Source: Pedobacter indicus (GTDB lineage Bacteria > Bacteroidota > Bacteroidia > Sphingobacteriales > Sphingobacteriaceae). Taken from it: a DNA stretch of 64,000 nt. The stretch is from NCBI RefSeq assembly GCF_003449035.1, contig NZ_QRGB01000001.1:2418001-2482000 (forward strand), read 5' to 3'. The position numbers and the translations under genes are program-made. Shown here in pieces: positions 1-64,000 of this stretch; position 1 is the first letter of the stretch; each line of letters starts with the position of its first letter. The notes under the pieces are model-generated. The model saw nothing but the letters and a program-made list of their open reading frames with translations, had not been told where the DNA came from and ran no database searches.

Positions 1-2
1 GC

Positions 3-83
3 GTATTCGCTTCTAACCTAAGCGATGCTCAAAAAAGAAAGTTATTTTATGAAAATTATCATAAACTGTTAACTGACTATTAA
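3..83 (+). CDS. C-terminal end of a truncated upstream gene
   Basis: An open frame runs in from the left edge and encodes 26 residues before TAA at 81-83. It reads like a genuine protein C-terminus (ends KLLTDY). The pattern of small residues followed by a basic/aromatic helix resembles the tail of amidohydrolase-type TIM-barrel enzymes, but 26 residues cannot identify the family. It converges on dnaE2, whose stop is at 100. The function is not assigned. Confidence 0.35.
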   Translation, partial: VFASNLSDAQKRKLFYENYHKLLTDY

Positions 84-99
84 TATCACGCTTGTTGCT

Positions 100-3000
100 T
101 TACCTGAAGTTTCGTCCTTTGTAAAATGTATTCGAAGGGATTTCTTCATTCTCTATTTTCGGGTTCAGGCTTGCTATAGCTTGTTTTTGCATCAATTTAC
201 TCATCAACCTTGTTAAGTCAAAACACTTTTTCACAATCACATGGACGACTTTTCCTTCTCGTTGTACTTTTCCTTCTACCATTAATAGTTTGGCATTTAA
301 AATCTCTTTCCGATAGGTTTTAAATAATTTTTCAAAAACAACCAGATTTGCAGATCCTGTTTCATCTTCAATGGTGATAAAACATATACCAGCAGCCGTT
401 GCCGGTCTTTGTCTGACAAGAACCAAGCCTGCAACCTTTACAAACTCCCCGTCTAACACATCTTCATTAATAGCAAGTGTTGATAATACTCGCAACATTT
501 CTAATTGAGGGCGGACAAAACTCACCGGATGTGCTTTTAAAGAAAGTCCAATTGAAGCATAATCGTGCAGCACGTGTTCACCCGGAGTCATCAAAGGTAA
601 CTCAACTTGTGCCTCTGATGCACTTTCAGAAGGTTGTCCTTTAAAGAGCGCCTTTGGCATATCTTGCAAGGCTGCAATTTCCCAAAAAGCTTGCCTTCTA
701 TCCATACCTAACGAACGGAATGCATCAGCATCAGCTAACTTTTCTAAAGCAGCAATGCTTAATCCTATATTCCTTAAAGAATCAATAGTCTTATATTTTT
801 TTCCCCGAGATGCTATCAATACATCCAACTCTGTTTTTTGTAAGCCTTTGATTTGTCGGAACCCTAAACGAATAGCATAATGCTCTCCTATTTTTTCTTC
901 CAGACGATTGTTCCATATTGAATAATTGATATCTGGAGGTCGGACCTCTACACCGTGTTTCTGAGCATCGATAACGATTTGTGCAGGTTGATAAAAGCCC
1001 ATTGGCATACTGTTGAGCAGAGCTGTTGCAAAAACATCGGGGTATATACATTTCAACCAGCTTGACACATATACCAACAAAGCAAAGCTCGCGGCGTGGC
1101 TTTCGGGAAAACCATAACTGCCAAAACCCTCTAGTTGTTTAAATATACGTTCAGCAAATTCCTGAGTATAGCCTTTTGCTATCATACCCTGAATTAGTTT
1201 TTCCTTATACCGGTTTACTTGGCCGTTTGATTTAAAAGTTGCCATGCTTCTGCGAAGGCCATCAGCATCATGTGCTGAAAATCCGGCAGCAACAATAGCG
1301 ATTTTCATGGCCTGTTCCTGAAAGAGAGGAACACCTTTGGTTCTTTTTAATATAGGTTCTAATTCAGGCATAGGATAGTCTTCCTCTTCTTCTCCATTGC
1401 GTCTACGTAGATAAGGATGAACCATATCTCCTTGTATGGGACCCGGACGAACAATAGCTACTTCAATCACCAGATCATAAAATTCTTTCGGCTTTAAACG
1501 AGGCAACATAGACATTTGAGCGCGACTTTCAATTTGAAAAACACCCAATGTGTCTGCCTGGCTAATCATCTGATAAACTTCTGGTACATCCTGAGGTATG
1601 TCAGCTAAAGACCATTCTTTGTTGTAATGATCTCTGCATAAATCAAATGCTTTTCTGATACAGGTCAACATACCCAAGGCCAGTACGTCGACTTTCAGAA
1701 AACCTAATTCTTCTATATCATCTTTATTCCATTCTATATTCGTACGTCCGTCCATCCGGGCGTTCAAAATCGGACAAAGGTCAGTCAGCTTTCCCTGCGT
1801 TACCACAAAGCCTCCTGTATGCTGACCTAATTGGCGAGGAAACCCAATCATCTGAGTCGTCAGGTTTAATGTCTTTTGCAGATGTGGGTTATTGGGGTCA
1901 AGCCCTTGCTCCTTTATCATTTTATCGTCAAACCAATCATCGCTATACCGCCATATAGAACTGGACAGACGATTAATGGTATCAACCGATAATCCCATAG
2001 CTCTACCAACGTCCCTTATGGCACCTTTTTGATGAACTTGTGTAACAGTAGCTACAATCGCTGCCCGATCACGACCATATTTATCATAGATATATTGAAT
2101 GATCTCCTCCCTGCGCTCATGTTCAAAATCAACATCAATATCAGGAGGTTCATCTCTTTCAGAAGATATAAATCGCTCGAACAAGAGTTCAAACTTATTG
2201 GGGTTTACTGAGGTGATCCCCAAACAAAAACAAACAGCTGAATTAGCAGCAGAGCCCCTCCCCTGACATAATATTCCACGATTTCTCGCTTCACGTACAA
2301 CGTCTTCCACAAATAGAAAATAATTAGCATAATCTTTCTCTTTAATGAAACTCATCTCATGATGTATCATGCCGACTACCTTTTCTGGAATTTCCTCACC
2401 ATAATGTCTGTGAGCACCTTCCCATGTCAAATGTTCTAGTTCTTCGAGTGGTGTCCTTCCACATTGATTAATCTCTACAGGATAAACATATTGCAGTTCG
2501 CTAAGCGAAAACGTACATGCTTCAGATATTTCCAGTGCATTCTGGATAGCATCAGGGTGTTCTCTAAACAAACGGTATATTTCGTTGATGGGTTTTAGGA
2601 AGCGTTCCGCATTTTGATGCAAACGAAAACCTGCTTCGTAAATCGTACATTTTTCTCGAATGCAAGTAAGCACATCTTGCAGTTCCCGACGTCCAGGATC
2701 ATGGTAATGGACATCATTCGTAGCCACCATCGGCAAATCATATTGTTCACATAATTGCTGGGTACGGAAAATAAGTTTATCATCATGCCCCATATAGCTA
2801 CGGGTAGCAGAGATATACACTTGCTTACCCAGAGCCTCTTTATATTCTGCAATACTTTGAATAAAGGAATCTTCAAAAGAATAATAACGGTTAAGGTGAC
2901 CTGGGTTTACTGCAATGAAAATTATACCTTTTGAATGTTCATATACATCGTTCTTGAATAAATGACATTGACCTTTTTCTGCTCGTAGATTACCCAAGGA

Positions 3001-3276
3001 TAGCAATGCAGACAATCTACCATACGCCTCTTTATCTGTCGGATAGGCTAACAAACTGGGGCCGTCCAGTAAATCCAAACGACAAGCAGGTATGATTTTG
3101 ATATTTCTTTCCTTAGTGGCGGAATGAGCTCTGACAATACCAGCCATAGAATTCCGATCCGTAATCGCTATTTTTTTATACCCATACTCCGCTGCCTGTT
3201 CCACAAGTTCATGAGGGTGGGATGCTCCTCGTAAAAAGCTGAAATTTGAAGTAACCTGCAATTCACTATAATCCAT
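100..3276 (-). CDS. dnaE2: Error-prone DNA polymerase III alpha subunit, DnaE2/ImuC
   Basis: Encodes 1058 residues, the normal length for DnaE2/ImuC, the polymerase of the ImuA-ImuB-DnaE2 mutasome that copies damaged DNA and causes induced mutagenesis. The N-terminal PHP domain carries the DnaE2-type block NFSFLRGASHP near residue 12, with Gln where a His normally opens the PHP metal site. The C-family palm motif PDIDVDF (residues 378-384; Asp379, Asp381, Asp383) is intact, so polymerase activity is expected. A helix-hairpin-helix region and an OB-fold (about residues 960-1040) complete the family layout. It is the last gene of a three-gene operon, 13 bp after imuB. The replicative DnaE1 is not in the window. 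Lack of the epsilon-binding tail and the operon context favour DnaE2 over DnaE1. Confidence 0.96.
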   Translation of the reverse strand: MDYSELQVTSNFSFLRGASHPHELVEQAAEYGYKKIAITDRNSMAGIVRAHSATKERNIKIIPACRLDLLDGPSLLAYPTDKEAYGRLSALLSLGNLRAEKGQCHLFKNDVYEHSKGIIFIAVNPGHLNRYYSFEDSFIQSIAEYKEALGKQVYISATRSYMGHDDKLIFRTQQLCEQYDLPMVATNDVHYHDPGRRELQDVLTCIREKCTIYEAGFRLHQNAERFLKPINEIYRLFREHPDAIQNALEISEACTFSLSELQYVYPVEINQCGRTPLEELEHLTWEGAHRHYGEEIPEKVVGMIHHEMSFIKEKDYANYFLFVEDVVREARNRGILCQGRGSAANSAVCFCLGITSVNPNKFELLFERFISSERDEPPDIDVDFEHERREEIIQYIYDKYGRDRAAIVATVTQVHQKGAIRDVGRAMGLSVDTINRLSSSIWRYSDDWFDDKMIKEQGLDPNNPHLQKTLNLTTQMIGFPRQLGQHTGGFVVTQGKLTDLCPILNARMDGRTNIEWNKDDIEELGFLKVDVLALGMLTCIRKAFDLCRDHYNKEWSLADIPQDVPEVYQMISQADTLGVFQIESRAQMSMLPRLKPKEFYDLVIEVAIVRPGPIQGDMVHPYLRRRNGEEEEDYPMPELEPILKRTKGVPLFQEQAMKIAIVAAGFSAHDADGLRRSMATFKSNGQVNRYKEKLIQGMIAKGYTQEFAERIFKQLEGFGSYGFPESHAASFALLVYVSSWLKCIYPDVFATALLNSMPMGFYQPAQIVIDAQKHGVEVRPPDINYSIWNNRLEEKIGEHYAIRLGFRQIKGLQKTELDVLIASRGKKYKTIDSLRNIGLSIAALEKLADADAFRSLGMDRRQAFWEIAALQDMPKALFKGQPSESASEAQVELPLMTPGEHVLHDYASIGLSLKAHPVSFVRPQLEMLRVLSTLAINEDVLDGEFVKVAGLVLVRQRPATAAGICFITIEDETGSANLVVFEKLFKTYRKEILNAKLLMVEGKVQREGKVVHVIVKKCFDLTRLMSKLMQKQAIASLNPKIENEEIPSNTFYKGRNFR

Positions 3277-3289
3277 CTTTGTTTACCTT

Positions 3290-4798
3290 TTATGCAAAAA
3301 AACCATGAAGAAACCATTTTATTCCTTCTTCGCTCTCATAATGTCCAGAACGGAATAACCAATAACGTTGGCCTGCTTCGTCTTCTACGCGATAATAATC
3401 TCTATGCTGCCCATTTTCAAGCCACCATTCCTGTTCAATACGTTCTGGTCCGTCCGCCTTGACGATGGTATGCCGAAAATCTCTATAAATAAAAAACTTG
3501 GGTGGAGCATCAGGTATGATTGACATTACTTCTACCGGTTCGGGCTTTTTAAGTAATTCGGTTGGTCGGGGTTGGTCCGTTCGCCATTCGGAACTTGGTT
3601 TTTCATAAATAGTCATCGAGTTCTTATAGGATCGTTCAGGCCAAAAATGCTCTGCGGGCAGATAGCGTTGTATGGTTCTAGCTCCCACTTTTCCTGCAAT
3701 GCGATCAAGTAAGCGGATGACATTTTGATCTTTCAACCCATTATTTCCTTTCCACAAAGCCTCCTGTTCGGGTATTACACTATTGACCTTAACAGCATCA
3801 AGTACAAATAGTTCAATTCCTAATCCAGGACGTATCTGTTCGATTTTAAGCTCAAAAAGTTTAAATAAGTGGTTCGGATCATTGCTAGCTACATTGGTTC
3901 CAATCTTTATTTTGACAAGTTTACTGTCAACCCGGTGACAAGTTAAAAGCCCGGTCCGCAGCCCTTTTCCTTCTTTTTGTAGATTCATACAAAGCTTAAC
4001 AAGCAACTTCTCTAAAGCGATCTCTATTCCATGACGAGTCTTAATTGGTTCTAAACAAGATAGTCTTTCCTGAAACAGACTAGGTTCGTCAATAAGCTTA
4101 AATGTTTCAGGGCATGTACCGAGAGCTTGTCCTAATCGGCTTAAAAACTCCTCTCCAAAACGTCTACGGAGGACTGACCGTGGCATATTAACCAAGTTTT
4201 TAATCTGATAAAAACCAAGCTTTTTTAATTTAGATACGATAGTCTCGGACAAACGGAGCGCTTCGGGTGGTAGGGGTAATAATGCTTCAATATGTTCCCC
4301 AACTGGAATCACCAAGTCTTTACTTCCAAAACGAGAAATCGCCCAAGCAGCCCCAGGGGTATCAGCTATTGCTACCCTCACTTCATATCCATTGGATTTT
4401 AACCGACTAACCACTTCTTTTGAAAAGTTGGCTTCCCCACCCCAAAGATGCGTGCAACCACTAATATCCAGAAAAACACCCTCTACAGAAAAATTATCTA
4501 ACATGATAATTGGAGAATATCGAATACACCATCTTCCTAATCCGGTTAATAGTTTTAATGGACGGTCAGCTTCACCATCAATCATTTCCAGCTGCGGACA
4601 GATAGCTTTAGCGTCTGCTAGCCGCATGCCGACTTTAATACCGTGTTGTTGAGCCAAATAGTTGGTAACCGTAATGACCATACGACCATGATCAGACACT
4701 GTAAAAACGAAAGGAATATCTTTAAACTCTGGTCTTCGAATAACAAGCCAGTCTGATAATAAAAATTGGAACCATATGTAAGCATAACGCTTTTGCAT
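3290..4798 (-). CDS. imuB: Mutasome adaptor ImuB, Y-family DNA polymerase homologue
   Basis: Encodes 502 residues with the Y-family palm, finger and little-finger layout. The family normally uses an Asp in the first strand (IDMDAFFA type) and an Asp-Glu pair (SIDEAYLD type). Here the first strand reads YIWFQFLLSDWL (residues 7-18) and the second FSVEGVFLDISG (103-114), so catalytic acids are missing. This loss is the hallmark of ImuB, which acts as a scaffold. In other bacteria ImuB binds the beta clamp, ImuA and DnaE2. The extended C-terminal part (after about residue 350) is the likely partner-binding tail. The gene starts 2 bp after imuA ends and ends 13 bp before dnaE2, so translational coupling is likely. 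Confidence 0.93.
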   Translation of the reverse strand: MQKRYAYIWFQFLLSDWLVIRRPEFKDIPFVFTVSDHGRMVITVTNYLAQQHGIKVGMRLADAKAICPQLEMIDGEADRPLKLLTGLGRWCIRYSPIIMLDNFSVEGVFLDISGCTHLWGGEANFSKEVVSRLKSNGYEVRVAIADTPGAAWAISRFGSKDLVIPVGEHIEALLPLPPEALRLSETIVSKLKKLGFYQIKNLVNMPRSVLRRRFGEEFLSRLGQALGTCPETFKLIDEPSLFQERLSCLEPIKTRHGIEIALEKLLVKLCMNLQKEGKGLRTGLLTCHRVDSKLVKIKIGTNVASNDPNHLFKLFELKIEQIRPGLGIELFVLDAVKVNSVIPEQEALWKGNNGLKDQNVIRLLDRIAGKVGARTIQRYLPAEHFWPERSYKNSMTIYEKPSSEWRTDQPRPTELLKKPEPVEVMSIIPDAPPKFFIYRDFRHTIVKADGPERIEQEWWLENGQHRDYYRVEDEAGQRYWLFRSGHYESEEGIKWFLHGFFA

Positions 4799-4800
4799 TT

Positions 4801-5535
4801 TTATCCTGATTGCTTTTTCTGAAAATCAAACCATCTTCTTTTTTCTTGCTGAATGAAAGGTATATTAATTAGCTTATCTCCCGACCATTCAAAAACCCAA
4901 CTTCGGGGACTTCCATTACGAACTTTTATCAATTCTACATTCCAACGCGGGAAACCAATTCCTGGTAGTCCTGCATTTGTTTCACTCGGAACAGGGGTAA
5001 TCTTCCAACGAGCAGCCGTAACCGCTGCTATTTCTTTACGATTATCTTTTCGTATTATAAAACCAGTGACTCCGGTTTTTTCAACTGCCAATTGCAATCT
5101 ACGAGACTCGATAAAATTTAAACTATTCACTTCAGCTATAACAGCACTTAAACCCTCACATTTTAGAGCTTCCTCGATAACCCATAAACACTCTTTTTCT
5201 GTTGCGACATCAACGAAAATAATTTGCTCAGGATTGACATTGAACATCCGTAAAGAAACCGGAAAAAGCTTTCTATTGGTACTTATCCATAAACAAACAT
5301 CATCTTCGTTCAATAGAATAGATAGTAAAACAGCAATAAAACCCACGCTTGTAGCAGAGTGTTCAGCTCTTGTTCCAATAAATTCATGAATAGTTCCTTT
5401 AGGGAAAATACCATTCGGAAAAGCGGCCTCAATCTCCCTTAGTTCAATACCCCTATCTGTCTCATTACTTTGAGGTTTATAACCTTGCCATAATAAGATG
5501 TCTTTTTTTAATTTGTTAATTAGCTCCTGTTTCAT
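4801..5535 (-). CDS. imuA: Mutasome accessory protein ImuA, RecA/SulA-like
   Basis: Encodes 244 residues with a RecA-fold core (about residues 40-200), the usual size for Bacteroidota ImuA. The place of the P-loop (residues 53-61, GTRAEHSAT) lacks the Lys-Ser/Thr needed for nucleotide binding, so it is probably not an ATPase; this is in line with ImuA being described as RecA-like but divergent. It is the first gene of imuA-imuB-dnaE2. The start codon at 5535 is preceded by AT-rich DNA with a palindrome (5603-5623) that may be the damage-responsive operator. In the family, ImuA is thought to interact with RecA and ImuB during translesion synthesis. A 178-codon open frame on the opposite strand is a shadow. 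Confidence 0.9.
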   Translation of the reverse strand: MKQELINKLKKDILLWQGYKPQSNETDRGIELREIEAAFPNGIFPKGTIHEFIGTRAEHSATSVGFIAVLLSILLNEDDVCLWISTNRKLFPVSLRMFNVNPEQIIFVDVATEKECLWVIEEALKCEGLSAVIAEVNSLNFIESRRLQLAVEKTGVTGFIIRKDNRKEIAAVTAARWKITPVPSETNAGLPGIGFPRWNVELIKVRNGSPRSWVFEWSGDKLINIPFIQQEKRRWFDFQKKQSG

Positions 5536-5602
5536 ATTCCCAAAAATTTAACAACTAACTATATTAGCTATAACAAGTAGAACAAATATTTTATTCAAAT
5601 AT

Positions 5603-5623
5603 AATACTAATTTATTTAGTATT
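5603..5623 (-). promoter_or_regulatory. Palindrome upstream of the imuA operon, candidate SOS operator
   Basis: Two perfect 8-bp arms, AATACTAA and TTAGTATT, are separated by 5 bp, centred about 78 bp upstream of the imuA start in promoter DNA. Mutasome operons are usually repressed by LexA or a LexA-like protein, so this is a reasonable operator candidate. No LexA gene is in the window. The motif was not seen in front of the SRAP gene or the ligase operon. The link to damage control is inference. Confidence 0.4.
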
Positions 5624-5682
5624 TAAGTGTTCTAGAAATAAGAGCTAGGAAAACTGCTGTTGACGATTGCTTTTTTATTTTT

Positions 5683-5889
5683 TTATAGTGAATTTGACCT
5701 TACGAAGTCGGTGGGGCTTTTACCTATTTCCTTTTTAAAAACTTTAGAGAAGTACTGACTGTCTTGAAACCCGACACGAAAAGCGACATCTGAGACTCGA
5801 ACATCTCCACTGATCAATATTCTTAATCCTGAGCTTTAATTCCAGGATATGAAATGGTTTTACCAAATAAGCATCTGCTCAAGCGATAC
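5683..5889 (-). pseudogene. Remnant of a hybrid two-component/AraC-type regulator (HTCS)
   Basis: Two pieces of one protein type lie end to end in different frames. Upstream (about 5822-5889) is the end of a response-regulator receiver domain, DAYLVKPFHILELKLRIKN, preceded by an in-frame TGA where a Gly codon is expected. Downstream (5683-5820) is the second half of an AraC-family DNA-binding domain with the signature VAFRVGFQDSQYFSKVFKKE, ending at TAA 5683-5685. The linker and first HTH of the AraC domain are missing and the frame shifts at the junction. Intact proteins of this class regulate polysaccharide-utilisation loci in Bacteroidota. This copy cannot be functional. Confidence 0.85.
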
Positions 5890-5902
5890 ATGTAGAGAAA
5901 GA

Positions 5903-5944
5903 ATAAAAAAAGCCAGCGAATAATTGACTCGCTGGCTTTTTTTG
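5903..5944. terminator. Bidirectional rho-independent terminator
   Basis: A 9-bp perfect stem (AGCCAGCGA at 5911-5919 with TCGCTGGCT at 5929-5937) has a 9-nt loop, an A-run on one side and seven T residues on the other. It sits 28 bp downstream of the SDR gene stop and so ends the qorB-SDR transcript; its symmetry would also stop transcription from the other side. Confidence 0.88.
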
Positions 5945-5971
5945 TTTTACTGAGTATTAGTGGTTTCGTGA

Positions 5972-6766
5972 TTAGAAACTAGCATCCACGACACCCCCAT
6001 CAACCCGCAGCGCGGCTCCTGTCGTAGCGGATGATAGTGGACTTGCTACATACACAACCATGTTCGCAACTTCTTCGGTTGTCGCGAAGCGCTGGATAAT
6101 TGATGAAGGTCTTTTTTCTCTAATGAATACTGCAGGCGCTTCCTCAACCGAAACATTATGATCAGCAGCAATTTGTTCGAACATTTCTTTCGTGCCATCC
6201 GCTAAGGTCGGTCCGGGTAAAACGGCGTTCACAGTTACGTTCGTTCCTTTCAGATATTTGGCGAGCCCCCGGCTTAGAGCGAGATATGCTGTTTTTGTAA
6301 CACCGTATAAAATCATGTCATCCGGTATATTAATAGCCGATTCACTCGAGATAAAAATAATCCTTCCCCAGTCATTATCTCTCATCCTTGGCGCATAGTG
6401 ACGGGAAAGTCGTACGCCACTCATCACATTAATCTCATAGTCGAGCATCCATTTTTCATCATCTGTTGTTTCAAATGGCTGATCACCGTAGACACCAACA
6501 TTATTTACTAAAATATCTACTTCTGGAAGTTTCTCTATCAGAGCATTCACATCTTTAACCTTTGAAAAATCCGCTATAATACCTTCCACTTTAGCATCTT
6601 TCACCTCATTTTGAATTTTTTCAATAGCCTTGTCTAGTGTTTGCTGCGAACGACCGTTAATATATACCTTGACACCTTCTTTTGCCAATCCCAGAGCAAT
6701 AGCATATCCGATGCCCGACGAAGAGCCAGTTATCAGAGCCGTTTTCCCTTTTAATTTTAAATCCAT
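5972..6766 (-). CDS. SDR family NAD(P)-dependent oxidoreductase
   Basis: A 264-residue classical short-chain dehydrogenase/reductase. Visible motifs are the cofactor-binding TGSSSGIG (residues 13-20), NNVG (88-91), the catalytic Ser140/141 and the YxxxK pair Tyr154-Lys158. The C-terminal part ends in the usual RVDGG block. Classical SDRs of this length are 3-oxoacyl-ACP reductase-like or act on small alcohols and ketones; the substrate cannot be read from sequence. It follows qorB by 17 bp on the same strand, suggesting co-transcription as a reactive-carbonyl or quinone response pair. A strong terminator follows. Confidence 0.9.
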   Translation of the reverse strand: MDLKLKGKTALITGSSSGIGYAIALGLAKEGVKVYINGRSQQTLDKAIEKIQNEVKDAKVEGIIADFSKVKDVNALIEKLPEVDILVNNVGVYGDQPFETTDDEKWMLDYEINVMSGVRLSRHYAPRMRDNDWGRIIFISSESAINIPDDMILYGVTKTAYLALSRGLAKYLKGTNVTVNAVLPGPTLADGTKEMFEQIAADHNVSVEEAPAVFIREKRPSSIIQRFATTEEVANMVVYVASPLSSATTGAALRVDGGVVDASF

Positions 6767-6783
6767 TTATTTATTTTAATAAG

Positions 6784-7629
6784 TTACTTCAAAGCTTCCT
6801 TAACCGCTGTTGTCAATGGAGTTGTTGGGCGACCGATCAGGCTTGATAAGGTTTTGGAATCATCAAACAAATCTCCTTTTGACGCACTCACATCCCAACC
6901 TGCTATTACAGGTGCGAAACTTTCAGGCACACCGATAGACTTTAAGACCTCAACATATTCAGACTCCGGAAGGTTTTTATAAGGAAAATCATTTCCACTT
7001 TGGCGACTCACCTCGACAGCCAAATCCCTCAGAGTATACGATTCATCGCCAGCCAATTCATAAACTTCGCCAGCTTGATTGTCACTTGTCAACACGACAG
7101 CAGCAGCTTCGGCAAAGTCTTCACGTGTTGCCGATGAAATTTTTCCGTCGCCAGCACTGCCCAAGAGAGCTCCTGACGCTAGAGCTTCCTTAATGGACAT
7201 TAGGTAATTTTCTGTATACCAGCCGTTTCTTAGAATCGTATGTGGAATTCCAGATGTCTTCAACATTTGCTCGGTCTGTACATGTTCACCCGCCAGACTT
7301 AGCGTTGAAGAATCAGCTTTTAGCAAACTGGTATAAACAATCGATTTTATACCAGCTTTTTTCGCTGCGCTGATAACATTTTCATGTTGTGTTTTCCGTT
7401 GCCCTACCTCGCTGCCGGAAATCATCATGAGTTTGTCAACCCCTTCCAAAGAGTTTACAAGTTTCTCTGGTTTAGTGTAATCGAATTCACGAGCTTCAAT
7501 CCCCAGATCAGCAGCCTTCTCAGGACTACGTACTAACGCTACTAAGTCTCCAGTGTCAATTTTTTGTTTTAATTTCTCTACTACCAAACGACCTAGTTGT
7601 CCAGTAGCTCCTGTTATTCCTATTTTCAT
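6784..7629 (-). CDS. qorB: NAD(P)H:quinone oxidoreductase, QorB/NmrA-like
   Basis: Encodes 281 residues closely matching E. coli QorB (YtfG, 286 residues) along its length, from the N-terminal Rossmann motif GITGATGQLG (residues 3-12) through MISGSEVGQR, TILRNGWYTENYL and AGDGKISSATR to LFDDSKTLSSLIGRPTT near the end. QorB is an NmrA-type atypical SDR that reduces quinones with NADPH; the equivalent YwnB of Bacillus is paired with the Rrf2 regulator YwnA. It is the first gene of a two-gene operon with the SDR gene. A 31-bp inverted repeat at 7703-7733 lies 74 bp upstream and closely matches the operator of the Rrf2-type gene at 36679-37089. Confidence 0.92.
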   Translation of the reverse strand: MKIGITGATGQLGRLVVEKLKQKIDTGDLVALVRSPEKAADLGIEAREFDYTKPEKLVNSLEGVDKLMMISGSEVGQRKTQHENVISAAKKAGIKSIVYTSLLKADSSTLSLAGEHVQTEQMLKTSGIPHTILRNGWYTENYLMSIKEALASGALLGSAGDGKISSATREDFAEAAAVVLTSDNQAGEVYELAGDESYTLRDLAVEVSRQSGNDFPYKNLPESEYVEVLKSIGVPESFAPVIAGWDVSASKGDLFDDSKTLSSLIGRPTTPLTTAVKEALK

Positions 7630-7702
7630 ATGTTAATTTGTAATATCTATTGTTTGTAGTAAATCTTATACCATTCATAGTTTAACAAAGATAAGATTTA
7701 TT

Positions 7703-7733
7703 TTTAACTGTAATAAATTTTATTACAGTTAAA
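7703..7733 (-). promoter_or_regulatory. Operator-like inverted repeat upstream of qorB
   Basis: Arms of 15 bp, starting TTTAACTGTAATAAA, are perfectly inverted around one central base. The core GTAATAAATTTTATTAC (7710-7726) differs at one base from the core of the palindrome in front of the Rrf2-family gene (37121-37137). This suggests that the same dimeric repressor binds both. It lies between divergent qorB and DUF4256 and could affect both. Confidence 0.7.
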
Positions 7734-7819
7734 GCGGATTTCCGAAATCAAATTCTCATCATGTTCTTGGTTCTCTTTTTTATATGTAAATTTACGCAAG
7801 AACAACATAAACTTAAATC

Positions 7820-8380
7820 ATGAGCAAATCCTTATTAACTGGAGCCGAGCAAACTGAGATTTTAAAGATCCTCGAAACTCGTTTCGAGGAAAACAAGAAT
7901 CGTCACGAGGACATTCAATGGCAGGATGTTAGAGAAAAACTGGAAGAAAATCCCGAAAAACTAGCTGTGCTAGCCAAAATGGAAGCTACCGGAGGCGAGC
8001 CTGATGTGGTGGATTACGATGATGAAAAAGGATCCTATATTTTCTTCGACTGTTCACCTGAAAGTCCTAAAGGTCGTAGAAGCCTTTGCTATGACAGGGA
8101 AGCGTTGGATTCTCGGAAAGCACATAAACCTAAAAATAGCGCTATCGATATGTCAGCGGAAATGGGCATTGAGATCCTAACGGAAGAACAATATAGCTTT
8201 CTACAAAAATTAGGCGAATATGATTTAAAAACATCCAGCTGGCTGTTAACTCCCCATAGGGTTCGTAACCTTGGCGGTGCTATTTTTGGCGATCGAAGAT
8301 TTGACACCGTTTTTATTTATCATAATGGTGCAGAATCTTACTATGGAGCCAGGGGCTTTCGAGGCTGTGTTAGGGTTTAG
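7820..8380 (+). CDS. DUF4256 domain-containing protein
   Basis: Encodes 186 residues that match the DUF4256 family over essentially the full length: an acidic helical N-terminus, the block ATGGEPDVV near residue 56, FFDCSPESPKGRRSLCYDREAL (about residues 75-96), and a C-terminal SYYGARGFRG motif. The family is soluble and of unknown function. No signal peptide or membrane segment is visible. It is divergent from qorB, with the 31-bp operator in the shared intergenic region, so joint regulation is possible. The downstream SRAP-like gene converges on it. Confidence 0.88.
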   Translation: MSKSLLTGAEQTEILKILETRFEENKNRHEDIQWQDVREKLEENPEKLAVLAKMEATGGEPDVVDYDDEKGSYIFFDCSPESPKGRRSLCYDREALDSRKAHKPKNSAIDMSAEMGIEILTEEQYSFLQKLGEYDLKTSSWLLTPHRVRNLGGAIFGDRRFDTVFIYHNGAESYYGARGFRGCVRV

Positions 8381-8425
8381 ACATTGCCAACACATCTAGG
8401 TTTCTGCCTTGTTTCCGAAATAAGA

Positions 8426-9079
8426 TTATAAGCTGTTGTAGATCAAGGTGTCGATTCTATGCGCATCTAATGTCCCCTGATATGGGACCATGAGTGCCTT
8501 AATCTTCTCTTCATTGTCCTCGAGAAGCCATGCCTCCCGTGAACGTTCGGGAATAATCAATGGCATACGTTTGGAACTATTATTAATTTGCTCCATATAG
8601 GTGTTGGCTTTCGTCGTTATTACAGAGAAAGTATTAATAATTTCATTCGTTTCTGTGTTCAACCATGGTGCTACGACGATCCCTAACGAGAAAACTCCTT
8701 TTTCTGGTTTCCGAACACAAAACTCTTCTTTTGCTCCATTTTCTTCATTAAGATGTGTCTCAAAAAAACCATCCACCCATAGTAAGCCTCTATAGCGCTG
8801 GATATAGCTTTTGTAAGAACCTTTCTCAAACATGCTTTCAGCTTCAGCTTTCAATGTATGTGTAAATTCTTGAGCCTCCTGCTCTGTTTCAACCCAAAAA
8901 GGTAAAAGTTTCCATCGGCTCTCAACTACTTTGTTCGGATGTAAATTGATGGTTGTCGGCATATAGAGCATTGACGAGCCTCCGACCCTTAGGAAGGGTT
9001 TATTCTTATATAGGAACTCATAACGAGGGAGTGCTCGTTTCAGTTTTTCATAACCGGGTATCGAAGCCTGATATGCCAT
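8426..9079 (-). CDS. SRAP (YedK/HMCES) family protein lacking catalytic residues
   Basis: Encodes 217 residues with the SRAP fold order: SRWKLLPFWV, a TLKAEAESMFEKGSY block, GFFE, INTFSVITTKAN and KRMPLII. SRAP proteins shield abasic sites by linking Cys2 to the DNA, helped by an Asn, a Glu and a His. Here residue 2 is Ala (start MAYQAS), the NARxE-type Asn is Lys (TLKAEA), and neither residue before RMP is His (SSKRMP). Only the Glu of GFFE remains. No in-frame upstream start supplies a Cys. It should therefore be unable to form the thiazolidine crosslink, though it may still bind DNA. It stands alone, converging on DUF4256. Confidence 0.85.
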   Translation of the reverse strand: MAYQASIPGYEKLKRALPRYEFLYKNKPFLRVGGSSMLYMPTTINLHPNKVVESRWKLLPFWVETEQEAQEFTHTLKAEAESMFEKGSYKSYIQRYRGLLWVDGFFETHLNEENGAKEEFCVRKPEKGVFSLGIVVAPWLNTETNEIINTFSVITTKANTYMEQINNSSKRMPLIIPERSREAWLLEDNEEKIKALMVPYQGTLDAHRIDTLIYNSL

Positions 9080-9234
9080 AGAATAAAGATAGTAATTATA
9101 TTGATTATTAGCAATTTAAATAAATCGGCTACCAGCAGCAATATGGGCAGTTGTCTCATTAAGCAATGCACGTGCAGAAAAACGCACAGATAAGATTGTA
9201 CGTGCTTTGCGTAATTCAAAGGGAAACTAATAAA

Positions 9235-9546
9235 TTATCGGCAATCCATGCAAGCATTTCCGAAAGCCTCGTACTCCTCGTAAGCAGCACCGACTTTTCC
9301 AAAGATGGTGATGATACGATCCACCCGAACGTGCCCGCCACTATCCATAATAGCGTAAACGCCTTTGTTCTTTTCCTCTAGTATTTTTACTACTGAACCT
9401 TTTGCTTCTTCCAGTTGACCATCACTTCCGAAAAAGAAAATCTTCCCCGTTTTCTTACTTTGGATAGCTTCATTAATTACTTCCATATCATCCCAGGAAA
9501 TTGGCAGATAAGAAGTTGTTTTACACGAACTTTCGGTTTTCATCAC
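9235..9546 (-). CDS. Small conserved hypothetical protein
   Basis: Encodes 103 residues with no signal peptide or membrane segment. The centre reads as a small beta-rich domain (GKIFFFGSDG, GVYAIMDSGG, VRVDRIITIFGKVGAAYEEY), and the tail ends in CMDCR, a possible metal- or redox-active CxxC-like pair. The DRIIT..G..GAAY pattern is one I associate with short uncharacterised Bacteroidota proteins, but I cannot name a family. The antisense frame over the same DNA is weaker in composition, so this strand is preferred. Confidence 0.6.
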   Translation of the reverse strand: MMKTESSCKTTSYLPISWDDMEVINEAIQSKKTGKIFFFGSDGQLEEAKGSVVKILEEKNKGVYAIMDSGGHVRVDRIITIFGKVGAAYEEYEAFGNACMDCR

Positions 9547-9700
9547 GCCTTATTTTTGTAAAACAAATTTAGCTATAATAATTTGCTCGAGAAAAAACGA
9601 CTAAAATTCGATACAGACAACTCATCGGTTCTCATACCTTCTGTGCGAAACCAATGTAATTTTCAGTTGTTATTCCAGCGATACTTAATCCCTGTAATGT

Positions 9701-10357
9701 ATGAAAAAGAATATCGTATTTTCTCTGATTTTCATGATTGTAAACCTTTCCGTCTCTTGTATCCGAGAGCAACCATCGGGAACCAAGTCCTCTGAAGACA
9801 CTTTGGGTCGGACGAGTAATTCCACTTCGGACACATCCAATATTGAAGCAGCTGATATAAACTCAGTCGCGGGTATTAAAGAAGCTTACGGCGCCACGAT
9901 GAGTCAATTGGAAAATGGCAAATTAGATTCTATTACTATGGAGTATAGCTGTGAAAATGATGCGATAGGTGGCACGATCACTTATTTCTCTGAGAGAGAG
10001 GAACTGCGTTTCATCCAACATACATATCACGAATATGATCATTATTCAGCTTCAGATTTATATTTTGTAGCAGATGATATACTTTATTTCGTTTTTCTAA
10101 AAAGTGCATCATGGAGCTTTGTTTCCGCTGAGGTAACCCAGGACAAATTCACGGAGCAGCGAATTTATATCGTTAAAGAGCATGCCGTCCAGTGCTTAGA
10201 GAACAAATACACAATTATGTCCAACACACCTGATCAACGCCAGGAAGAAACTGGCAATAAAAATGTAGACTGCATGCCTATAGATTCAATTGTAAAGGAT
10301 TTCCAGCAACTTTTAGCATTCAAAGATCAACCAAATCAGGGTTGTCTCGGAAAATAA
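9701..10357 (+). CDS. Hypothetical lipoprotein
   Basis: Encodes 218 residues. The N-terminus is a typical lipoprotein signal: MKK, a hydrophobic stretch, then the lipobox LSVSC with Cys20. After a low-complexity Ser/Thr linker (residues 25-50) comes a mixed alpha/beta domain with strands such as SITMEYSCENDAIGGTITYF, which suggests a response to sodium, calcium or ligand only by vague analogy. No family is recognised. The mature protein is predicted to be anchored in a membrane facing the periplasm or cell surface. The gene stands alone, with a FUSC remnant converging from the right. Confidence 0.7.
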   Translation: MKKNIVFSLIFMIVNLSVSCIREQPSGTKSSEDTLGRTSNSTSDTSNIEAADINSVAGIKEAYGATMSQLENGKLDSITMEYSCENDAIGGTITYFSEREELRFIQHTYHEYDHYSASDLYFVADDILYFVFLKSASWSFVSAEVTQDKFTEQRIYIVKEHAVQCLENKYTIMSNTPDQRQEETGNKNVDCMPIDSIVKDFQQLLAFKDQPNQGCLGK

Positions 10358-10372
10358 ATTAACGGATTAATC

Positions 10373-10699
10373 TTAGGAATGCTTTGCATTTTTTCTCATC
10401 AACGCTTTCGTTAATACAATTTGTTTCTTGGTAAAGTAATGAATTCGTTCGTGAAACAACATCCAACCGCCAACAGCACCAATTACACTACCAATCAAAA
10501 TATCGAAAAAGCCAGCTCGAATTAGGTGATCTGGTTGACTGATCAAACTCGTATTAGGCTCAGCGAGAAGAATTGTTAAGGTTGTAAAGAATATAGCGGC
10601 CAACGTGTAGTTTTTTACAACTAGGAACTCGACGATGATCTGAAATAATAAGTTACTTATACGTATACGACCGGCAGGTGCCAAGCCCGATTTGTCTTG
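10373..10699 (-). pseudogene. C-terminal fragment of a FUSC-family membrane protein
   Basis: About 108 codons remain open after an in-frame TAA at 10700-10702. The preserved part matches the C-terminal membrane half of FUSC/YccS-like proteins: FQIIVEFLVVKNYTLAAIFFTTLTILLAE followed by a short helix and RAGFFDILIGSVIGAVGGW, then a basic tail. Full-length relatives have around 600-750 residues. The fragment has no ATG; the only possible start is TTG at 10684. Only 79 bp separate it from the next gene, so the rest has been deleted. FUSC proteins are putative efflux or aromatic-acid-export components. Confidence 0.72.
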
Positions 10700-10778
10700 T
10701 TAAACTTGAATAAGTCTTGCCACATTTTTCAGATTAGCAAAGGTAAAAACAATCCAAACAATTCGGTAACTTTGTACT

Positions 10779-11213
10779 ATGATTCTAAGTAAACTTAAAT
10801 ACATCGCAATTGCTATTATGACATCGGTTGTTTTTATTGCGTGCAATTCAGATACAAATAGCAGTGAAGATGCTGAGGTCACTGCAAGTCGTACTCCTCA
10901 AGTAGGAGATCAGGTTCCCAACAATTTAGTTTGTATGGTTAACAATGCCTATATGGGCGTACCACAACTGGAGGTTCCCTATGGAGGGAAAACATATTAT
11001 GGCTGCTGCGAAATGTGTCAAGAGCGTATTCCGAACGAAAAAGAAGCACGTATAGCGGTAGATCCATATAGTTTGAAGGATGTCGATAAAGCCGATGCAT
11101 ATATAGTTCTAGTGGGTGATCAGGGTCAGGTAGCTTATTTCGAAAGTGAAAAAAATTACAAAGAATTAATCGCTAAAAGTAATCTTGCTCAAGAACGTAA
11201 TCAAAGAAAATAA
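10779..11213 (+). CDS. Lipoprotein with Cys-rich, YHS/TRASH-like metal-binding motif
   Basis: Encodes 144 residues. A signal with lipobox VFIAC (Cys22) is followed by a domain with Cys52 in NLVCMVNN and a cluster Cys76-Cys77-x-x-Cys80 in YYGCCEMCQE. The arrangement C...YYGCC..C resembles YHS/TRASH treble-clef metal-binding domains found near copper and heavy-metal systems in Bacteroidota. It probably binds a soft metal in the periplasm. A -7 element TAACTTTG at 10767-10774 lies only 5 bp before the ATG, so the transcript may be nearly leaderless. The remnant of a CzcA pump elsewhere in the window hints at a decayed metal-resistance set, but no physical link remains. Confidence 0.72.
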   Translation: MILSKLKYIAIAIMTSVVFIACNSDTNSSEDAEVTASRTPQVGDQVPNNLVCMVNNAYMGVPQLEVPYGGKTYYGCCEMCQERIPNEKEARIAVDPYSLKDVDKADAYIVLVGDQGQVAYFESEKNYKELIAKSNLAQERNQRK

Positions 11214-11231
11214 CAGTTTTAACAGTTTTAC

Positions 11232-11921
11232 TTACGCCATGCTCTTGCGGCGTCGTTTCCTGCGAATATCAATATAAAGATAAAGGAGATAAACCGCAAT
11301 ACTAAGAATCGAGAGCCAGATCAACACTGGTTTAAAATTATCACCGCCAACAGAAAAAGCAAGGATTCCGATAATAGGTGCCGACCCGGCGAGTGTGGCC
11401 AATATAAATCGTTTATATCGCATTTTGAGAAAAGCGGGAATGAAACTTATTGCTTCGTTTGAAAGCACCGGAGAAAGTCTAAACAGAATAATTGCTCCAA
11501 CACCGTAATCTCTTACCAGCTGAGTCAACTTCACTCGTACCTTGTCCTTCAAAAGCCTTCGTAAGATTACAGGACCAATAGAATAACCAATCATATATGC
11601 AATTGATGAGGAGATAAAGACTGCGATGAGAGATATGACAGATCCCCAAAGCGGACCATAACTTACGGAAGAGATGATAAGTAGAAGTAAGTTAGGTACA
11701 ACGAACAGAAACATAGAAGCAACCATTGCCAGAACAATAACGAGCGGCCCCCATATTCCAAATTTAGATACCCAATTTTTGATTTTAGTTTAATCTCCGC
11801 TTGTTAGTACACTGAAGGCTTCATTTATTGCACCATTGAATGAAGGTACGAAAAAATAGGAACCAAGAATAAAAACTAATAATAAGATGGAAATGATTAC
11901 GGGATATTTTCGATACCTCAT
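11232..11921 (-). pseudogene. TVP38/TMEM64 (DedA-like) membrane protein with in-frame stop
   Basis: From ATG at 11921 the frame reads as a 229-residue VTT-domain protein, the normal family length, but codon 44 is TAA (11790-11792), just after the first membrane helix. The same frame resumes directly and carries the VTT core: FVVPNLLLLIISSVSYGPLWG, GYSIGPVILRRLL and the re-entrant FRLSPVLSNEAISFIPAFLK, then two more helices and an RRKRRRK tail. Family members are inner-membrane proteins linked to lipid scrambling. A 164-residue product could start at the ATG at 11726 but would lack the first helix. A single CAA/GAA-to-TAA change, or a sequencing error, would explain the break. Confidence 0.82.
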
Positions 11922-12021
11922 TTACACAAATTTCTCTCATTAGAACACCCGCTTTCGATAATTTGTTTAAACCAATACGCTCAAATGCTGTTATTATTCA
12001 TATACTGAGGAGGATAAGATC

Positions 12022-12639
12022 ATGGAGCGCAACGCACCCATACAGCATAAGGGTAAAAAATTGGACTATACTGCGGAAGCCAACTTCGAGAATGAGGAAC
12101 AAGCTCGAGAATTTTATAAAATTGCGAAAAAGCGGCTATTACACCCTTACGACTGGTATCGTATTGCCAATCTGCCCGGCGCAAAATTTGTGATAACTGA
12201 TCATGAGGGTCGTGATTTGATAAGGAAAATGCGCGAGGGCGATCTTCTTCGGATTGACATCCCTGGTCCGGGAAACTCGACAGGCGATGGTTTTGACTGG
12301 GTGCAGATAGAAGAAATATCAGAACATATAGAGGAGCCAACAGTTGAAAGCTGTTCTGTAACTGTACGTCCGGCAGCTAATCCCCGAGAAAAAGACAATA
12401 CGGAGGTAGCACATTTTTTTAAAAATATCGCCACTTCGACCTTTTTAGTTAAAAGAGAAAAAACACGTCTTAAAGCGGAATATCACGGTCGAAATGAGCT
12501 TGTTAATTTAGAAGTCGATAAATTGAGCGATAAACTTCGAAATGCCTTGGTTGGTCTATTAGCTAAACTCGGCTTATCTACTCCGCAGTGGAAAAGTCTT
12601 ATTGAGGGCTTTGTCGACACGAAATCGAAAACAGAATAA
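12022..12639 (+). CDS. Conserved hypothetical protein
   Basis: Encodes 205 residues without signal peptide or membrane helices. The start is set by a strong ribosome site, GGAGGA, 9 bp upstream of the ATG. An N-terminal SRPBCC-like or ligand-binding-like block (LHPYDWYRIANLPGAKF, then GDLLRIDIPGPGNSTGDGFDWVQIEEI, residues 35-98) is a pattern seen in uncharacterised Sphingobacteriaceae proteins. The C-terminal half (110-205) is charged and helical. No catalytic motif is evident and I do not assign a function. It precedes the pirin gene by 60 bp on the same strand. Confidence 0.75.
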   Translation: MERNAPIQHKGKKLDYTAEANFENEEQAREFYKIAKKRLLHPYDWYRIANLPGAKFVITDHEGRDLIRKMREGDLLRIDIPGPGNSTGDGFDWVQIEEISEHIEEPTVESCSVTVRPAANPREKDNTEVAHFFKNIATSTFLVKREKTRLKAEYHGRNELVNLEVDKLSDKLRNALVGLLAKLGLSTPQWKSLIEGFVDTKSKTE

Positions 12640-12699
12640 TTTAGACAGAAGAACAAAAGAAGTTTACGTAAATTACCTTCGTATCAAAATATTTTAACT

Positions 12700-13617
12700 A
12701 TGCTAGACCTCGTTATTGAATCCCGTATGGCGACGTTATCGCCGGAAATGAAAGTAAAGCGTATCTTGCCGTTTCGCTTACGCAGGATGGTAGGGCCATT
12801 TATCTTTATGGACCATGCTGGTCCTATCGGCAATATGACAGTTCAGCAAGCAACGGAAATGGACGTTCTCCCCCACCCTCATATTGGACTTTCCACAGTT
12901 AGTTATTTATTTGGAGGTGAAATGACACATCGAGACAGTCTGGGTGTTGAGCAAATCATCCGACCAGGTGAAGTTAACTGGATGACCGCTGGTCAGGGAA
13001 TTTCACACTCAGAAAGGTTTGAAGAACCTTCAGCGTTGGCGGGTGGCCTTGAAATGATTCAGACCTGGGTGGCACTTCCTGAGAAAGATGAAGAAGTAGC
13101 CCCATCCTTTGTTAATTATACGCCTGACCGGTTGCCGGTTTTTACAGATAAAGGTGTCTGGATGCGCCTCATAGCAGGTGAAGCTTATGGATTGGAAAGT
13201 AAGGTGAAGACTAATTCTCCCCTATTTTATCTTCACGTCGTTTTACAGAAGGACACTCCTTTTGCCCTTCCGCAAGAACATTCTGAGAGAGGAATTTATA
13301 TAGTTAGAGGTTCAATTGAAATATCCGGCACCATATATACGGAAGGCAAAATGCTTGTATTCACAAAAGGTGTTGACCCGTTAATAATTGCAAAACAAGA
13401 CACTACCCTGATGCTCTTAGGAGGTGAACCTTTGGGGGAACGTTTTATTTGGTGGAATTTCGTCTCTTCACGTCGAGAGCGCATTGAGCAAGCTAAAGAA
13501 GATTGGAAGCAGGGTCGATTTATCCTGCCACCAACTGATGATAAGGAATTTATTCCCCTACCGGAAGATAAATCACGACCAGCAGGCTCAGCGCCAAACC
13601 CTGAACCGTTATCCTAA
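12700..13617 (+). CDS. Pirin family protein
   Basis: Encodes 305 residues forming the bicupin pirin fold. The N-terminal cupin has the metal ligands His59, His61 (HPHIGL), His103 and Glu105 (GQGISHSER), matching the HxH...HxE set of pirins, which bind iron and in some bacteria cleave quercetin. The family block RRMVGPFIFMDHAGP is at residues 28-42. The C-terminal cupin includes GERFIWWNFVSSRRERIEQA. It is cytosolic with no signal peptide. It probably acts in redox sensing or as a quercetin 2,3-dioxygenase; the substrate is not deducible. Confidence 0.92.
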   Translation: MLDLVIESRMATLSPEMKVKRILPFRLRRMVGPFIFMDHAGPIGNMTVQQATEMDVLPHPHIGLSTVSYLFGGEMTHRDSLGVEQIIRPGEVNWMTAGQGISHSERFEEPSALAGGLEMIQTWVALPEKDEEVAPSFVNYTPDRLPVFTDKGVWMRLIAGEAYGLESKVKTNSPLFYLHVVLQKDTPFALPQEHSERGIYIVRGSIEISGTIYTEGKMLVFTKGVDPLIIAKQDTTLMLLGGEPLGERFIWWNFVSSRRERIEQAKEDWKQGRFILPPTDDKEFIPLPEDKSRPAGSAPNPEPLS

Positions 13618-13657
13618 ACGGTTCTTTGGTTCTGCCAATCTCCAGCAACTTGTTCCG

Positions 13658-15514
13658 TTAGTCTGTTGTCGGTTTGATAAAAAACGAACGTGCACTCCGA
13701 TCACTAATTCGTTTTCCATCTCTGAACGTAGCAGCTTTCACCGTACCAGGTAAAGGGATTGTAATTGCTTGCTGATAAACTGGTGACTCGTTAGTGGGTT
13801 CTGACCCGTCCACCGTATAACGAATTTCAGGTTGGTAGCTTTGCGTGCTCAAAGATACATTTGCTATGCCGCCGATGGAATCTATTGAACTGTCGATCCA
13901 AACATCGTATGCACTGGTAGAATAGTTCATGCCAGCCAGTTCGTAACGCTTATACTGATCTTCAATACGTTTTTGAAAACTCTCCCAGTCCTTTTTAGAG
14001 GAGGGCGACCATGCAATTTCGGCTAAAGCTGCAGCACGAGGGAACGCGAAATATTGGACTTTTTCAGGTGTATGAATGAATTCAGCCCATACATTTCCCT
14101 GAACCCCTTTAATATAACCGGCTTCTTCATCCGTAAAAGATTCATGACGTGGTTCATAAGAATAAACCTTCTCAAGCGTTAGTAAATTTCCGAACCCTCT
14201 AGGCTCCAAATCATGTTCACCTTGATGGTAATCAAAATAAGCATAGGTATTTGGTGCCATAATCACCTCATGCTTCAACTTGGCTGCAGCAATCCCTCCT
14301 TTTTCACCGCGCCATGACATTACCATCGCGTTCGGGGCTAACCCTCCTTCCAAGATCTCATCCCAACCGATGATCTTTTTGCCTTTACTGTTCACAAATT
14401 TCTCGATTCGTGTAATAAAATAACTCTGCAATTCATGCTCATCTTTCAGGTTCTCATCTTTTATTCGTTTTTGGCACTTAGCACAAGCTTTCCACCGATC
14501 CTTAGGTGCTTCGTCTCCTCCTATATGAATAATCGGTGACGGGAAAAGATCTGCTACCTCAGCCAATACATTTTCTAGAAACTCAAATGTCTGTTCATTT
14601 CCTGCGCAAAAGATTTCCTTCTGAATACCCCAATGATCAGGGATTATAAATGGTCCACCGGTACAAGACAACTCGGGATACGCACTTAATGCCGCGGTTG
14701 CATGTCCCGGCATTTCAATTTCTGGAATTATTGTAATATAGCGCTCCTGAGCATATTTAACAACCTCACGGATCTGATCTTGTGTATAGAATCCACCATG
14801 TGGATTTTTATTAATATCACCCTGGAATCTGCTAAACTGTGTACCATCACGCCAGGCGCCTATTTCTATTAACTTCGGATATTGCTTAATTTCAATCCTC
14901 CAACCATGATCTTCTGTCAAATGCCAATGAAACGTATTCATTTTATGCATGGCGATGTTATCGATATATTCTTTTATGAAATCAACGGAATAAAAATAGC
15001 GACCGACATCCAACATCAACCCCCTCCATCCAAAACGCGGGTAGTCTGATATTTCAACTGCGGGGACGGTTACTGAAGATAACTGCGCATCTTTTTCTTT
15101 ATCAGTTGGGATCAATTGATATATTGTCTGCGCTGCATAAAATATTCCAGCTTCCTTATTTGCTTTCGCCTGGATTCCATTTTTGTCCACGTCGAGGGAA
15201 TAGCCCTCGTTTCCCAATGTGTCAGACTTCTTATTCAACGATAAATAGATGTTTTGCTGTGCATCATTTTGTCCACCATCAGTTACTTCTAATTGAAAAC
15301 CAGTAAGCTCTTTAATTTGGTCAGATAGTTTTTCTCCGATCGCCCGCAAATCAACATTCCCCTTTTCGTATACAATTTTTGTTTTTTTGTCTATCGTAAA
15401 CGTACCCGTCTTTAGTTCTAGATTGACAGGTTCGGGGATGATTGAAACTTCCTGTGCATTAGCAAGAGGTACGATAAAAAGCAAAATCAAGCAAACTATT
15501 AAAAATGATCTCAT
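13658..15514 (-). CDS. Secreted beta-N-acetylhexosaminidase, GH20
   Basis: Encodes a secreted glycosidase that removes terminal N-acetylglucosamine or N-acetylgalactosamine. I use the Met at 15514 rather than the one 8 codons upstream, since it begins a standard signal peptide (MRSFLIVCL...ANAQ). Domain order: GH20b N-terminal domain (about 30-150), GH20 barrel (about 155-500) with the catalytic Asp-Glu pair in HIGGDEAP (Asp342/Glu343 counted from the longer start), and a small C-terminal beta domain of the CHB_HEX_C type with YTVDGSEPT. Markers WHLTEDHGWRIEI and PEIEMPGHATAAL are intact. It has no SusCD partner adjacent, so it may serve chitin or peptidoglycan fragment recycling. Confidence 0.94.
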   Translation of the reverse strand: MRSFLIVCLILLFIVPLANAQEVSIIPEPVNLELKTGTFTIDKKTKIVYEKGNVDLRAIGEKLSDQIKELTGFQLEVTDGGQNDAQQNIYLSLNKKSDTLGNEGYSLDVDKNGIQAKANKEAGIFYAAQTIYQLIPTDKEKDAQLSSVTVPAVEISDYPRFGWRGLMLDVGRYFYSVDFIKEYIDNIAMHKMNTFHWHLTEDHGWRIEIKQYPKLIEIGAWRDGTQFSRFQGDINKNPHGGFYTQDQIREVVKYAQERYITIIPEIEMPGHATAALSAYPELSCTGGPFIIPDHWGIQKEIFCAGNEQTFEFLENVLAEVADLFPSPIIHIGGDEAPKDRWKACAKCQKRIKDENLKDEHELQSYFITRIEKFVNSKGKKIIGWDEILEGGLAPNAMVMSWRGEKGGIAAAKLKHEVIMAPNTYAYFDYHQGEHDLEPRGFGNLLTLEKVYSYEPRHESFTDEEAGYIKGVQGNVWAEFIHTPEKVQYFAFPRAAALAEIAWSPSSKKDWESFQKRIEDQYKRYELAGMNYSTSAYDVWIDSSIDSIGGIANVSLSTQSYQPEIRYTVDGSEPTNESPVYQQAITIPLPGTVKAATFRDGKRISDRSARSFFIKPTTD

Positions 15515-15779
15515 ATTGTTTAGGTTATAGATGTTCATATAGGCACGACGGCCAACTCAAAAAACATGCGTGAATATAAAAATTATTTTGAAGAAAGTAC
15601 TTCCCTCCTGCCACTATTATAAAACCTTTTTAGACGTATGGCGGTTAATCCGGTAAATCATATGAATTATGTCCAATAAAATTCAAAATACACATGGAGG
15701 ACAAGGCTCTTACTTTTATAGAAATGGGCTCACTATTGTATTTATGATTTGGTATTCATCTACTTTTAACACGGAAAAA

Positions 15780-16439
15780 TCAGAAATGTTCTATCTTAAA
15801 AATAGTTTTCTCATCAAAAGCAAAATATTTTGCTTTTTTAGACATATTATATTGAGTATCTAATCCGGTGAAACGGCTAAAAGCGGGAAGAACTATATGG
15901 GTGTCAGTAACTACGAAACAAGGAAGCCTCATAAAGCGTTTCGTTGGCATTTCAATGCGAACCCCCGGATGAATGTGGCCAACGATCCAATGGCTATCTA
16001 GTTCGGTAACAAAGTTATGAGAAAAACTTATTGGATCAGCTTGGAAGACATTAAGCACTTCGTTGATACCCATTGCAACCAATTGTTCATTTGAAAAACG
16101 GTCGTGATTACCCCGAACCAAAACGATACGAATTGTAGGAAACTTTGACGCAAGTATATTGAATAAATTTATTTCCTTGTTCGTCTCTGCATGCACTAAG
16201 TCACCAACAATCACAAGCTCTTCGGGTGAGTAATGGATTAATAGGTTTTCTAGCCGATTTAGATCATCCACAGTCACCAATTTTGGAATGGCAATCCCAC
16301 TTTTCCGGAAGTGAGCAGCTTTTCCAAGGTGCAGGTCAGACAAAACCAACATTATCTTTCGTTTCCAAAACAAACACCGCTGGTTATTAAGCGTCAATTT
16401 CTCGTTAGCGAATACGATCTCGATTTCTTGAGTGTTCAT
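15780..16439 (-). CDS. pdeM: Ligase-associated DNA damage response endonuclease PdeM
   Basis: A 219-residue calcineurin-like phosphoesterase with all metal-site motifs: SDLHLG (Asp35, His37), GDLVH (79-83), GNHD (110-113), SHNF (140-143) and GHIHPG (154-159). PdeM is the fourth member of the ligase-associated repair set. It overlaps the helicase gene by 4 bp, indicating coupled translation. It likely cleaves DNA or phosphodiesters during double-strand-break or damage processing; the exact substrate is not known. About 265 bp between it and the hexosaminidase start hold no clear gene. Confidence 0.93.
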   Translation of the reverse strand: MNTQEIEIVFANEKLTLNNQRCLFWKRKIMLVLSDLHLGKAAHFRKSGIAIPKLVTVDDLNRLENLLIHYSPEELVIVGDLVHAETNKEINLFNILASKFPTIRIVLVRGNHDRFSNEQLVAMGINEVLNVFQADPISFSHNFVTELDSHWIVGHIHPGVRIEMPTKRFMRLPCFVVTDTHIVLPAFSRFTGLDTQYNMSKKAKYFAFDEKTIFKIEHF

Positions 16440-18901
16440 TTTTTCCTTTTCTCTGATTTCAGACTATTGTTTTGCATTTTCGCAATGCGCTTTGCAAGAT
16501 CTTCACTGGATAAAGATTGACGCAAGCTATCAACTTTGATCGGGAAACTCAATGGTGTGAATTTCGATGATTCTCTATAAATGATCTTACTTCGGCTTAT
16601 GCGTTCAAATGCAGCCATTAACCGCGGTTCTTCCAGCTGTTGGTTGAAAACCTCCATGTAGGTCTGACGTAATAAAAGATTCTGTGGGTCATGTTCTTCT
16701 AATACTTGAAAAATAATACCGGACGACGACTGTATACTTTTAAAACTTCTTTGAGATCCTGGTATATTCTGAACGACTAAACCAGAGATAACTGCAATAT
16801 CTCTAAATTTCCTTTTAGCCATTTCGGTCGCGTTTATACTGCTAAAAACATCCGTCATTAAGTTCTCCTTCGTAAGTATTTTTCGCAACTGGTCGTTATC
16901 CAAATTAATTTCTGAATCAGAAAACAGCTCGAACCCATAGTCATTCATTGCCATAGAGAAACTGATCGGGTAAAGTTTGCTGATACGGTACGCAATCAAA
17001 GACGCCATCACCTCATGAACTAAGCGCCCTTCAAATGGATATATAAAAAGGTGATGTCCATCCCGTGTCTGTATTTTTTCAACTAAAAGCTCGTCCTCCA
17101 TAGGAATTCCAGAGTTCTCTGCTTGTTTAATAAACAACGGCGCCAAAAACCTTAATTCAGGTTCACTAGAGTTGACTCTGCTGGCTTGAGCCAATTTTCT
17201 CCGTAGGAAATGGCTCAGGTTGGCACTTAAAGGAAGTCGCCCGCCGAGCCAGGCTGGTGCTATTGCCTTCCCAGAAGAGAGTCGCACATAAATCGTCATT
17301 TCTTTAATGCGAGCTAATTCTAACACCCTTCCCGCCAAAATAAATTTGCTATTCGGTTTCAGTTTAGAAATAAAATATTCCTCAACCATACCCACATATC
17401 CTCCAGTTACGAACTTCACTCGCATCATAGCGTCACTGACAATTACGCCAATATTCATACGGTGAAGCATAGCAATCCGCCTTTTTTTAACAACGAATAT
17501 GCCGTCGTCACCCCTAACTACCTTATGGAATTCTTCATAATTCTGACCGATGCTACCTCCTAGTGTAATAAATTGAAGACACCAGTTCCAGTCATCTTTT
17601 GTCATTTCTGAAAAAACATAGGTGTTTTGAACCAATGGAAATAATTCTTCCGATTTAAAGCCACCACCTAAAGCAAGTGTTACTAGAAACTGCACCAAAA
17701 CATCATAGGTCAATACCAGCGGCTGCTTCTCTTCGATCACTCCTTTTTGAACTGCTTCTTTTAATGCCGCCCCTTCGATCAGTTCAAGTGAATGCGTAGG
17801 TACAAAATATATTTTCGAAGTTTCAAAAGGCGAATGACCACTCCTGCCCGCTCGCTGTATAAATCGTGCCACTCCTTTACTCGAACCAATTTGTATTACG
17901 GTATCTACCGGTTTTAAATCGATACCCAAATCTAACGACGACGTAGCTATAACTGCTTTCAATTTTCCTTCACCAAGGGCTTCTTCGATCCATTGCCTAA
18001 TATGACTATCAATAGAACTGTGGTGTATAGCAATTTGGCCTGCAAAATCAGGATGTGCTTCCAGCAGTAATTGATACCAAATTTCGCTTTGACTTCTTGT
18101 ATTAGTAAAGATGATGGTCGAGTTGCTTCGTACAATAATTGGAACAACCTTCTCTACCAACCTGCCACCGAGGTGTCCAGCCCAAGGAAGAACTTCAACT
18201 TCATCTGGAAACACTGGGATTATTTCGATTTTCTTCTTTTCCTTAGCAACCACCTTAATTAGTTGCTTTGCTGATGGAAGTAATACCTTCAAGGCCTCAT
18301 TTAAGTTCCCGATTGTGGCCGTAATCCCCCAAACCTTAATCTCCTTATACAAGCCTTGAAGGTACCCCAAAGCTAACTCTACCATCACTCCCCGCTTCGT
18401 CCCTAATAGTTCGTGCCATTCATCTACGGCAATGCACCTTAATGTACTAAAGAACTTAGTTCTTCCTTTTTGCGCAAGTAACAAATGTAAGGTTTCGGGA
18501 GTAACCAACAGCACATCCGGCATTTGACGAGTCTGTCTTTGTTTAATTTTTACATCGGTGTCACCATTCCTGACTTCAACTGCCCAATCCAATCCAATAC
18601 CGTCGACAGCCCCCTGCATAGCTTTTGCGAGATCCTTGGCCAACGAACGGAGTGGCGTTATCCACAGTAATTTCAAGCCTGGCTGATAACTATCCGAATG
18701 ATTAATAAAGTCGATGACTACAGCCAGAAAAACCGAAAAAGTTTTACCAAAGCCTGTGGGTGCTACCACCATACCACTGTACCCCCTGTCAAAATTCTCC
18801 CAAGTTTTTTTCTGAAATTCAAATGGGGCGTTTCCCATAGTCGCCATCCAATCGGTGACGAGTCTATAGCCTCCAGTGTTTTGTATCGGTTCCTTCGCCA
18901 T
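16436..18901 (-). CDS. Ligase-associated DNA damage response DEXH-box helicase
   Basis: An 821-residue superfamily 2 helicase of the Lhr/LHR-like group. Walker A is PTGFGKT (residues 48-54), the DEXH box is DEWH (160-163), and motif VI is in QRAGRSGH (around residue 350). A C-terminal Lhr-core extension follows, with DYGFELFS near residue 655. Such helicases unwind DNA with 3' to 5' polarity and are encoded beside an ATP-dependent ligase, an MBL exonuclease and PdeM. The start codon overlaps the ligase stop by 1 bp (TGATG), and the 3' end overlaps pdeM by 4 bp. Confidence 0.95.
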   Translation of the reverse strand: MAKEPIQNTGGYRLVTDWMATMGNAPFEFQKKTWENFDRGYSGMVVAPTGFGKTFSVFLAVVIDFINHSDSYQPGLKLLWITPLRSLAKDLAKAMQGAVDGIGLDWAVEVRNGDTDVKIKQRQTRQMPDVLLVTPETLHLLLAQKGRTKFFSTLRCIAVDEWHELLGTKRGVMVELALGYLQGLYKEIKVWGITATIGNLNEALKVLLPSAKQLIKVVAKEKKKIEIIPVFPDEVEVLPWAGHLGGRLVEKVVPIIVRSNSTIIFTNTRSQSEIWYQLLLEAHPDFAGQIAIHHSSIDSHIRQWIEEALGEGKLKAVIATSSLDLGIDLKPVDTVIQIGSSKGVARFIQRAGRSGHSPFETSKIYFVPTHSLELIEGAALKEAVQKGVIEEKQPLVLTYDVLVQFLVTLALGGGFKSEELFPLVQNTYVFSEMTKDDWNWCLQFITLGGSIGQNYEEFHKVVRGDDGIFVVKKRRIAMLHRMNIGVIVSDAMMRVKFVTGGYVGMVEEYFISKLKPNSKFILAGRVLELARIKEMTIYVRLSSGKAIAPAWLGGRLPLSANLSHFLRRKLAQASRVNSSEPELRFLAPLFIKQAENSGIPMEDELLVEKIQTRDGHHLFIYPFEGRLVHEVMASLIAYRISKLYPISFSMAMNDYGFELFSDSEINLDNDQLRKILTKENLMTDVFSSINATEMAKRKFRDIAVISGLVVQNIPGSQRSFKSIQSSSGIIFQVLEEHDPQNLLLRQTYMEVFNQQLEEPRLMAAFERISRSKIIYRESSKFTPLSFPIKVDSLRQSLSSEDLAKRIAKMQNNSLKSEKRKK

Positions 18902-20481
18902 CAGGAGATTAATTTTTTAATTTCTTCTATATCATCTATTTCGCTCAGTAACTTATCTTTCCGCCAACGTACAATTCGTGGAAAGCGTAACGCTACTCCA
19001 GATTTATGTCGCTTACTGTACCCAATACCTTCAAAAGCTATTTCGAAGACCAACTCAGGCTTAACCGTCCGCACCGGCCCAAATTTCTCAATCGCATTTC
19101 GAGTTACAAAACGGCTTACTTCTTTAATCTCCGTGTCAGTTAACCCTGAGTAGGCCTTGGCAATTGTAACTAACTGATCACCCTGCTTGACTGCGAAGGT
19201 GTAATCTGTATAATAAGCACTACGTCTGCCACTGCCTTTCTGGGCATAAATCAACACTGCGTCAATCGTCAGCGGGTCAATCTTCCATTTCCACCAATCT
19301 CCTCGTTTTCGACCCGCATGGTAGAGAGAATTTTTATGTTTCAGCATCAGCCCTTCACTATTGATATTTCGAGCTTTATCCCTTTCTTCGTATAGCTCAC
19401 CCCAGCTAGTCGCGAATATAACTTTTGAAAGAAAAATGCGATTATCTAATTCTATTTCCAAAAGTTCTTCCAAAATGTTCCTTCTTTCAGCTAGGGTTTT
19501 ACCCCTAATGTCTTCACCTTGCCATTCAATTAAGTCGTAAGCAAAAACGACTGCTGGAATATCATCCAACATTTTTTTACTAATATTTTTACGATTTAAT
19601 CGCTTTTGCAATTCAGCGAAATTCAGTACACGCCCATCCCTGTAGGCGAGTAGTTCTCCGTCCATTACAAAATCACATTTAAAATTAAGCAAAGCGTCTC
19701 GAATTTCCGGAAATTGGTGAGTTACCAGCTCCTCTCCGCGCGACCAGACAAACACCTCACCCTTTCGCTTAATAAGTTGAGCGCGAATACCATCCCATTT
19801 ATATTCTACCTGCCATTGATTTAACGCACCCAAATCCTCTGGTTTTTTATTTACCGCATAAGCAAGGCAAAACGGGTAAGGTTTTGACAACTGCGTATCG
19901 GCATATTCTCCGCGTATCAGTTTTTCGAATGAGACCTCATCTCTTTCCCAGTTACCCATTATGGAATGCGCCACTGCACTTGCATCTAATTGATAGAACC
20001 TCGCGATTGCATTCACGAGTGTCTTTGATGAAACTCCCACACGAAAACTCCCGCCCAACAATTTGTTAAAGATAAAGCGTTCCAGTTGCGGCAGATGTGC
20101 CCAGCTCGAAAGTACAAATGCTTTTTTCTCTCCATCTGTTTTATCTTTTAAGTTGGCAATCAAATCCATCCAATCTGCAATGTCGCGATCTATATAGGCT
20201 AACGGTTCGGGCAAAATCAATGAAATCGTTTCTCCCAGATCGCCAACCGATGCATAACTTTCCTGAAATAACCATTCTGGAATGTCCGCAAGCTCCATTG
20301 CCCATTGCTTCATAAGCTTTGTATTGACATTTCTTTTAGGACGTTTTCCAGTAAACAAAGCCAGGAACCATAGTTTGTCACGTTCAGACGCGTTATTGAG
20401 AAATCGTTCAATAGCATCCAGCTTTTGATTGGTTTTATTTGTACTGTCCAGAGCGTTAATTAAATCGGCAAATACCTTCAA
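18901..20481 (-). CDS. ATP-dependent DNA ligase
   Basis: A 526-residue ligase with an N-terminal DNA-binding domain (about 1-200), an adenylation domain with the lysyl motif KWDGIR (Lys228 becomes adenylylated), SRGEE, DGELLA and EGLMLK blocks, and a C-terminal OB-fold with WWKWK and RFPRIVRWR. It matches LigB/LigC-type archaeal-like ATP ligases found in repair operons, not the NAD-dependent LigA. No LigD polymerase or phosphoesterase domains and no Ku gene are present. It lies 1 bp downstream of the exonuclease gene and shares a base with the helicase start, so the four genes form one operon. Confidence 0.95.
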   Translation of the reverse strand: MKVFADLINALDSTNKTNQKLDAIERFLNNASERDKLWFLALFTGKRPKRNVNTKLMKQWAMELADIPEWLFQESYASVGDLGETISLILPEPLAYIDRDIADWMDLIANLKDKTDGEKKAFVLSSWAHLPQLERFIFNKLLGGSFRVGVSSKTLVNAIARFYQLDASAVAHSIMGNWERDEVSFEKLIRGEYADTQLSKPYPFCLAYAVNKKPEDLGALNQWQVEYKWDGIRAQLIKRKGEVFVWSRGEELVTHQFPEIRDALLNFKCDFVMDGELLAYRDGRVLNFAELQKRLNRKNISKKMLDDIPAVVFAYDLIEWQGEDIRGKTLAERRNILEELLEIELDNRIFLSKVIFATSWGELYEERDKARNINSEGLMLKHKNSLYHAGRKRGDWWKWKIDPLTIDAVLIYAQKGSGRRSAYYTDYTFAVKQGDQLVTIAKAYSGLTDTEIKEVSRFVTRNAIEKFGPVRTVKPELVFEIAFEGIGYSKRHKSGVALRFPRIVRWRKDKLLSEIDDIEEIKKLIS

Positions 20482-20482
20482 G

Positions 20483-21460
20483 TTACTCCTCCTCTCCTAC
20501 AAACTCGGTAGTTAGTTCGGCTGCATCAATACCTATCTCATTTAGATATTTCGTAAAAACGGCCGTCTGTCCGTGTGTTATGTAAATTTTTTCGGCTTCC
20601 GTTGCTTTTATAGTCTCTAATAATCCTCTCCAGTCCACATGGTCACTTATTGGGAAACCCGCATCTGCGCTACGCCAACGTCTGGCACCTCGAACTTGCA
20701 TCCAACCAGAACAGATCGCGTTCACAGCATTCGGTATTTTTCGAATAATATTTGAATCTAGCAAAGACGGGGGTACGACAACAACTTCCTTGTCAACGTT
20801 TTTGATGTCATGTTGAAAATCAACAACCCGATAGTTCGGTAATTTAACACCAACACTTTCGTAAGCCTCATTGAGTTTTCCAACAGAGTAATGTACATTC
20901 AAACGTGTGATACCTTCCAGAGCTTTCATAATCCGTTGTGCTTTTCCTAGCGAGTAGCCTATAATTACTGAAGTTTTTCCATTTGCCCGGTTTTGCAATA
21001 CCCAATTTCGTAACAATTCATTTTGGAGCTCTACTTCCATCCAATTGTAGATTGGGAGACCAAAAGTGCTTTCACTAATGAATTCATCACATTTAACAAT
21101 TTCAAAAGGAGTTGATAATCCATCATCTTGGAGTTTATAATCGCCCGAAACCACAATCACCCTTCCTTTGTATTCCAGGCGCACCTGTGCCGAACCAATG
21201 ATATGTCCAGCAGGATGAAGAGAGACCTTGACTCCATTGATATCTAAGGATTCACCGTATTCTAGGCCCTGTGAACTCAGCGGCCCAAGTCGGCTTTTAA
21301 GAATCGGAATTGTAAAGTTGTGACACAAATAATGCTTCATCCCCGCACGCGCATGGTCACCATGTCCATGAGTTATAATCGCATGGTCAACTGGCTCCCA
21401 AGGATCGATATGAAACTTTCCGGGGACACAGTAAATACCTTTTTTTGTGAATTTTAGCAA
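20483..21460 (-). CDS. Ligase-associated DNA damage response exonuclease, MBL/beta-CASP fold
   Basis: A 325-residue metallo-beta-lactamase-fold nuclease related to SNM1/Artemis and CPSF-73. The zinc motif HGHGDH is at residues 31-36, with further ligands in PAGHIIGSAQV and SGDYKL and the late motif SDHVDW. It is the first gene of the repair operon with ligase, helicase and PdeM. The set is thought to process and seal damaged DNA ends. The upstream 110 bp (21461-21570) divides it from the divergent lipocalin gene and must hold both promoters; no obvious damage operator is visible. Confidence 0.94.
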   Translation of the reverse strand: MLKFTKKGIYCVPGKFHIDPWEPVDHAIITHGHGDHARAGMKHYLCHNFTIPILKSRLGPLSSQGLEYGESLDINGVKVSLHPAGHIIGSAQVRLEYKGRVIVVSGDYKLQDDGLSTPFEIVKCDEFISESTFGLPIYNWMEVELQNELLRNWVLQNRANGKTSVIIGYSLGKAQRIMKALEGITRLNVHYSVGKLNEAYESVGVKLPNYRVVDFQHDIKNVDKEVVVVPPSLLDSNIIRKIPNAVNAICSGWMQVRGARRWRSADAGFPISDHVDWRGLLETIKATEAEKIYITHGQTAVFTKYLNEIGIDAAELTTEFVGEEE

Positions 21461-21570
21461 TTTGATGGTGTTTTTCGTGATATGTTACTGTATGAACAAC
21501 CAACAGGGATTAAACTTGTTTTTTCTACAAGATGTTTTAAACATTCATGGCATAGTACTGTTAAAATAAC

Positions 21571-22119
21571 ATGAACAAAAAAATCACCATAGCTGGCACA
21601 GCCGCCGCCTTAGCATCACTGGGCGCGGTAGTCGCTTATGCTTTAAGAAAGCAAATGCCCGAAAAAGCTCAGCCTATAGAGAACTTTGATCTCGAACGTT
21701 ACCTCGGCGTTTGGTACGAAGTTGCCCGTATCGACTTTCGTTTCGAAAAAAACTTAGACAATGTAAGTGCCGAATATACCTTGAGGGAAGACGGTCTTAT
21801 TAAAGTCGTTAATAAAGGTTATAATTTTAAAAAACAAAAATGGCAGTCTGTTGAAGGTAAAGCAAAGTTTTGGGATGATGAAAATATGGCAGCACTTCGC
21901 GTGAGTTTTTTTGGGCCTTTTTATTCAGGCTACAATGTGGTCGCAATAGATGAACATTATTTGTATGCTCTTGTCGCGGGGAGGAATCTCAACTATTTAT
22001 GGATTTTGTCTCGAAACATGAAATTGCCTGACGATATAAAACGTTCATATGTTAGAATTGCAAAAGCTATTGGTTATGATACAAGTCGGCTAGTCTGGGG
22101 GATACATGATAAGGGTTAA
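21571..22119 (+). CDS. Lipocalin family protein, Blc/apoD-like
   Basis: Encodes 182 residues. After an N-terminal hydrophobic segment (residues 5-23; membrane anchor or signal) comes the lipocalin barrel with GxW motif YLGVWYEVAR (44-53) and the second conserved block NKGYNFKKQKW. The C-terminal part has YLWILSR (about residue 145), the third lipocalin motif. Blc-type lipocalins bind lysophospholipids or fatty acids and are induced by membrane stress. No lipobox Cys is present, which differs from E. coli Blc. The gene is divergent from the repair operon and is probably monocistronic. Confidence 0.9.
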   Translation: MNKKITIAGTAAALASLGAVVAYALRKQMPEKAQPIENFDLERYLGVWYEVARIDFRFEKNLDNVSAEYTLREDGLIKVVNKGYNFKKQKWQSVEGKAKFWDDENMAALRVSFFGPFYSGYNVVAIDEHYLYALVAGRNLNYLWILSRNMKLPDDIKRSYVRIAKAIGYDTSRLVWGIHDKG

Positions 22120-22263
22120 AAAATGAGATTAAGGTTTTCATATTGGGAACTGTAACAAATATAACGACTTAATTTTTTAAAATGTATTTTTTTTAATCTA
22201 AACCTTTTTTGACAGCTTGTGTTAGTCCCCATAAATAATTATCATACTTAAAAATTAATCATT

Positions 22264-22782
22264 ATGGCAACCACAAAACAATCAAATGACAAGATGCCCA
22301 ATGCTCACCTTCATGAACTTTTTGTAGATGAACTTCGGGATATTTTAGGGGCAGAGCGCCAACTTCTTAAAGGTTTAAAGAAAATGTCTTCTTCAGCTGT
22401 TAGCGATAAACTGAAGACTGCTTTTGACGAACACTATACACAGACAGAACAACATATTGACCGTTTAAAAAATGTTTTTCAATCCATTGATTTGTCCGCC
22501 CGGGGCAAAAAATGTAAAGCAATGGAAGGGCTATTAGGAGAAGCAGATGAAATCATCGAAAGCTTCGAAGATAGTAAAGATGTATTGGATGCCGCGTTAA
22601 TAGCTGCTGCACAAAAAGTAGAGCATTATGAAATTGCGAGTTATGGGTGTTTGGTCACATACGCAAATCTCATGAAACACAAGGAAGCCGAAAAACTACT
22701 TTCCCAGACATTGAACGAAGAAAAGCAAACTGATGAATTGCTTACAAAAATCGCGATGAATAGCGCTAACACAAATGAATAG
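22264..22782 (+). CDS. DUF892 (YciE/YciF-like) ferritin-like stress protein
   Basis: Encodes 172 residues of a four-helix ferritin-like protein of the YciE/YciF family, with the opening block LHELFVDELRDILGAERQLL (residues 16-35) and metal-ligand-type Glu/His residues in HYTQTEQHIDRL and KVEHYEIASYG. The family is induced by osmotic and general stress. The reading frame is cut short by a 19-bp tandem duplication at 22757-22794: without it the protein would end in a Lys/Ser-rich tail (KGSSKKSN) with stop at 22817-22819, whereas here it ends NTNE. The ferritin-like core is intact, so function is probably kept. Confidence 0.9.
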   Translation: MATTKQSNDKMPNAHLHELFVDELRDILGAERQLLKGLKKMSSSAVSDKLKTAFDEHYTQTEQHIDRLKNVFQSIDLSARGKKCKAMEGLLGEADEIIESFEDSKDVLDAALIAAAQKVEHYEIASYGCLVTYANLMKHKEAEKLLSQTLNEEKQTDELLTKIAMNSANTNE

Positions 22783-22794
22783 CGCTAACACAAA
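22757..22794 (+). repeat. 19-bp perfect tandem duplication at the 3' end of the DUF892 gene
   Basis: Two identical adjacent 19-bp copies (22757-22775 and 22776-22794), starting TGAATAGCGC. Removing one copy restores a longer frame ending at 22817-22819. The perfect identity points to recent origin, probably by replication slippage. Confidence 0.93.
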
Positions 22795-22844
22795 AGGTTC
22801 ATCCAAGAAATCGAATTAGATCTCACGAAAGTGCTAAGTTTTTT

Positions 22845-22852
22845 TACATTTG
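22845..22852 (+). promoter_or_regulatory. Bacteroidota -7 promoter element of carbonic anhydrase gene
   Basis: TACATTTG fits the TAnnTTTG consensus and lies 16 bp before the ATG at 22869. No clear TTTG -33 element is present upstream, so this is a partial match. Confidence 0.45.
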
Positions 22853-22868
22853 TAAAAAATCAACACAA

Positions 22869-23501
22869 ATGAGATTACACAATATCGAAGATCAGCGCTC
22901 GGTGACTCCTGCACGGGCGCTGTCTTTTTTGAAAGAAGGCAACCAGCGCTTCGTTAACAACTTGAAAGCACATGGCAATCTATTAGAGCAAGTAAATGAG
23001 TCAAAAAACGGGCAATTCCCTTTTGCTGCAATTTTAAGCTGTATTGACAGCCGGACATCCGCAGAGCTTATTTTTGACCAAGGACTTGGTGATATTTTTA
23101 GCATCCGCATTGCGGGTAACGTGCTCAGCGATGATGTAATAGGTTCTATGGAGTTTTCATGCCGACTTGCCGGCTCCAAACTTATCGTTATTCTTGGCCA
23201 CTCACGTTGTGGGGCAATCACCGGTGCATGCAAAGAAACCGAACTGGGGCATCTAACCAAGTTACTTGCTAAAGTGAAACCCTCTATCGCCTATGTAAAG
23301 ACGAAACACTCAGATGTCGAAATTGATTCTGTTGAAGGTATTAACTTAGTAGCCTCCCGTCATGTAGAACATACAATTGAAGAGGTTTTAAATAGAAGCT
23401 CCATCTTACGTGAAATGTATGAAAATGGAGAAATCGGTATAGTTGGAGCTTTTTATGATGTAGAAACGGGGAAAGTTGACTTTTTGAAAACAATGATATA
23501 A
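22869..23501 (+). CDS. Beta-class carbonic anhydrase
   Basis: A 210-residue cytosolic zinc enzyme that interconverts CO2 and bicarbonate. The zinc ligands and the Asp-Arg dyad are visible: Cys58-x-Asp60-x-Arg62 in SCIDSR and His111-x-x-Cys114 in GHSRCGAI. The remainder fits the family, with IRIAGNV at residues 79-85. It starts downstream of the DUF892 gene with its own -7 element. The secreted esterase gene begins 18 bp after its stop and may be co-transcribed. Confidence 0.94.
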   Translation: MRLHNIEDQRSVTPARALSFLKEGNQRFVNNLKAHGNLLEQVNESKNGQFPFAAILSCIDSRTSAELIFDQGLGDIFSIRIAGNVLSDDVIGSMEFSCRLAGSKLIVILGHSRCGAITGACKETELGHLTKLLAKVKPSIAYVKTKHSDVEIDSVEGINLVASRHVEHTIEEVLNRSSILREMYENGEIGIVGAFYDVETGKVDFLKTMI

Positions 23502-23519
23502 TAACCTATAACCTAAATT

Positions 23520-24656
23520 ATGAAAAACGTTTCAAGTTCTATTTTAATATTTATTTTAACATTCCAATGCGCATTCGCTCAAAAAGACGAACTTCATCAA
23601 AAACTTAGTCCTTACTTTTATCCGCCTGATTCTCTGAAAAATAATTTCGGTGACTATCGTTCGCCATTAATTTTTGAAAATGGGGAAAAGGTCAAAACTC
23701 CAGAACAATGGACACAACGTAGACAAGAAATTAGAGCCGATTGGGAAAGCTACTTGGGTAAATGGCCAGAGCTGGATAAAAACCAAACCTTTCAGTACCT
23801 TGATTCGGTTGACAAAGACAGTTACACCCAGTATACTGTCAGGTTTAAATGGACGCCTAACGAGTTTACCAAAGGATACCTGCTAGTACCCAAAAATGTA
23901 ACTAGTAAAATGCCTGCCGTAGTTACCGTCTTTTATGAGGCCGGAGCCACCCTTGGTATCGGCCCACGAGGTGAAAAACTTCTCCCGTACCGATATACTG
24001 CTATCGAGCTGGCAAAGCGAGGTTTCATAACCCTAGCCTTAGGGACAGATGAAGCATCAGCCAGACATGAGTATTCGCTTTATTATCCATCCATAGACAG
24101 TGTCTCAGTGCAACCGTTATCTATGCTCGGCTATGCCGCTAATGCTGCTTACTATGCTTTAATTAACAGAAAAGATGTTGATTCAAAAAGAGTTGGCATC
24201 GCAGGACACTCTTTTGGAGGTAAATGGGCCATGTTTGCAGCTTGTCTTACCGATAATTTTGCTGCTTCCGTCTGGTCCGATCCTGGGATTGTTATGCAAG
24301 AAGATCGTGGGTCAATAAATTATTGGGAACCCTGGTATTTAGGTTTCCATCCCAAACCCTGGCGAAAACGGGGTTTGATTACCCAAGATAATCCAGCTTA
24401 TGGTGTCTATAATCAACTCAGAGCAGACAAGAAAAACCTACACGAACTTCATGCACTCATGGCGCCCCGCCCTTTCTTGGTTCTGGGTGGCGCTGAAGAC
24501 CCCATCACACGATGGACAGTTCTGAATCACAGTGTTGCAGTGAATGAACTGTTAGGACAAAAAGAACGCGTAGCTATGACAAATAGACCCAAACACACAT
24601 TGTCTGAAGAGGCCGTCGACATGATGTACACTTTTTTTGAATACTTCTTGAAGTAA
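23520..24656 (+). CDS. Secreted alpha/beta hydrolase, acetylxylan esterase / dienelactone hydrolase-like
   Basis: A 378-residue exported hydrolase. A signal peptide ends around CAFAQ (residues 17-21). The nucleophile elbow is GHSFGG (Ser231), with likely acid Asp327 (GGAEDP) and His359 (RPKHTLS). The N-terminal part (PEQWTQRRQEIRADWESYLG) is typical of Bacteroidota sugar-ester or sialic-acid-type esterases, so a carbohydrate acyl ester is a plausible substrate, but this is inference. It lies 18 bp after the carbonic anhydrase gene. Confidence 0.8.
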   Translation: MKNVSSSILIFILTFQCAFAQKDELHQKLSPYFYPPDSLKNNFGDYRSPLIFENGEKVKTPEQWTQRRQEIRADWESYLGKWPELDKNQTFQYLDSVDKDSYTQYTVRFKWTPNEFTKGYLLVPKNVTSKMPAVVTVFYEAGATLGIGPRGEKLLPYRYTAIELAKRGFITLALGTDEASARHEYSLYYPSIDSVSVQPLSMLGYAANAAYYALINRKDVDSKRVGIAGHSFGGKWAMFAACLTDNFAASVWSDPGIVMQEDRGSINYWEPWYLGFHPKPWRKRGLITQDNPAYGVYNQLRADKKNLHELHALMAPRPFLVLGGAEDPITRWTVLNHSVAVNELLGQKERVAMTNRPKHTLSEEAVDMMYTFFEYFLK

Positions 24657-24804
24657 TTTAATTTTCACATCCAAAAAAGCGCTACGTCTTCCTATTGCTA
24701 AATTAAGTTAATATTCTTGTGTTTGCGTATTATATGATAATACATGTATACTGGGGTTGCTGGTTATCAGCACCATATTGATTGCTGGTACCGTATTCTA
24801 ACAA

Positions 24805-25077
24805 TCAATTAATACCGTTTGGCGTAATATAGATAACGGTGCTCCGGTGCTTATGATGTTTCCCTTTATTACCATTACCGCGACCCCGGTTACCTTGTTT
24901 CTTTCTCTGACCCGGCGCAAAAGGCTTGGCTGACTTTGTACCGAATATTTTTTTTGCTTGACCGGGAGGGATACCGTTATTTCCTCGACCATTGGAATAT
25001 GTTGCGCATGAAGAGATGAACGCTACACTGGCAATCATTGTTAGATATAAAAGGTATTTTCTTACATTCTTTTTCAT
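24805..25077 (-). CDS. Small strongly basic lipoprotein
   Basis: Starting at the second Met (25077) gives a 90-residue protein with a proper lipoprotein signal and lipobox ISSC. The upstream 15 codons look non-coding. The mature part contains GIPPGQAKKIFGTKSAKPFAPGQ and a long Lys/Arg/His/Gly/Asn-rich stretch. The PPGQAKK..G..SAK..APGQ pattern recurs in short Bacteroidota lipoproteins of unknown function. The basic tail could bind nucleic acid, lipopolysaccharide phosphate or anionic polymer at the cell envelope. It is divergent from the DUF4382 gene. Confidence 0.72.
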   Translation of the reverse strand: MKKNVRKYLLYLTMIASVAFISSCATYSNGRGNNGIPPGQAKKIFGTKSAKPFAPGQRKKQGNRGRGNGNKGKHHKHRSTVIYITPNGIN

Positions 25078-25201
25078 GTGGTTAGGAATAACAAATACCA
25101 AGCCACTTCTTTCTTTAACCACATTGGCTTAATATTTGTATACACCACCAGTCGACTAATCAGCTAGTTTACTTTTGTATTAATATCTTAAAAATTGAAA
25201 T

Positions 25202-25978
25202 ATGAAAAAGATACTTACTTTGTTCAGTTGTATAGCTGTACTCGGATTTACGGCGTGCGATAATAACAACGAAACGACTGAGCGCACTCCCGTTACCATT
25301 AAAATGACAGATGCCCCCGCTCCTTTCGATGCTATATTCCTCGATGTCGAAGAAATTCAAATTCTTACATCCGGAGGTAGAGAGTCAATTGATGTGGACG
25401 GCGACCCGTTCGATATTCTACTTTACCGTATGGGCAGGGATACTGTTATCGCTGGAGGGGATGTCCCTTCGGGAACTATCCAAGAGATACGTTTAATCCT
25501 CGATGATGATGACAACTATGTTGTTGTTGATGGTGTACGGCATGAGCTAAAGACACCCAGTGGCCAAAGTTCTGGTGTCAAGTTAAAAGTCCATGACGAG
25601 CTTGTTCCTAATTTAGCATATACACTTTTGCTCGATTTTGACGCGGCACAATCTATTGTACAGACAGGAAACGGAGGTTATCTGTTAAAGCCAGTGATAC
25701 GAGCCATTCCTGAAGCTGTTTCCGGAGCAATCACCGGGACAGTAATTCCACTGGAAGCCAATCCGTATATATATGCTATTGATGGGACAGACTCAGTTGG
25801 TACAATTATCGACTCAGATGGAAGGTTCTGGTTACCCGGACTTTCCGAAGGTACTTACAAAGTCGTATTAGACCCGGCAGACCCCTACGCTAAAGAAACC
25901 ATTGAAAATGTTCATGTGAGTACCGGATCCGTAGAGGATTTAGGCACAGTCGAACTAGGATTGAAAATGACAGAATAA
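25202..25978 (+). CDS. DUF4382 domain-containing lipoprotein
   Basis: Encodes 258 residues. The signal has lipobox GFTAC (Cys19). The DUF4382 domain (about 30-170) shows VTIKMTDAPAPFDAIFLDVEEI, followed by IQEIRLIL and LKVHDELVP. A second, smaller beta-sandwich of CarboxypepD_reg type follows (about 178-255: GAITGTVIPL, GRFWLPGLSEGTYKVVLDP). The domain is common on Bacteroidota surface lipoproteins and its role is unknown. A -7 element TACTTTTG is at 25170-25177. A strong hairpin terminator follows 18 bp after the stop. Confidence 0.88.
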   Translation: MKKILTLFSCIAVLGFTACDNNNETTERTPVTIKMTDAPAPFDAIFLDVEEIQILTSGGRESIDVDGDPFDILLYRMGRDTVIAGGDVPSGTIQEIRLILDDDDNYVVVDGVRHELKTPSGQSSGVKLKVHDELVPNLAYTLLLDFDAAQSIVQTGNGGYLLKPVIRAIPEAVSGAITGTVIPLEANPYIYAIDGTDSVGTIIDSDGRFWLPGLSEGTYKVVLDPADPYAKETIENVHVSTGSVEDLGTVELGLKMTE

Positions 25979-25996
25979 AATCAATTCTGTAGGAAC

Positions 25997-26032
25997 AAGT
26001 GTGTCTTCGATATTTGAATCGAAGACACACTT
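25997..26032 (+). terminator. Hairpin terminator after the DUF4382 gene
   Basis: Perfect 14-bp arms (25997-26010 and 26019-26032) around an 8-nt loop, opening AAGTGTGTCTTCGA. The U-tract is weak, so it may act with Rho or as a 3' stabilising hairpin. It also bounds the CzcA remnant. Confidence 0.8.
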
Positions 26033-26037
26033 ACAGT

Positions 26038-26205
26038 TTACTTTTTCCGGTAACACGGATAAAATACTTGCGGCAATACAGTCAGCGATAAAACCATACA
26101 AATCAACAATCCCCCTACAATCATAATGGCTAAAGGTTTCTGAATTTCCAAACCCATTCCTGACGAAAGTGCAGCAGGTAACAAGCCCCATGTGTTTAAA
26201 GCGTC
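26038..26205 (-). pseudogene. C-terminal remnant of a CzcA/CusA-type RND efflux pump
   Basis: 56 codons on the minus strand ending at TAA 26038-26040 match the last transmembrane segments of heavy-metal RND transporters: WGLLPAALSSGMGLEIQKPLA, then an IMIVGGLL helix and LTVLPQVFYP. The intact protein has over 1000 residues, so more than 90% is lost. The 5' end of the remnant overlaps the end of the HigA-like remnant in another frame, indicating a deletion or rearrangement junction. It has no start codon or promoter. Confidence 0.82.
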
Positions 26206-26366
26206 CCTGATAATGGTTTATTTCTTAATGGGTATTCCGGTATAAGTAAGTCTGCTGGGATTTTTAAAAGTCGGCTAAACTCACGGATCATCTTAATGGA
26301 TAACGCTTGTTTGTAATTCAAGACCTTACTCACCGTACCCTTTTCCTTACAAAGACATCTAGCTTT
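26196..26366 (-). pseudogene. Remnant of an XRE/HigA-like antitoxin-type regulator
   Basis: An open minus-strand stretch from after TAG (26367-26369) to TAA 26196-26198 contains KGTVSKVLNYKQALSIKMIR followed by EFSRLLKIPADLLIPEY. This matches the C-terminal half of HigA-like XRE proteins, where the recognition helix is followed by L....IR.LS..L.IPAD.LI..Y. The N-terminal half and any HigB toxin gene are absent. It lies head-to-tail against the CzcA remnant. Confidence 0.75.
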
Positions 26367-26414
26367 CTAGCACTAACAATATACATATCTGCATCAAACA
26401 GATACAAAATATAA

Positions 26415-26443
26415 ATAATTGTTGGCAAAAAGCCAACAATTAT
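26415..26443 (-). terminator. Hairpin downstream of the first SusD gene
   Basis: Perfect 12-bp arms (26415-26426 and 26432-26443, ATAATTGTTGGC) around a 5-nt loop, 7 bp after the SusD stop. A T-rich stretch follows on the minus strand. It probably ends the SusCD transcript; an operator of the lost HigA-like gene is an alternative. Confidence 0.65.
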
Positions 26444-26450
26444 ACTAGAT

Positions 26451-28121
26451 CTAATATCCCGGATTCTGTGTTAATTCTTTCACGACATCCCTTTCCTTTT
26501 GCGGGATCGGCCATAGGTAATGTTTTGATTTGTCAAATTGATTGACACTGATTACCTGAAAGATATCTGTTTCATTCGGATAAGATGGATGCCCGAATTC
26601 ATCGATATTTGGGGTGATTTTATCAAACCAGGTTGCTTTATGCCTCCTACCCAACACATTTCCGGGCATCACATGTTCTGCAATTTTCCAGCGCCTGATA
26701 TCGAACAAACGAAAACCCTCCAGTGCCAATTCTATTGTTCTCTCGTACCGCACAACTTTTCTAAGTTCATCCTGAGATGACATTTGCACGAGAGGCATTT
26801 TTACGCTTTCTCTTCCACGAACTTGATTAATAGCGTTTATGACGCTTTGGTCAATTTCATTTAACTCAATCTTTGCTTCCGCATACGTCAACAACACTTC
26901 GGCATAGCGCATCATCATGATGGGCAGAGTTGACTGTGTATTGTCATGCGGTATATCGCTCTCGTCGTGATATTTATTCCATAAATACCCAGTAAAGGTA
27001 GCATAGGCGTTGGTTACTTCAACGTTGTTCACGCGACTTAAGGTACCATCAGCACTTCTGGAGAACGTCCTCGTACTATCTGGGTGGGTCTGAAACCATA
27101 AATCGTTGATCCATTCGCCCGGTAATACGATTGATTGGTCCAAACGGGGATCTCTGTTCTCAAACGGTTTAGACGGATTATATAAGGGGGATTCGTCGAT
27201 CGGCTTGCCATCAATGCTAGCATACATATCTACCATCGTCTGCGTAGGGATCAAGACTGAATAGCCTGCCGAAGCACGATTAGTCAGGTATCTGGGAACT
27301 GCTGTAGTAAATACATCCATATGGTAGTGCTGCGCAAAAATTGATTCTTTTGAATCGGCACCCTTATGTTGGAACAAGTCGAAATACGATGGGTAGATTT
27401 CATAAACCCCTAAATCCATGACCTCTTTTGCCGCCTCACTTGCCGTACGGTAATCTCCTGAAATTAAAGCAAGTCTTGCTTTCAGTGTCAAAGCTGCCCC
27501 TTTAGTCGCCTTTCCTATTTCCCCTCCTGATCTGGTAACGGGTAAATTCGAAGCAGCAAAATCCAGGTCACTGTATATATTGGCAATCACCTCTTCTTTG
27601 GCTGTGCGGGGGAGCTGCGCTTCATCAATCGAAAGCATGTGGTCTACCCAAGGTACATCGCCATACAAGGTTACAAGATAGGTGTAAAAATAAGCACGAA
27701 GAAACCTCGCTTGAGCTTCGGCATCAGAATAAAATTCAGGGCTAACAACTTCCTTCGCTCTTTCCATGTTATCGAGAATGTTATTCGCTTTCGATATCGC
27801 TGTATACATATGCGACCAAACTGTGTAGAATATCTCTGTTTCGGGAGTAAACTGACCACCTTGGATGGTTAATACTCCACCAAAATCTCCTCTGGACCAA
27901 GCCAGATCGGTCGCTGCGTCTAACCATAACACATAAGGCACCTTGTACGAATGCCAATAAAGCGAACGATACGCACCGTTTAAAGCGATTTCCAGTTCTT
28001 TTTGATTAGAGAAAAATGTCGCACTTGACGGATTATCTAAGGGAGCTTTTTCTAGAAACTCCTCTTTACATGAAGACATGCAAAGCGCAACGAAAATAAT
28101 AGCTATTTTATATAATTTCAT
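26451..28121 (-). CDS. SusD/RagB family nutrient-binding outer membrane lipoprotein (pair 1)
   Basis: A 556-residue SusD homologue. Lipobox is MSSC (Cys18). The N-terminal block EEFLEKAPLDNPSS and the helical TPR-like core with AQARFLRAYFYTYLVTLYGD (about residues 137-156) and RYAEVLLTYAEAKIE are characteristic, as is the terminal NPGY. SusD proteins cap the SusC porin and hand over glycan or peptide ligands. It begins 10 bp after the susC stop, forming pair 1. No adjacent glycoside hydrolase or regulator indicates the substrate. Confidence 0.95.
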   Translation of the reverse strand: MKLYKIAIIFVALCMSSCKEEFLEKAPLDNPSSATFFSNQKELEIALNGAYRSLYWHSYKVPYVLWLDAATDLAWSRGDFGGVLTIQGGQFTPETEIFYTVWSHMYTAISKANNILDNMERAKEVVSPEFYSDAEAQARFLRAYFYTYLVTLYGDVPWVDHMLSIDEAQLPRTAKEEVIANIYSDLDFAASNLPVTRSGGEIGKATKGAALTLKARLALISGDYRTASEAAKEVMDLGVYEIYPSYFDLFQHKGADSKESIFAQHYHMDVFTTAVPRYLTNRASAGYSVLIPTQTMVDMYASIDGKPIDESPLYNPSKPFENRDPRLDQSIVLPGEWINDLWFQTHPDSTRTFSRSADGTLSRVNNVEVTNAYATFTGYLWNKYHDESDIPHDNTQSTLPIMMMRYAEVLLTYAEAKIELNEIDQSVINAINQVRGRESVKMPLVQMSSQDELRKVVRYERTIELALEGFRLFDIRRWKIAEHVMPGNVLGRRHKATWFDKITPNIDEFGHPSYPNETDIFQVISVNQFDKSKHYLWPIPQKERDVVKELTQNPGY

Positions 28122-28131
28122 GATTTTGTTC

Positions 28132-31100
28132 TTAAAGCGTGATATTCAGTCCAAATGTGAAGGTTTTAGCAATCGGGTAAGCACCCACGTCCCCATTTGG
28201 CCTTTCTGGATCCCATCCTTGCGGCATTTCGTGTTTGGTAAACAGATTGTCACCCGTCGCATAGATCCTGATTTTGGAGAATGGTGTTCTTGAGATCAGT
28301 TGCTGAGGAAATGTATAGCCCAGCTGCAAGTTTTTCAAGCGGATATACGAAGCATCGTAAACCCAGTAACTCGACCGCTCAAAATTATTATGCGTTCGCT
28401 CAGCAATCAGTCGTGGATATGCAGCATCCGTGTTTTCTGGAGTCCATGTATCCAACTGCCAGGTTTTGATCTTCCCGGCATTGTAGAATGCCCAGGCAGC
28501 GTCACGTTCTAACATCACATCGGTATCAAATATACCTTGGATCAGGAAACTCAGATCAAAGCCTTTATATTCACCGAAAAAGTTAAACCCAAAGGTATAA
28601 CGCGGAATGGTGTTCCCAATTGGCTTTCTATCTTCAGGCCCGATCTTGCCGTCGCCATCAACATCCAGATACTTGATATCTCCAGGTCCATAAATCCCAA
28701 TTTGCTCAGGAGAGTTTTCAACCTCCTCTTCAGTTTGGAATAAGCCTAATGCCTGATAGCCGAAAAGTGTATTAATCGGATAGCCTTCCTGGTTAAAGGT
28801 GTAGGCACTGATAATTGGCCCGGCTCCCTTCAGATCCACGATTTCGTTTTTCACATCCGATAGGTTCAAACCCAAGCGGTATTTAAAAGATTTAGCCGAC
28901 TGATTATAGAAAACAGATAAATCCCAACCCGTATTTTTTACCTCCCCCGCATTCTGATAGGGTTCGTTCTGCCCAATAAGTGCGGGAATCGGCAGCTGCA
29001 ACAAAATCTCTGACGTCAGTCGCTTATAATAGTCAAATGAGAACCCCAACTTATTGTCTAGAACTGACATATCCAAACCGATATTCGACGAGGTCGTTGC
29101 TTCCCAGGATATCAATTCATTCGCCATATTCAGCTGCGTACCACCATCTACTGGTCCGCCACCATAATTATAGCTCTGACCCAGATTGATAACAGAAGCA
29201 AACGGATAATCACCAATCAGCTGATTGCCAAGCTGTCCCCAAGAGGCCCTTAGTTTTAGCTCATTCAGCCAAGAAGCGTTTTCCAGGAAGCTCTCTTGAG
29301 AAAGCCTCCAGCCCACAGAGAAGCTGGGGAAGGTCCCCCATTTATAACCAGTATAAAAGCGCGAAGACCCGTCAACCCGCACATTCGCCTCCACTAAGTA
29401 CTTATCTTTATAGCTGTAATTCAAGCGACTAAAGAAAGACCGGAGCGACCATTCCGTTGCCGATCCGCTATTGGTCATATATTCGATTGAGCCGGCATCC
29501 AGTTGTTGATATTCCGGAAACGGATAATCCTCGCGCCCCGCATTCAGTGATTGATAGTTGTAGGCTATCTGCTCCCCTCCTGCCAGCAATTTTACATCGT
29601 GGTCATTAAAGCGTTGTTCAAATCGACCAAGCAAGCGCAAGGTATTTGTCAGGGACCGATTACTACTTTGATTCAATGTAGAACGCACCGGAACGGTAAA
29701 TGCCGGACTTGTTCCATCGAAGTCATAGGTATCGATCGCCTGCGTAAACCGCTTTCCGTTGCTCCATGAAAAATCAGGCGTATAGCTCAGTTCAAAATCC
29801 AACACATCAATCGGTTGATAATTTACTTGAAAAGTAGACCTAAAGCTATCGTATGTATTGAGTCCTGACCCACCGGTTATACTCTGTGCCAGCGGGTTGT
29901 TACCGTTCATGCCCGCACCATAACGTCCGTCCGAAAACTGAGATGCAAAGATTGGCGGTGTTCTGTTTACCCCTTGCAAGATAGCGCCCGCGTCGGCCGG
30001 GGAATGCAATGGAGAGTGGCGACCGTTCAACATGACTGCTGCCTGCAGATTATCAAGCACATCCATGTTTGCATTCAACCGCAGGGAATAGCGTTTTGAT
30101 TGGAAACCCGGTAAAATCCCTTTTTGATCCTGATAGCCAAATGAACTATAAATCTTAACCATTTGTCCGCCGCTAATGCTCAGGTAATGATTTTGCAGAG
30201 CCCCTGACCCCGTAAACACTTCATCCTGCCAATCCACATTGGGGTACTGATCTGGATTAGTCAAATAATTATCCTGATATTCAGCCAAATATTCCTCACT
30301 GTACAGCGGAGTCCGCCCCATATTTTCATAAGCCTCATTAAGCTTACTCATATAGGTATAACCGTCTGCATATTCAGGTAGCTCAGTAAATTCCTGCCAG
30401 CCGAAATAGTTCTTATAATCTATCGAAAGTTTGTTAGCCTTGGCTTTTTTCGTTGTGATTAAAACCACACCGTTTGCTGCGCGTGAACCATAAATAGAAG
30501 CCGAGGCCGCATCCTTTAAAATCGAAATATTTTCGATGTCGTTCGGATCGACACCATCGATGTTCTCCTCAACACCATCGACCAGAACCAAGGGGTTCGA
30601 ATTTCCAAGCGTCCCGATACCACGGATTCGGATTGTACCTCCGTCGCTTCCCGGTTCGCCGCTCCGTTGTGTAACGGTTACCCCCGGCGCAAGACCCTGT
30701 AAAGCGGCAGATGCCCGCATTACGGGTCTCTTTGCCAGCTCCTCACCGTTTACGGCCGACACCGAACCTGTTAAATTTTCTTTCTTCTGTGTACCGTAAC
30801 CTACGATTACCACATCATTTAGTGCAAAAGCAGATTCCTGAAGTACCACATCGTGATTTTCTGAAGAAACGGATATTTCAATCGATTCGAAACCCAGGTA
30901 ATTGAAAACCAACACAGGGTTTTCGCCAGTTGTGCTAATCGAATACCGACCATTATTATCAGTTGAGGTCTGATTGAGTGTGTTTTTTTCGCTAACACCA
31001 ACTCCGATAAGCGGCTGTCCGCTACCATCTCTAACGGTGCCTACAACATTCCTTTGTTGCCCACCGAATACCGACCCGGAATCAATACCCCAAATAAAAA

Positions 31101-31146
31101 CAAGAGCAATGATAACAAATCGAATTTTGTAAAAGTCTAAGTGCAT
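28132..31146 (-). CDS. SusC/RagA family TonB-dependent outer membrane transporter (pair 1)
   Basis: A 1004-residue TonB-linked transporter. Signal peptide (1-29), CarboxypepD_reg-like domain (about 33-115; VVGTVRDGSGQPLIGVGVSE), TonB-box-like VVIVGYGTQKKENLTGS (about 113-129), plug domain with IRIRGIGTLGNSNPLVLVDG, then a beta barrel ending in FGLNITL. It imports the ligand captured by SusD across the outer membrane, powered by TonB. A -7-like TAGCTTTG is at 31173-31180 on the minus strand. The family class is the usual one without an STN domain, so no FecR/sigma coupling is expected. Confidence 0.95.
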   Translation of the reverse strand: MHLDFYKIRFVIIALVFIWGIDSGSVFGGQQRNVVGTVRDGSGQPLIGVGVSEKNTLNQTSTDNNGRYSISTTGENPVLVFNYLGFESIEISVSSENHDVVLQESAFALNDVVIVGYGTQKKENLTGSVSAVNGEELAKRPVMRASAALQGLAPGVTVTQRSGEPGSDGGTIRIRGIGTLGNSNPLVLVDGVEENIDGVDPNDIENISILKDAASASIYGSRAANGVVLITTKKAKANKLSIDYKNYFGWQEFTELPEYADGYTYMSKLNEAYENMGRTPLYSEEYLAEYQDNYLTNPDQYPNVDWQDEVFTGSGALQNHYLSISGGQMVKIYSSFGYQDQKGILPGFQSKRYSLRLNANMDVLDNLQAAVMLNGRHSPLHSPADAGAILQGVNRTPPIFASQFSDGRYGAGMNGNNPLAQSITGGSGLNTYDSFRSTFQVNYQPIDVLDFELSYTPDFSWSNGKRFTQAIDTYDFDGTSPAFTVPVRSTLNQSSNRSLTNTLRLLGRFEQRFNDHDVKLLAGGEQIAYNYQSLNAGREDYPFPEYQQLDAGSIEYMTNSGSATEWSLRSFFSRLNYSYKDKYLVEANVRVDGSSRFYTGYKWGTFPSFSVGWRLSQESFLENASWLNELKLRASWGQLGNQLIGDYPFASVINLGQSYNYGGGPVDGGTQLNMANELISWEATTSSNIGLDMSVLDNKLGFSFDYYKRLTSEILLQLPIPALIGQNEPYQNAGEVKNTGWDLSVFYNQSAKSFKYRLGLNLSDVKNEIVDLKGAGPIISAYTFNQEGYPINTLFGYQALGLFQTEEEVENSPEQIGIYGPGDIKYLDVDGDGKIGPEDRKPIGNTIPRYTFGFNFFGEYKGFDLSFLIQGIFDTDVMLERDAAWAFYNAGKIKTWQLDTWTPENTDAAYPRLIAERTHNNFERSSYWVYDASYIRLKNLQLGYTFPQQLISRTPFSKIRIYATGDNLFTKHEMPQGWDPERPNGDVGAYPIAKTFTFGLNITL

Positions 31147-31292
31147 GTATCTATATCTATAGTTTGAAGCGGCAAAGCTAGCTATAGAGTATTAGGAGAA
31201 TATTAAGCTTATGTTCCTAAATTATTATAAGATAAGTTCGGCACTACGGATATTTAGTGCTGCACGATGGGTAGTAAAAGCGAAACATCTCT

Positions 31293-31332
31293 AAAAAAAA
31301 GATCCTGCCTTGCATAAGCGCATGACAGGATC
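31293..31332 (-). terminator. Terminator after the second SusD gene
   Basis: Stem GATCCTG/CAGGATC (31301-31307 with 31326-31332) with a partly paired loop, followed on the minus strand by eight T residues. It lies 31 bp after the SusD stop and separates the two SusCD pairs into two transcription units. Confidence 0.85.
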
Positions 31333-31362
31333 CTTCATGTTAAAAACGATTTACAAAATCCA

Positions 31363-33048
31363 CTAATAACCCGGATTCTGAGCTAAGTTATTGTTACCTG
31401 CAATCGCTTCATTAGGTACCGGAAAACGTTTCAGGTGTTCCGAATTGCTCGGTGTATGATCCCACCAGCTCTCGGTGACAAAGGCACCCCAGCGGATCAG
31501 GTCGGTTCTCCTTCTACCTTCACCTAAAAACTCGATGCTCCATTCATCCAAAAAACGGTATTTATCCAGATTTGCAGCGGTAACCGGATCTGGATCACTT
31601 CCATTTTCAAAATTGCGCTTGCGCACCTGATTGATTAGATCAGCCGCTAAACCGGCATTCCCCGAACGGAAATGGCATTCAGCTAACATGTAGTAGATTT
31701 CCGCTAGCCGAATAATTGGGAAGTCCGCTCCCCATCGCAATGTATTTTCGGCCAGATTGGGAATAGGGACTTTTACCAAACGTACGCCGGTATTCTCTTC
31801 ACCTTCAGACATTTTTGAAGGAAGTTGGCTTATACTGCTGTATTCTTTACCAGGTCCAACCTCAGAGAAACGAGCTACCTGATCCACAAATACCAAAGGC
31901 TCGCCGTTATACTCTTCGCCACCATTTATGGCTTTGCCGTCTGGCGTCAGGTGTGGCCCAATTATAAACATCCCCTCATAGTTTCCATTACCGTTGTATT
32001 TATATGGTTTCTTGCGCAAATCACTATCGTCAAATTTTTCATAGGGTGAACCCAGTTTAAAATCTGACGTATAAAGCGAACCATCCGGCTTTCTGGAAGG
32101 TGTTAAATGGGCGCCATTGTTAGCGCCCATGTCCTGATTAAAATATTGACGCGTGTTATAATGATAGAAATCAGCGTAAAACCAATTATACTCTAGCTTT
32201 TTAAACTCTGATGGCATCGACCATATAATTTCTGGAGACTTATCATTCGTAAAGCTGTGCGGCCCGTACCATTCGGTATCCAGACTGTAGATGCCATACT
32301 CATTGTTAACGATACCTTGTGCAATTTCTTTCGCTTGCTCGTACATTGGTTTACCGATGTAACTTTCGGCATTAAAATACAGTTGCGCAAGCATGGCGGC
32401 TGCGGCTCCCTTTGTTATTGCACCTTCTTCTGCGCTACCCTCTTCTTTCACAGGAAGTTTTGTAATCGCATCCTTAAGTAAAGCTTCAATATGATTGAAC
32501 TGTTCCTCATCGGTATTTCGTGGTAAAGACTCCCCTTCTAGAGAATCAAAAATAGGCATGCCTCCAAAGAAATCGAGCCCCCGTAAATAGAAGAACGCGA
32601 TCAGCGCATCCAACTGGGCAAGGTGCGCAGCCTGATCTTCTGCTGTGAGGGAAAATTTCGTGTAATCCAACTTCGAAAGGTCACTCTTGGCATCCAGTGC
32701 GAGAGCTACACCCATCAGTGTTCCACGCCAGCTGCCCCAAATCCAACCATCATCGGGTGTCCACCGATGATAGTGATACCGCTCATTTTCTCCTCCATTA
32801 TACCAATGCCTTCCTTTGGTTGTGATCGCAAAATTGTCTGCAGTATATTCCTGTAACCTCCAGCGGTCTTCCCCAAGGTACCATTTGGCGTGCGTAAAAG
32901 GACGGAACAATGCCGCTTTTATATCTTTTTCACTTTTAAAGAATGTTTCAGGGGTAACCGAGCTGTAAAACTCCTGATCTAATTTGGTACAGCCGTTGGC
33001 AAATACAAGCGCAATTACTGCAAATAGGTATATAAAATATTTCTTCAT
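31363..33048 (-). CDS. SusD/RagB family nutrient-binding outer membrane lipoprotein (pair 2)
   Basis: A 561-residue SusD homologue with lipobox FANGC (Cys20), N-terminal block KLDQEFYSSVTPETFF, a central ALIAFFYLRGLDFFGGMPIF segment (about 155-174) and the C-terminal RLAEIYYMLAECHFR, ending in NPGY. It is clearly a different paralogue from pair 1 and so binds a different ligand. It follows its susC by 12 bp, with AGGAGGA-like ribosome binding sequence in the gap, and is followed by a terminator. Confidence 0.95.
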   Translation of the reverse strand: MKKYFIYLFAVIALVFANGCTKLDQEFYSSVTPETFFKSEKDIKAALFRPFTHAKWYLGEDRWRLQEYTADNFAITTKGRHWYNGGENERYHYHRWTPDDGWIWGSWRGTLMGVALALDAKSDLSKLDYTKFSLTAEDQAAHLAQLDALIAFFYLRGLDFFGGMPIFDSLEGESLPRNTDEEQFNHIEALLKDAITKLPVKEEGSAEEGAITKGAAAAMLAQLYFNAESYIGKPMYEQAKEIAQGIVNNEYGIYSLDTEWYGPHSFTNDKSPEIIWSMPSEFKKLEYNWFYADFYHYNTRQYFNQDMGANNGAHLTPSRKPDGSLYTSDFKLGSPYEKFDDSDLRKKPYKYNGNGNYEGMFIIGPHLTPDGKAINGGEEYNGEPLVFVDQVARFSEVGPGKEYSSISQLPSKMSEGEENTGVRLVKVPIPNLAENTLRWGADFPIIRLAEIYYMLAECHFRSGNAGLAADLINQVRKRNFENGSDPDPVTAANLDKYRFLDEWSIEFLGEGRRRTDLIRWGAFVTESWWDHTPSNSEHLKRFPVPNEAIAGNNNLAQNPGY

Positions 33049-33060
33049 GATAAATCCTCC

Positions 33061-36033
33061 TTAAAAATTAAATTGAAACCCAAGCATAAACGTACGTGTC
33101 TTCGGATACACATTTCTTTCCTCGAAGCCGGGATCCAAACCATTGATGTTCACTTCTGGGTCGAGGCCTGTATAGTTCGTAAAAACAAAAAGGTCACGCC
33201 CGGTTGCGTAGACCCTCAGGTTTCTAAAAGGCTTGATACTTTCTTGATTAAAAGTGTAACCGATACTTAGCGCGTCCACTTTAAGAAACGTACCTTTCTC
33301 CAACCAATAGTCAGACAATTCCTTTTCTCCCACAATATCTCGATGCTTATCAAAAGCATCTGCCAACACATTTTGCCCTTCTACATTAGGCAGGCTATAG
33401 TACATATTGATCATGTTAAACACGTCATGGCCAATCCAGCTACGCATATAAACACTGGCATCCCAATTCTTGTAGCTGAATTGGTTCGTCCAGGACAGCT
33501 GTAATTTTGGAATTGCTTGCCCTACAAAAGACTTATCACCTACAGTCTTACTTCTTTCTCTTACGTCGAATGCATTTCCGTTCTCATCATAAAGCTTCCA
33601 ATACCCGTCATCCGTAAAACCGGCAAACCGCCAAATAAAGAACTGACCAATATCTTCGCCGGGATACAACCTCACGGCTGAACCTGGCGATCCTGGCGCC
33701 GGGAATGACTTCCTGTCTGTAAAAGTCTGGCTACCCCAAAGCGAACGCAACTTACTTTTATTGTGTGAAGCTACGATAGAGGTATTGTAAGTAAAGTCTT
33801 CGTTTTCAACCGCTCTAAAATTCAACTCAAATTCATAACCGGTATTTTCCATGCTACCCACGTTCATGGTTGTTTTATCGTGAATTGCCGGTGGTTGAGA
33901 AACACTGATATCGTAGATCAGATCATCAATAACCCGTTTATAATAGTCGAATCGGCCGCCTAGTTTATTATCCAAAATGGAAAAATCCATCCCTAAATTG
34001 TACTCCTTTTTAACTTCCCATTTGATGCCGGGGTTCTGATTATGACGAACCCCATAGGTTCTAAACCATTGCCCGTCTTGCAAGAACCAAGTATCGGCAC
34101 TGTACATCCTTGTTGATACTTCTGCACCGAAGCCCTCGTTTCCTGTTTCTCCATAACCGGCTCTGATTTTTAAATCATTAATAAATGTAAGATCCTGCAT
34201 AAAAGGTTCTTGGGAAACACGCCAGCCGAGAGACAGACCAGGGAAGAATCCCCAGCGATTACCGGGCGCAAACTTGGAAGATCCCTCATACCTCCCGGTC
34301 GCTGTTAGCACATACCGATCTTTGAACGAGTAATTTACCCGACCGAAAAAGGCTGCCAGCTTCACCCATGGATCTTTCCATGAAGCCATGCCCGCTCTAC
34401 CATCGGTAAGATAACTTCCTGACCCCATGTCATTTTCAGCGATACCATCCACCGGGAAATCCGAGTTGTTGGCATTAAATCCGCGACCGTTAAAATCTTG
34501 ATAACTATAACCACCGACAGCATTGATAGAATGATCTTCCCATCTGCGGTTGTAATTTACGGTCCATTCAAAAATACGGTCTAGCGAACGGGTATATTCC
34601 TGACTGGCATATCCATCGACACCATCTTGTCGAGATAGTCGATGCTGTGCAGACCGGTAAAAATTACCATGTTCAGAGTTATTGATAACACCCACTGTAG
34701 CAGTTGTATTTAGGTGCTCATTTAAATTAAGTTTCAAAGTAGAATTCGCCAATAGGTACCGATACTGTCTTTGATCAGTACGCAGCATCACTTCCGCTAC
34801 TGGGTTCCAATAATCATACCCACCGGTCAACACATTATAACCGGTAACGTCTGACGCATCATATGGCGTTTCTGTCGGGTTAAGTACCATCGCCATGTTG
34901 AAAACATCATTGTTGGCGAAATCTGAATTCACCTGGTTATAGCTCACATTGGTAGAAAGTTCAGCAAAACCATCAAAAAATTTGAAATTACTGTTCACAC
35001 GCCCACCAATTTCATCACGCTTTGACCCGATCGCCATACCCTTCGCATCCCGCTTATTGACAGTAGCGTAAACGTTTGCGTTCTCAGACCCACCACTAAT
35101 ATTTAATACCTGACGGTGAGAGAAGGGGTTGTCATTTGTAACCTCATCATACCAATCAGTTCGGTGACCCAGATCTTCGCCAAGTCCCACCTCAACAAAG
35201 CGGTCGCCGGACAATACTTCCGGTCGTTTACGAATCGATTCCACAAAAAACTCCGACGTCAAACTTACCACAGCTTTACCGATCTGGGGACGTTTGGTCG
35301 TAATCAAAATCACACCTCCGGAAGCTCGCGTTCCATAAATCGCGGCAGCTGAAGCATCCCGGAGAACGCTGATCGACTCAATATCTTCTTTTGCTACGGA
35401 ATTAACGTTCCCGCCGGGCACACCATCTATTACCACCAAAGGCCCTTGAGACGCATTAACAGAGTTCACACCCCTTAATTGCAAGGTCACGTTTGAGTTT
35501 GGGTCTGTCCCGTTCGATGAATTCACATTCAGGCCCGCCACCTTGCCCTGCATCGACATTAACGGAGAAGGAGCACCAGCAATCAGGTCATCTTGTCTTA
35601 ACGTAGTCACGGCACTAGTCAGTTCTTTTTTGTCAACCGATCCGTACCCCACTACAACGACCTCATCTAGGCCTTGAGCGTCTTCTTGAAGGGTAATGTC
35701 TACCGTGCTACCAGTAACCGTAACCTCCTGATTTAGATAACCAATCATCGACACCACCAGAACCGAACCTTCAGGGATGTTTTGTAAAATAAATTGCCCG
35801 TTTACGTCCGTCGAAGTTCCCATTGTACTTCCTTTAACGCTCACGGTTACGCCCGGGACAGGCTCGCCTTTCGCATCTTTGACCGTACCCGAGAGTTGCT
35901 GTTGATTAAAAGTAACACTAAGCGGATCTGTCACTGTATTAGCATACAGTTGCGCGACCGGCAATACACTAATCGTACCACTGAACAAGAGAACCTTAGT
36001 CAATGATCGAAAATAACAAGTTGTTCTTTTCAT
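33061..36033 (-). CDS. SusC/RagA family TonB-dependent outer membrane transporter (pair 2)
   Basis: A 990-residue SusC homologue. Signal region (about 1-31), CarboxypepD_reg-like domain (LSGTVKDAKGEPVPGVTVSV, about 49-68), TonB-box region DEVVVVGYGSVDKKELT, plug domain with LQLRGVNSVNASQGPLVVIDG-type motif, and a barrel ending in MLGFQFNF. It forms an outer-membrane import pair with the downstream susD. The promoter is visible (36108-36138). Which nutrient is imported cannot be read from the locus. Confidence 0.95.
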   Translation of the reverse strand: MKRTTCYFRSLTKVLLFSGTISVLPVAQLYANTVTDPLSVTFNQQQLSGTVKDAKGEPVPGVTVSVKGSTMGTSTDVNGQFILQNIPEGSVLVVSMIGYLNQEVTVTGSTVDITLQEDAQGLDEVVVVGYGSVDKKELTSAVTTLRQDDLIAGAPSPLMSMQGKVAGLNVNSSNGTDPNSNVTLQLRGVNSVNASQGPLVVIDGVPGGNVNSVAKEDIESISVLRDASAAAIYGTRASGGVILITTKRPQIGKAVVSLTSEFFVESIRKRPEVLSGDRFVEVGLGEDLGHRTDWYDEVTNDNPFSHRQVLNISGGSENANVYATVNKRDAKGMAIGSKRDEIGGRVNSNFKFFDGFAELSTNVSYNQVNSDFANNDVFNMAMVLNPTETPYDASDVTGYNVLTGGYDYWNPVAEVMLRTDQRQYRYLLANSTLKLNLNEHLNTTATVGVINNSEHGNFYRSAQHRLSRQDGVDGYASQEYTRSLDRIFEWTVNYNRRWEDHSINAVGGYSYQDFNGRGFNANNSDFPVDGIAENDMGSGSYLTDGRAGMASWKDPWVKLAAFFGRVNYSFKDRYVLTATGRYEGSSKFAPGNRWGFFPGLSLGWRVSQEPFMQDLTFINDLKIRAGYGETGNEGFGAEVSTRMYSADTWFLQDGQWFRTYGVRHNQNPGIKWEVKKEYNLGMDFSILDNKLGGRFDYYKRVIDDLIYDISVSQPPAIHDKTTMNVGSMENTGYEFELNFRAVENEDFTYNTSIVASHNKSKLRSLWGSQTFTDRKSFPAPGSPGSAVRLYPGEDIGQFFIWRFAGFTDDGYWKLYDENGNAFDVRERSKTVGDKSFVGQAIPKLQLSWTNQFSYKNWDASVYMRSWIGHDVFNMINMYYSLPNVEGQNVLADAFDKHRDIVGEKELSDYWLEKGTFLKVDALSIGYTFNQESIKPFRNLRVYATGRDLFVFTNYTGLDPEVNINGLDPGFEERNVYPKTRTFMLGFQFNF

Positions 36034-36107
36034 TTTATATTAGGTTTGATTAATAGAATACGTGTTGAGAGCCAGCCTAATCCTTTTAGCGTGCTGGCGG
36101 GCGGGTT

Positions 36108-36138
36108 CAAAGTTATTAAATAATAAAACTAATACAAG
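36108..36138 (-). promoter_or_regulatory. Bacteroidota-type promoter of SusCD pair 2
   Basis: On the minus strand CTTG (36135-36138) is separated by 19 bp from TAACTTTG (36108-36115), fitting the Bacteroidota sigma consensus TTTG-N19-TAnnTTTG with one mismatch. It gives a leader of about 65-70 nt before susC. Confidence 0.68.
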
Positions 36139-36159
36139 AAAATTTCAACTAATACAAGA
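36127..36159. repeat. 13-bp direct repeat with 20-bp period at SusCD-2 promoter
   Basis: AACTAATACAAGA occurs at 36127-36139 and 36147-36159, a centre spacing of 20 bp. The first copy overlaps the -33 element. Such two-turn spacing suits a dimeric regulator binding one DNA face; this is inference. Confidence 0.6.
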
Positions 36160-36271
36160 GCTGCTCGATGAGTTTCACGCTGGGGACATCGAATTGTTGT
36201 CTCCTCATTACAGAGCGGTACGCGACGGCAGCAACAGGGAAATGCCGCCGACAGACAAAGACTTTAATTAG
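36147..36271 (+). other. Possible C-terminal gene remnant between susC and a small lipoprotein
   Basis: The plus-strand frame ending at TAG 36269-36271 encodes LIQELLDEFHAGDIELLSPH and then REMPPTDKDFN. The composition is protein-like and unlike the random frames nearby, yet the only starts (GTG 36062) lie inside the susC promoter region. It may be the tail of a deleted gene. The family is not recognised. Confidence 0.3.
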
Positions 36272-36286
36272 TATATTTGTTCTCGT

Positions 36287-36586
36287 ATGACTAAGTTTTC
36301 ATTTCGCAGAACACTAATAATTACCTCGCTGTTCTTTATAATTGGCTGTGGCAATGCCGATTCAGAAGAAAAACATAAAGATGGCGATACGGAAACGGCT
36401 GATTCCATATCTGTAACAAGCTCGAACCCAAGTCCTGCAGAAGGATCAGATAAACTAAAAGGCGTTACGGTTGAGCAAAGGGATCTAAACCAATTGTTTA
36501 AATCCATATCGAGCAAGGAGTTGACAGAAGAAGAACAACAGGATTTAATTAAACAATATCAGGATTCTGTTAAAAAGCGCGACTAA
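36287..36586 (+). CDS. Small hypothetical lipoprotein
   Basis: Encodes 99 residues. The signal ends in lipobox IIGC (Cys21), followed by an acidic low-complexity linker (residues 25-55) and a charged C-terminal helix (LTEEEQQDLIKQYQDSVKK). A -7 element TATATTTG at 36272-36279 lies 7 bp before the ATG, implying a very short leader. No family is recognised. Its size and charge suit a periplasm-facing anchor or chaperone-like role, but no function is assigned. Confidence 0.65.
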   Translation: MTKFSFRRTLIITSLFFIIGCGNADSEEKHKDGDTETADSISVTSSNPSPAEGSDKLKGVTVEQRDLNQLFKSISSKELTEEEQQDLIKQYQDSVKKRD

Positions 36587-36678
36587 TACACCTAAGACTC
36601 AAAAGGTAAAACTCGAAAAATAACTTTTTTATAACATAGCTACATTTTCAAAAAACGCATTCATCAGTTGAAACGGTT

Positions 36679-37089
36679 TTATTTGAATCGCTCCACAAAA
36701 TCCTTTAAGGATTTATCTTTCAAAGAATTGACAACAATTTCATCTGTTTCGTCAAATAGGGTCTGCAATTTTGCATTGATGTCCTTGCCAACTGGACATT
36801 TGGTGTCGGTACACGTGTTTTTCTTCCCCAACACATTAGAGTTTTTCACGGCATTGAAAATATCCGCCATCGAAATCTCACAGCTTGACACGTCCAGCAT
36901 CGTACCGCCTTCCTTCCCCTTTTTACTTTTTACCCAACCTAATTTATGCAAAACGGCAAGCTCTTTACGAACAATGACCGGATTGATGCAGATGCTTTCG
37001 GCAATCCATTCAGAACTCAGCCATTGGTTGGGAGACTTCGCCAATAAGGTAAGAATATGAATGATGGTTGCAAATCTTGCGTTGTTCAT
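36679..37089 (-). CDS. Rrf2 family transcriptional regulator, YwnA-like
   Basis: A 136-residue winged-helix repressor of the Rrf2 family. The HTH and wing are in SSEWIAESICINPVIVRKEL and LGWVKSKKGKEGGTMLD (about 25-66). Cysteines at 70, 93 and 98 (TCTDTKCPVG) could sense redox or electrophiles; the IscR Fe-S triad is not fully matched, and the CPVG block is the YwnA type. Bacillus YwnA is paired with the NmrA-like YwnB; here the QorB homologue lies 29 kb away but carries nearly the same operator as this gene. A palindrome at 37117-37141 just before the start codon points to autoregulation. Confidence 0.9.
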   Translation of the reverse strand: MNNARFATIIHILTLLAKSPNQWLSSEWIAESICINPVIVRKELAVLHKLGWVKSKKGKEGGTMLDVSSCEISMADIFNAVKNSNVLGKKNTCTDTKCPVGKDINAKLQTLFDETDEIVVNSLKDKSLKDFVERFK

Positions 37090-37116
37090 GACGGTACAAA
37101 GATAGGAACAAACACC

Positions 37117-37141
37117 AATAGTAATAAATATTATTACTATT
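37117..37141 (-). promoter_or_regulatory. Operator palindrome of the Rrf2-type regulator gene
   Basis: AATAGTAATA and TATTACTATT are perfect 10-bp inverted arms around AATAT, 28 bp before the start codon. The 17-bp core at 37121-37137 matches the qorB palindrome core at 16 of 17 positions. It probably mediates autorepression. Confidence 0.78.
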
Positions 37142-37159
37142 ATTACTTTCCTTGCCTAC

Positions 37160-37750
37160 TTATTCCACATTCGTCAGCCGGATAGGCTGCGCCAGCTTTA
37201 TCGATTCCATTGTTGTAGAATCACTCAACACACGTTTGAACCATTCCTCCGACTGCCCCGATCCCGCGCGTTCCATCAGGAAACGTCCAAGCGCAATCAC
37301 TTCTTCATTGGCCATCCGCACCGAACCATGTGACTCAGCCTTACCCAATGATTCGAGGTCGGTAGTACCGTGTATGGTATATGGCATCTCGTAAATGATG
37401 CGAGCCCTTCCCATCGGATTTCCCTCCTCACCGGGTTTCTTGTAACTTTCATTCTTTGACCAGTCGCTATCAGGTGGCGTCCAGTCAGGGTTCCAATCGA
37501 TCTGGTGTACCTCAAACTCGCCCACCGGCGTAGGGTATTCCTCTGTACCTACCGATATAGCATGTCGTTGTATTGTGTCGCTCCCTTCAAGGACATATAG
37601 CTGCCGTTCTGATATACTGATCAGCAGTCGAGTTTCGGCAGGCACAGGTTCAGACTGCGCCTCTTTTTTGCTTTCAGTGGTTCTATCCCTACAAGAACCG
37701 TAAACAAGTATTGCTATAAACAAAAAAATGTAGCGTGTAGTATTATGCAT
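37160..37750 (-). CDS. YkuD-fold L,D-transpeptidase family lipoprotein with Cys-to-Ser active site
   Basis: Starting at the Met at 37750 gives 196 residues with lipobox YGSC; the 25 codons upstream look non-coding. The YkuD domain is complete: LLISISERQLYVLEGSD, YPTPVGEF, IIYEMPYTIHGT and ESHGSVRM. The family nucleophile is the Cys of SHGC[IV]R; here the codon at 37322-37324 is TCG (Ser). These enzymes normally make 3-3 crosslinks in peptidoglycan or attach lipoproteins to it. With Ser the enzyme may be inactive, a binding protein, or a serine variant. It sits between the rrf2 gene and the polysaccharide locus and has no evident operon partner. Confidence 0.87.
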   Translation of the reverse strand: MHNTTRYIFLFIAILVYGSCRDRTTESKKEAQSEPVPAETRLLISISERQLYVLEGSDTIQRHAISVGTEEYPTPVGEFEVHQIDWNPDWTPPDSDWSKNESYKKPGEEGNPMGRARIIYEMPYTIHGTTDLESLGKAESHGSVRMANEEVIALGRFLMERAGSGQSEEWFKRVLSDSTTMESIKLAQPIRLTNVE

Positions 37751-38055
37751 AATCCTGATTTTTTGTTTTTGAGTGCAAAAAGTAAACCAAAGTTTAACGC
37801 AACTGGGGAGAAAAATAAAAATCACCTTCGAGTATCCTGGTGAAAACTTCTAAAGGGTATTTAACGATTAATTGCCTAATGATTCCCTATTGCTCCCGTA
37901 TAAATCGACGAAAACAGGAACACATTAGCAAATAACTCGGCAAGAATTCGTCTAAGGATCCGAACAAGGTCTTAAGCGAATTTAAATAAAACACCATGCA
38001 AAGGGGCATCGCTTTGGAGTATGTGAGAATAAGGTCTCAATAAGCTTTAATAAAA
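37751..38055. other. Intergenic region between the polysaccharide locus and the L,D-transpeptidase gene
   Basis: This 305-bp stretch contains the transpeptidase promoter region and no recognisable gene. A 40-codon minus-strand frame (37887-38009) lacks a ribosome site and lies after the locus terminator, so I do not call it. Confidence 0.5.
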
Positions 38056-38100
38056 ACTTTTTCCAATCGGGCAGCTTACAATTGCCCAATTGGAAAAAGT
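38056..38100 (-). terminator. Terminator of the polysaccharide operon
   Basis: Long hairpin: arm 38057-38073 (CTTTTTCCAATCGGGCA) pairs with 38083-38099 with one wobble position, then T-rich sequence on the minus strand. It lies 15 bp after the wzc stop and ends the long polysaccharide transcript. Confidence 0.88.
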
Positions 38101-38114
38101 GTAAAAAGAATGAT

Positions 38115-40505
38115 TTACTTAAATCGGTCTAAAATTTTCAAACGCGGCTTAGAAGCTTCATATCCATAGCCATAGCCATATCCGTAACCACCATATCCAT
38201 AACCACCACCGTAACCATTACCTCCCAACTTTAGCCCGTTTAAAACTACCGCCAAATTAGAGAGTTTACCTTCCTTATAAACACGCTCAAGCTCTGGAAG
38301 CTGTCTGCGATCCATTTTTCCGACACGAACAACAAATAGCGTCAGATCAGCAATACGATCTACAATACTTGCATCTGCCACGATACCCATCGGCACCCCG
38401 TCTACAACCACATAGTCGTAGCGTTCCTTTAATTCGCGGAGCAGGTCGTCTAGTCGTTTGCTCAGAAGCAACTCAACCGGGTTTGGAGCCATTACACCAA
38501 TCGGAATTACATCCGTATTCGGCGCCAATTTACTCGTATGTACAATGTCGTCTATCGAGACATTTTGATCTGATAGAAAATGACTCGACCCTTTAGCTTG
38601 GGTTAAACCGACTCTGCCTGTCAGTGTACCTTTCCGAAGATCTAAATCTAGCACAGCCACCTTTTTGTCCAGATATGAAAGTGTAGATGCTAAATTCAAG
38701 ACACTAAAAGTTTTCCCGACACCTACGCTAAACGAAGTAAATACAATCACTTGTGGAGGAACTCCACTTTTCGCCATAAAGTTGATGTTGGTTCGTAAGA
38801 TACGGAAGGCTTCCGTTAAAGGATCTCTTCCCGATTTAGAAACCAACACATCACCCTCTTTCCCTTTTCTATTCTTCATAAATGGGATCTCTCCCAAAAA
38901 CGGTACGCTAGTCGCATTCTCGATATCTCTACGATCGCGAATACCCGTATCGAGCATAAGCTTCAGGAGTAAAATAACGGTCGGTAACATTAAACCGATC
39001 ACGACGCCGAGTGCCAATTTTCGAAAGCGACTTGGTGCAATGGGCGATGCAGAACCCGACGCGGGATCAATGATGGTCATATTATCTTCCGTCATTGCCT
39101 GATTAAGTGCGTTTTCTTCACGTTTATTCAGCAAGAACACATAGAGTTCCTCTTTCACTTTCTGCTGTCTTTCTATCGATAGCATCGTCCGTTGTTTCTG
39201 AGGAATTTGCATTACCTGCCCTCTCGCCTTTGCCTCCTCCTGACGAACGTTAGCCATTTTTATTTCTAGACCAGCAATCGCATTGTCTACCGCACGTTGT
39301 ATATTGCTGCGCATAGATGCCAATGTACCTTCCAAATCCTGTACAATTGGGTTTTCCGAAGTACCCCCTTCGGTTAAGCGATTCCTACGTAACAGTGTGT
39401 TGTTGTAGGAGCTTATCTGCGTTTCAATATTCGCATCAACCAAGCCCGTATTGTTTGGTATCAATTCGTTATTTTGCGAACCTTCCACCAAATAATCACG
39501 CATCATTTCTGCCAATTTCAAATCTGTTTCAATTGCACTACGTTCTGCTTGATATTGCCTGCTATCAGACAAATACATTTGACCCGCCGTTCCGATATCC
39601 ACTCCCTGGTTCCGAGTTTGCAAACGTTCGATATCGCCTTCTACAGACCCTAATTCCGATTCGATAATCGCCAAACGCTGATGGATAAAATCAGCAGTAT
39701 TTTCAGCAATCTGATTCTTCGTATCGACCGCGAACTCGTTGTAAACCGTAATTAGTGTCGTGATGATATCCGCCGCCCGTTTTGGTGATGAATCCTCTAT
39801 TGAAATTTCTAGCAAAGAAGCGTCACTCTCCATCTGAGAGATTTTCAGGCGACTTCCGAAATAAGCTGCCATCTGTTCTCTTGGAAATTTCTGAACATAA
39901 ATCTCCTTACCATACCAATCTTCCGAATAATAGGGATTAACCGTCAATATCATTTTCCCAACCGGCGTACTTATTGTATCACCCAACTTGGCCTTTATTT
40001 CCGTTGCGTCATCACCCTTCGAGAAGTTCGTCAGCAACACCGTTTCTTTGTCCTGAGGAATAGCAGTTAAGCTATAATAAACTTCCTCATGAATACCTTT
40101 TATCTGAATCCGGAAAGGAGCATCTTTATACAGCTCAACCGTCCGGAGACCCTCCTGAATAGAATAACTAACATCCGCACCTACGCGACTAACCGCGTTT
40201 CTCATCAACTCTTTTGATCGTAGCTGCAGGATTTCACTAGCCACATTAACCATATTATAGAGAGCGTTCGACCGGTTCACCCTAGCGGAAGTGGGTGTAT
40301 TTGCCGGGGTCTTAATCATCACGGTCTCCGTTTGCCGGTAAACGAAAGTCGACTTACTGTATTGATAATAATAGTATGAGCCAAATATCAATACCGACAA
40401 AACGAACCACTTCCAGTGATGAAGAAGATATTTGATAATATCGAGTATGTTAAGGGTCTTACTATGATCGTTAATGCCTGTGCCCGATCTATTTACTGTG
40501 CTCAT
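38115..40505 (-). CDS. wzc: Polysaccharide co-polymerase / tyrosine autokinase, Wzc type
   Basis: A 796-residue inner-membrane protein controlling chain length and export. Order: first membrane helix (about 34-51), Wzz domain, coiled coil in the periplasmic part (about 270-440), GNVR region, second helix (about 505-525), and a BY-kinase domain with Walker A ending GVGKT (Lys598), Walker A' VAVLDLDLRKG and Walker B YVVVDGVP. The tail (761-796) holds eight tyrosines in a Gly-Tyr repeat, the site of autophosphorylation that drives Wzc cycling. It lies 8 bp after wza and is the last gene of the operon. Confidence 0.94.
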   Translation of the reverse strand: MSTVNRSGTGINDHSKTLNILDIIKYLLHHWKWFVLSVLIFGSYYYYQYSKSTFVYRQTETVMIKTPANTPTSARVNRSNALYNMVNVASEILQLRSKELMRNAVSRVGADVSYSIQEGLRTVELYKDAPFRIQIKGIHEEVYYSLTAIPQDKETVLLTNFSKGDDATEIKAKLGDTISTPVGKMILTVNPYYSEDWYGKEIYVQKFPREQMAAYFGSRLKISQMESDASLLEISIEDSSPKRAADIITTLITVYNEFAVDTKNQIAENTADFIHQRLAIIESELGSVEGDIERLQTRNQGVDIGTAGQMYLSDSRQYQAERSAIETDLKLAEMMRDYLVEGSQNNELIPNNTGLVDANIETQISSYNNTLLRRNRLTEGGTSENPIVQDLEGTLASMRSNIQRAVDNAIAGLEIKMANVRQEEAKARGQVMQIPQKQRTMLSIERQQKVKEELYVFLLNKREENALNQAMTEDNMTIIDPASGSASPIAPSRFRKLALGVVIGLMLPTVILLLKLMLDTGIRDRRDIENATSVPFLGEIPFMKNRKGKEGDVLVSKSGRDPLTEAFRILRTNINFMAKSGVPPQVIVFTSFSVGVGKTFSVLNLASTLSYLDKKVAVLDLDLRKGTLTGRVGLTQAKGSSHFLSDQNVSIDDIVHTSKLAPNTDVIPIGVMAPNPVELLLSKRLDDLLRELKERYDYVVVDGVPMGIVADASIVDRIADLTLFVVRVGKMDRRQLPELERVYKEGKLSNLAVVLNGLKLGGNGYGGGYGYGGYGYGYGYGYEASKPRLKILDRFK

Positions 40506-40513
40506 AATGCAAG

Positions 40514-41302
40514 CTATTTAAATAAATTTATAACTGAAAAAATAAGTGTAACTGAACCAAGAACTGTCGTAAAATAGCGCCATGTTCTTTCTTCACGTAT
40601 ACTGCGTTCCGCTGCTTTTGGCTCTACATAGACAATATCATTCTGCTTTAGATAAAATGCAGGTGAATCAAAAAGATCGTTAGACTGGATATCGGTATAG
40701 ATCTTAATTCGCTCGCCGTTTTCCTCACGAATCACCGCTACACGATCCGCAGTCGCATTATTCGTTAAACCACCTGACCGAGCTAGTGCCTCTAGCAACG
40801 TAATCCGTGAATCAGGAACCGTTAGAACCCCCACACTTCCCACCTCTCCCATCATCACAATCTTCAGATTGATGAGTTCCGCCTTTACAATCGGTTCATC
40901 GATATAGCGCTCATCCTTTAACCTCTTTTGCAACATTTGTTTCAATTCCTCTACGGTCTTGTTTTCTACGTGAAGCGTTCCCAAAATCGGAAAAGAGATA
41001 TTACCATATTCATCTACCAAATAGCCATCCATGGCCGTTTGGCTTGTCGAACTGATATGGCCCGCTTCGTTCATAGAGTACGAGCCTACGCCCGCATTAA
41101 ACGGAATCGCCAGCTCCGGGTTCTTGGCGCTGATCTCAATTTTAATCCGATCATTCTTTTGAATTCGCAATGGCGGTAAATTAGCCACGCGGTATAACGT
41201 ATCCGACTTCATGTCTTCTACGTAGACTACTTTTTGTGAAGTGATGCATGAGCTCGTAAAAAGCAATACCAAAATGAGCATCCCCAAGGTAAATTTATTC
41301 AT
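40514..41302 (-). CDS. wza: Polysaccharide export outer membrane lipoprotein, Wza type
   Basis: Starting at the Met at 41302 gives 262 residues with lipobox FTSSC; the 14 upstream codons of the longer frame overlap the kinase gene and lack a signal. The Poly_export domain has LRIQKNDRIKIEI and GSYSMNEAG, then VDEYGNISFPILGTL, followed by an SLBB domain (MMGEVGSVGVLTVPDSRITLLEALARSGG region). A C-terminal hydrophobic helix (about 237-258) is the outer-membrane-spanning part or anchor. It forms the export channel with Wzc. The start overlaps the preceding gene by 8 bp. Confidence 0.93.
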   Translation of the reverse strand: MNKFTLGMLILVLLFTSSCITSQKVVYVEDMKSDTLYRVANLPPLRIQKNDRIKIEISAKNPELAIPFNAGVGSYSMNEAGHISSTSQTAMDGYLVDEYGNISFPILGTLHVENKTVEELKQMLQKRLKDERYIDEPIVKAELINLKIVMMGEVGSVGVLTVPDSRITLLEALARSGGLTNNATADRVAVIREENGERIKIYTDIQSNDLFDSPAFYLKQNDIVYVEPKAAERSIREERTWRYFTTVLGSVTLIFSVINLFK

Positions 41303-42260
41303 AATGTTGTGTTTTAGCTTCTGTGTATAAAGTATTTGTCTCATTTAATTTCTTGTTACATAAATATGCAGCTTCCCTATTTGGCAAGCAATCCAAATAA
41401 GCTACCCGTACGTTGCCTATTAACCTTTCAGCAACATCCACCATCTTGGAGTAAAGATTCCGATCCCAACGAATCGACGAGCAACTCGGTAAGATCGCAA
41501 GCAATGCGCTCTTACCGTCAATATCCGTCCATACGTTATGTTTCGCTTGCCGCAACCGCACCAAGCCTTTCAGCTCCACACGCAAATTCCGATAGCAAGC
41601 TGTTTTTCCGCTCCATGGAGAACCATAGATCCATATTTTACCATCTTCGTCAATACGTACAATTGGGTTATCATCGTTCAGTAATTGTGTACCTTCTATA
41701 GATTGCAACCATAAGCGACTGTGCGTACTTTTCCCCGTACCGCTCTTACCTAAGAAAGCAAACCCCTCTTGTTGTCTATAAACAACCGAGGCATGTATCA
41801 CCATCATTTTGTAGGGTAGCACCGCCTGCGCATATACCACCATCAATAACCAAGATAGTACTGAGCCAGCTTCCAAACGCGGCTCTTCGAAATAAATTAT
41901 CGATTTCCTAAAATCCTTCGCACTGTGCATTTCACAAGTACTATCCCTACCTTCATATCGTACAGATGTGATATAAGTTTGGTTAGACTCTTCGAACCGA
42001 AATCGGTCGCCCCATTGCTGGGAGATGTCACTCAGCAATTGCCGGTCACCCTGCTTTTGTTCGGGTGCAGTCGTCCGTATTTCAACCTCAATACGATCCT
42101 CCGCATTCGATGGTACATCGACCATGAAATTCATAAATGAAGGTAAATAGCGCTCAAGTTCTAATGATACTGGGGCATATACCCCTATAAGATGATCCGC
42201 AATCTTGTAGTAACTCACGTCTAATTTCCTTTTATCTTGCTCAACTTCTTTCATAGGCAA
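41295..42260 (-). CDS. HPr-kinase-like serine kinase (lasso-peptide kinase type)
   Basis: A 321-residue protein with an N-terminal uncharacterised domain (1-150) and an HprK-fold kinase domain. The P-loop is GKSGTGKST (171-179), then NDD at 195-197 and SPWSGKT (214-220). This set (GKSTH..LW, NDD, G-x-PWSGKT) matches the kinases that phosphorylate lasso peptides, such as PadeK of the paeninodin cluster, rather than true HprK/P, which has a different capping domain. A precursor substrate is not encoded nearby. It lies directly beside the ABC exporter (stop and start adjacent), and wza overlaps it. Confidence 0.85.
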   Translation of the reverse strand: MPMKEVEQDKRKLDVSYYKIADHLIGVYAPVSLELERYLPSFMNFMVDVPSNAEDRIEVEIRTTAPEQKQGDRQLLSDISQQWGDRFRFEESNQTYITSVRYEGRDSTCEMHSAKDFRKSIIYFEEPRLEAGSVLSWLLMVVYAQAVLPYKMMVIHASVVYRQQEGFAFLGKSGTGKSTHSRLWLQSIEGTQLLNDDNPIVRIDEDGKIWIYGSPWSGKTACYRNLRVELKGLVRLRQAKHNVWTDIDGKSALLAILPSCSSIRWDRNLYSKMVDVAERLIGNVRVAYLDCLPNREAAYLCNKKLNETNTLYTEAKTQHYE

Positions 42261-43886
42261 TCATTTGATATAAATTACTTCATCACAATTATTTGCAAGA
42301 GCCATATCATGTGTTGCAAAAATCAGGATTTTATCGTCTCCTGCTTCCAGTAAGCGATCCATTAGCAAATCTGACGTCTTTTCGTCCAATGCCGATGTCA
42401 CTTCGTCAAAGATCCAAATACTACAATCATTGAGCAGAGCCCTGGCAATCGCAATACGCTGTGCCTGACCTTCCGAAAGACCGTAACCGGATTCACCAAT
42501 GTAGGTATCCAGACCATTAGGTAGGCCATAAACAAACTCCGCACAAGCGATGTATAATACACGTTTTATATCATCCATCGTTGGCGCAACCTCACCAATC
42601 GCTAGATTTTCTCTTATCGTACCTGTGAAAAGCTTATCACCCTGTGGCACATAAGCCATATTAGCCCGATGCTTCTTTTTCAGCGAAATCAACCTCTGAT
42701 CTGCATGAATGTCAATCTGCCCACTATCCGGATCCAACAAGGCCAGCAACAACCGAATAAAGGTTGTCTTCCCTTTACCACTTGCACCTAGTAACGCGGT
42801 TGGTTTGCCCACCCGCATCACGGCATGCAAGTTATCAATCACCAAACGATCTTCATATCCAAAGGTCAGTCCGGCAACACGGATGGCTTTAGGCGTTGAA
42901 ATGATTTCAGCTTCCTCTTCTTCTTCGATATCCACATTCATCAACTCTTGAACCCGCTGAACCGAAGTTCTAAATCGGATAAACAAAGGAACGAAAGCCA
43001 TCATCCCCAACATAGGCGCCTGAACCCTACCTACCAATTGAAGGAAAGCCGTCATCGTCCCGAATGATATTTCATTCGTATAAAGCCGATATACACCCCA
43101 AACAAAAGTCAACAGAAATCCTGCATTCATGACAAGCTTCACCATCCCTTGCGAAAGTGTCGAGAAATTAAGCAGTCGCTTCTTTAACCTGACAAGTTGC
43201 TCCTGACTACCCTTCGTTTTTGCCCAACGAGTCCTGTGCATACCCAGCACTCGTATAGACAATCGGAACCGTAAATTTTCCTGTAATACATTACCAAACA
43301 CGCTTTCAGCTTCTTTTGTATCCGTGTTTAACTTTCTTAACTTTTTAAAATATACTTTTGAAAAAATCAATAAAGGTGAAATAGCCAAGATCAGGAGAGC
43401 CAACATCGGATCCATTGACCACAGAAAACCAAAAGAAGCAAGCAGTCGGATGGTTGTCAGCATAAACGACAGCCAAGAATAGCCTATCATATACACAATT
43501 TCCTTGCAGTCTGAATGGATTCGCACCTGAATATCGCCGCTATGCAGCTGTTTCACAACTTTCCAGCTCGCCATCATCTGATTGCGGGTAACCGAGTTCT
43601 GTAAATCGCTCAGCATGGCGATACGTGTCCGCTCGTTCAACCACCTGGAAAATATACGTCCGAACATGGCAAGCAATAGACATACGGCGGAAAGGATCAA
43701 CGCTTCTTTCAATGCGGAGCTGTCCTTAGCTATCGCAAAGTCCACAGCCTGCTTCGACCAGTAGACAAAAGCAAGCGATAAAAAGATAGCAGCAAGCTCG
43801 ATAATAAAGTACCAGAACAGCTCACTACGATACCCTTTGGTTAACGACCAGGCCCATCTCATCTGATATGTCAATCCTGTATTCAT
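42261..43886 (-). CDS. ABC exporter, fused permease and ATPase, without peptidase domain
   Basis: A 541-residue half-transporter. Five or six membrane helices occupy residues 22-300. The nucleotide-binding domain has Walker A GASGKGKTT (367-375), Q-loop Gln415, signature LSEGQ (470-474) and Walker B IWIFDE (490-495). It has no C39 leader peptidase domain, unlike bacteriocin exporters, but resembles the exporters of lasso and other RiPP clusters. Its position between kinase and nucleotidyltransferase suggests it exports their product; the substrate is unknown. Spacing to both neighbours is 0-1 bp. Confidence 0.9.
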   Translation of the reverse strand: MNTGLTYQMRWAWSLTKGYRSELFWYFIIELAAIFLSLAFVYWSKQAVDFAIAKDSSALKEALILSAVCLLLAMFGRIFSRWLNERTRIAMLSDLQNSVTRNQMMASWKVVKQLHSGDIQVRIHSDCKEIVYMIGYSWLSFMLTTIRLLASFGFLWSMDPMLALLILAISPLLIFSKVYFKKLRKLNTDTKEAESVFGNVLQENLRFRLSIRVLGMHRTRWAKTKGSQEQLVRLKKRLLNFSTLSQGMVKLVMNAGFLLTFVWGVYRLYTNEISFGTMTAFLQLVGRVQAPMLGMMAFVPLFIRFRTSVQRVQELMNVDIEEEEEAEIISTPKAIRVAGLTFGYEDRLVIDNLHAVMRVGKPTALLGASGKGKTTFIRLLLALLDPDSGQIDIHADQRLISLKKKHRANMAYVPQGDKLFTGTIRENLAIGEVAPTMDDIKRVLYIACAEFVYGLPNGLDTYIGESGYGLSEGQAQRIAIARALLNDCSIWIFDEVTSALDEKTSDLLMDRLLEAGDDKILIFATHDMALANNCDEVIYIK

Positions 43887-43887
43887 C

Positions 43888-44961
43888 CTAACTAATCAAT
43901 CTCGAGTAAAAATGTACCAGTGGAAAGCTGAGCACTTCCATTGGTGCGTAGCGAAAATACCGTTTCGCATTCCACCATAACTTCTTTCTATCTCGTCCGG
44001 AGCCTGATGAGCTGTCCTCATTATGAAACCCAAAATTACCACCCTCCAGAATATCCGTCATCACCCAATCGGCTGATACATGCTCCTTGCTTTCAAAAGG
44101 CAAATATACAGTCGGAAGACCTATGTATCGTACCAGCAGCTCATGGAGCAAATGCACCCATTTCTCAATGTAAACTTTCCTGTAAATCCGCTTTAATGCT
44201 AAACCATCCACCTCATCATGATAGGTAAAGTAAAGTCTCGCCACATCACAAAGTTGCCTTAAACCGACACCAAAGGATAAAAGATGTTTAAGGATATGCG
44301 TACTCACCTGCACACACTGCATCATTGGAGAAGGCACTAGAGCTTCGGTATCTCCGATAACTACGCGCATACACTCAGCCTTCTCAAACTCTTCCATACG
44401 ACGGAGAGCAGCCTGGCAAAAGGGATTATACAAATCAAACAAGCGTTGATGATGCTCCACTTCACATCCATTCCATTTATAGGAACAACTAAAGCCTGCT
44501 GTACTATTCACTTCAATGCCTTTACTTCCAATCAGTTCATTAGCCCGACGGTAAGCTACCCTTGAACCAAAATACCAATCAATATCCCCGCAAAGTCGCC
44601 TTTCTGGTCGCACATAGCAAACAGCTAAACCCTGCCCTTTTACCAACATCGGATCAAGCCCTACCTCCTTTAAAAACCTGGCCTGTTCAGCCACCAGTCT
44701 ATCCATCCATGTATTCCGCTGTGCAATCTTCTCTACCCGGACCAGCCATTTAACCAGCAATGCTTTCTTCGGTAAAAGACCAGAATCCAGTCGCTGAACC
44801 CCGTCAAAAACCAAAGCCTCCACAGTCTGTTTAATGGCAAGGTCATACAAATCATCCCACCCCTTATCGTCCAGAGGGAAGCAATCCACCCGATCAATTG
44901 GCGTATCCCAAAGACCTGATCGCAAAAGCGTGAAAAATGCATGTGTAACCTTCGTGTTCAT
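43888..44961 (-). CDS. Nucleotidyltransferase family protein, NTP_transf_5
   Basis: A 357-residue protein of the NTP_transf_5 type. Signature blocks are VKGQGLA (107-113) and CGDIDWYF (124-131), the active site with two metal-binding Asp residues of the GxD-x-D kind, followed by EVHHQR-like EVEHHQRLF. In lasso-peptide clusters such as paeninodin, PadeN-like homologues act after the HprK-like kinase. Here it neighbours kinase, ABC exporter and PqqD genes, strengthening that reading, although no peptide is seen. It might instead modify a sugar or polymer. It starts 4 bp after pqqD-like gene ends. Confidence 0.82.
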   Translation of the reverse strand: MNTKVTHAFFTLLRSGLWDTPIDRVDCFPLDDKGWDDLYDLAIKQTVEALVFDGVQRLDSGLLPKKALLVKWLVRVEKIAQRNTWMDRLVAEQARFLKEVGLDPMLVKGQGLAVCYVRPERRLCGDIDWYFGSRVAYRRANELIGSKGIEVNSTAGFSCSYKWNGCEVEHHQRLFDLYNPFCQAALRRMEEFEKAECMRVVIGDTEALVPSPMMQCVQVSTHILKHLLSFGVGLRQLCDVARLYFTYHDEVDGLALKRIYRKVYIEKWVHLLHELLVRYIGLPTVYLPFESKEHVSADWVMTDILEGGNFGFHNEDSSSGSGRDRKKLWWNAKRYFRYAPMEVLSFPLVHFYSRLIS

Positions 44962-44965
44962 TCCT

Positions 44966-45238
44966 TTAGTTTCCTGCCAGTAAACCTTGTTTCTTAAAAT
45001 CGGTCAATAACTGCTTTGTATCCTTCTCTGCGAGTTCAATATCTACATCATAATTTTCCATCAGAAGCTTCACAATATCCGCTTCTGAAAAATCTTTGCC
45101 GTGCAGCTCATTCCATAAAAATGCCGCAGTTTCATTTAGCGTATATACCTTGGACATATCCACCATTTCCTGACCCGGATCAACAATCACATGATCATCC
45201 CCCAAATGTCTTAGCATCAAATCATCTCTCAATCTCAT
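44966..45238 (-). CDS. PqqD family peptide-binding protein (RRE domain)
   Basis: A 90-residue stand-alone PqqD/RRE domain, the winged-helix module that binds leader peptides of RiPP precursors. Typical blocks are DDLMLRHLGDDHVIVDP, YTLNETAAFLWNEL (residues 33-46) and LLTDFKKQGLL (residues 77-87). It overlaps the S24/S26 peptidase gene by 4 bp and is followed by the nucleotidyltransferase after 4 bp. In a lasso cluster it would be protein B1, but the partner protease B2 and the cyclase C are not in the locus. Confidence 0.88.
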   Translation of the reverse strand: MRLRDDLMLRHLGDDHVIVDPGQEMVDMSKVYTLNETAAFLWNELHGKDFSEADIVKLLMENYDVDIELAEKDTKQLLTDFKKQGLLAGN

Positions 45239-45699
45239 CTCTTTAAATTTAATTTATTAATCAAACCACCCCATACCCGCAGTAAGGGCTTAAATTTGTA
45301 TCTCAACCATGCTCTTTGCATGCTACCAGTCGAGTAAATCCTCAATAGCTCCGTTCCTCTATAAGCTTCCGTCACCATGCCGATGACTGCATCACGTTCC
45401 ACACGTTCTATTTGAACCCAATTATTGTCGCCTGCCAACTCTAGGATATCCCCTTTACGTCCAACCAGTCGGTGAAGGATATACCCTCCTCGATAAAGCG
45501 CCAAAACAATTGTTCCCCATTTCATTTCACGCATATCCGTAGTATTCAACAGCACATGATCCCCCTCCTTTAAAGACGGTAACATACTCGTACCCTTTAC
45601 TGGGATCTTTACCACTTTTCCTTCTGCAAGTAATGATTCCACCCGTTCAAAATACGAGTCGTTCGTTATCTTCTTTCTGGCCGCCATACGCTCATTCAC
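45235..45699 (-). CDS. S24/S26 family peptidase, SipW-like
   Basis: Encodes 154 residues with the signal-peptidase fold. The nucleophile is Ser38 in KGTSMLPSL. The residue normally Lys in SPase I is His76 in YILHRLV, the Ser-His type of SipW and archaeal or eukaryotic enzymes. There is no obvious membrane helix, unlike SPase I; a LexA-like or soluble leader-cutting role is possible. It starts the five-gene cassette with PqqD, nucleotidyltransferase, ABC exporter and kinase and could process its substrate. The preceding glycosyltransferase ends 4 bp before it. Confidence 0.85.
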   Translation of the reverse strand: MNERMAARKKITNDSYFERVESLLAEGKVVKIPVKGTSMLPSLKEGDHVLLNTTDMREMKWGTIVLALYRGGYILHRLVGRKGDILELAGDNNWVQIERVERDAVIGMVTEAYRGTELLRIYSTGSMQRAWLRYKFKPLLRVWGGLINKLNLKR

Positions 45700-45703
45700 A
45701 ATT

Positions 45704-46822
45704 TTACGATTTTAGAAGTTTCCTGTATAGACTTAAGCTCTTGTCAACCATCTTTTTGCGCGTAAAAAGCTCTTTATATCGTCGCCGCCCCCCCAAAGCC
45801 ACCTGCTCATATAGCTCCCGGTCATCCATCAATTTCTTAATCGCATTCGCCAATGCGTCAGCATCCTCTGCCGGTACCACCAGTCCAGAAACCTGATCCG
45901 CGTTTACCCAGCTTACCCCCGAGCCCTTAATGTGAGTGGATACAACGGGCTTCCCGCAAGACATCGCTTCAATCTGAACAATCGCAAAAGCCTCTGTTTT
46001 CCAGATCGAACTTAAGCAGAACAGATCGCAAGCCTCAAAATACTTCGGCACATCTTCATCACTCACATAGCCTAGAAACTCTACCCGACTTCTTACACCT
46101 AGGTGGTCAACCAATTCTTCCAACTCACCTCTCAGCGGCCCAATTCCTCCAATCGCAAGCCTGTAAGTATCATCAAGTTTGGCCAACGCCTCAATCAAGT
46201 ATTTATAACCCTTATACTCTACCAACCTACCTAATGAGAAAATCAACCTATAGCCGTCATATTTTCTTCGCAAGAGTTCCACCTGCTCCTTATCGGCAGA
46301 AATCGCTTCCACACCAATCGGGATATAATCTATTTTATCTAGCATCCCTTTCAAAAATGGCGATTCACGTACATAAACCGGCGTTGTCCCTACTATCAGA
46401 TCCGCCCTTTTTATCAGCCAACGCTGTAGCGGCGCATAGAGCTTCAGTAATAATTTTTGCTTTAAAATATCACTATGCCAATGCAGAATCACTTTTCTTT
46501 TATAGCCTGATAAAAACAAAGCAAGACTCGCCATTGGATCTGGATGGTGAATATGAATCATATCATATTCATTAGCTATTCGGCGAAGCCTTGTAATCAT
46601 CGCCGGAGCAATCATCGTTGCCGAAAACTTCCATTGCGTCTTGACAGCTATCACCCTGCCGTAGCTATTCAGTTCTATGACACCGCCCCGGTACCCTTCC
46701 GTTGTTGCACACAACATATCACAATGAACCCCTTCTGCCGACAACCCTAAAGTCAGGTCGTACATCACCTTTTCAATCCCTCCTCGAATGGGGTAAAACT
46801 TACCGACCTGTAGAATCTTCAT
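45704..46822 (-). CDS. Glycosyltransferase family 4
   Basis: Encodes 372 residues of a GT-B fold transferase. N-terminal KILQVGKFYPIRGGIEKV and the C-terminal donor-binding EAFAIVQIEAMSCGKPVVS (E-x7-E, about 280-298) are GT4 marks; retaining mechanism with a nucleotide-sugar donor is expected. It probably adds one sugar to the lipid-linked repeat unit on the cytoplasmic face. The 23-bp overlap with the upstream glycosyltransferase gene shows operon membership. Sugar specificity cannot be read. Confidence 0.92.
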   Translation of the reverse strand: MKILQVGKFYPIRGGIEKVMYDLTLGLSAEGVHCDMLCATTEGYRGGVIELNSYGRVIAVKTQWKFSATMIAPAMITRLRRIANEYDMIHIHHPDPMASLALFLSGYKRKVILHWHSDILKQKLLLKLYAPLQRWLIKRADLIVGTTPVYVRESPFLKGMLDKIDYIPIGVEAISADKEQVELLRRKYDGYRLIFSLGRLVEYKGYKYLIEALAKLDDTYRLAIGGIGPLRGELEELVDHLGVRSRVEFLGYVSDEDVPKYFEACDLFCLSSIWKTEAFAIVQIEAMSCGKPVVSTHIKGSGVSWVNADQVSGLVVPAEDADALANAIKKLMDDRELYEQVALGGRRRYKELFTRKKMVDKSLSLYRKLLKS

Positions 46823-47957
46823 TGTTTACTATTTGTTTTGTATCCCATAATAATATCGAGAATAACGATTCCCAAGACCTCGCTAAAGGTTCATTGCTTG
46901 ACACCTCAGGTACTTCCATTAAAATAGAAGTGTTCCCTTTAATCAAAGCCATCATCTGTTCAGCCAGTATCTCTGCATTGTCCGGATCAAAAAACGCCAC
47001 TTGATTATGACCAGCAGCCGTTTCATGGGCATAGGGCAAGTCCGCCAAGAGCATTGGCTTATTAAAAGCGGAAAATTCAGTAATCGGCAAGCCCCAGGTT
47101 TCCACCTTAGATGGAAACAACAGGCAATTAACTTCATTATACCGTTGCAATAAACTTTCCCGTTTTAGGTAGCCAATAAATTTGAGCGACTTTAAATGGC
47201 CCCATTTCTTGTACAACCAATTTGTATATTTATTCTCTACACCGCTTATCGTCAAATACACTTGAAAATCTTTCATGCCTCTTTGTTTTTCCAATATTTC
47301 ACACGCTTCACAAATCAATTGAAAGTTTTTATGACTGTCAGCCGTAGCTGGAAACAAGAATGTATAGGCAGATAAAGCTTCACCTATGTTGCCCCGCCCC
47401 GTCTTATACCTCACTGATGGGGTTTTCGGTGGTGCAACGATAACTTTTGACCGGTCTACATTAAACATATCCACCATCGCCCTTTTGAACCATTGCTGCT
47501 GAACAACCAGATAATCATTCTTATGAATATTCTTCCCATAGATATACTTCGTAAATATGGCGAATAGAGCTATTTTAGGAGCGAAAAGCAAATCATGAAT
47601 ACTCCACTTATAGAATGAAAACGAGTTGTGACAGTAAACTGCCCTCCGTTTTGCCGCCACATTCGGTGTTGTATCATGCAGGGAAAACCATAAATACACG
47701 TCTCCAAGTTCTTTTGAAACTTTTTTTAGTGTCACATATTCATACCAAAGCCGGTTTACCCATCGCTTCTTAGGCCATTGCGTTTCAACATATTCGATAT
47801 TTGGAAAATCAGCCAATTCGCGTTTGTAGACAATTGCTACAATGCGAACATCTTTCTTTACAGCTAGTGAAGAAAGATATGCTAAGCAATCACGCAAGAC
47901 CGCTAGAGTCCCACCCTTATTCAGATTAACAGCAGAAACCACAATCGTCTTCGTCAT
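46800..47957 (-). CDS. Glycosyltransferase, GT1/GT4 type
   Basis: Encodes 385 residues with a GT-B fold. The C-terminal block FPSKVETWGLPITEFSAFNKPM is of the GT4 donor-site kind, with E-x7-E (ETWGLPITE). The N-terminus (VVSAVNLNKGGTLAVL) has the Gly-Gly loop of the acceptor domain. It overlaps the genes on both sides (4 bp upstream, 23 bp downstream). It belongs to repeat-unit assembly; the sugar is unknown. Confidence 0.88.
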   Translation of the reverse strand: MTKTIVVSAVNLNKGGTLAVLRDCLAYLSSLAVKKDVRIVAIVYKRELADFPNIEYVETQWPKKRWVNRLWYEYVTLKKVSKELGDVYLWFSLHDTTPNVAAKRRAVYCHNSFSFYKWSIHDLLFAPKIALFAIFTKYIYGKNIHKNDYLVVQQQWFKRAMVDMFNVDRSKVIVAPPKTPSVRYKTGRGNIGEALSAYTFLFPATADSHKNFQLICEACEILEKQRGMKDFQVYLTISGVENKYTNWLYKKWGHLKSLKFIGYLKRESLLQRYNEVNCLLFPSKVETWGLPITEFSAFNKPMLLADLPYAHETAAGHNQVAFFDPDNAEILAEQMMALIKGNTSILMEVPEVSSNEPLARSWESLFSILLWDTKQIVNNEDSTGR

Positions 47958-49096
47958 CGTTCACCCCCTTCCTGCAGCAAGCCATCGAACAGGGCCCGCC
48001 ACTTCGCCATGATCACTTCTTCCGAAAAGCTAGCAGACAAACGCTTTGCTTCATGTCCCATTTGCTTTCTAGTATCCGCATTACCCATTAAAAGCATAAG
48101 TTTTTCGGCAAAGCTATGCCGGTCACCCTCGGCTATCAGGTAACCATTTCTACCATCATCAATCACGTCCTTCGGCCCGCACTTACATCCATAGGCTACC
48201 AAAGGCAAACCACAAGCCTGCCCTTCCAGCAGAGCCATCGGCAAGCCCTCATAACGAGAAGTCATCACCAGGACACTACTCTTCAAATACTCATTTTCAA
48301 TATCTTTAACCGACGGCAGGAGCTGTACAACATCTTGCAAGTACAAGGCTTTAATCAGCTCTTCCAGCTCCTTTCTACGCGGACCATCTCCATAAATAAA
48401 TAGCTTCCAGTCGGGGTAGCGTGTTTTTATCTCCTTCCAAATATAAATCAGCTCATCAAATGCCTTTTGGTAGTCATATCTCCCAACCGCGATTACCCTC
48501 TTCTCATCAAGTGAAGCTACCTTACTCGGCTCAAAGCTATTAGCGTTTGGAATTACGTTTATATTCGACAGCCCCGCCCAATATGCACTATCTTCATGTG
48601 TTAACACCACAAAGCGATCGTAACAGCCCGCTAACTTCTGATCCCTTTTACTTCGCCAACTGTCAACAAGCCCCCATAATCCCTTGCGGCCATATTGCAA
48701 GCGTTTAAAACGCGAGAAATGAATCTCTGCCACCTTTTTGCTGCCGTCGGCAATACCATGCAAAAAAGAAACCTCATGATCAAACATTGAAATCACAATA
48801 TCCGCTTTATGACCGATCAAAAGTTTCTCCAATCTTCGTTTATGCAATCTCTGTTTAAACCAGTAGCTCACAGCCTTTTCCAAGAGACCTTTACCCTGTC
48901 CCGCACTATAGTTAATCCCCAGATCATGATGTGTAATCCTATTATCCAGTTCAAAATAGGGTTTCCGCCCCTGCTGATCCGTCGTCACCACCATCACCTC
49001 ATGTCCCTGGCGCACCAAGTAATTAGCCTTATTAGCCAATACCCTCTCCATTCCGCCCGAGTTATAGGTAGCCGCTATGTTATAAACGATTCTCAT
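47954..49096 (-). CDS. Glycosyltransferase family 4
   Basis: Encodes 380 residues. IVYNIAATYNSGGMERVLAN near the start is the acceptor-domain Gly-Gly loop, and SRYEGLPMALLEGQACGLP (E-x7-E) is the donor site. It resembles WcaA/WcaI or GalNAc-transferase-like GT4 enzymes with an AVGRYDYQKAFDELIYIW segment. It overlaps both neighbours by 4 bp. It is assigned to repeat-unit assembly without a known sugar. Confidence 0.92.
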   Translation of the reverse strand: MRIVYNIAATYNSGGMERVLANKANYLVRQGHEVMVVTTDQQGRKPYFELDNRITHHDLGINYSAGQGKGLLEKAVSYWFKQRLHKRRLEKLLIGHKADIVISMFDHEVSFLHGIADGSKKVAEIHFSRFKRLQYGRKGLWGLVDSWRSKRDQKLAGCYDRFVVLTHEDSAYWAGLSNINVIPNANSFEPSKVASLDEKRVIAVGRYDYQKAFDELIYIWKEIKTRYPDWKLFIYGDGPRRKELEELIKALYLQDVVQLLPSVKDIENEYLKSSVLVMTSRYEGLPMALLEGQACGLPLVAYGCKCGPKDVIDDGRNGYLIAEGDRHSFAEKLMLLMGNADTRKQMGHEAKRLSASFSEEVIMAKWRALFDGLLQEGGER

Positions 49097-50370
49097 GCTG
49101 CTTCCTCCATTACTAGCTGCTCCACTTCCAGACCCTCTTCAGGTTCCATTGTGAAATAATCCAGACAAAAGAACAACGCATATATTTGGAAAATATCTGT
49201 CGCCACCTTAATCCAAATCAAAAAACTCAATGCCATCAAGAATAAAAACATCAGCCAATAGCGAGGATTACGGCTTATAAACAACGCGGTCAGGTATACG
49301 AACAGTGTAGCAAACAATGTAAAACCCACTAATCCACAATACAATATAAATCGACAATAGCCAATATCCGTACCGTAGATAAAATTGCCAAACAACCCAC
49401 TGCCTATAATCCATGTCTTGAGATCAGTCGGCCAAATCCACATCACTGTATTCAGCTTGTCAGTTGAATCCGTACGCCACACCCCCGTTTCAGCCCAATT
49501 AAAGAAACCCTCGAAAGCAAAACGCATATGATCATGAAAAACCGCATCCGTGTGGTATAAGTACGTAGCCATTGCTGCGGAAAACAGCATGACCCCAGCG
49601 AACCAAAGTCCCAATTTAATTGACTCATACCTCACGATCGGCTTAAAAAGCCCTGATGCGAATACGAAATAAGCAACTGCGCAACCCACGCCCAAAATCG
49701 TTGTTCTTGAAATCATATTCCCGATAAGCGTAATCGTAAAAAAAGCAATCAGCAACAAGAATATACTCCATTGGCTGCTCCGTGTCCCCTGATCATGCGA
49801 TAACAAGCCCACAATCATGATCAGCGTAATTGAGAAACGAACACCAGCTGTATCCAGTGCCGCACCGATCCCGTATAAGCGATCCACCTCTGTAAAAAAC
49901 TCTTGTCCTTGCTGTACATAACTATCAATAAATAATTGAAAAGCAGGGATATTATCAATCATCAACGCAAGTATACATTGAGCGAAACATACTGCTGCCA
50001 AATAATGTGTAAGCAATTTAAATGAAGCCTCTCCATGCAGATTACGTATAGCCGCAGCAACCGTATAAGCGCCACCCAGCCAAGTCCCAAAACTGACAAT
50101 ATAGGTAGCGTAGGAATAATCATTTGTATCATTAAAATCCGCAGAGAAAAATGCCGCCACAGAAAAGAGCAGCGCAATTAAGATCGCTCCCAGCATACCT
50201 TTCGAAACCCCAATCTGTCGGTCATTTATACATTTAAATGCGAAAAGCGCTACACCTATTACCGCCAATATCATCTTCGTATTTATCGACGACGGCAGAA
50301 AGCTGAATCCTATCGGAAAAACGTAAAAGCTTGTCAGAACACCAACCAATATGTATAGGACGTAACGCAT
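49093..50370 (-). CDS. O-antigen/EPS polymerase, Wzy-like membrane protein
   Basis: Encodes 425 residues with about ten hydrophobic helices and a larger periplasmic loop (about 255-315), the layout of Wzy/O-antigen ligase proteins. Wzy proteins are too divergent for motif proof; the assignment rests on topology and position among glycosyltransferases plus Wzx, Wza and Wzc. It would join repeat units in the periplasm. It overlaps the following glycosyltransferase gene by 4 bp, with 15 bp to the preceding one. Confidence 0.75.
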   Translation of the reverse strand: MRYVLYILVGVLTSFYVFPIGFSFLPSSINTKMILAVIGVALFAFKCINDRQIGVSKGMLGAILIALLFSVAAFFSADFNDTNDYSYATYIVSFGTWLGGAYTVAAAIRNLHGEASFKLLTHYLAAVCFAQCILALMIDNIPAFQLFIDSYVQQGQEFFTEVDRLYGIGAALDTAGVRFSITLIMIVGLLSHDQGTRSSQWSIFLLLIAFFTITLIGNMISRTTILGVGCAVAYFVFASGLFKPIVRYESIKLGLWFAGVMLFSAAMATYLYHTDAVFHDHMRFAFEGFFNWAETGVWRTDSTDKLNTVMWIWPTDLKTWIIGSGLFGNFIYGTDIGYCRFILYCGLVGFTLFATLFVYLTALFISRNPRYWLMFLFLMALSFLIWIKVATDIFQIYALFFCLDYFTMEPEEGLEVEQLVMEEAA

Positions 50371-50385
50371 TAAACCTATTTATTC

Positions 50386-51387
50386 TTATTTATATATAAC
50401 ACCATATACCATCCTTATTATCAAGTGGTAATGCAACCTGATCAACCAATAATTTTTGCTTGCAGCCGCCCACTGAAGCACACGGATACGCCAAGAAAGC
50501 CCTTTATTAGCTGTCGCTAAGTGATTAACTTCCGGGAACCAGCTAGCCCAACGTCTATATTGGGCTTTTTTATCTGAAATCAGAAGCGGCAACTTGATAT
50601 TCAATTTCAGATCATTAATCAAAGACTTCGATTCGACCCCAAATTTACTATCTGACAAGAAAGCCTCAAGCTCCCTCACATTCTGAGTAACCTCTTCGAT
50701 ATGCCTGCTAGAATACACATTGGTTAGCGAATCACTATTCGACCGTCCGTAATGATAAAGAGCCGAATCTACATGGTGAACTTTTCTTGCATAAACAAAC
50801 AATTTAATCATCACCAACATATCCTCGCCCATATTCATACCCTCAAGGAAGCGAACCGCGTGATCTTCATACAAGCTCCGTTTCACAAAGAACAACCATA
50901 AGTTCCACCGCATCTTACCCATCATCATCCATTCCACAGCCTCCTGAGCAGAGGAAAACTCTGGTTGCCTCATTTCCCGCTCGTTTTCCTTAAATGATAA
51001 AAACCAGTTGAAACCTACAATATCCGCCATACTTTGTACCGCTTCCTCAACCAGTAATTCCACCGTATTGGGTTCAATCCAGTCATCCGCGTCTACAAAG
51101 TAAATATAATCGCCCTGCGCCTGATCTAAACCAGTGTTTCTTGCAGTCGCAACCCCACTATTTTCAAAATGACGTACTAATTGAATTCCAAAAAACTGAC
51201 CTTTATCATATTCCGAAAGGAACTTATTTAAAATAATAGAACTTCCATCCGTACTACAATCATCGACAAAAATCAGCTCGAGGCGTTTATAAGTTTGTGC
51301 TTTTAACGAGGCTAGCGTACTATGCAATGTCTCCTCAGCATTATAAACCGGCACAATAATGGAAACTAGTGGCGTCGAACTCTTCAT
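50386..51387 (-). CDS. Glycosyltransferase family 2
   Basis: Encodes 333 residues of a GT-A fold inverting transferase: VSIIVPVYNAEETLHSTLAS at the start, FVDDCSTDGS (DD near residue 41), then the DXD metal motif in YFVDADDWIEP (about 94-104). An uncharacterised C-terminal helical part follows. The start is 11 bp after the preceding gene. It probably extends the polysaccharide repeat unit; donor sugar unknown. Confidence 0.92.
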   Translation of the reverse strand: MKSSTPLVSIIVPVYNAEETLHSTLASLKAQTYKRLELIFVDDCSTDGSSIILNKFLSEYDKGQFFGIQLVRHFENSGVATARNTGLDQAQGDYIYFVDADDWIEPNTVELLVEEAVQSMADIVGFNWFLSFKENEREMRQPEFSSAQEAVEWMMMGKMRWNLWLFFVKRSLYEDHAVRFLEGMNMGEDMLVMIKLFVYARKVHHVDSALYHYGRSNSDSLTNVYSSRHIEEVTQNVRELEAFLSDSKFGVESKSLINDLKLNIKLPLLISDKKAQYRRWASWFPEVNHLATANKGLSWRIRVLQWAAASKNYWLIRLHYHLIIRMVYGVIYK

Positions 51388-51398
51388 CTCATCCTTTA

Positions 51399-52289
51399 TT
51401 ACTTATTTAAGCACTCCTTTTCCATTTCTATCTTTCTGAGAATTTTCTCAGCAACCTCAATATGCTCTGTACTAAATTTTCTTGCGAACATCGCTTTTGA
51501 ACTCAGCAATACATCCAAATCCTCTACCTTCCATGCTGGCAATTTATTATTCTTCCAACCGATCATGCGCATCGATCCATAACCCTCATCTGATAGATGA
51601 TATATATTTTGGACGAAGTGTGAGTTCCAACATAAGGTCTGCACAAAAATCTCATCGGCACAAAAGGTATGATGATAAGTCTCCATAACCTCATTTTTGT
51701 TTTGTAGAATATAAAGTACAAAATCATGCGTTAGGCTCACCCATTGGGTACCCTTCTTAAAGTTGATTCCTTTGTTTCTGTAAATACCAAAAAGATATTG
51801 TATACGAAGAGCGACGTACCGAATCGCACGTTTAAAAAAACCTCCTACGCTCACCGAAACTTTGAAATCCTTTGGGAATAGATGATAGCGTTGAACCTTT
51901 CGGGCGATATGAGCGTTCATGTCTCCCTGCGAAAAACCAATAAACTCCTTCCCCTGATAAAGATCAAAAAACCGATGAATATCATCTTGCGAACACAATG
52001 GCATATCCACACCAGATAAGAGATGATAATACGCATACTCACCCTCTTTGGTCGCAGTCTCGAACAACGCGTATTCTGCTTCAACCACAGAAAGATCACC
52101 CCAGGATACATTAACCCGATTATCGATATACCTTATTTTTGCAAACTCAGATTTTAAGAGCGGTAACTCTTTTAATTTCTTATCGAAATGAATATAAATA
52201 TCGTTCCTAGGATCGTCGATTGCTTGAATCAACAAACGCAAAACATCAAATTCGTTATGAGCTAATATCAGATAAGCGTGTTTCATCAC
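51399..52289 (-). CDS. Beta-1,6-N-acetylglucosaminyltransferase-like (GT14, core-2/I-branching)
   Basis: Encodes 296 residues of the branching-enzyme family: HAYLILAHNEFDVLRLLIQA at the start, then IYIHFDKK, YYHLLSGVDMPLC and the TFCADEIFVQTL block. It is a close paralogue of the adjacent gene (52286-53158), so the two arose by tandem duplication. Bacterial members add a GlcNAc or xylose-type branch to surface polymers. It overlaps its paralogue by 4 bp. Confidence 0.88.
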   Translation of the reverse strand: MMKHAYLILAHNEFDVLRLLIQAIDDPRNDIYIHFDKKLKELPLLKSEFAKIRYIDNRVNVSWGDLSVVEAEYALFETATKEGEYAYYHLLSGVDMPLCSQDDIHRFFDLYQGKEFIGFSQGDMNAHIARKVQRYHLFPKDFKVSVSVGGFFKRAIRYVALRIQYLFGIYRNKGINFKKGTQWVSLTHDFVLYILQNKNEVMETYHHTFCADEIFVQTLCWNSHFVQNIYHLSDEGYGSMRMIGWKNNKLPAWKVEDLDVLLSSKAMFARKFSTEHIEVAEKILRKIEMEKECLNK

Positions 52290-53158
52290 AAGCTAGATTT
52301 TAAATGACCTACAATCTTATTAACTACCACCATATCGCTCGAACTAAACTTCCGGGCAAACAGATATTCGCTATTGATCAGAAAATTATAATCAGCGTCC
52401 GTTAAGACCCTCGGCGTACTTCCAACAAATTCATTAAAAAGTAATCTTTGTTCGTTTCTTATTTCAAATTTATCCAAATCCGCTTCCAAAACGTATGGAA
52501 CAAAAAATTCATCTCCACAAAACGTTCGCCGAAAAAGTTTCAATACATTATCCTTTTCATTTATTATTCTAACTATGGCTAAGTGTGTCAAACTAACCCA
52601 ATTGTTAGCTTTAACATCAATTTTTAAATTATTCTTTTTAATACCTAGAACAGATTGAGCCTTCAATGATAGGTGCCACAGCAATTGAGCGATTCTTCTC
52701 ATTAAAGCGTTATCAGCCCGATAGTTTTTAAGAAAATAATGTGACCTATTTAATTTAAAATTCATTTCATAGTTATTGGTATAAAGAAAGCTCAACAGCT
52801 CTTTATCCTTATTTTTATTAAAAAAATCATGGATATCATTTTGATTTTTTAAAGGCAGATGAACCCCAGAAATTAAGTGATAACGATCATAAAGTTGTTT
52901 CGCATTGTATGCAGCTTCAAATAGAGCATATTCCGATTCAATTTGCGACACATGGCCCCAGCGTACATCTATCCGATCTTCTAAAATGTATAATTTTGAC
53001 TCGGCACACTGTAGAGAAGGTAGATTCTTGACCTTTTTATCTATATGGACATAAATATCATTCCGTGCGTCATCCAGTAAACCAATCAGTTTCTGAAGGA
53101 TGCCAAACTCATGGTGTGCTATGATCAGATATGCGTGCTTTTCTTTACTCATCGTCAC
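52286..53158 (-). CDS. Beta-1,6-N-acetylglucosaminyltransferase-like (GT14), tandem paralogue
   Basis: Encodes 290 residues with the same motifs as the next gene: HAYLIIAHHEFGILQKLI, IYVHIDKKVKNLP, RYHLISGVHLPL and TFCGDEFFVPYV. The pair is likely to create two different branch linkages. It overlaps the GT8 gene upstream by 4 bp. Acceptor and donor are unknown. Confidence 0.88.
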   Translation of the reverse strand: MTMSKEKHAYLIIAHHEFGILQKLIGLLDDARNDIYVHIDKKVKNLPSLQCAESKLYILEDRIDVRWGHVSQIESEYALFEAAYNAKQLYDRYHLISGVHLPLKNQNDIHDFFNKNKDKELLSFLYTNNYEMNFKLNRSHYFLKNYRADNALMRRIAQLLWHLSLKAQSVLGIKKNNLKIDVKANNWVSLTHLAIVRIINEKDNVLKLFRRTFCGDEFFVPYVLEADLDKFEIRNEQRLLFNEFVGSTPRVLTDADYNFLINSEYLFARKFSSSDMVVVNKIVGHLKSSL

Positions 53159-54096
53159 CCATATTTTACTTTACGATACATGCCAAGAGCACCATCAATC
53201 AGATATCGACCAAAAGGCGACTTATAGATTTGATATAGCCGGTACATTTTCTTATTCGGTTGCCACTCCATTTTTAGGTTGTCAGGTAACATTTCGTAGT
53301 ATTTCCACCATTCGGCAAACTTAATTGTAAACGCTTCCCAAGGCTTAGCTCCCGTATAATGAATATTTCCACGATGCTGAACGGCGTTCCAGTCGCCTTC
53401 AGTATAATACTTCAAGAAACGCTCTTTATATTGCGGCAGAAAGAAAGTGCGAATACTATTGTAGTAAGGCGGCAGTCCCAAAATTCGACCTTTGCATAAT
53501 TGGTTTAATACGTCCTGATCAGGAAACTCTAATCCTTCTTCTTTAGATGCTTCTAAGAATTTAGTCACCATATTATCCTTTCGAAGTAACTCCAAGTTCA
53601 TAATCAAGAAACCAGAGTTGATATATTGACCCGCTTCGCAGCCAATGGTCTGCATGTGTGGTATTTGAAAATCTAAGGTAGCTTCAAATACGCCCGCCAA
53701 ATAGTTATTACTAAGATCAGTTTCCCTATAGAGTTCAGCTAAATTATTCCTGACGATAACGTCACAATCAACATAAAGAACTTTATTATATTCAGGTAAC
53801 AAATCTGGGAGGAGAAGTCTATAAGAAGCTGCTATGGTGTATCGTTCATTTATATATATTCCTTCTAAGCGCCCCTTAAGATTCACAAATGAAAATACAA
53901 GTCGCTTATTATCGATATTAGTAAGCTCACAACGATCCTTATCTGATAAAGAATCCGTTAATAAGCAAATTACATGGAATGTATCAGAGTCATCCGAATG
54001 CTGCAAGATAGAGAGAATACATGTTGCCGCCGGAATTAAATAATTCGGCGATAATGCCAGTACTACTGGTGTCATATTTCTTTCATTACTTGACAT
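53155..54096 (-). CDS. Glycosyltransferase family 8
   Basis: Encodes 313 residues, a retaining GT-A transferase. The DXD motif is in KVLYVDCDVIVRNNL (about 105-119), followed by YINSGFLIMNLELLR and FPDQDVLNQL, then YTGAKPW near residue 250; these are the standard GT8 blocks of LgtC/glycogenin-like enzymes. Galactose or glucose is a common donor, but this is inference. It overlaps the GT14 gene by 4 bp. Confidence 0.93.
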   Translation of the reverse strand: MSSNERNMTPVVLALSPNYLIPAATCILSILQHSDDSDTFHVICLLTDSLSDKDRCELTNIDNKRLVFSFVNLKGRLEGIYINERYTIAASYRLLLPDLLPEYNKVLYVDCDVIVRNNLAELYRETDLSNNYLAGVFEATLDFQIPHMQTIGCEAGQYINSGFLIMNLELLRKDNMVTKFLEASKEEGLEFPDQDVLNQLCKGRILGLPPYYNSIRTFFLPQYKERFLKYYTEGDWNAVQHRGNIHYTGAKPWEAFTIKFAEWWKYYEMLPDNLKMEWQPNKKMYRLYQIYKSPFGRYLIDGALGMYRKVKYG

Positions 54097-54112
54097 ATGA
54101 ACGATATTAACT

Positions 54113-55042
54113 TCATAAATATGTTTTTACGACTTTCCTAAGCGAGTCAAGTCCATCTTCAGAAAAGTATGTTAACTTATGAATACCCTGCTTCTCTAAA
54201 ATAGCCTTAAATGCTATATCGTTCAGTCCGCCATTTATTTTCGTTTGCAACATATGCGGAAGCGTGTCATCGACTACTGGACATTTATATGATGCTAGCT
54301 CACTATTCATCAGTTCCTCATACAGGATTTGAAAAAAGAAATAGTCAATTATTTTATTTTCGGTTTTCCAGTAGTGAAGAATTAAATTCAATAAAACCCT
54401 TATTACTTTATTATCTTTTTTGGCAAACATGAAACTGCTTAACATTTTCACTTTAAACTCTGGTCTCCAATTCCAGTAATAAGCATAAGAGTTCACCCAG
54501 TGCTCTTTCAAGGTTGCCATATCATCTCGCTGATACACAAAATAGTCAAGTTCACTATACTCTTTTGGAAACGTATCAGTCAGCAAAACCGTCGCATCAA
54601 GCCATACCCCGCCATACGTGTGTAAAAGTGCTAAACGAAGGAGATCTGAAAAAAACACAGTCTTAAATTCTGGGTTATTTCTTTTTTCCCACACAAAGTC
54701 GGGAATGTCTAAGTAGTCCCGAATTGAGTTATCTGTTAAACGAATAACTTCGTAATCTCCATTAAATTTATCAACTGAACTGAAACAAATTTTCACCACT
54801 TCTGGCAAGTTTTCTTCCTCTAAACCTTGACCCCAATACTGCCAAATGACACTGTTCGGTTTTATTTCATATTTTGGTAAAATCGAATGACGCTCTATCT
54901 TAAGATCAATATAGTCTGTAATAACATTGTTCCAATAGTTAGCTACTCTCTTATGATCTCGAAGTATTTTTTGCTCTCTTACCCTTCGCCAATAAAACTG
55001 GACTGCAGGAACGTCTAAAAGTGCTTTGCTAGAATTCTTCAT
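54113..55042 (-). CDS. Capsular polysaccharide synthesis protein, GT32-like
   Basis: Encodes 309 residues. The pattern VIWQYWGQG, FFSDLLRLALLHTYGGVWLDA (with the DXD-like LDA region around residue 153-158) is that of the capsular polysaccharide synthesis family (Caps_synth, GT32-type), which transfers galactose or mannose-type residues. It starts 4 bp before the acetyltransferase-like gene ends. It fits repeat-unit assembly. Confidence 0.87.
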   Translation of the reverse strand: MKNSSKALLDVPAVQFYWRRVREQKILRDHKRVANYWNNVITDYIDLKIERHSILPKYEIKPNSVIWQYWGQGLEEENLPEVVKICFSSVDKFNGDYEVIRLTDNSIRDYLDIPDFVWEKRNNPEFKTVFFSDLLRLALLHTYGGVWLDATVLLTDTFPKEYSELDYFVYQRDDMATLKEHWVNSYAYYWNWRPEFKVKMLSSFMFAKKDNKVIRVLLNLILHYWKTENKIIDYFFFQILYEELMNSELASYKCPVVDDTLPHMLQTKINGGLNDIAFKAILEKQGIHKLTYFSEDGLDSLRKVVKTYL

Positions 55043-55605
55043 AAAGTCCCTCCTTTATCTTTTACTTCGATTACTCTTCCAGGAATACCTACTACAGTAA
55101 CATTTAGCTCAGTAACCGACTTAACAACGATAGCCCCTGCACCTATTTTTACTCCATTTGCGATCGTTATGCCTCCTAATACCTGTGCACCTTGCCCAAT
55201 GTCAACATTGTCACCTATAATCGGTGCTTCATCAGGAAAAGTACCTTTGCTACCTATACAGCAATTGCCATGAATCGTGCAATTTTTTCCAATTTTTGCG
55301 TCGGGATGAATTATAATGGAACCATAATGATAGATTTTTAACCCAAGATCGAAGTTTCCGCTGGCGATAAAAAAGCCGAGCTTACGTCCTAATATGTTTT
55401 TCCTACGCTGGTAGAAATACTTTAATAGTTTATTGGGTTGATGAAACGTATAGTATTCCTCTTTGCGTAATGTGCGGACATACAGGCGCAACCAATACTG
55501 TTCAGACTTTAAAAGCCAATCCATTAAATAAGCTTTTGATAAGGACGGTAAGTACTCCATTCTATCAGAATTAAGATATTGTTTCAAATTCAGTTTGTCC
55601 GACAT
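55039..55605 (-). CDS. Serine acetyltransferase-like hexapeptide-repeat acyltransferase
   Basis: Encodes 188 residues. The C-terminal two thirds form a left-handed beta helix of hexapeptide repeats (DAKIGKNCTIHGNCCIGSKG, IIGDNVDIGQGAQVLGGITI), as in CysE. The N-terminal region is not that of CysE, and the location among glycosyltransferases points to O-acetylation of a sugar in the polysaccharide rather than cysteine synthesis. It overlaps the GT32-like gene by 4 bp. Confidence 0.88.
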   Translation of the reverse strand: MSDKLNLKQYLNSDRMEYLPSLSKAYLMDWLLKSEQYWLRLYVRTLRKEEYYTFHQPNKLLKYFYQRRKNILGRKLGFFIASGNFDLGLKIYHYGSIIIHPDAKIGKNCTIHGNCCIGSKGTFPDEAPIIGDNVDIGQGAQVLGGITIANGVKIGAGAIVVKSVTELNVTVVGIPGRVIEVKDKGGTL

Positions 55606-55615
55606 TACTATCCGC

Positions 55616-56596
55616 TTATAAATATCTTTTTTGAAGTTTAACGTTTAAAGCTAAGAGCATATATAATCGTTGTCTAACTAAAAAATTAAAAAACTTAAGA
55701 CGCATCCCTTTTAAAACTAGATCTCGATCCAAGAATATAGGCTTCAAGGTATTTTTCTCGCAATTACTTTTAAGCATTGAAAAAATTTGAAATAAGTTCA
55801 ATCTTGCAATTCCAGTTATAAAACGATGAAAGAAATACATTCCAACATTTATTTTCCATTCAGTGAGATTAGCCTGAAACTTGGTTTCCAAATCATTATA
55901 CGATTCGACGATTTTATTAATTGTGACCTCCATAGTAGCTTCATCAATCGAAGTTGCCGACAGACCTTCACGATCTTCTTTATTGTAACGATAACCATTA
56001 TATGATAACATCCTGATGCTATTTACATGAAGCAGGTATTTATTCACCCATAAGGTGTCTTCACCCGATGACAGACGCTCATCAAAAAACAAACTATTCG
56101 AGACGACAATTTCTCGATGATACAGTTTGGCCCAAGGCATTGAAAAACCCGTATAAATATGGGCTTCCAAACACGAGGCGATTGCATCTTTGGTCAAAAA
56201 CTCACCATTTTGAAACAATCGTACTCCATGATCGGGAATGGTTTCGTAAGAGCATAATACAATATCGAATGCTTTATATTCGATTAACTTTTCGAGACAA
56301 TTTTCATCCAAATAGTCATCTGAATCACAAAAAACCAGATAGTCGCCTCTGCTTTCAGAGATCCCTTTGTTCCTAGCAGCGCTGACCCCCATATTTAATT
56401 GATGAAAAATCAGTACACTCTGATCGACAGATGCGTATTGTTCACAGACATCACGACTGTTGTCACTTGAACCGTCATTGATCAATATAAGCTCGAAATT
56501 CTCATATGACTGTCCGAGAATAGAGTTTATACATCTATTTAACGTTGACGATGCATTGTAAATTGGCACTATAACTGATATTTTAGGAGTCTGCAC
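55616..56596 (-). CDS. Glycosyltransferase family 2
   Basis: Encodes 326 residues of GT-A fold: ISVIVPIYNASSTLNRCINS at the start, INDGSSDNS near residue 40 and the metal-binding YLVFCDSDDYLDENC around residue 90. It lies 10 bp upstream of the acetyltransferase-like gene and 18 bp downstream of the pyruvyl transferase gene. It probably adds a hexose or HexNAc; the specificity is not known. Confidence 0.92.
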   Translation of the reverse strand: MQTPKISVIVPIYNASSTLNRCINSILGQSYENFELILINDGSSDNSRDVCEQYASVDQSVLIFHQLNMGVSAARNKGISESRGDYLVFCDSDDYLDENCLEKLIEYKAFDIVLCSYETIPDHGVRLFQNGEFLTKDAIASCLEAHIYTGFSMPWAKLYHREIVVSNSLFFDERLSSGEDTLWVNKYLLHVNSIRMLSYNGYRYNKEDREGLSATSIDEATMEVTINKIVESYNDLETKFQANLTEWKINVGMYFFHRFITGIARLNLFQIFSMLKSNCEKNTLKPIFLDRDLVLKGMRLKFFNFLVRQRLYMLLALNVKLQKRYL

Positions 56597-56614
56597 GATT
56601 TACTTTTATTTTTA

Positions 56615-57502
56615 TTATCGATCCGTTGAATGAATTTTATATTTATCCTTCAACCCAAACGGTGCAACCCGTAATAAATCCTCCTGAATACGTTCCAGAG
56701 AGTTATTAATGAGCGTTTTATCTTTATTATCTTTCATCAACTGTATCCATGAATCTTCGCTTCGTAGAATACCATCTAAATCTTCAAATCCATCATAGGT
56801 CGGAATATCTACCGAACTGAAATAATCATGAAACTTGAAACCATCAGTATCGATGTAACCATGCTTTATCCATAAAGAAGGAATATTATAAGCATGCCCA
56901 ACTATAATACCATGGAGAGAAGACGATAATATGTATTCGCACGATGTTATCTCTTCAACAACACGCTGAATATCACGCGTACGCAAGTCAACTATCTTAT
57001 ATTTTTCACCAAAGCGCTGTTTAAAATAGTCTACCTCTTTCCAGTGTGGAATTAAACCTAGCCTATACTTTTTTTCAGGCGATCCCTCTAACCAAAGGGG
57101 TAACAAAAGTGCAGGATCACCATAGATAGAACAACTAGGAAAACCGTCTTCCTTTAATTTTTGATCAGTTAATTTGCCACGAACTGCCAAAGTCTTTCCG
57201 CCCGCAAAACGGTCAGTTTTATTCATAAATCCACTTCCCCAAACAACCGAGTTACTTTGAGCCCAGCTCATTATTGATCCGATTGCAGTGAGCGTTCGCT
57301 GCCACGGTAGTACAATAGTTTTAGCTTCTGTAAACTTAAATCTAGATACCGCATCTACTAAGATTGTTAGACGTTGTTTTCTCGACAAGTCGATATTCTT
57401 ATATTGAGTCTTTATTCCACTTAACTCTTCAATAAGTACGGGGTTCAATACATCTCCAAAATTGTCACTATTCCAGTAAATTATATTAATCTTTTTCATC
57501 AT
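56615..57502 (-). CDS. Polysaccharide pyruvyl transferase family protein
   Basis: Encodes 295 residues of the PS_pyruv_trans family: NIIYWNSDNFGDVLNPVLIE, VVWGSGFMNKT, and SIYGDPALLLPL, then SSSLHGIIVGHAYNIPSLW. The family adds a pyruvate ketal to a sugar, giving the polymer negative charge. A second member, 60171-61091, is in the same locus. The two share motifs, so the polymer may be pyruvylated at two sites, or one copy may have another donor. Confidence 0.9.
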   Translation of the reverse strand: MMKKINIIYWNSDNFGDVLNPVLIEELSGIKTQYKNIDLSRKQRLTILVDAVSRFKFTEAKTIVLPWQRTLTAIGSIMSWAQSNSVVWGSGFMNKTDRFAGGKTLAVRGKLTDQKLKEDGFPSCSIYGDPALLLPLWLEGSPEKKYRLGLIPHWKEVDYFKQRFGEKYKIVDLRTRDIQRVVEEITSCEYILSSSLHGIIVGHAYNIPSLWIKHGYIDTDGFKFHDYFSSVDIPTYDGFEDLDGILRSEDSWIQLMKDNKDKTLINNSLERIQEDLLRVAPFGLKDKYKIHSTDR

Positions 57503-57520
57503 TCGTATGTCTTAAACCAA

Positions 57521-59050
57521 TCAGGTCGAGCTTTTAAAGCGAGATAATACCATTTGATTAAAAAACGTTTTCTCTTGTTTGTCTAAAGCCATATAATAGG
57601 TCAGAGCTGAAACAGAAACTAGGCTTGCTACACTTACCAGAAGTAAACGACTCACATTAGAATCTGAAATTATCATGTGCAAAATAAGCGGAGCAAGCGA
57701 AGCTACAACAACCACAAAGAAGCATCTCAGTGCGATCTTGAAAAAGTACTCTCGTAATGATAAATTTATCATCGGACTGATTAACCAAACCCTAACAGCC
57801 TGACCCAAAATGGATATAACGAGGTGGACTATGAAAACCGATTCTGGTTGATAACCCATCTTCAAAAACAGATAGCTCACCGGAACAACCATCAGCAACA
57901 AAGTACCTAGAATCGCCTGATACTTCTTGATCCGACCAGTAGCCTTAGCTGCAAAAATCAAGGGATTGGCTAAACAGTCGATCAGAGAGATCAGCAACAA
58001 AATACGCACGAAATTAACCGTATGATCCGGTACAACCTTCAGCCACCACAGGAGAAGCTGTTCCGCCTCTAAGAAAACTGGGATGGATAACATAAGTACA
58101 AGAAAAAAAGAAAATTTTGATGAACTGAATATCAAGCGGTGCATGTATTTTAGATCTCCTCCGGCGTAACTTTTAGTAATCTGGGGATTGAGGGCAGTTT
58201 GAAAACCGGAGGTGAATCGCATCAATACACCTTGTACTTGTACAGCAATACCACGAGCAGCGTTAACAGGAGCGCCAAAGAATACATTTAAAAGGACATT
58301 CAATCCCTGGGTATACATCAAATACGCAGAATCACCAAACAAACTCCAACCAGCAAATGAGGTCATTTCTTTAAATAAGCCTTTTTCCCATTTTAAGCCG
58401 ACCCTAACTTCCTTAAAGTTACGATAGCAATACAGCCAGTAAATAAATTGCATGATTACCTGAACTACAACTAGAAGAACGGCATAAGCTTTTAGTTTAT
58501 CGTAAGGCAAAACCGGCAAAATCAATACGATTGCTAGTTTCAAGGTTAAGTCGATTACTGAGAAATAAGCAAAAATGCTCATCTTCTCATGAGCAACAAT
58601 CGACGCATTATAAGGAACGCTTAATATACCAAAAAAAGTTGCTATGACTACACTGTACAAAACCCAGACAGCTGCATTCATCCGTAAAGAAGGTATAACC
58701 ATGTATGTTTTGAGGAACCATAACCCGATAGGCAATGTGATCAAGCAGACCAATAATGCAAGACCAATGTGAATAAGCAGACTCGTACTGAAAACTGCTT
58801 TCAGTCGTTCAAATTTACCATATCCCAATTCGAAGGTGATGAAGCGGCTGGTTGACGAGGACATGGCAGAATTCAAGATCCCAAACATGGCTACCACTCC
58901 GCCTATGGCACTGTAAATACCGAAATCCTCGACTCCGAGGACGTTTAATACAACACGAGAAGTATACAGACCAATAAGCATAGCCACTACCATCTGCACA
59001 TAAAGTACAAAGGTATTTTTAGCTATTCTTTTACTATTCTCTGACGACAT
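57521..59050 (-). CDS. Lipid-linked oligosaccharide flippase, Wzx type
   Basis: Encodes 509 residues with about 14 membrane helices and no soluble domain, starting with RIAKNTFVLYVQMVVAMLIG and ISRFITFELG, typical of MATE/MVF-fold flippases of the RfbX/Wzx group. It moves undecaprenyl-linked repeats across the inner membrane. It is 12 bp from the next upstream gene and 18 bp from the downstream gene. Together with Wzy-like, Wza and Wzc it defines a Wzy-dependent pathway. Confidence 0.92.
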   Translation of the reverse strand: MSSENSKRIAKNTFVLYVQMVVAMLIGLYTSRVVLNVLGVEDFGIYSAIGGVVAMFGILNSAMSSSTSRFITFELGYGKFERLKAVFSTSLLIHIGLALLVCLITLPIGLWFLKTYMVIPSLRMNAAVWVLYSVVIATFFGILSVPYNASIVAHEKMSIFAYFSVIDLTLKLAIVLILPVLPYDKLKAYAVLLVVVQVIMQFIYWLYCYRNFKEVRVGLKWEKGLFKEMTSFAGWSLFGDSAYLMYTQGLNVLLNVFFGAPVNAARGIAVQVQGVLMRFTSGFQTALNPQITKSYAGGDLKYMHRLIFSSSKFSFFLVLMLSIPVFLEAEQLLLWWLKVVPDHTVNFVRILLLISLIDCLANPLIFAAKATGRIKKYQAILGTLLLMVVPVSYLFLKMGYQPESVFIVHLVISILGQAVRVWLISPMINLSLREYFFKIALRCFFVVVVASLAPLILHMIISDSNVSRLLLVSVASLVSVSALTYYMALDKQEKTFFNQMVLSRFKSST

Positions 59051-59062
59051 GATTTATCTCAA

Positions 59063-60157
59063 TCAATTACTATTGGCTATTGCCCGTTCATAAAGTGTTA
59101 CCAACTCCCTCGCTTCCGATCTAACATCAAACCGGTGAGATCTAACTTGGCTATCAATCGGTTTCCTAGTATATGAAAAACATTCTTCTTTTATAAATTC
59201 TGCCCAGAGGTGAGGTGACTCGTCAATGTCACGATAGTGAATATAAGACGAAATATTCGTCTCCTCTGGCACTCTATTCAAGGATGTGATGCATTTCAAT
59301 GCAGCTGCCTGTGCCTCAATCAAAACCATGCCAAGACCTTCATTAAACGATGGCAATAACAGAATATCCATGGCCATCATTAACCTGTTAATATCAAATC
59401 TGCTTCCTAAAAAAAAGACTTTATGATTAATTCCTAATGTATCTACCCGCTTTGTTAGTTGATCTTTCAATTCCCCCGAACCAACAATTAGCAGCACCGC
59501 GTCCTTTGGCATCTTTTCCAGCGCATTAAACACATCGATCACATATTCAATATTTTTTAAATAAGTCAACCTGCCCACGAAACCCACAATAAACTTATCA
59601 TCTAAGTTCAACTCCTTTCGACATCCTGTTCTTATATTCTCGTCATAAGAATATGCAGCAACGTCGATGGCGTTGTACAGTACAATGGCCTGTTGTTTAT
59701 ATTTTTTGCCATAAAGCCCTTGTATCGCTTTCTTGCTCGCTCCTAGTTTCAGCGTAGAAACCCGATTTAGAAAAAAACGTAATAATCTATTTTTAAACCC
59801 TTCTTTTATATCGACAGCTAAGTGTGTATGGGCAACTCTGGTCGTAACACCTGCAAGCGCTGCAATTATTAAATAAATGGAAGATACTAATTCAACATGA
59901 CTATGAACAATATCATACTTACCACTCTTAATTAATCGATATAAGTAAAACACTCTTTGTCGTAAATCTTCAGGCATATAATGTACAGCGACACCCAAAG
60001 TATTAAATCGATCATGATAACCCTGCTTATATTCGGTTTGAATCGCGACAATTTCAAAGCGTACCTTCTCAGGATCTATGTTCTGATAATAGTTGCTCAA
60101 GAAGCTGCTTATCCCCCCTTCGTCAATTCTGGTTACGATATGTAATACTTTGATCAT
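59063..60157 (-). CDS. Glycosyltransferase family 4
   Basis: Encodes 364 residues: VLHIVTRIDEGGISSFLSNY at the start and PSFNEGLGMVLIEAQAAALK (E-x7-E) near residue 280. The block FVGRLTYLKNIEYVIDVF suits GT4 enzymes that add hexose or uronate. It lies between the two pyruvyl transferase genes (13 bp to the upstream one) and just upstream of wzx. Confidence 0.92.
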   Translation of the reverse strand: MIKVLHIVTRIDEGGISSFLSNYYQNIDPEKVRFEIVAIQTEYKQGYHDRFNTLGVAVHYMPEDLRQRVFYLYRLIKSGKYDIVHSHVELVSSIYLIIAALAGVTTRVAHTHLAVDIKEGFKNRLLRFFLNRVSTLKLGASKKAIQGLYGKKYKQQAIVLYNAIDVAAYSYDENIRTGCRKELNLDDKFIVGFVGRLTYLKNIEYVIDVFNALEKMPKDAVLLIVGSGELKDQLTKRVDTLGINHKVFFLGSRFDINRLMMAMDILLLPSFNEGLGMVLIEAQAAALKCITSLNRVPEETNISSYIHYRDIDESPHLWAEFIKEECFSYTRKPIDSQVRSHRFDVRSEARELVTLYERAIANSN

Positions 60158-60170
60158 TCTATCGCCTCAT

Positions 60171-61091
60171 TTAAAAGTCGTCATAATAAGCAGCTTTCTG
60201 CAAAAGTTCCGACTGAACGTTTTTTTCGATAAATGGGCACGAATGAATAAGAGGTCTAATATCCACCTTAATTGGTTCGCTATCGAACTCCAAATCTTCA
60301 ATATTTGTAAATTTGTTTGTCAGATCCTTAGGCGTCTGTGTCGTTTTATTAACGGACAATAAATAGTCATTAAACTTAAAACTTCCTCCGATGAGGTTAT
60401 CCGATAGCTTAACCCAACAAACAGGAATCTGGTAAGCGTGGCACAGTATCAAACCATGCAACGAACTGACTACAACTTTTTTACACGATTTTAATTTTTG
60501 GACAAACTGAATGTAGTCTCCGCCAATCATCATATTTATGGTCAAAGTATCAGTCCGCTGCCTCAATTGCTTACCCCATTCACTTTCCATATCAGAATAA
60601 TGAGGGATGAAGCCATATTCGTATTTCGCTTCAACCTCAGGGTTATATATTAATGGGAGCAGCAGTGCAGGATCACCAAATACTTCCGGGCAATCAACTC
60701 CATTTTTTAAATAAATAGCTCGTGTTAACGGTCCCCTGCTAGCCAACACTCGATCCGGTTTCACAAAGCTTTTGACGTTATAGTCAGAAGAGATAAATCC
60801 ACTACCCCAGACAACTGTATTACGACTGGATTGTTGACAGATACTGCCGATTACTGAATAAAAATGTCTACCATTTATCGTGTCATGATCCACAAAACGA
60901 GACGGAAACACGGGGCGTTTAGATAAGTATTCACCGAGAAACACATTCAGTGCATCACCAAAGTTCTGAGTTTCTGGGTACCCATCTACGAGCAATGGGC
61001 TCTGTAAGCTTCTTAGCAAATTTCGATAAGACGTTCGTTCTTTTGCTAAGAGATAACGCCGTTTCAAACTTGAGAGAATTTTTCTAGGCAT
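60171..61091 (-). CDS. Polysaccharide pyruvyl transferase family protein
   Basis: Encodes 306 residues. Motifs: LLVDGYPETQNFGDALNVFL, VVWGSGFISSD, EVFGDPALLLPL and VVSSLHGLILCHAYQIPVCW. It resembles the gene at 56615-57502 and has a longer N-terminal extension (about 30 residues, basic). It is likely to add pyruvate from phosphoenolpyruvate to a sugar of the repeat unit. It starts 24 bp after the epimerase gene ends. Confidence 0.9.
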   Translation of the reverse strand: MPRKILSSLKRRYLLAKERTSYRNLLRSLQSPLLVDGYPETQNFGDALNVFLGEYLSKRPVFPSRFVDHDTINGRHFYSVIGSICQQSSRNTVVWGSGFISSDYNVKSFVKPDRVLASRGPLTRAIYLKNGVDCPEVFGDPALLLPLIYNPEVEAKYEYGFIPHYSDMESEWGKQLRQRTDTLTINMMIGGDYIQFVQKLKSCKKVVVSSLHGLILCHAYQIPVCWVKLSDNLIGGSFKFNDYLLSVNKTTQTPKDLTNKFTNIEDLEFDSEPIKVDIRPLIHSCPFIEKNVQSELLQKAAYYDDF

Positions 61092-61115
61092 ACCCGTATC
61101 TGATTATATATAACA

Positions 61116-62090
61116 CTAATCCGTGCTCCCTTTCATCATAAACTCCTCTTCCAACATCCTCTCCAACCCTTCTTTCAATTCATAAGGTGGAGCAAAGCCA
61201 GAAGACATGGCTTTTGTTGAATCGTACATCGTGACAGCACAAAATTTCTTAACGCGTATGGAACTGATATTTAGCTTCCGGCGCAACAAGAAGGCCAATA
61301 CATCGAACCCATAACCTCCCAACATGCCCAACCAATATGGGATACGTGTCGTCGGAATTTTCTTATTTAAAATTCTCCCCGTTTGATACACCAGGTCATT
61401 GGTTGTAAAATCAGGTTTGTCGCTATAATTATATATATGATAACCCATGGTTCTCTCCCATATCAAAAATTCAATAAAGGCTATAATGTTACAAATATAA
61501 GACATAGATTTATAATTATCACCTTTACCAATCATCATAAACTTACCGGAGGCTATCTGGTTCAACAGGTTAAATACATTACCCCGATTCCCCTCACCAA
61601 AGATGACCGAAGGACGCACAATGTTAATATTCCAATCTTTGTGATCTTTATACCAATCCTGTAACACCTGTTCTGTCTGCCATTTGCTTTTACCGTAGTG
61701 ATTGAAGGGGGCGGCTGGAAAATCTTCGTTAGGATTGTCTTTGCCAAGGCCGTATATAGCTACAGAACTTGTAAAGACGATTCTTTTCACGCCGTTAATT
61801 TCCATAGCTTCTAATGTATTACGCATACCCTGAACATTCACATCGTAATATAAGGAAACAGGCGTCACATCATCCCGGTGCTCAGCTGCCAATAGTACAA
61901 CAACATCGACACCTTTCAGCAAACGAGCTAACGCGTCTTTATCCAGTACATTGGCTATCTGCGTAATGCTTGGATAGGAACGACTTGGTTGCTTGTCGAT
62001 GTTAATTACGTCGACTCCATTGAGATGTTCAAACCCTTGAATTAACCGGGTTCCCACAAAGCCAGAACCCCCTATAACGGCGATCTTCAA
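61116..62090 (-). CDS. NAD-dependent epimerase/dehydratase, extended SDR
   Basis: Encodes 324 residues. Rossmann motif GGSGFVGTRL (8-17), Ser-Ser (about 119-120) and YGKSK (Tyr/Lys pair, residues 142-146) indicate an extended SDR that acts on nucleotide sugars, such as a UDP-hexose 4-epimerase or 4-reductase. Substrate cannot be assigned. It follows the WecA-like gene by 8 bp, so it probably makes the first or second sugar of the repeat unit. Confidence 0.88.
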   Translation of the reverse strand: MKIAVIGGSGFVGTRLIQGFEHLNGVDVINIDKQPSRSYPSITQIANVLDKDALARLLKGVDVVVLLAAEHRDDVTPVSLYYDVNVQGMRNTLEAMEINGVKRIVFTSSVAIYGLGKDNPNEDFPAAPFNHYGKSKWQTEQVLQDWYKDHKDWNINIVRPSVIFGEGNRGNVFNLLNQIASGKFMMIGKGDNYKSMSYICNIIAFIEFLIWERTMGYHIYNYSDKPDFTTNDLVYQTGRILNKKIPTTRIPYWLGMLGGYGFDVLAFLLRRKLNISSIRVKKFCAVTMYDSTKAMSSGFAPPYELKEGLERMLEEEFMMKGSTD

Positions 62091-62098
62091 ATCTAAAA

Positions 62099-63286
62099 CT
62101 ATATTGGTTCTAATTCATATTTCTCTGATCTTAGTTTTTCTCTTGCATGCGACGGCTTTTTAATGATAGCAACTGCCGATTGAACTTTACGACGCTTTTC
62201 TACCTGATGGAAAACGATATGAAAAGTCGCCCAGAGCACGGCATCGAGCGCTAAAACAATATTGTTGCTGATGAACTGTACCGTCACAATGTTAAAAACA
62301 CTAAAGAATACAGCGATAGCAATAATATACACCATCGTCATGCGGTGCGAAATTCCGAGATCCAAAAATTTGTGGTGGATATGATTCCTGTCTGCTTCAA
62401 ATACTGGTTTGCCATTTCTGAAGCGTACCCACATCACACGGGCCACATCCAATACGGGCACCATCAGCGTGGTAAACGCTGAAACAATCGCTCCTTCGAA
62501 GAAAGGCTTTACACCCGGATTGTTCATTGAAAAACTAACCGCTAAAAACGCGATGGAATAGCCCAGCGTAAGGCTGCCGGTATCTCCCATGAATATCCTC
62601 CGCTTTTTTGCCCATGCCCCGAATACATTAAAGTAAAAGAATGGAACAAGAATGCCGGTTGTAATAAAAGCAAAAATGGCATGTAACCAAGCGCCATCAA
62701 TCGCAAATAGAACCCCCAGTATCAAACTACTAATCGCGATAAGTCCTGAACATAACCCATCAATACCATCAATCAGATTAACCGCATTGATGATCAGCAT
62801 GACGGCGAAGACTGTTAATGGCATTCCGACCCAGGCTGGCAGATAGGTGATAAAAAAGACTCCATATAGGTCGTTGATCCAAAGCCCTGAAAGTGGAAAA
62901 AGAGAAGCCGCAACCAATTGTGCTACAAACTTAAACCGGTAACTTACCCCAATCATATCATCGGCAATACCGATGATAAACATGATTACCAAGCCCGTTG
63001 TTAGCAACAAAAACATTGGTAGGATCTCTCCGGTGTTCAGGTGCAGATCATTCAAAAGGTTGTATTTATGAAAAATCACAATAGCAACGGTAACCAAGCA
63101 ACATTGGATAGGCGCAAATGCAACACCGCCCAATCGGGGAATGATACTCTGGTGCACTTTCCGTTTATTGATCGGGTCGAAAAGCCTTTTTTTATAAGTT
63201 ACCTTATAAATAAAAGGAATCATAGCCCGGCTCAAATAAAGTGCTAATAGAAAAGGTATAATGATAATAAAAAGCTTCATGATCAT
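62099..63286 (-). CDS. Undecaprenyl-phosphate sugar-1-phosphate transferase, WecA/TagO/MraY family
   Basis: Encodes 395 residues with about eleven helices. The polyprenol-phosphate motifs are present: ADDMIG (108-113), NLIDGIDGL (about 168-176), FMGDTGSL and the HIHH cytoplasmic motif in DRNHIHHKFLDLG. It transfers a HexNAc-1-phosphate to undecaprenyl phosphate and so begins repeat-unit synthesis. The start ATG could be either of two (ATGATCATG); both follow a weak ribosome site. A 44-bp gap separates it from the surface-protein gene upstream, without a visible terminator. Confidence 0.93.
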   Translation of the reverse strand: MIMKLFIIIIPFLLALYLSRAMIPFIYKVTYKKRLFDPINKRKVHQSIIPRLGGVAFAPIQCCLVTVAIVIFHKYNLLNDLHLNTGEILPMFLLLTTGLVIMFIIGIADDMIGVSYRFKFVAQLVAASLFPLSGLWINDLYGVFFITYLPAWVGMPLTVFAVMLIINAVNLIDGIDGLCSGLIAISSLILGVLFAIDGAWLHAIFAFITTGILVPFFYFNVFGAWAKKRRIFMGDTGSLTLGYSIAFLAVSFSMNNPGVKPFFEGAIVSAFTTLMVPVLDVARVMWVRFRNGKPVFEADRNHIHHKFLDLGISHRMTMVYIIAIAVFFSVFNIVTVQFISNNIVLALDAVLWATFHIVFHQVEKRRKVQSAVAIIKKPSHAREKLRSEKYELEPI

Positions 63287-63330
63287 TTCTTAATTCTTTT
63301 CTATCAGCACCCTTGTTTTTAAATGAATAT

Positions 63331-64000
63331 TTACAGTGGGCATGGTACTATTTGTTTTCCAGCTCCGCTACCGGTCATGGTTGTTTCTCCTGTAACCAAT
63401 TGGGTTACAATAACCTCATTGGCTGCGTCAGCATTCCAAGGCACGTTGTTAAATGAAAAGCCGCCAGTAAGTTCCAACGGGTATAGATCGCCTCCGCTTG
63501 TCTTACTACCATACATCGATATTTCACCTTCTGGACTGATTACCACGCGGATCATCGGTTTAGCTGCGGTACCAGTGATATTATAGATCTCGTCAATGTC
63601 AACAGCGTATTGAGTACCATCAGCAAACCGGATATTTTTAGGAGAGTTTTCAATATCTCCACCCTGAAACTGAACCTGTCGATGCAATATTGAATTGGAA
63701 TGCGTAATCAGATCGACCCCATTAATTGTCATACCAAAGGAATTATCAAGAATGGTTAGGTCGAATACGAATCCGAAATCAGCATTAGGAGCTGTAATAT
63801 TATGTTCAATTAAACTGCCATCTGGTCTTTGCCCATTTGTGTACTTCCAGTTAAAAATTTGCTCTTCTTCAACGCCTACAACCTCTGTACAAGGGATAAA
63901 GAAGTCAAGATTGAGGTTGTACCGAACACCTGGTGTAATCTTTATATCGTCCAATACGAGATCTCTCGTCATTCCATCGGCAGTAATTGAGTTAAGGATA
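63331..64000 (-). CDS. Hypothetical protein, 5' end beyond the window
   Basis: At least 223 codons are open from the right edge to the stop at 63331. The sequence is rich in beta strands and small polar residues (DLVLDDIKITPGVRYNLNLD, ITAPNADFGFVFDLTI), like a large surface or fimbrillin/adhesin-type protein. It ends QIVPCPL. The start and signal peptide are outside the window. It reads into the polysaccharide locus with 44 bp spacing, so it could be co-transcribed. No family is named. Confidence 0.6.
   Translation of the reverse strand, partial: ILNSITADGMTRDLVLDDIKITPGVRYNLNLDFFIPCTEVVGVEEEQIFNWKYTNGQRPDGSLIEHNITAPNADFGFVFDLTILDNSFGMTINGVDLITHSNSILHRQVQFQGGDIENSPKNIRFADGTQYAVDIDEIYNITGTAAKPMIRVVISPEGEISMYGSKTSGGDLYPLELTGGFSFNNVPWNADAANEVIVTQLVTGETTMTGSGAGKQIVPCPL

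Follow-up and report, generated by a model that had tools for sequence, protein, structure and literature searches.

A phosphorylating-peptide gene cassette in a capsule operon of Pedobacter indicus as a probable Bacteroidota variant of the linear polyphosphorylated peptide machinery

The window analysed here, a stretch of 64,000 nucleotides from the genome of Pedobacter indicus, contains at positions 41295-45699 five contiguous minus-strand open reading frames (ORFs) with spacings of -4 to +4 bp (Table 1). The PqqD ORF overlaps the peptidase ORF by 4 bp, and the end of the kinase ORF overlaps the wza ORF; glycosyltransferase genes precede the cassette and wza-wzc follow it directly. A first-pass annotation, made from the letters alone, had described these five genes and both flanks, and all of them are present where it placed them, spaced by no more than 4 bp. 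Pfam matches agree with its naming of the peptidase, the PqqD protein, the NTP_transf_5 enzyme and the ABC exporter, in which Pfam detects no C39 domain. The genome carries one copy each of NTP_transf_5 and PqqD, and the best-matching named relatives of the kinase are Sphingobacterium species.

Table 1. Cassette genes, conserved neighbours and precursor region (positions in the window; numbers above 64000 continue past its edge).
Feature	Position	Strand	Evidence
S26/S24-like (SipW/SEC11-type Ser-His) soluble peptidase, predicted leader peptidase, LppS-like	45235-45699	-	Peptidase_S24 4.2e-8
Stand-alone PqqD / RiPP recognition element (RRE), LppB/B1-like	44966-45238	-	PF05402 1.2e-18
NTP_transf_5 nucleotidyltransferase, LppN/PsmN-like	43888-44961	-	PF14907 2.1e-36
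C39-less MsbA/T1SS-type ABC exporter, LppD-like	42261-43886	-	PF00664 1.5e-23 + PF00005 3.4e-25
HprK/PEPCK-fold peptide kinase, LppK-like, predicted	41295-42260	-	AlphaFold2 fold, invariant motifs
wza-like polysaccharide export protein, conserved downstream neighbour	40514-41344	-	PF02563, recurrent order
wzc-like tyrosine autokinase / chain-length protein, conserved downstream neighbour	38115-40505	-	domain matches, recurrent order
Precursor, 66 aa	65003-65203 (G000:C1:2483003-2483203; L180:5004-5204)	-	profile match
Fimbrillin-like lipoprotein gene after precursor, 3' part	63331-64000, runs on to 64302	-	PF13149 2.5e-6
OmpA-family gene, outside window	65250-66458		OmpA 8.4e-13
Intact lipoprotein paralogue, one ORF, outside window	66494-68188 (L180:6495-8189)

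The kinase has no Pfam kinase match and scores far under the cut-off of the NCBIfam model HprK_rel_A (1.1e-4), but its AlphaFold2 model (pLDDT 90.5) adopts a P-loop fold of the PEPCK/HprK type. The model aligns with PEPCK (Foldseek 1.7e-6; VIA-align Z 15.7, rmsd 4.9 over 255 residues); among the structural matches listed by the two programs PEPCK is present and HprK is not, the latter being matched weakly and by sequence only (1ko7, E 0.23). His156, SGTGKST at 173-179, NDD at 195-197 and PWSGKT at 215-220 are invariant, the last two being the blocks to which the first-pass annotation had drawn attention. The catalytic motif H...GxxGxGKS...DD of BsfK serves as reference for HprK/PEPCK-fold kinases (PMC10368454), and its counterparts here are His156, G171/G174/G176, K177, S178 and D196-D197; fold and motif are both present in this protein. 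In the peptidase, Ser38 and His76 are invariant (33/33 relatives), no N-terminal transmembrane helix is apparent and the profile matches SEC11C at 4e-5. The only invariant column of the PqqD protein is Asp73 (41/41 sequences), with Asn35 kept in more than 90%; by a manual offset rather than a shared structure alignment, these two fall on Asp70 and Asn33 of LppB, which contact the leader Tyr and lie at the Pro kink, respectively (PMC13381572). In a profile search of the PDB, the PqqD protein matches TfuB1 at 4e-8 and LppB (9x8z) at 0.35.

A precursor gene had been reported as missing, and the RRE had been proposed to recruit a leader encoded elsewhere. A profile search finds no precursor inside the window; its apparent absence is a window-edge effect, as a 66-aa precursor gene lies about 1 kb past the edge. 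As proposed, the leader is encoded by a separate gene, but this gene belongs to the run that holds the cassette and lies about 20 kb upstream of it. The leader reads YLSPDIQVINLELEHSIA, followed by A-G-Ser. Its gene has an OmpA-family gene on one side and a fimbrillin-like lipoprotein gene on the other, and is continuous with the capsule genes. This lipoprotein gene is split, with a second ORF at 64299-65009 (L180:3332-5010 overall) and an ATGA overlap near an A/T run, which may reflect a frameshift, an assembly error or a true split.

The precursor profile was seeded with a small ORF beside one cassette (L162) and grown with short peptides near many cassettes, often encoded directly after wzc. 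Built from an alignment without the window precursor, it gives a single match in the window genome (E 3.7e-7). A run over the 12,303 small ORFs in the fetched loci yields 20 matches in 19 of 80 cassette loci and none in five shuffles, and in 43 comparison loci matches occur only in two, both of which themselves hold cassette genes; of 31 loci that carry wzc, 14 lack a precursor within the fetched stretch. None of the Pfam and NCBIfam models matched the precursor peptides tested. The collected set comprises 49 precursors, all with Tyr at position 0, Glu at +13 and Ser at +20, and likewise Pro at +3, YxxP being the rule for inclusion; one further match, with a truncated start and without YxxP, was left outside. 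Ile at +16 (44/49) and Ala at +17 (43/49) are nearly as constant, giving a Bacteroidota leader consensus of YxxPx[IV]xxxx[IV]E[LM]Ex[GS]IAx[GS]S. Lasso- and PqqD-type RREs recognise the motif YxxP (PMC12710340, PMC10368454). The small-residue (-3,-1) rule of signal peptidases fits four registers, in 39-46 of the 49 precursors, and for this reason the cut site is not fixed. The cores are of similar length and share an acidic -EEW/EDW- pattern. Related short peptides of the form YxxP...NEGV(M/L)xxS, with Ser 19 after Tyr, are encoded near arrangement-B cassettes (described below; L143:4493-4768 and L118:3333-3476) and possibly belong to a broader Bacteroidales precursor family.

A scan of genome contigs with a kinase profile gave 549 confirmed relatives, of which the best 80 loci were read. 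Among these, nine named Sphingobacterium loci share the order S26-PqqD-NT-ABC-HprK-wza-wzc with one Bacteroidales MAG (L112), and a further locus (L113) has the order of L112 with no S26 gene detected. In Bacteroides, Phocaeicola, Alistipes and others the recurrent order is PqqD-NT-HprK-wza-wzc. In arrangement B, found in Prevotella and others, the order is HprK-S26-PqqD-(NT)-ABC without adjacent wza-wzc. The expected conservation of the cassette is seen in many polysaccharide loci among the best 80 of the 549, and its co-occurrence with wza-wzc is frequent but not constant. A phylogenetic tree unites the cassette kinases in a single group (100/97), places this group beside kinases of S26-associated radical-SAM loci and separates it from lasso kinases (98/90); some of the branches are long. 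A search with the kinase gave no match in viral sequences, and plasmid searches gave only distant ones from Prevotella, Segatella, Phocaeicola and Butyrivibrio; a 300-genome draw from the phylum contained no positives besides the window genome and one Sphingobacterium sp. (G002). In the latter, a fragment of a second kinase beside a short wzc piece (L057:16545-16991) is apparently a decaying extra cassette. As separate observations, three loci (L046:11156-15606, L047:5656-9766, L072:1192-6643) combine PqqD, HprK-like, S26-like and radical-SAM genes (with SPASM in L047) with small ORFs rich in Gly/Cys, such as L072:4074-4355, and apparently represent another S26-using RiPP type. Near polysaccharide genes of the Butyrivibrio fibrisolvens plasmid pNP243 (L257:9611-11634) lie genes for an HprK-like kinase, PqqD and an S24/S26 peptidase and a 57-aa YxxP ORF; this plasmid was dropped as an outgroup for linear polyphosphorylated peptides because the short ORF is Cys-rich and the kinase has no NDD.

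Across 151 Sphingobacteriaceae genomes the kinase was found in 16, and precursors in those 16 and in one more (G340), a distribution confounded by genus. A genome of the window's own genus (G309) has neither kinase nor precursor, and no PqqD or kinase was detected in G309 or G340. The latter nevertheless has seven precursor matches (e.g. C11:284766-284918), which may be explained by loss of the machinery, an assembly gap or a different machinery. Apart from the window genome and G340, the positive genomes, Sphingobacterium among them, carry 4-16 dispersed precursors and one to three PqqD genes. Of the 49 precursors, 47 lie directly upstream of a large ORF, exceeding 450 aa in 46 of these 47 cases, whose product is typically a predicted lipoprotein. 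These paired lipoproteins measure about 520-800 aa and resemble fimbrillin-like or FISUMP proteins where recognisable; among 36 aligned, Mfa_like_1 (PF13149) and Fib_succ_major (PF09603) each match five, most of the set having no Pfam match, and an AlphaFold2 model of one reaches a pLDDT of 41 (8 sequences). No link of Mfa_like_1 or FISUMP proteins to a RiPP-like peptide was found in the literature searched.

Precursor and lipoprotein vary together, and they do so through the core. The correlation of sequence distances (r) is 0.71 between core and lipoprotein (permutation p 2e-4), against 0.19 between leader and lipoprotein and 0.07 between core and leader. After thinning to 42, 30 and 23 pairs the core-lipoprotein value is 0.64, 0.50 and 0.39 (p 5e-4), and the leader-lipoprotein correlation is no longer significant. 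The core correlates more with the N-terminal than with the C-terminal half of the lipoprotein, a pattern compatible with contact in that half as well as with linked recombination.

The first-pass annotation considered the set an undescribed system, which it is not, since the same five genes have been published as the linear polyphosphorylated peptide (LPP) clusters (lppA-K-B-S-D-N of Paenibacillus alginolyticus; Nat Commun 2026, PMC13381572). In LPP, the RRE binds YxxP, the kinase polyphosphorylates core Ser3, a SipW-like peptidase removes the leader in an RRE-dependent manner and an ABC pump exports the product; the NTP transferase LppN has no detectable activity, and the role of the peptide is stated as unknown (PMC13381572). 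The window cassette has all five conserved gene types (signal-peptidase-I-like peptidase, discrete RRE, HprK-like kinase, NTP transferase and MsbA-like pump), no cyclase, and a YxxP precursor in the same gene run; a Ser shortly after the leader and a setting in capsule loci are also common to both. The differences lie in the leader, where the LPP consensus YxxPxVLxHQxIxFETxxS stands against ...IELExGIAxGS and Ser follows the Tyr by 18 residues against 20; in the hosts, LPP being reported from Bacillota only (PMC13381572) and the cassette from Bacteroidota (Sphingobacterium, Bacteroidales); in the trans dispersal of the precursors and their pairing with large lipoproteins; and in the wza-wzc linkage. 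As the full leader consensus and the restriction to Bacillota do not extend to it, and as the PDB profile search gave its RRE no clear place in the LPP clade, the cassette is best regarded as a variant of LPP and not a member, and the view that it is a Bacteroidota form of this RiPP machinery, working by a homologous mechanism, is held with good though not full confidence. HPr-rel-A systems (NCBIfam TIGR04352 kinase, TIGR04353 PqqD) also pair an HprK-related kinase with a PqqD-family protein, but the cassette scores under their curated cut-offs (21.5 of 200; 21.7 of 35).

Gene set, precursor, motifs, co-occurrence, pairing and covariation are established at the level of sequence, and the chemistry is modelled on that of LPP and lasso enzymes. 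By this homology, the 66-aa precursor, whose gene heads the gene run, would be bound through its YxxP leader by the PqqD protein and handed to the HprK-fold kinase. The kinase is predicted to phosphorylate, possibly several times, the invariant Ser at +20 from the leader Tyr, which is core Ser3 when numbered as in LPP. Leader removal near G/S-I-A|x-G-Ser would then fall to the cytosolic Ser-His S26 peptidase, the NTP_transf_5 enzyme might, more speculatively, place a sugar or a nucleotide on the phosphate as a cap, and the ABC pump would export a linear acidic core. Outside the cell the core is suggested to act with the lipoprotein encoded beside its precursor, in a manner about which one can only speculate. 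A broader proposal, to which somewhat less than even odds are given, is that a RiPP-type peptide may be a dedicated partner of a surface lipoprotein (a ligand, a donor-strand-like element or a co-subunit), each core being matched to its adjacent lipoprotein, and that one central phosphorylating machinery, often placed in a capsule operon, would mature all such peptides of a cell. A surface role of this kind for a RiPP was not found in the literature searched.

Other uses of the peptide are conceivable. It could form a glycopeptide link for the capsule, in which NTP_transf_5 adds a sugar to phospho-Ser and the exported peptide carries a chain, either built up on it or joined to it; PsmN adds one to two hexoses to a lasso phosphate (PMC8498205) and many cassettes sit in wza-wzc capsule operons, but arrangement B has no adjacent wza-wzc, the precursors are scattered through the genome and pair with lipoproteins, and no ligase-type gene was identified, which makes such a link improbable. 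Nothing was found in favour of the related suggestion that the five genes serve to modify the polysaccharide itself. An equally small chance is given to the exported peptides being bacteriocin-like toxins, with the adjacent lipoproteins conferring self-immunity. RRE, leader and exporter are present, peptide/lipoprotein pair numbers vary, and core-lipoprotein covariation would fit toxin-immunity pairs too. The shared acidic pattern and similar length of the cores speak against it, as do the lipoproteins, since such large fimbrillin-like or FISUMP proteins would be unusual as immunity proteins.

The lasso-peptide parts called missing by the first-pass annotation are indeed absent, apart from the precursor: no Transglut_core3 (B2, PF13471) match exists in the window genome, and its only Asn_synthase ORF (573 aa, about 290 kb outside the window) is, judged by sequence, an ordinary asnB-like gene and no lasso cyclase. 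A full lasso core was sought elsewhere in the genome and none was found, in keeping with the earlier non-lasso reading. NTP_transf_5 occurs in 44 of 296 sampled genomes of the phylum, many of which have B2 and/or Asn_synthase close by, and the window set therefore stands apart. Phosphorylated and phosphoglycosylated lasso peptides (paeninodin, BsfA, pseudomycoidin) share with the cassette a B1-type RRE, a YxxP-type leader, an HprK-like kinase (H-G-G-G-K-S-DD), an NTP transferase and an ABC exporter; unlike them it lacks B2, cyclase and lasso core, and its leader is predicted to be cut by a Ser-His signal-peptidase-like enzyme. A degenerate lasso cluster that has lost B2, cyclase and precursor, which the common genes and the many lasso-adjoining NTP_transf_5 loci might suggest, is hardly credible and was rejected as already contradicted, given a kinase clade separate from lasso kinases (100/97, with long-branch caveats), an intact cassette conserved in many genera, a dedicated S26 peptidase and a precursor family of its own.

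Read as a probable LPP variant, the cassette brings LPP-type machinery to the Bacteroidota, including relatives of Bacteroides, Phocaeicola, Prevotella and Alistipes, and the precursor profile may be used for genome mining. Beyond what LPP has shown, precursors occur in every kinase-bearing genome of the 151 Sphingobacteriaceae, they are reused in trans, most have a lipoprotein gene as neighbour, and the core, not the leader, covaries with that lipoprotein. The tie to the lipoprotein would offer a direct and testable candidate role for this peptide family.
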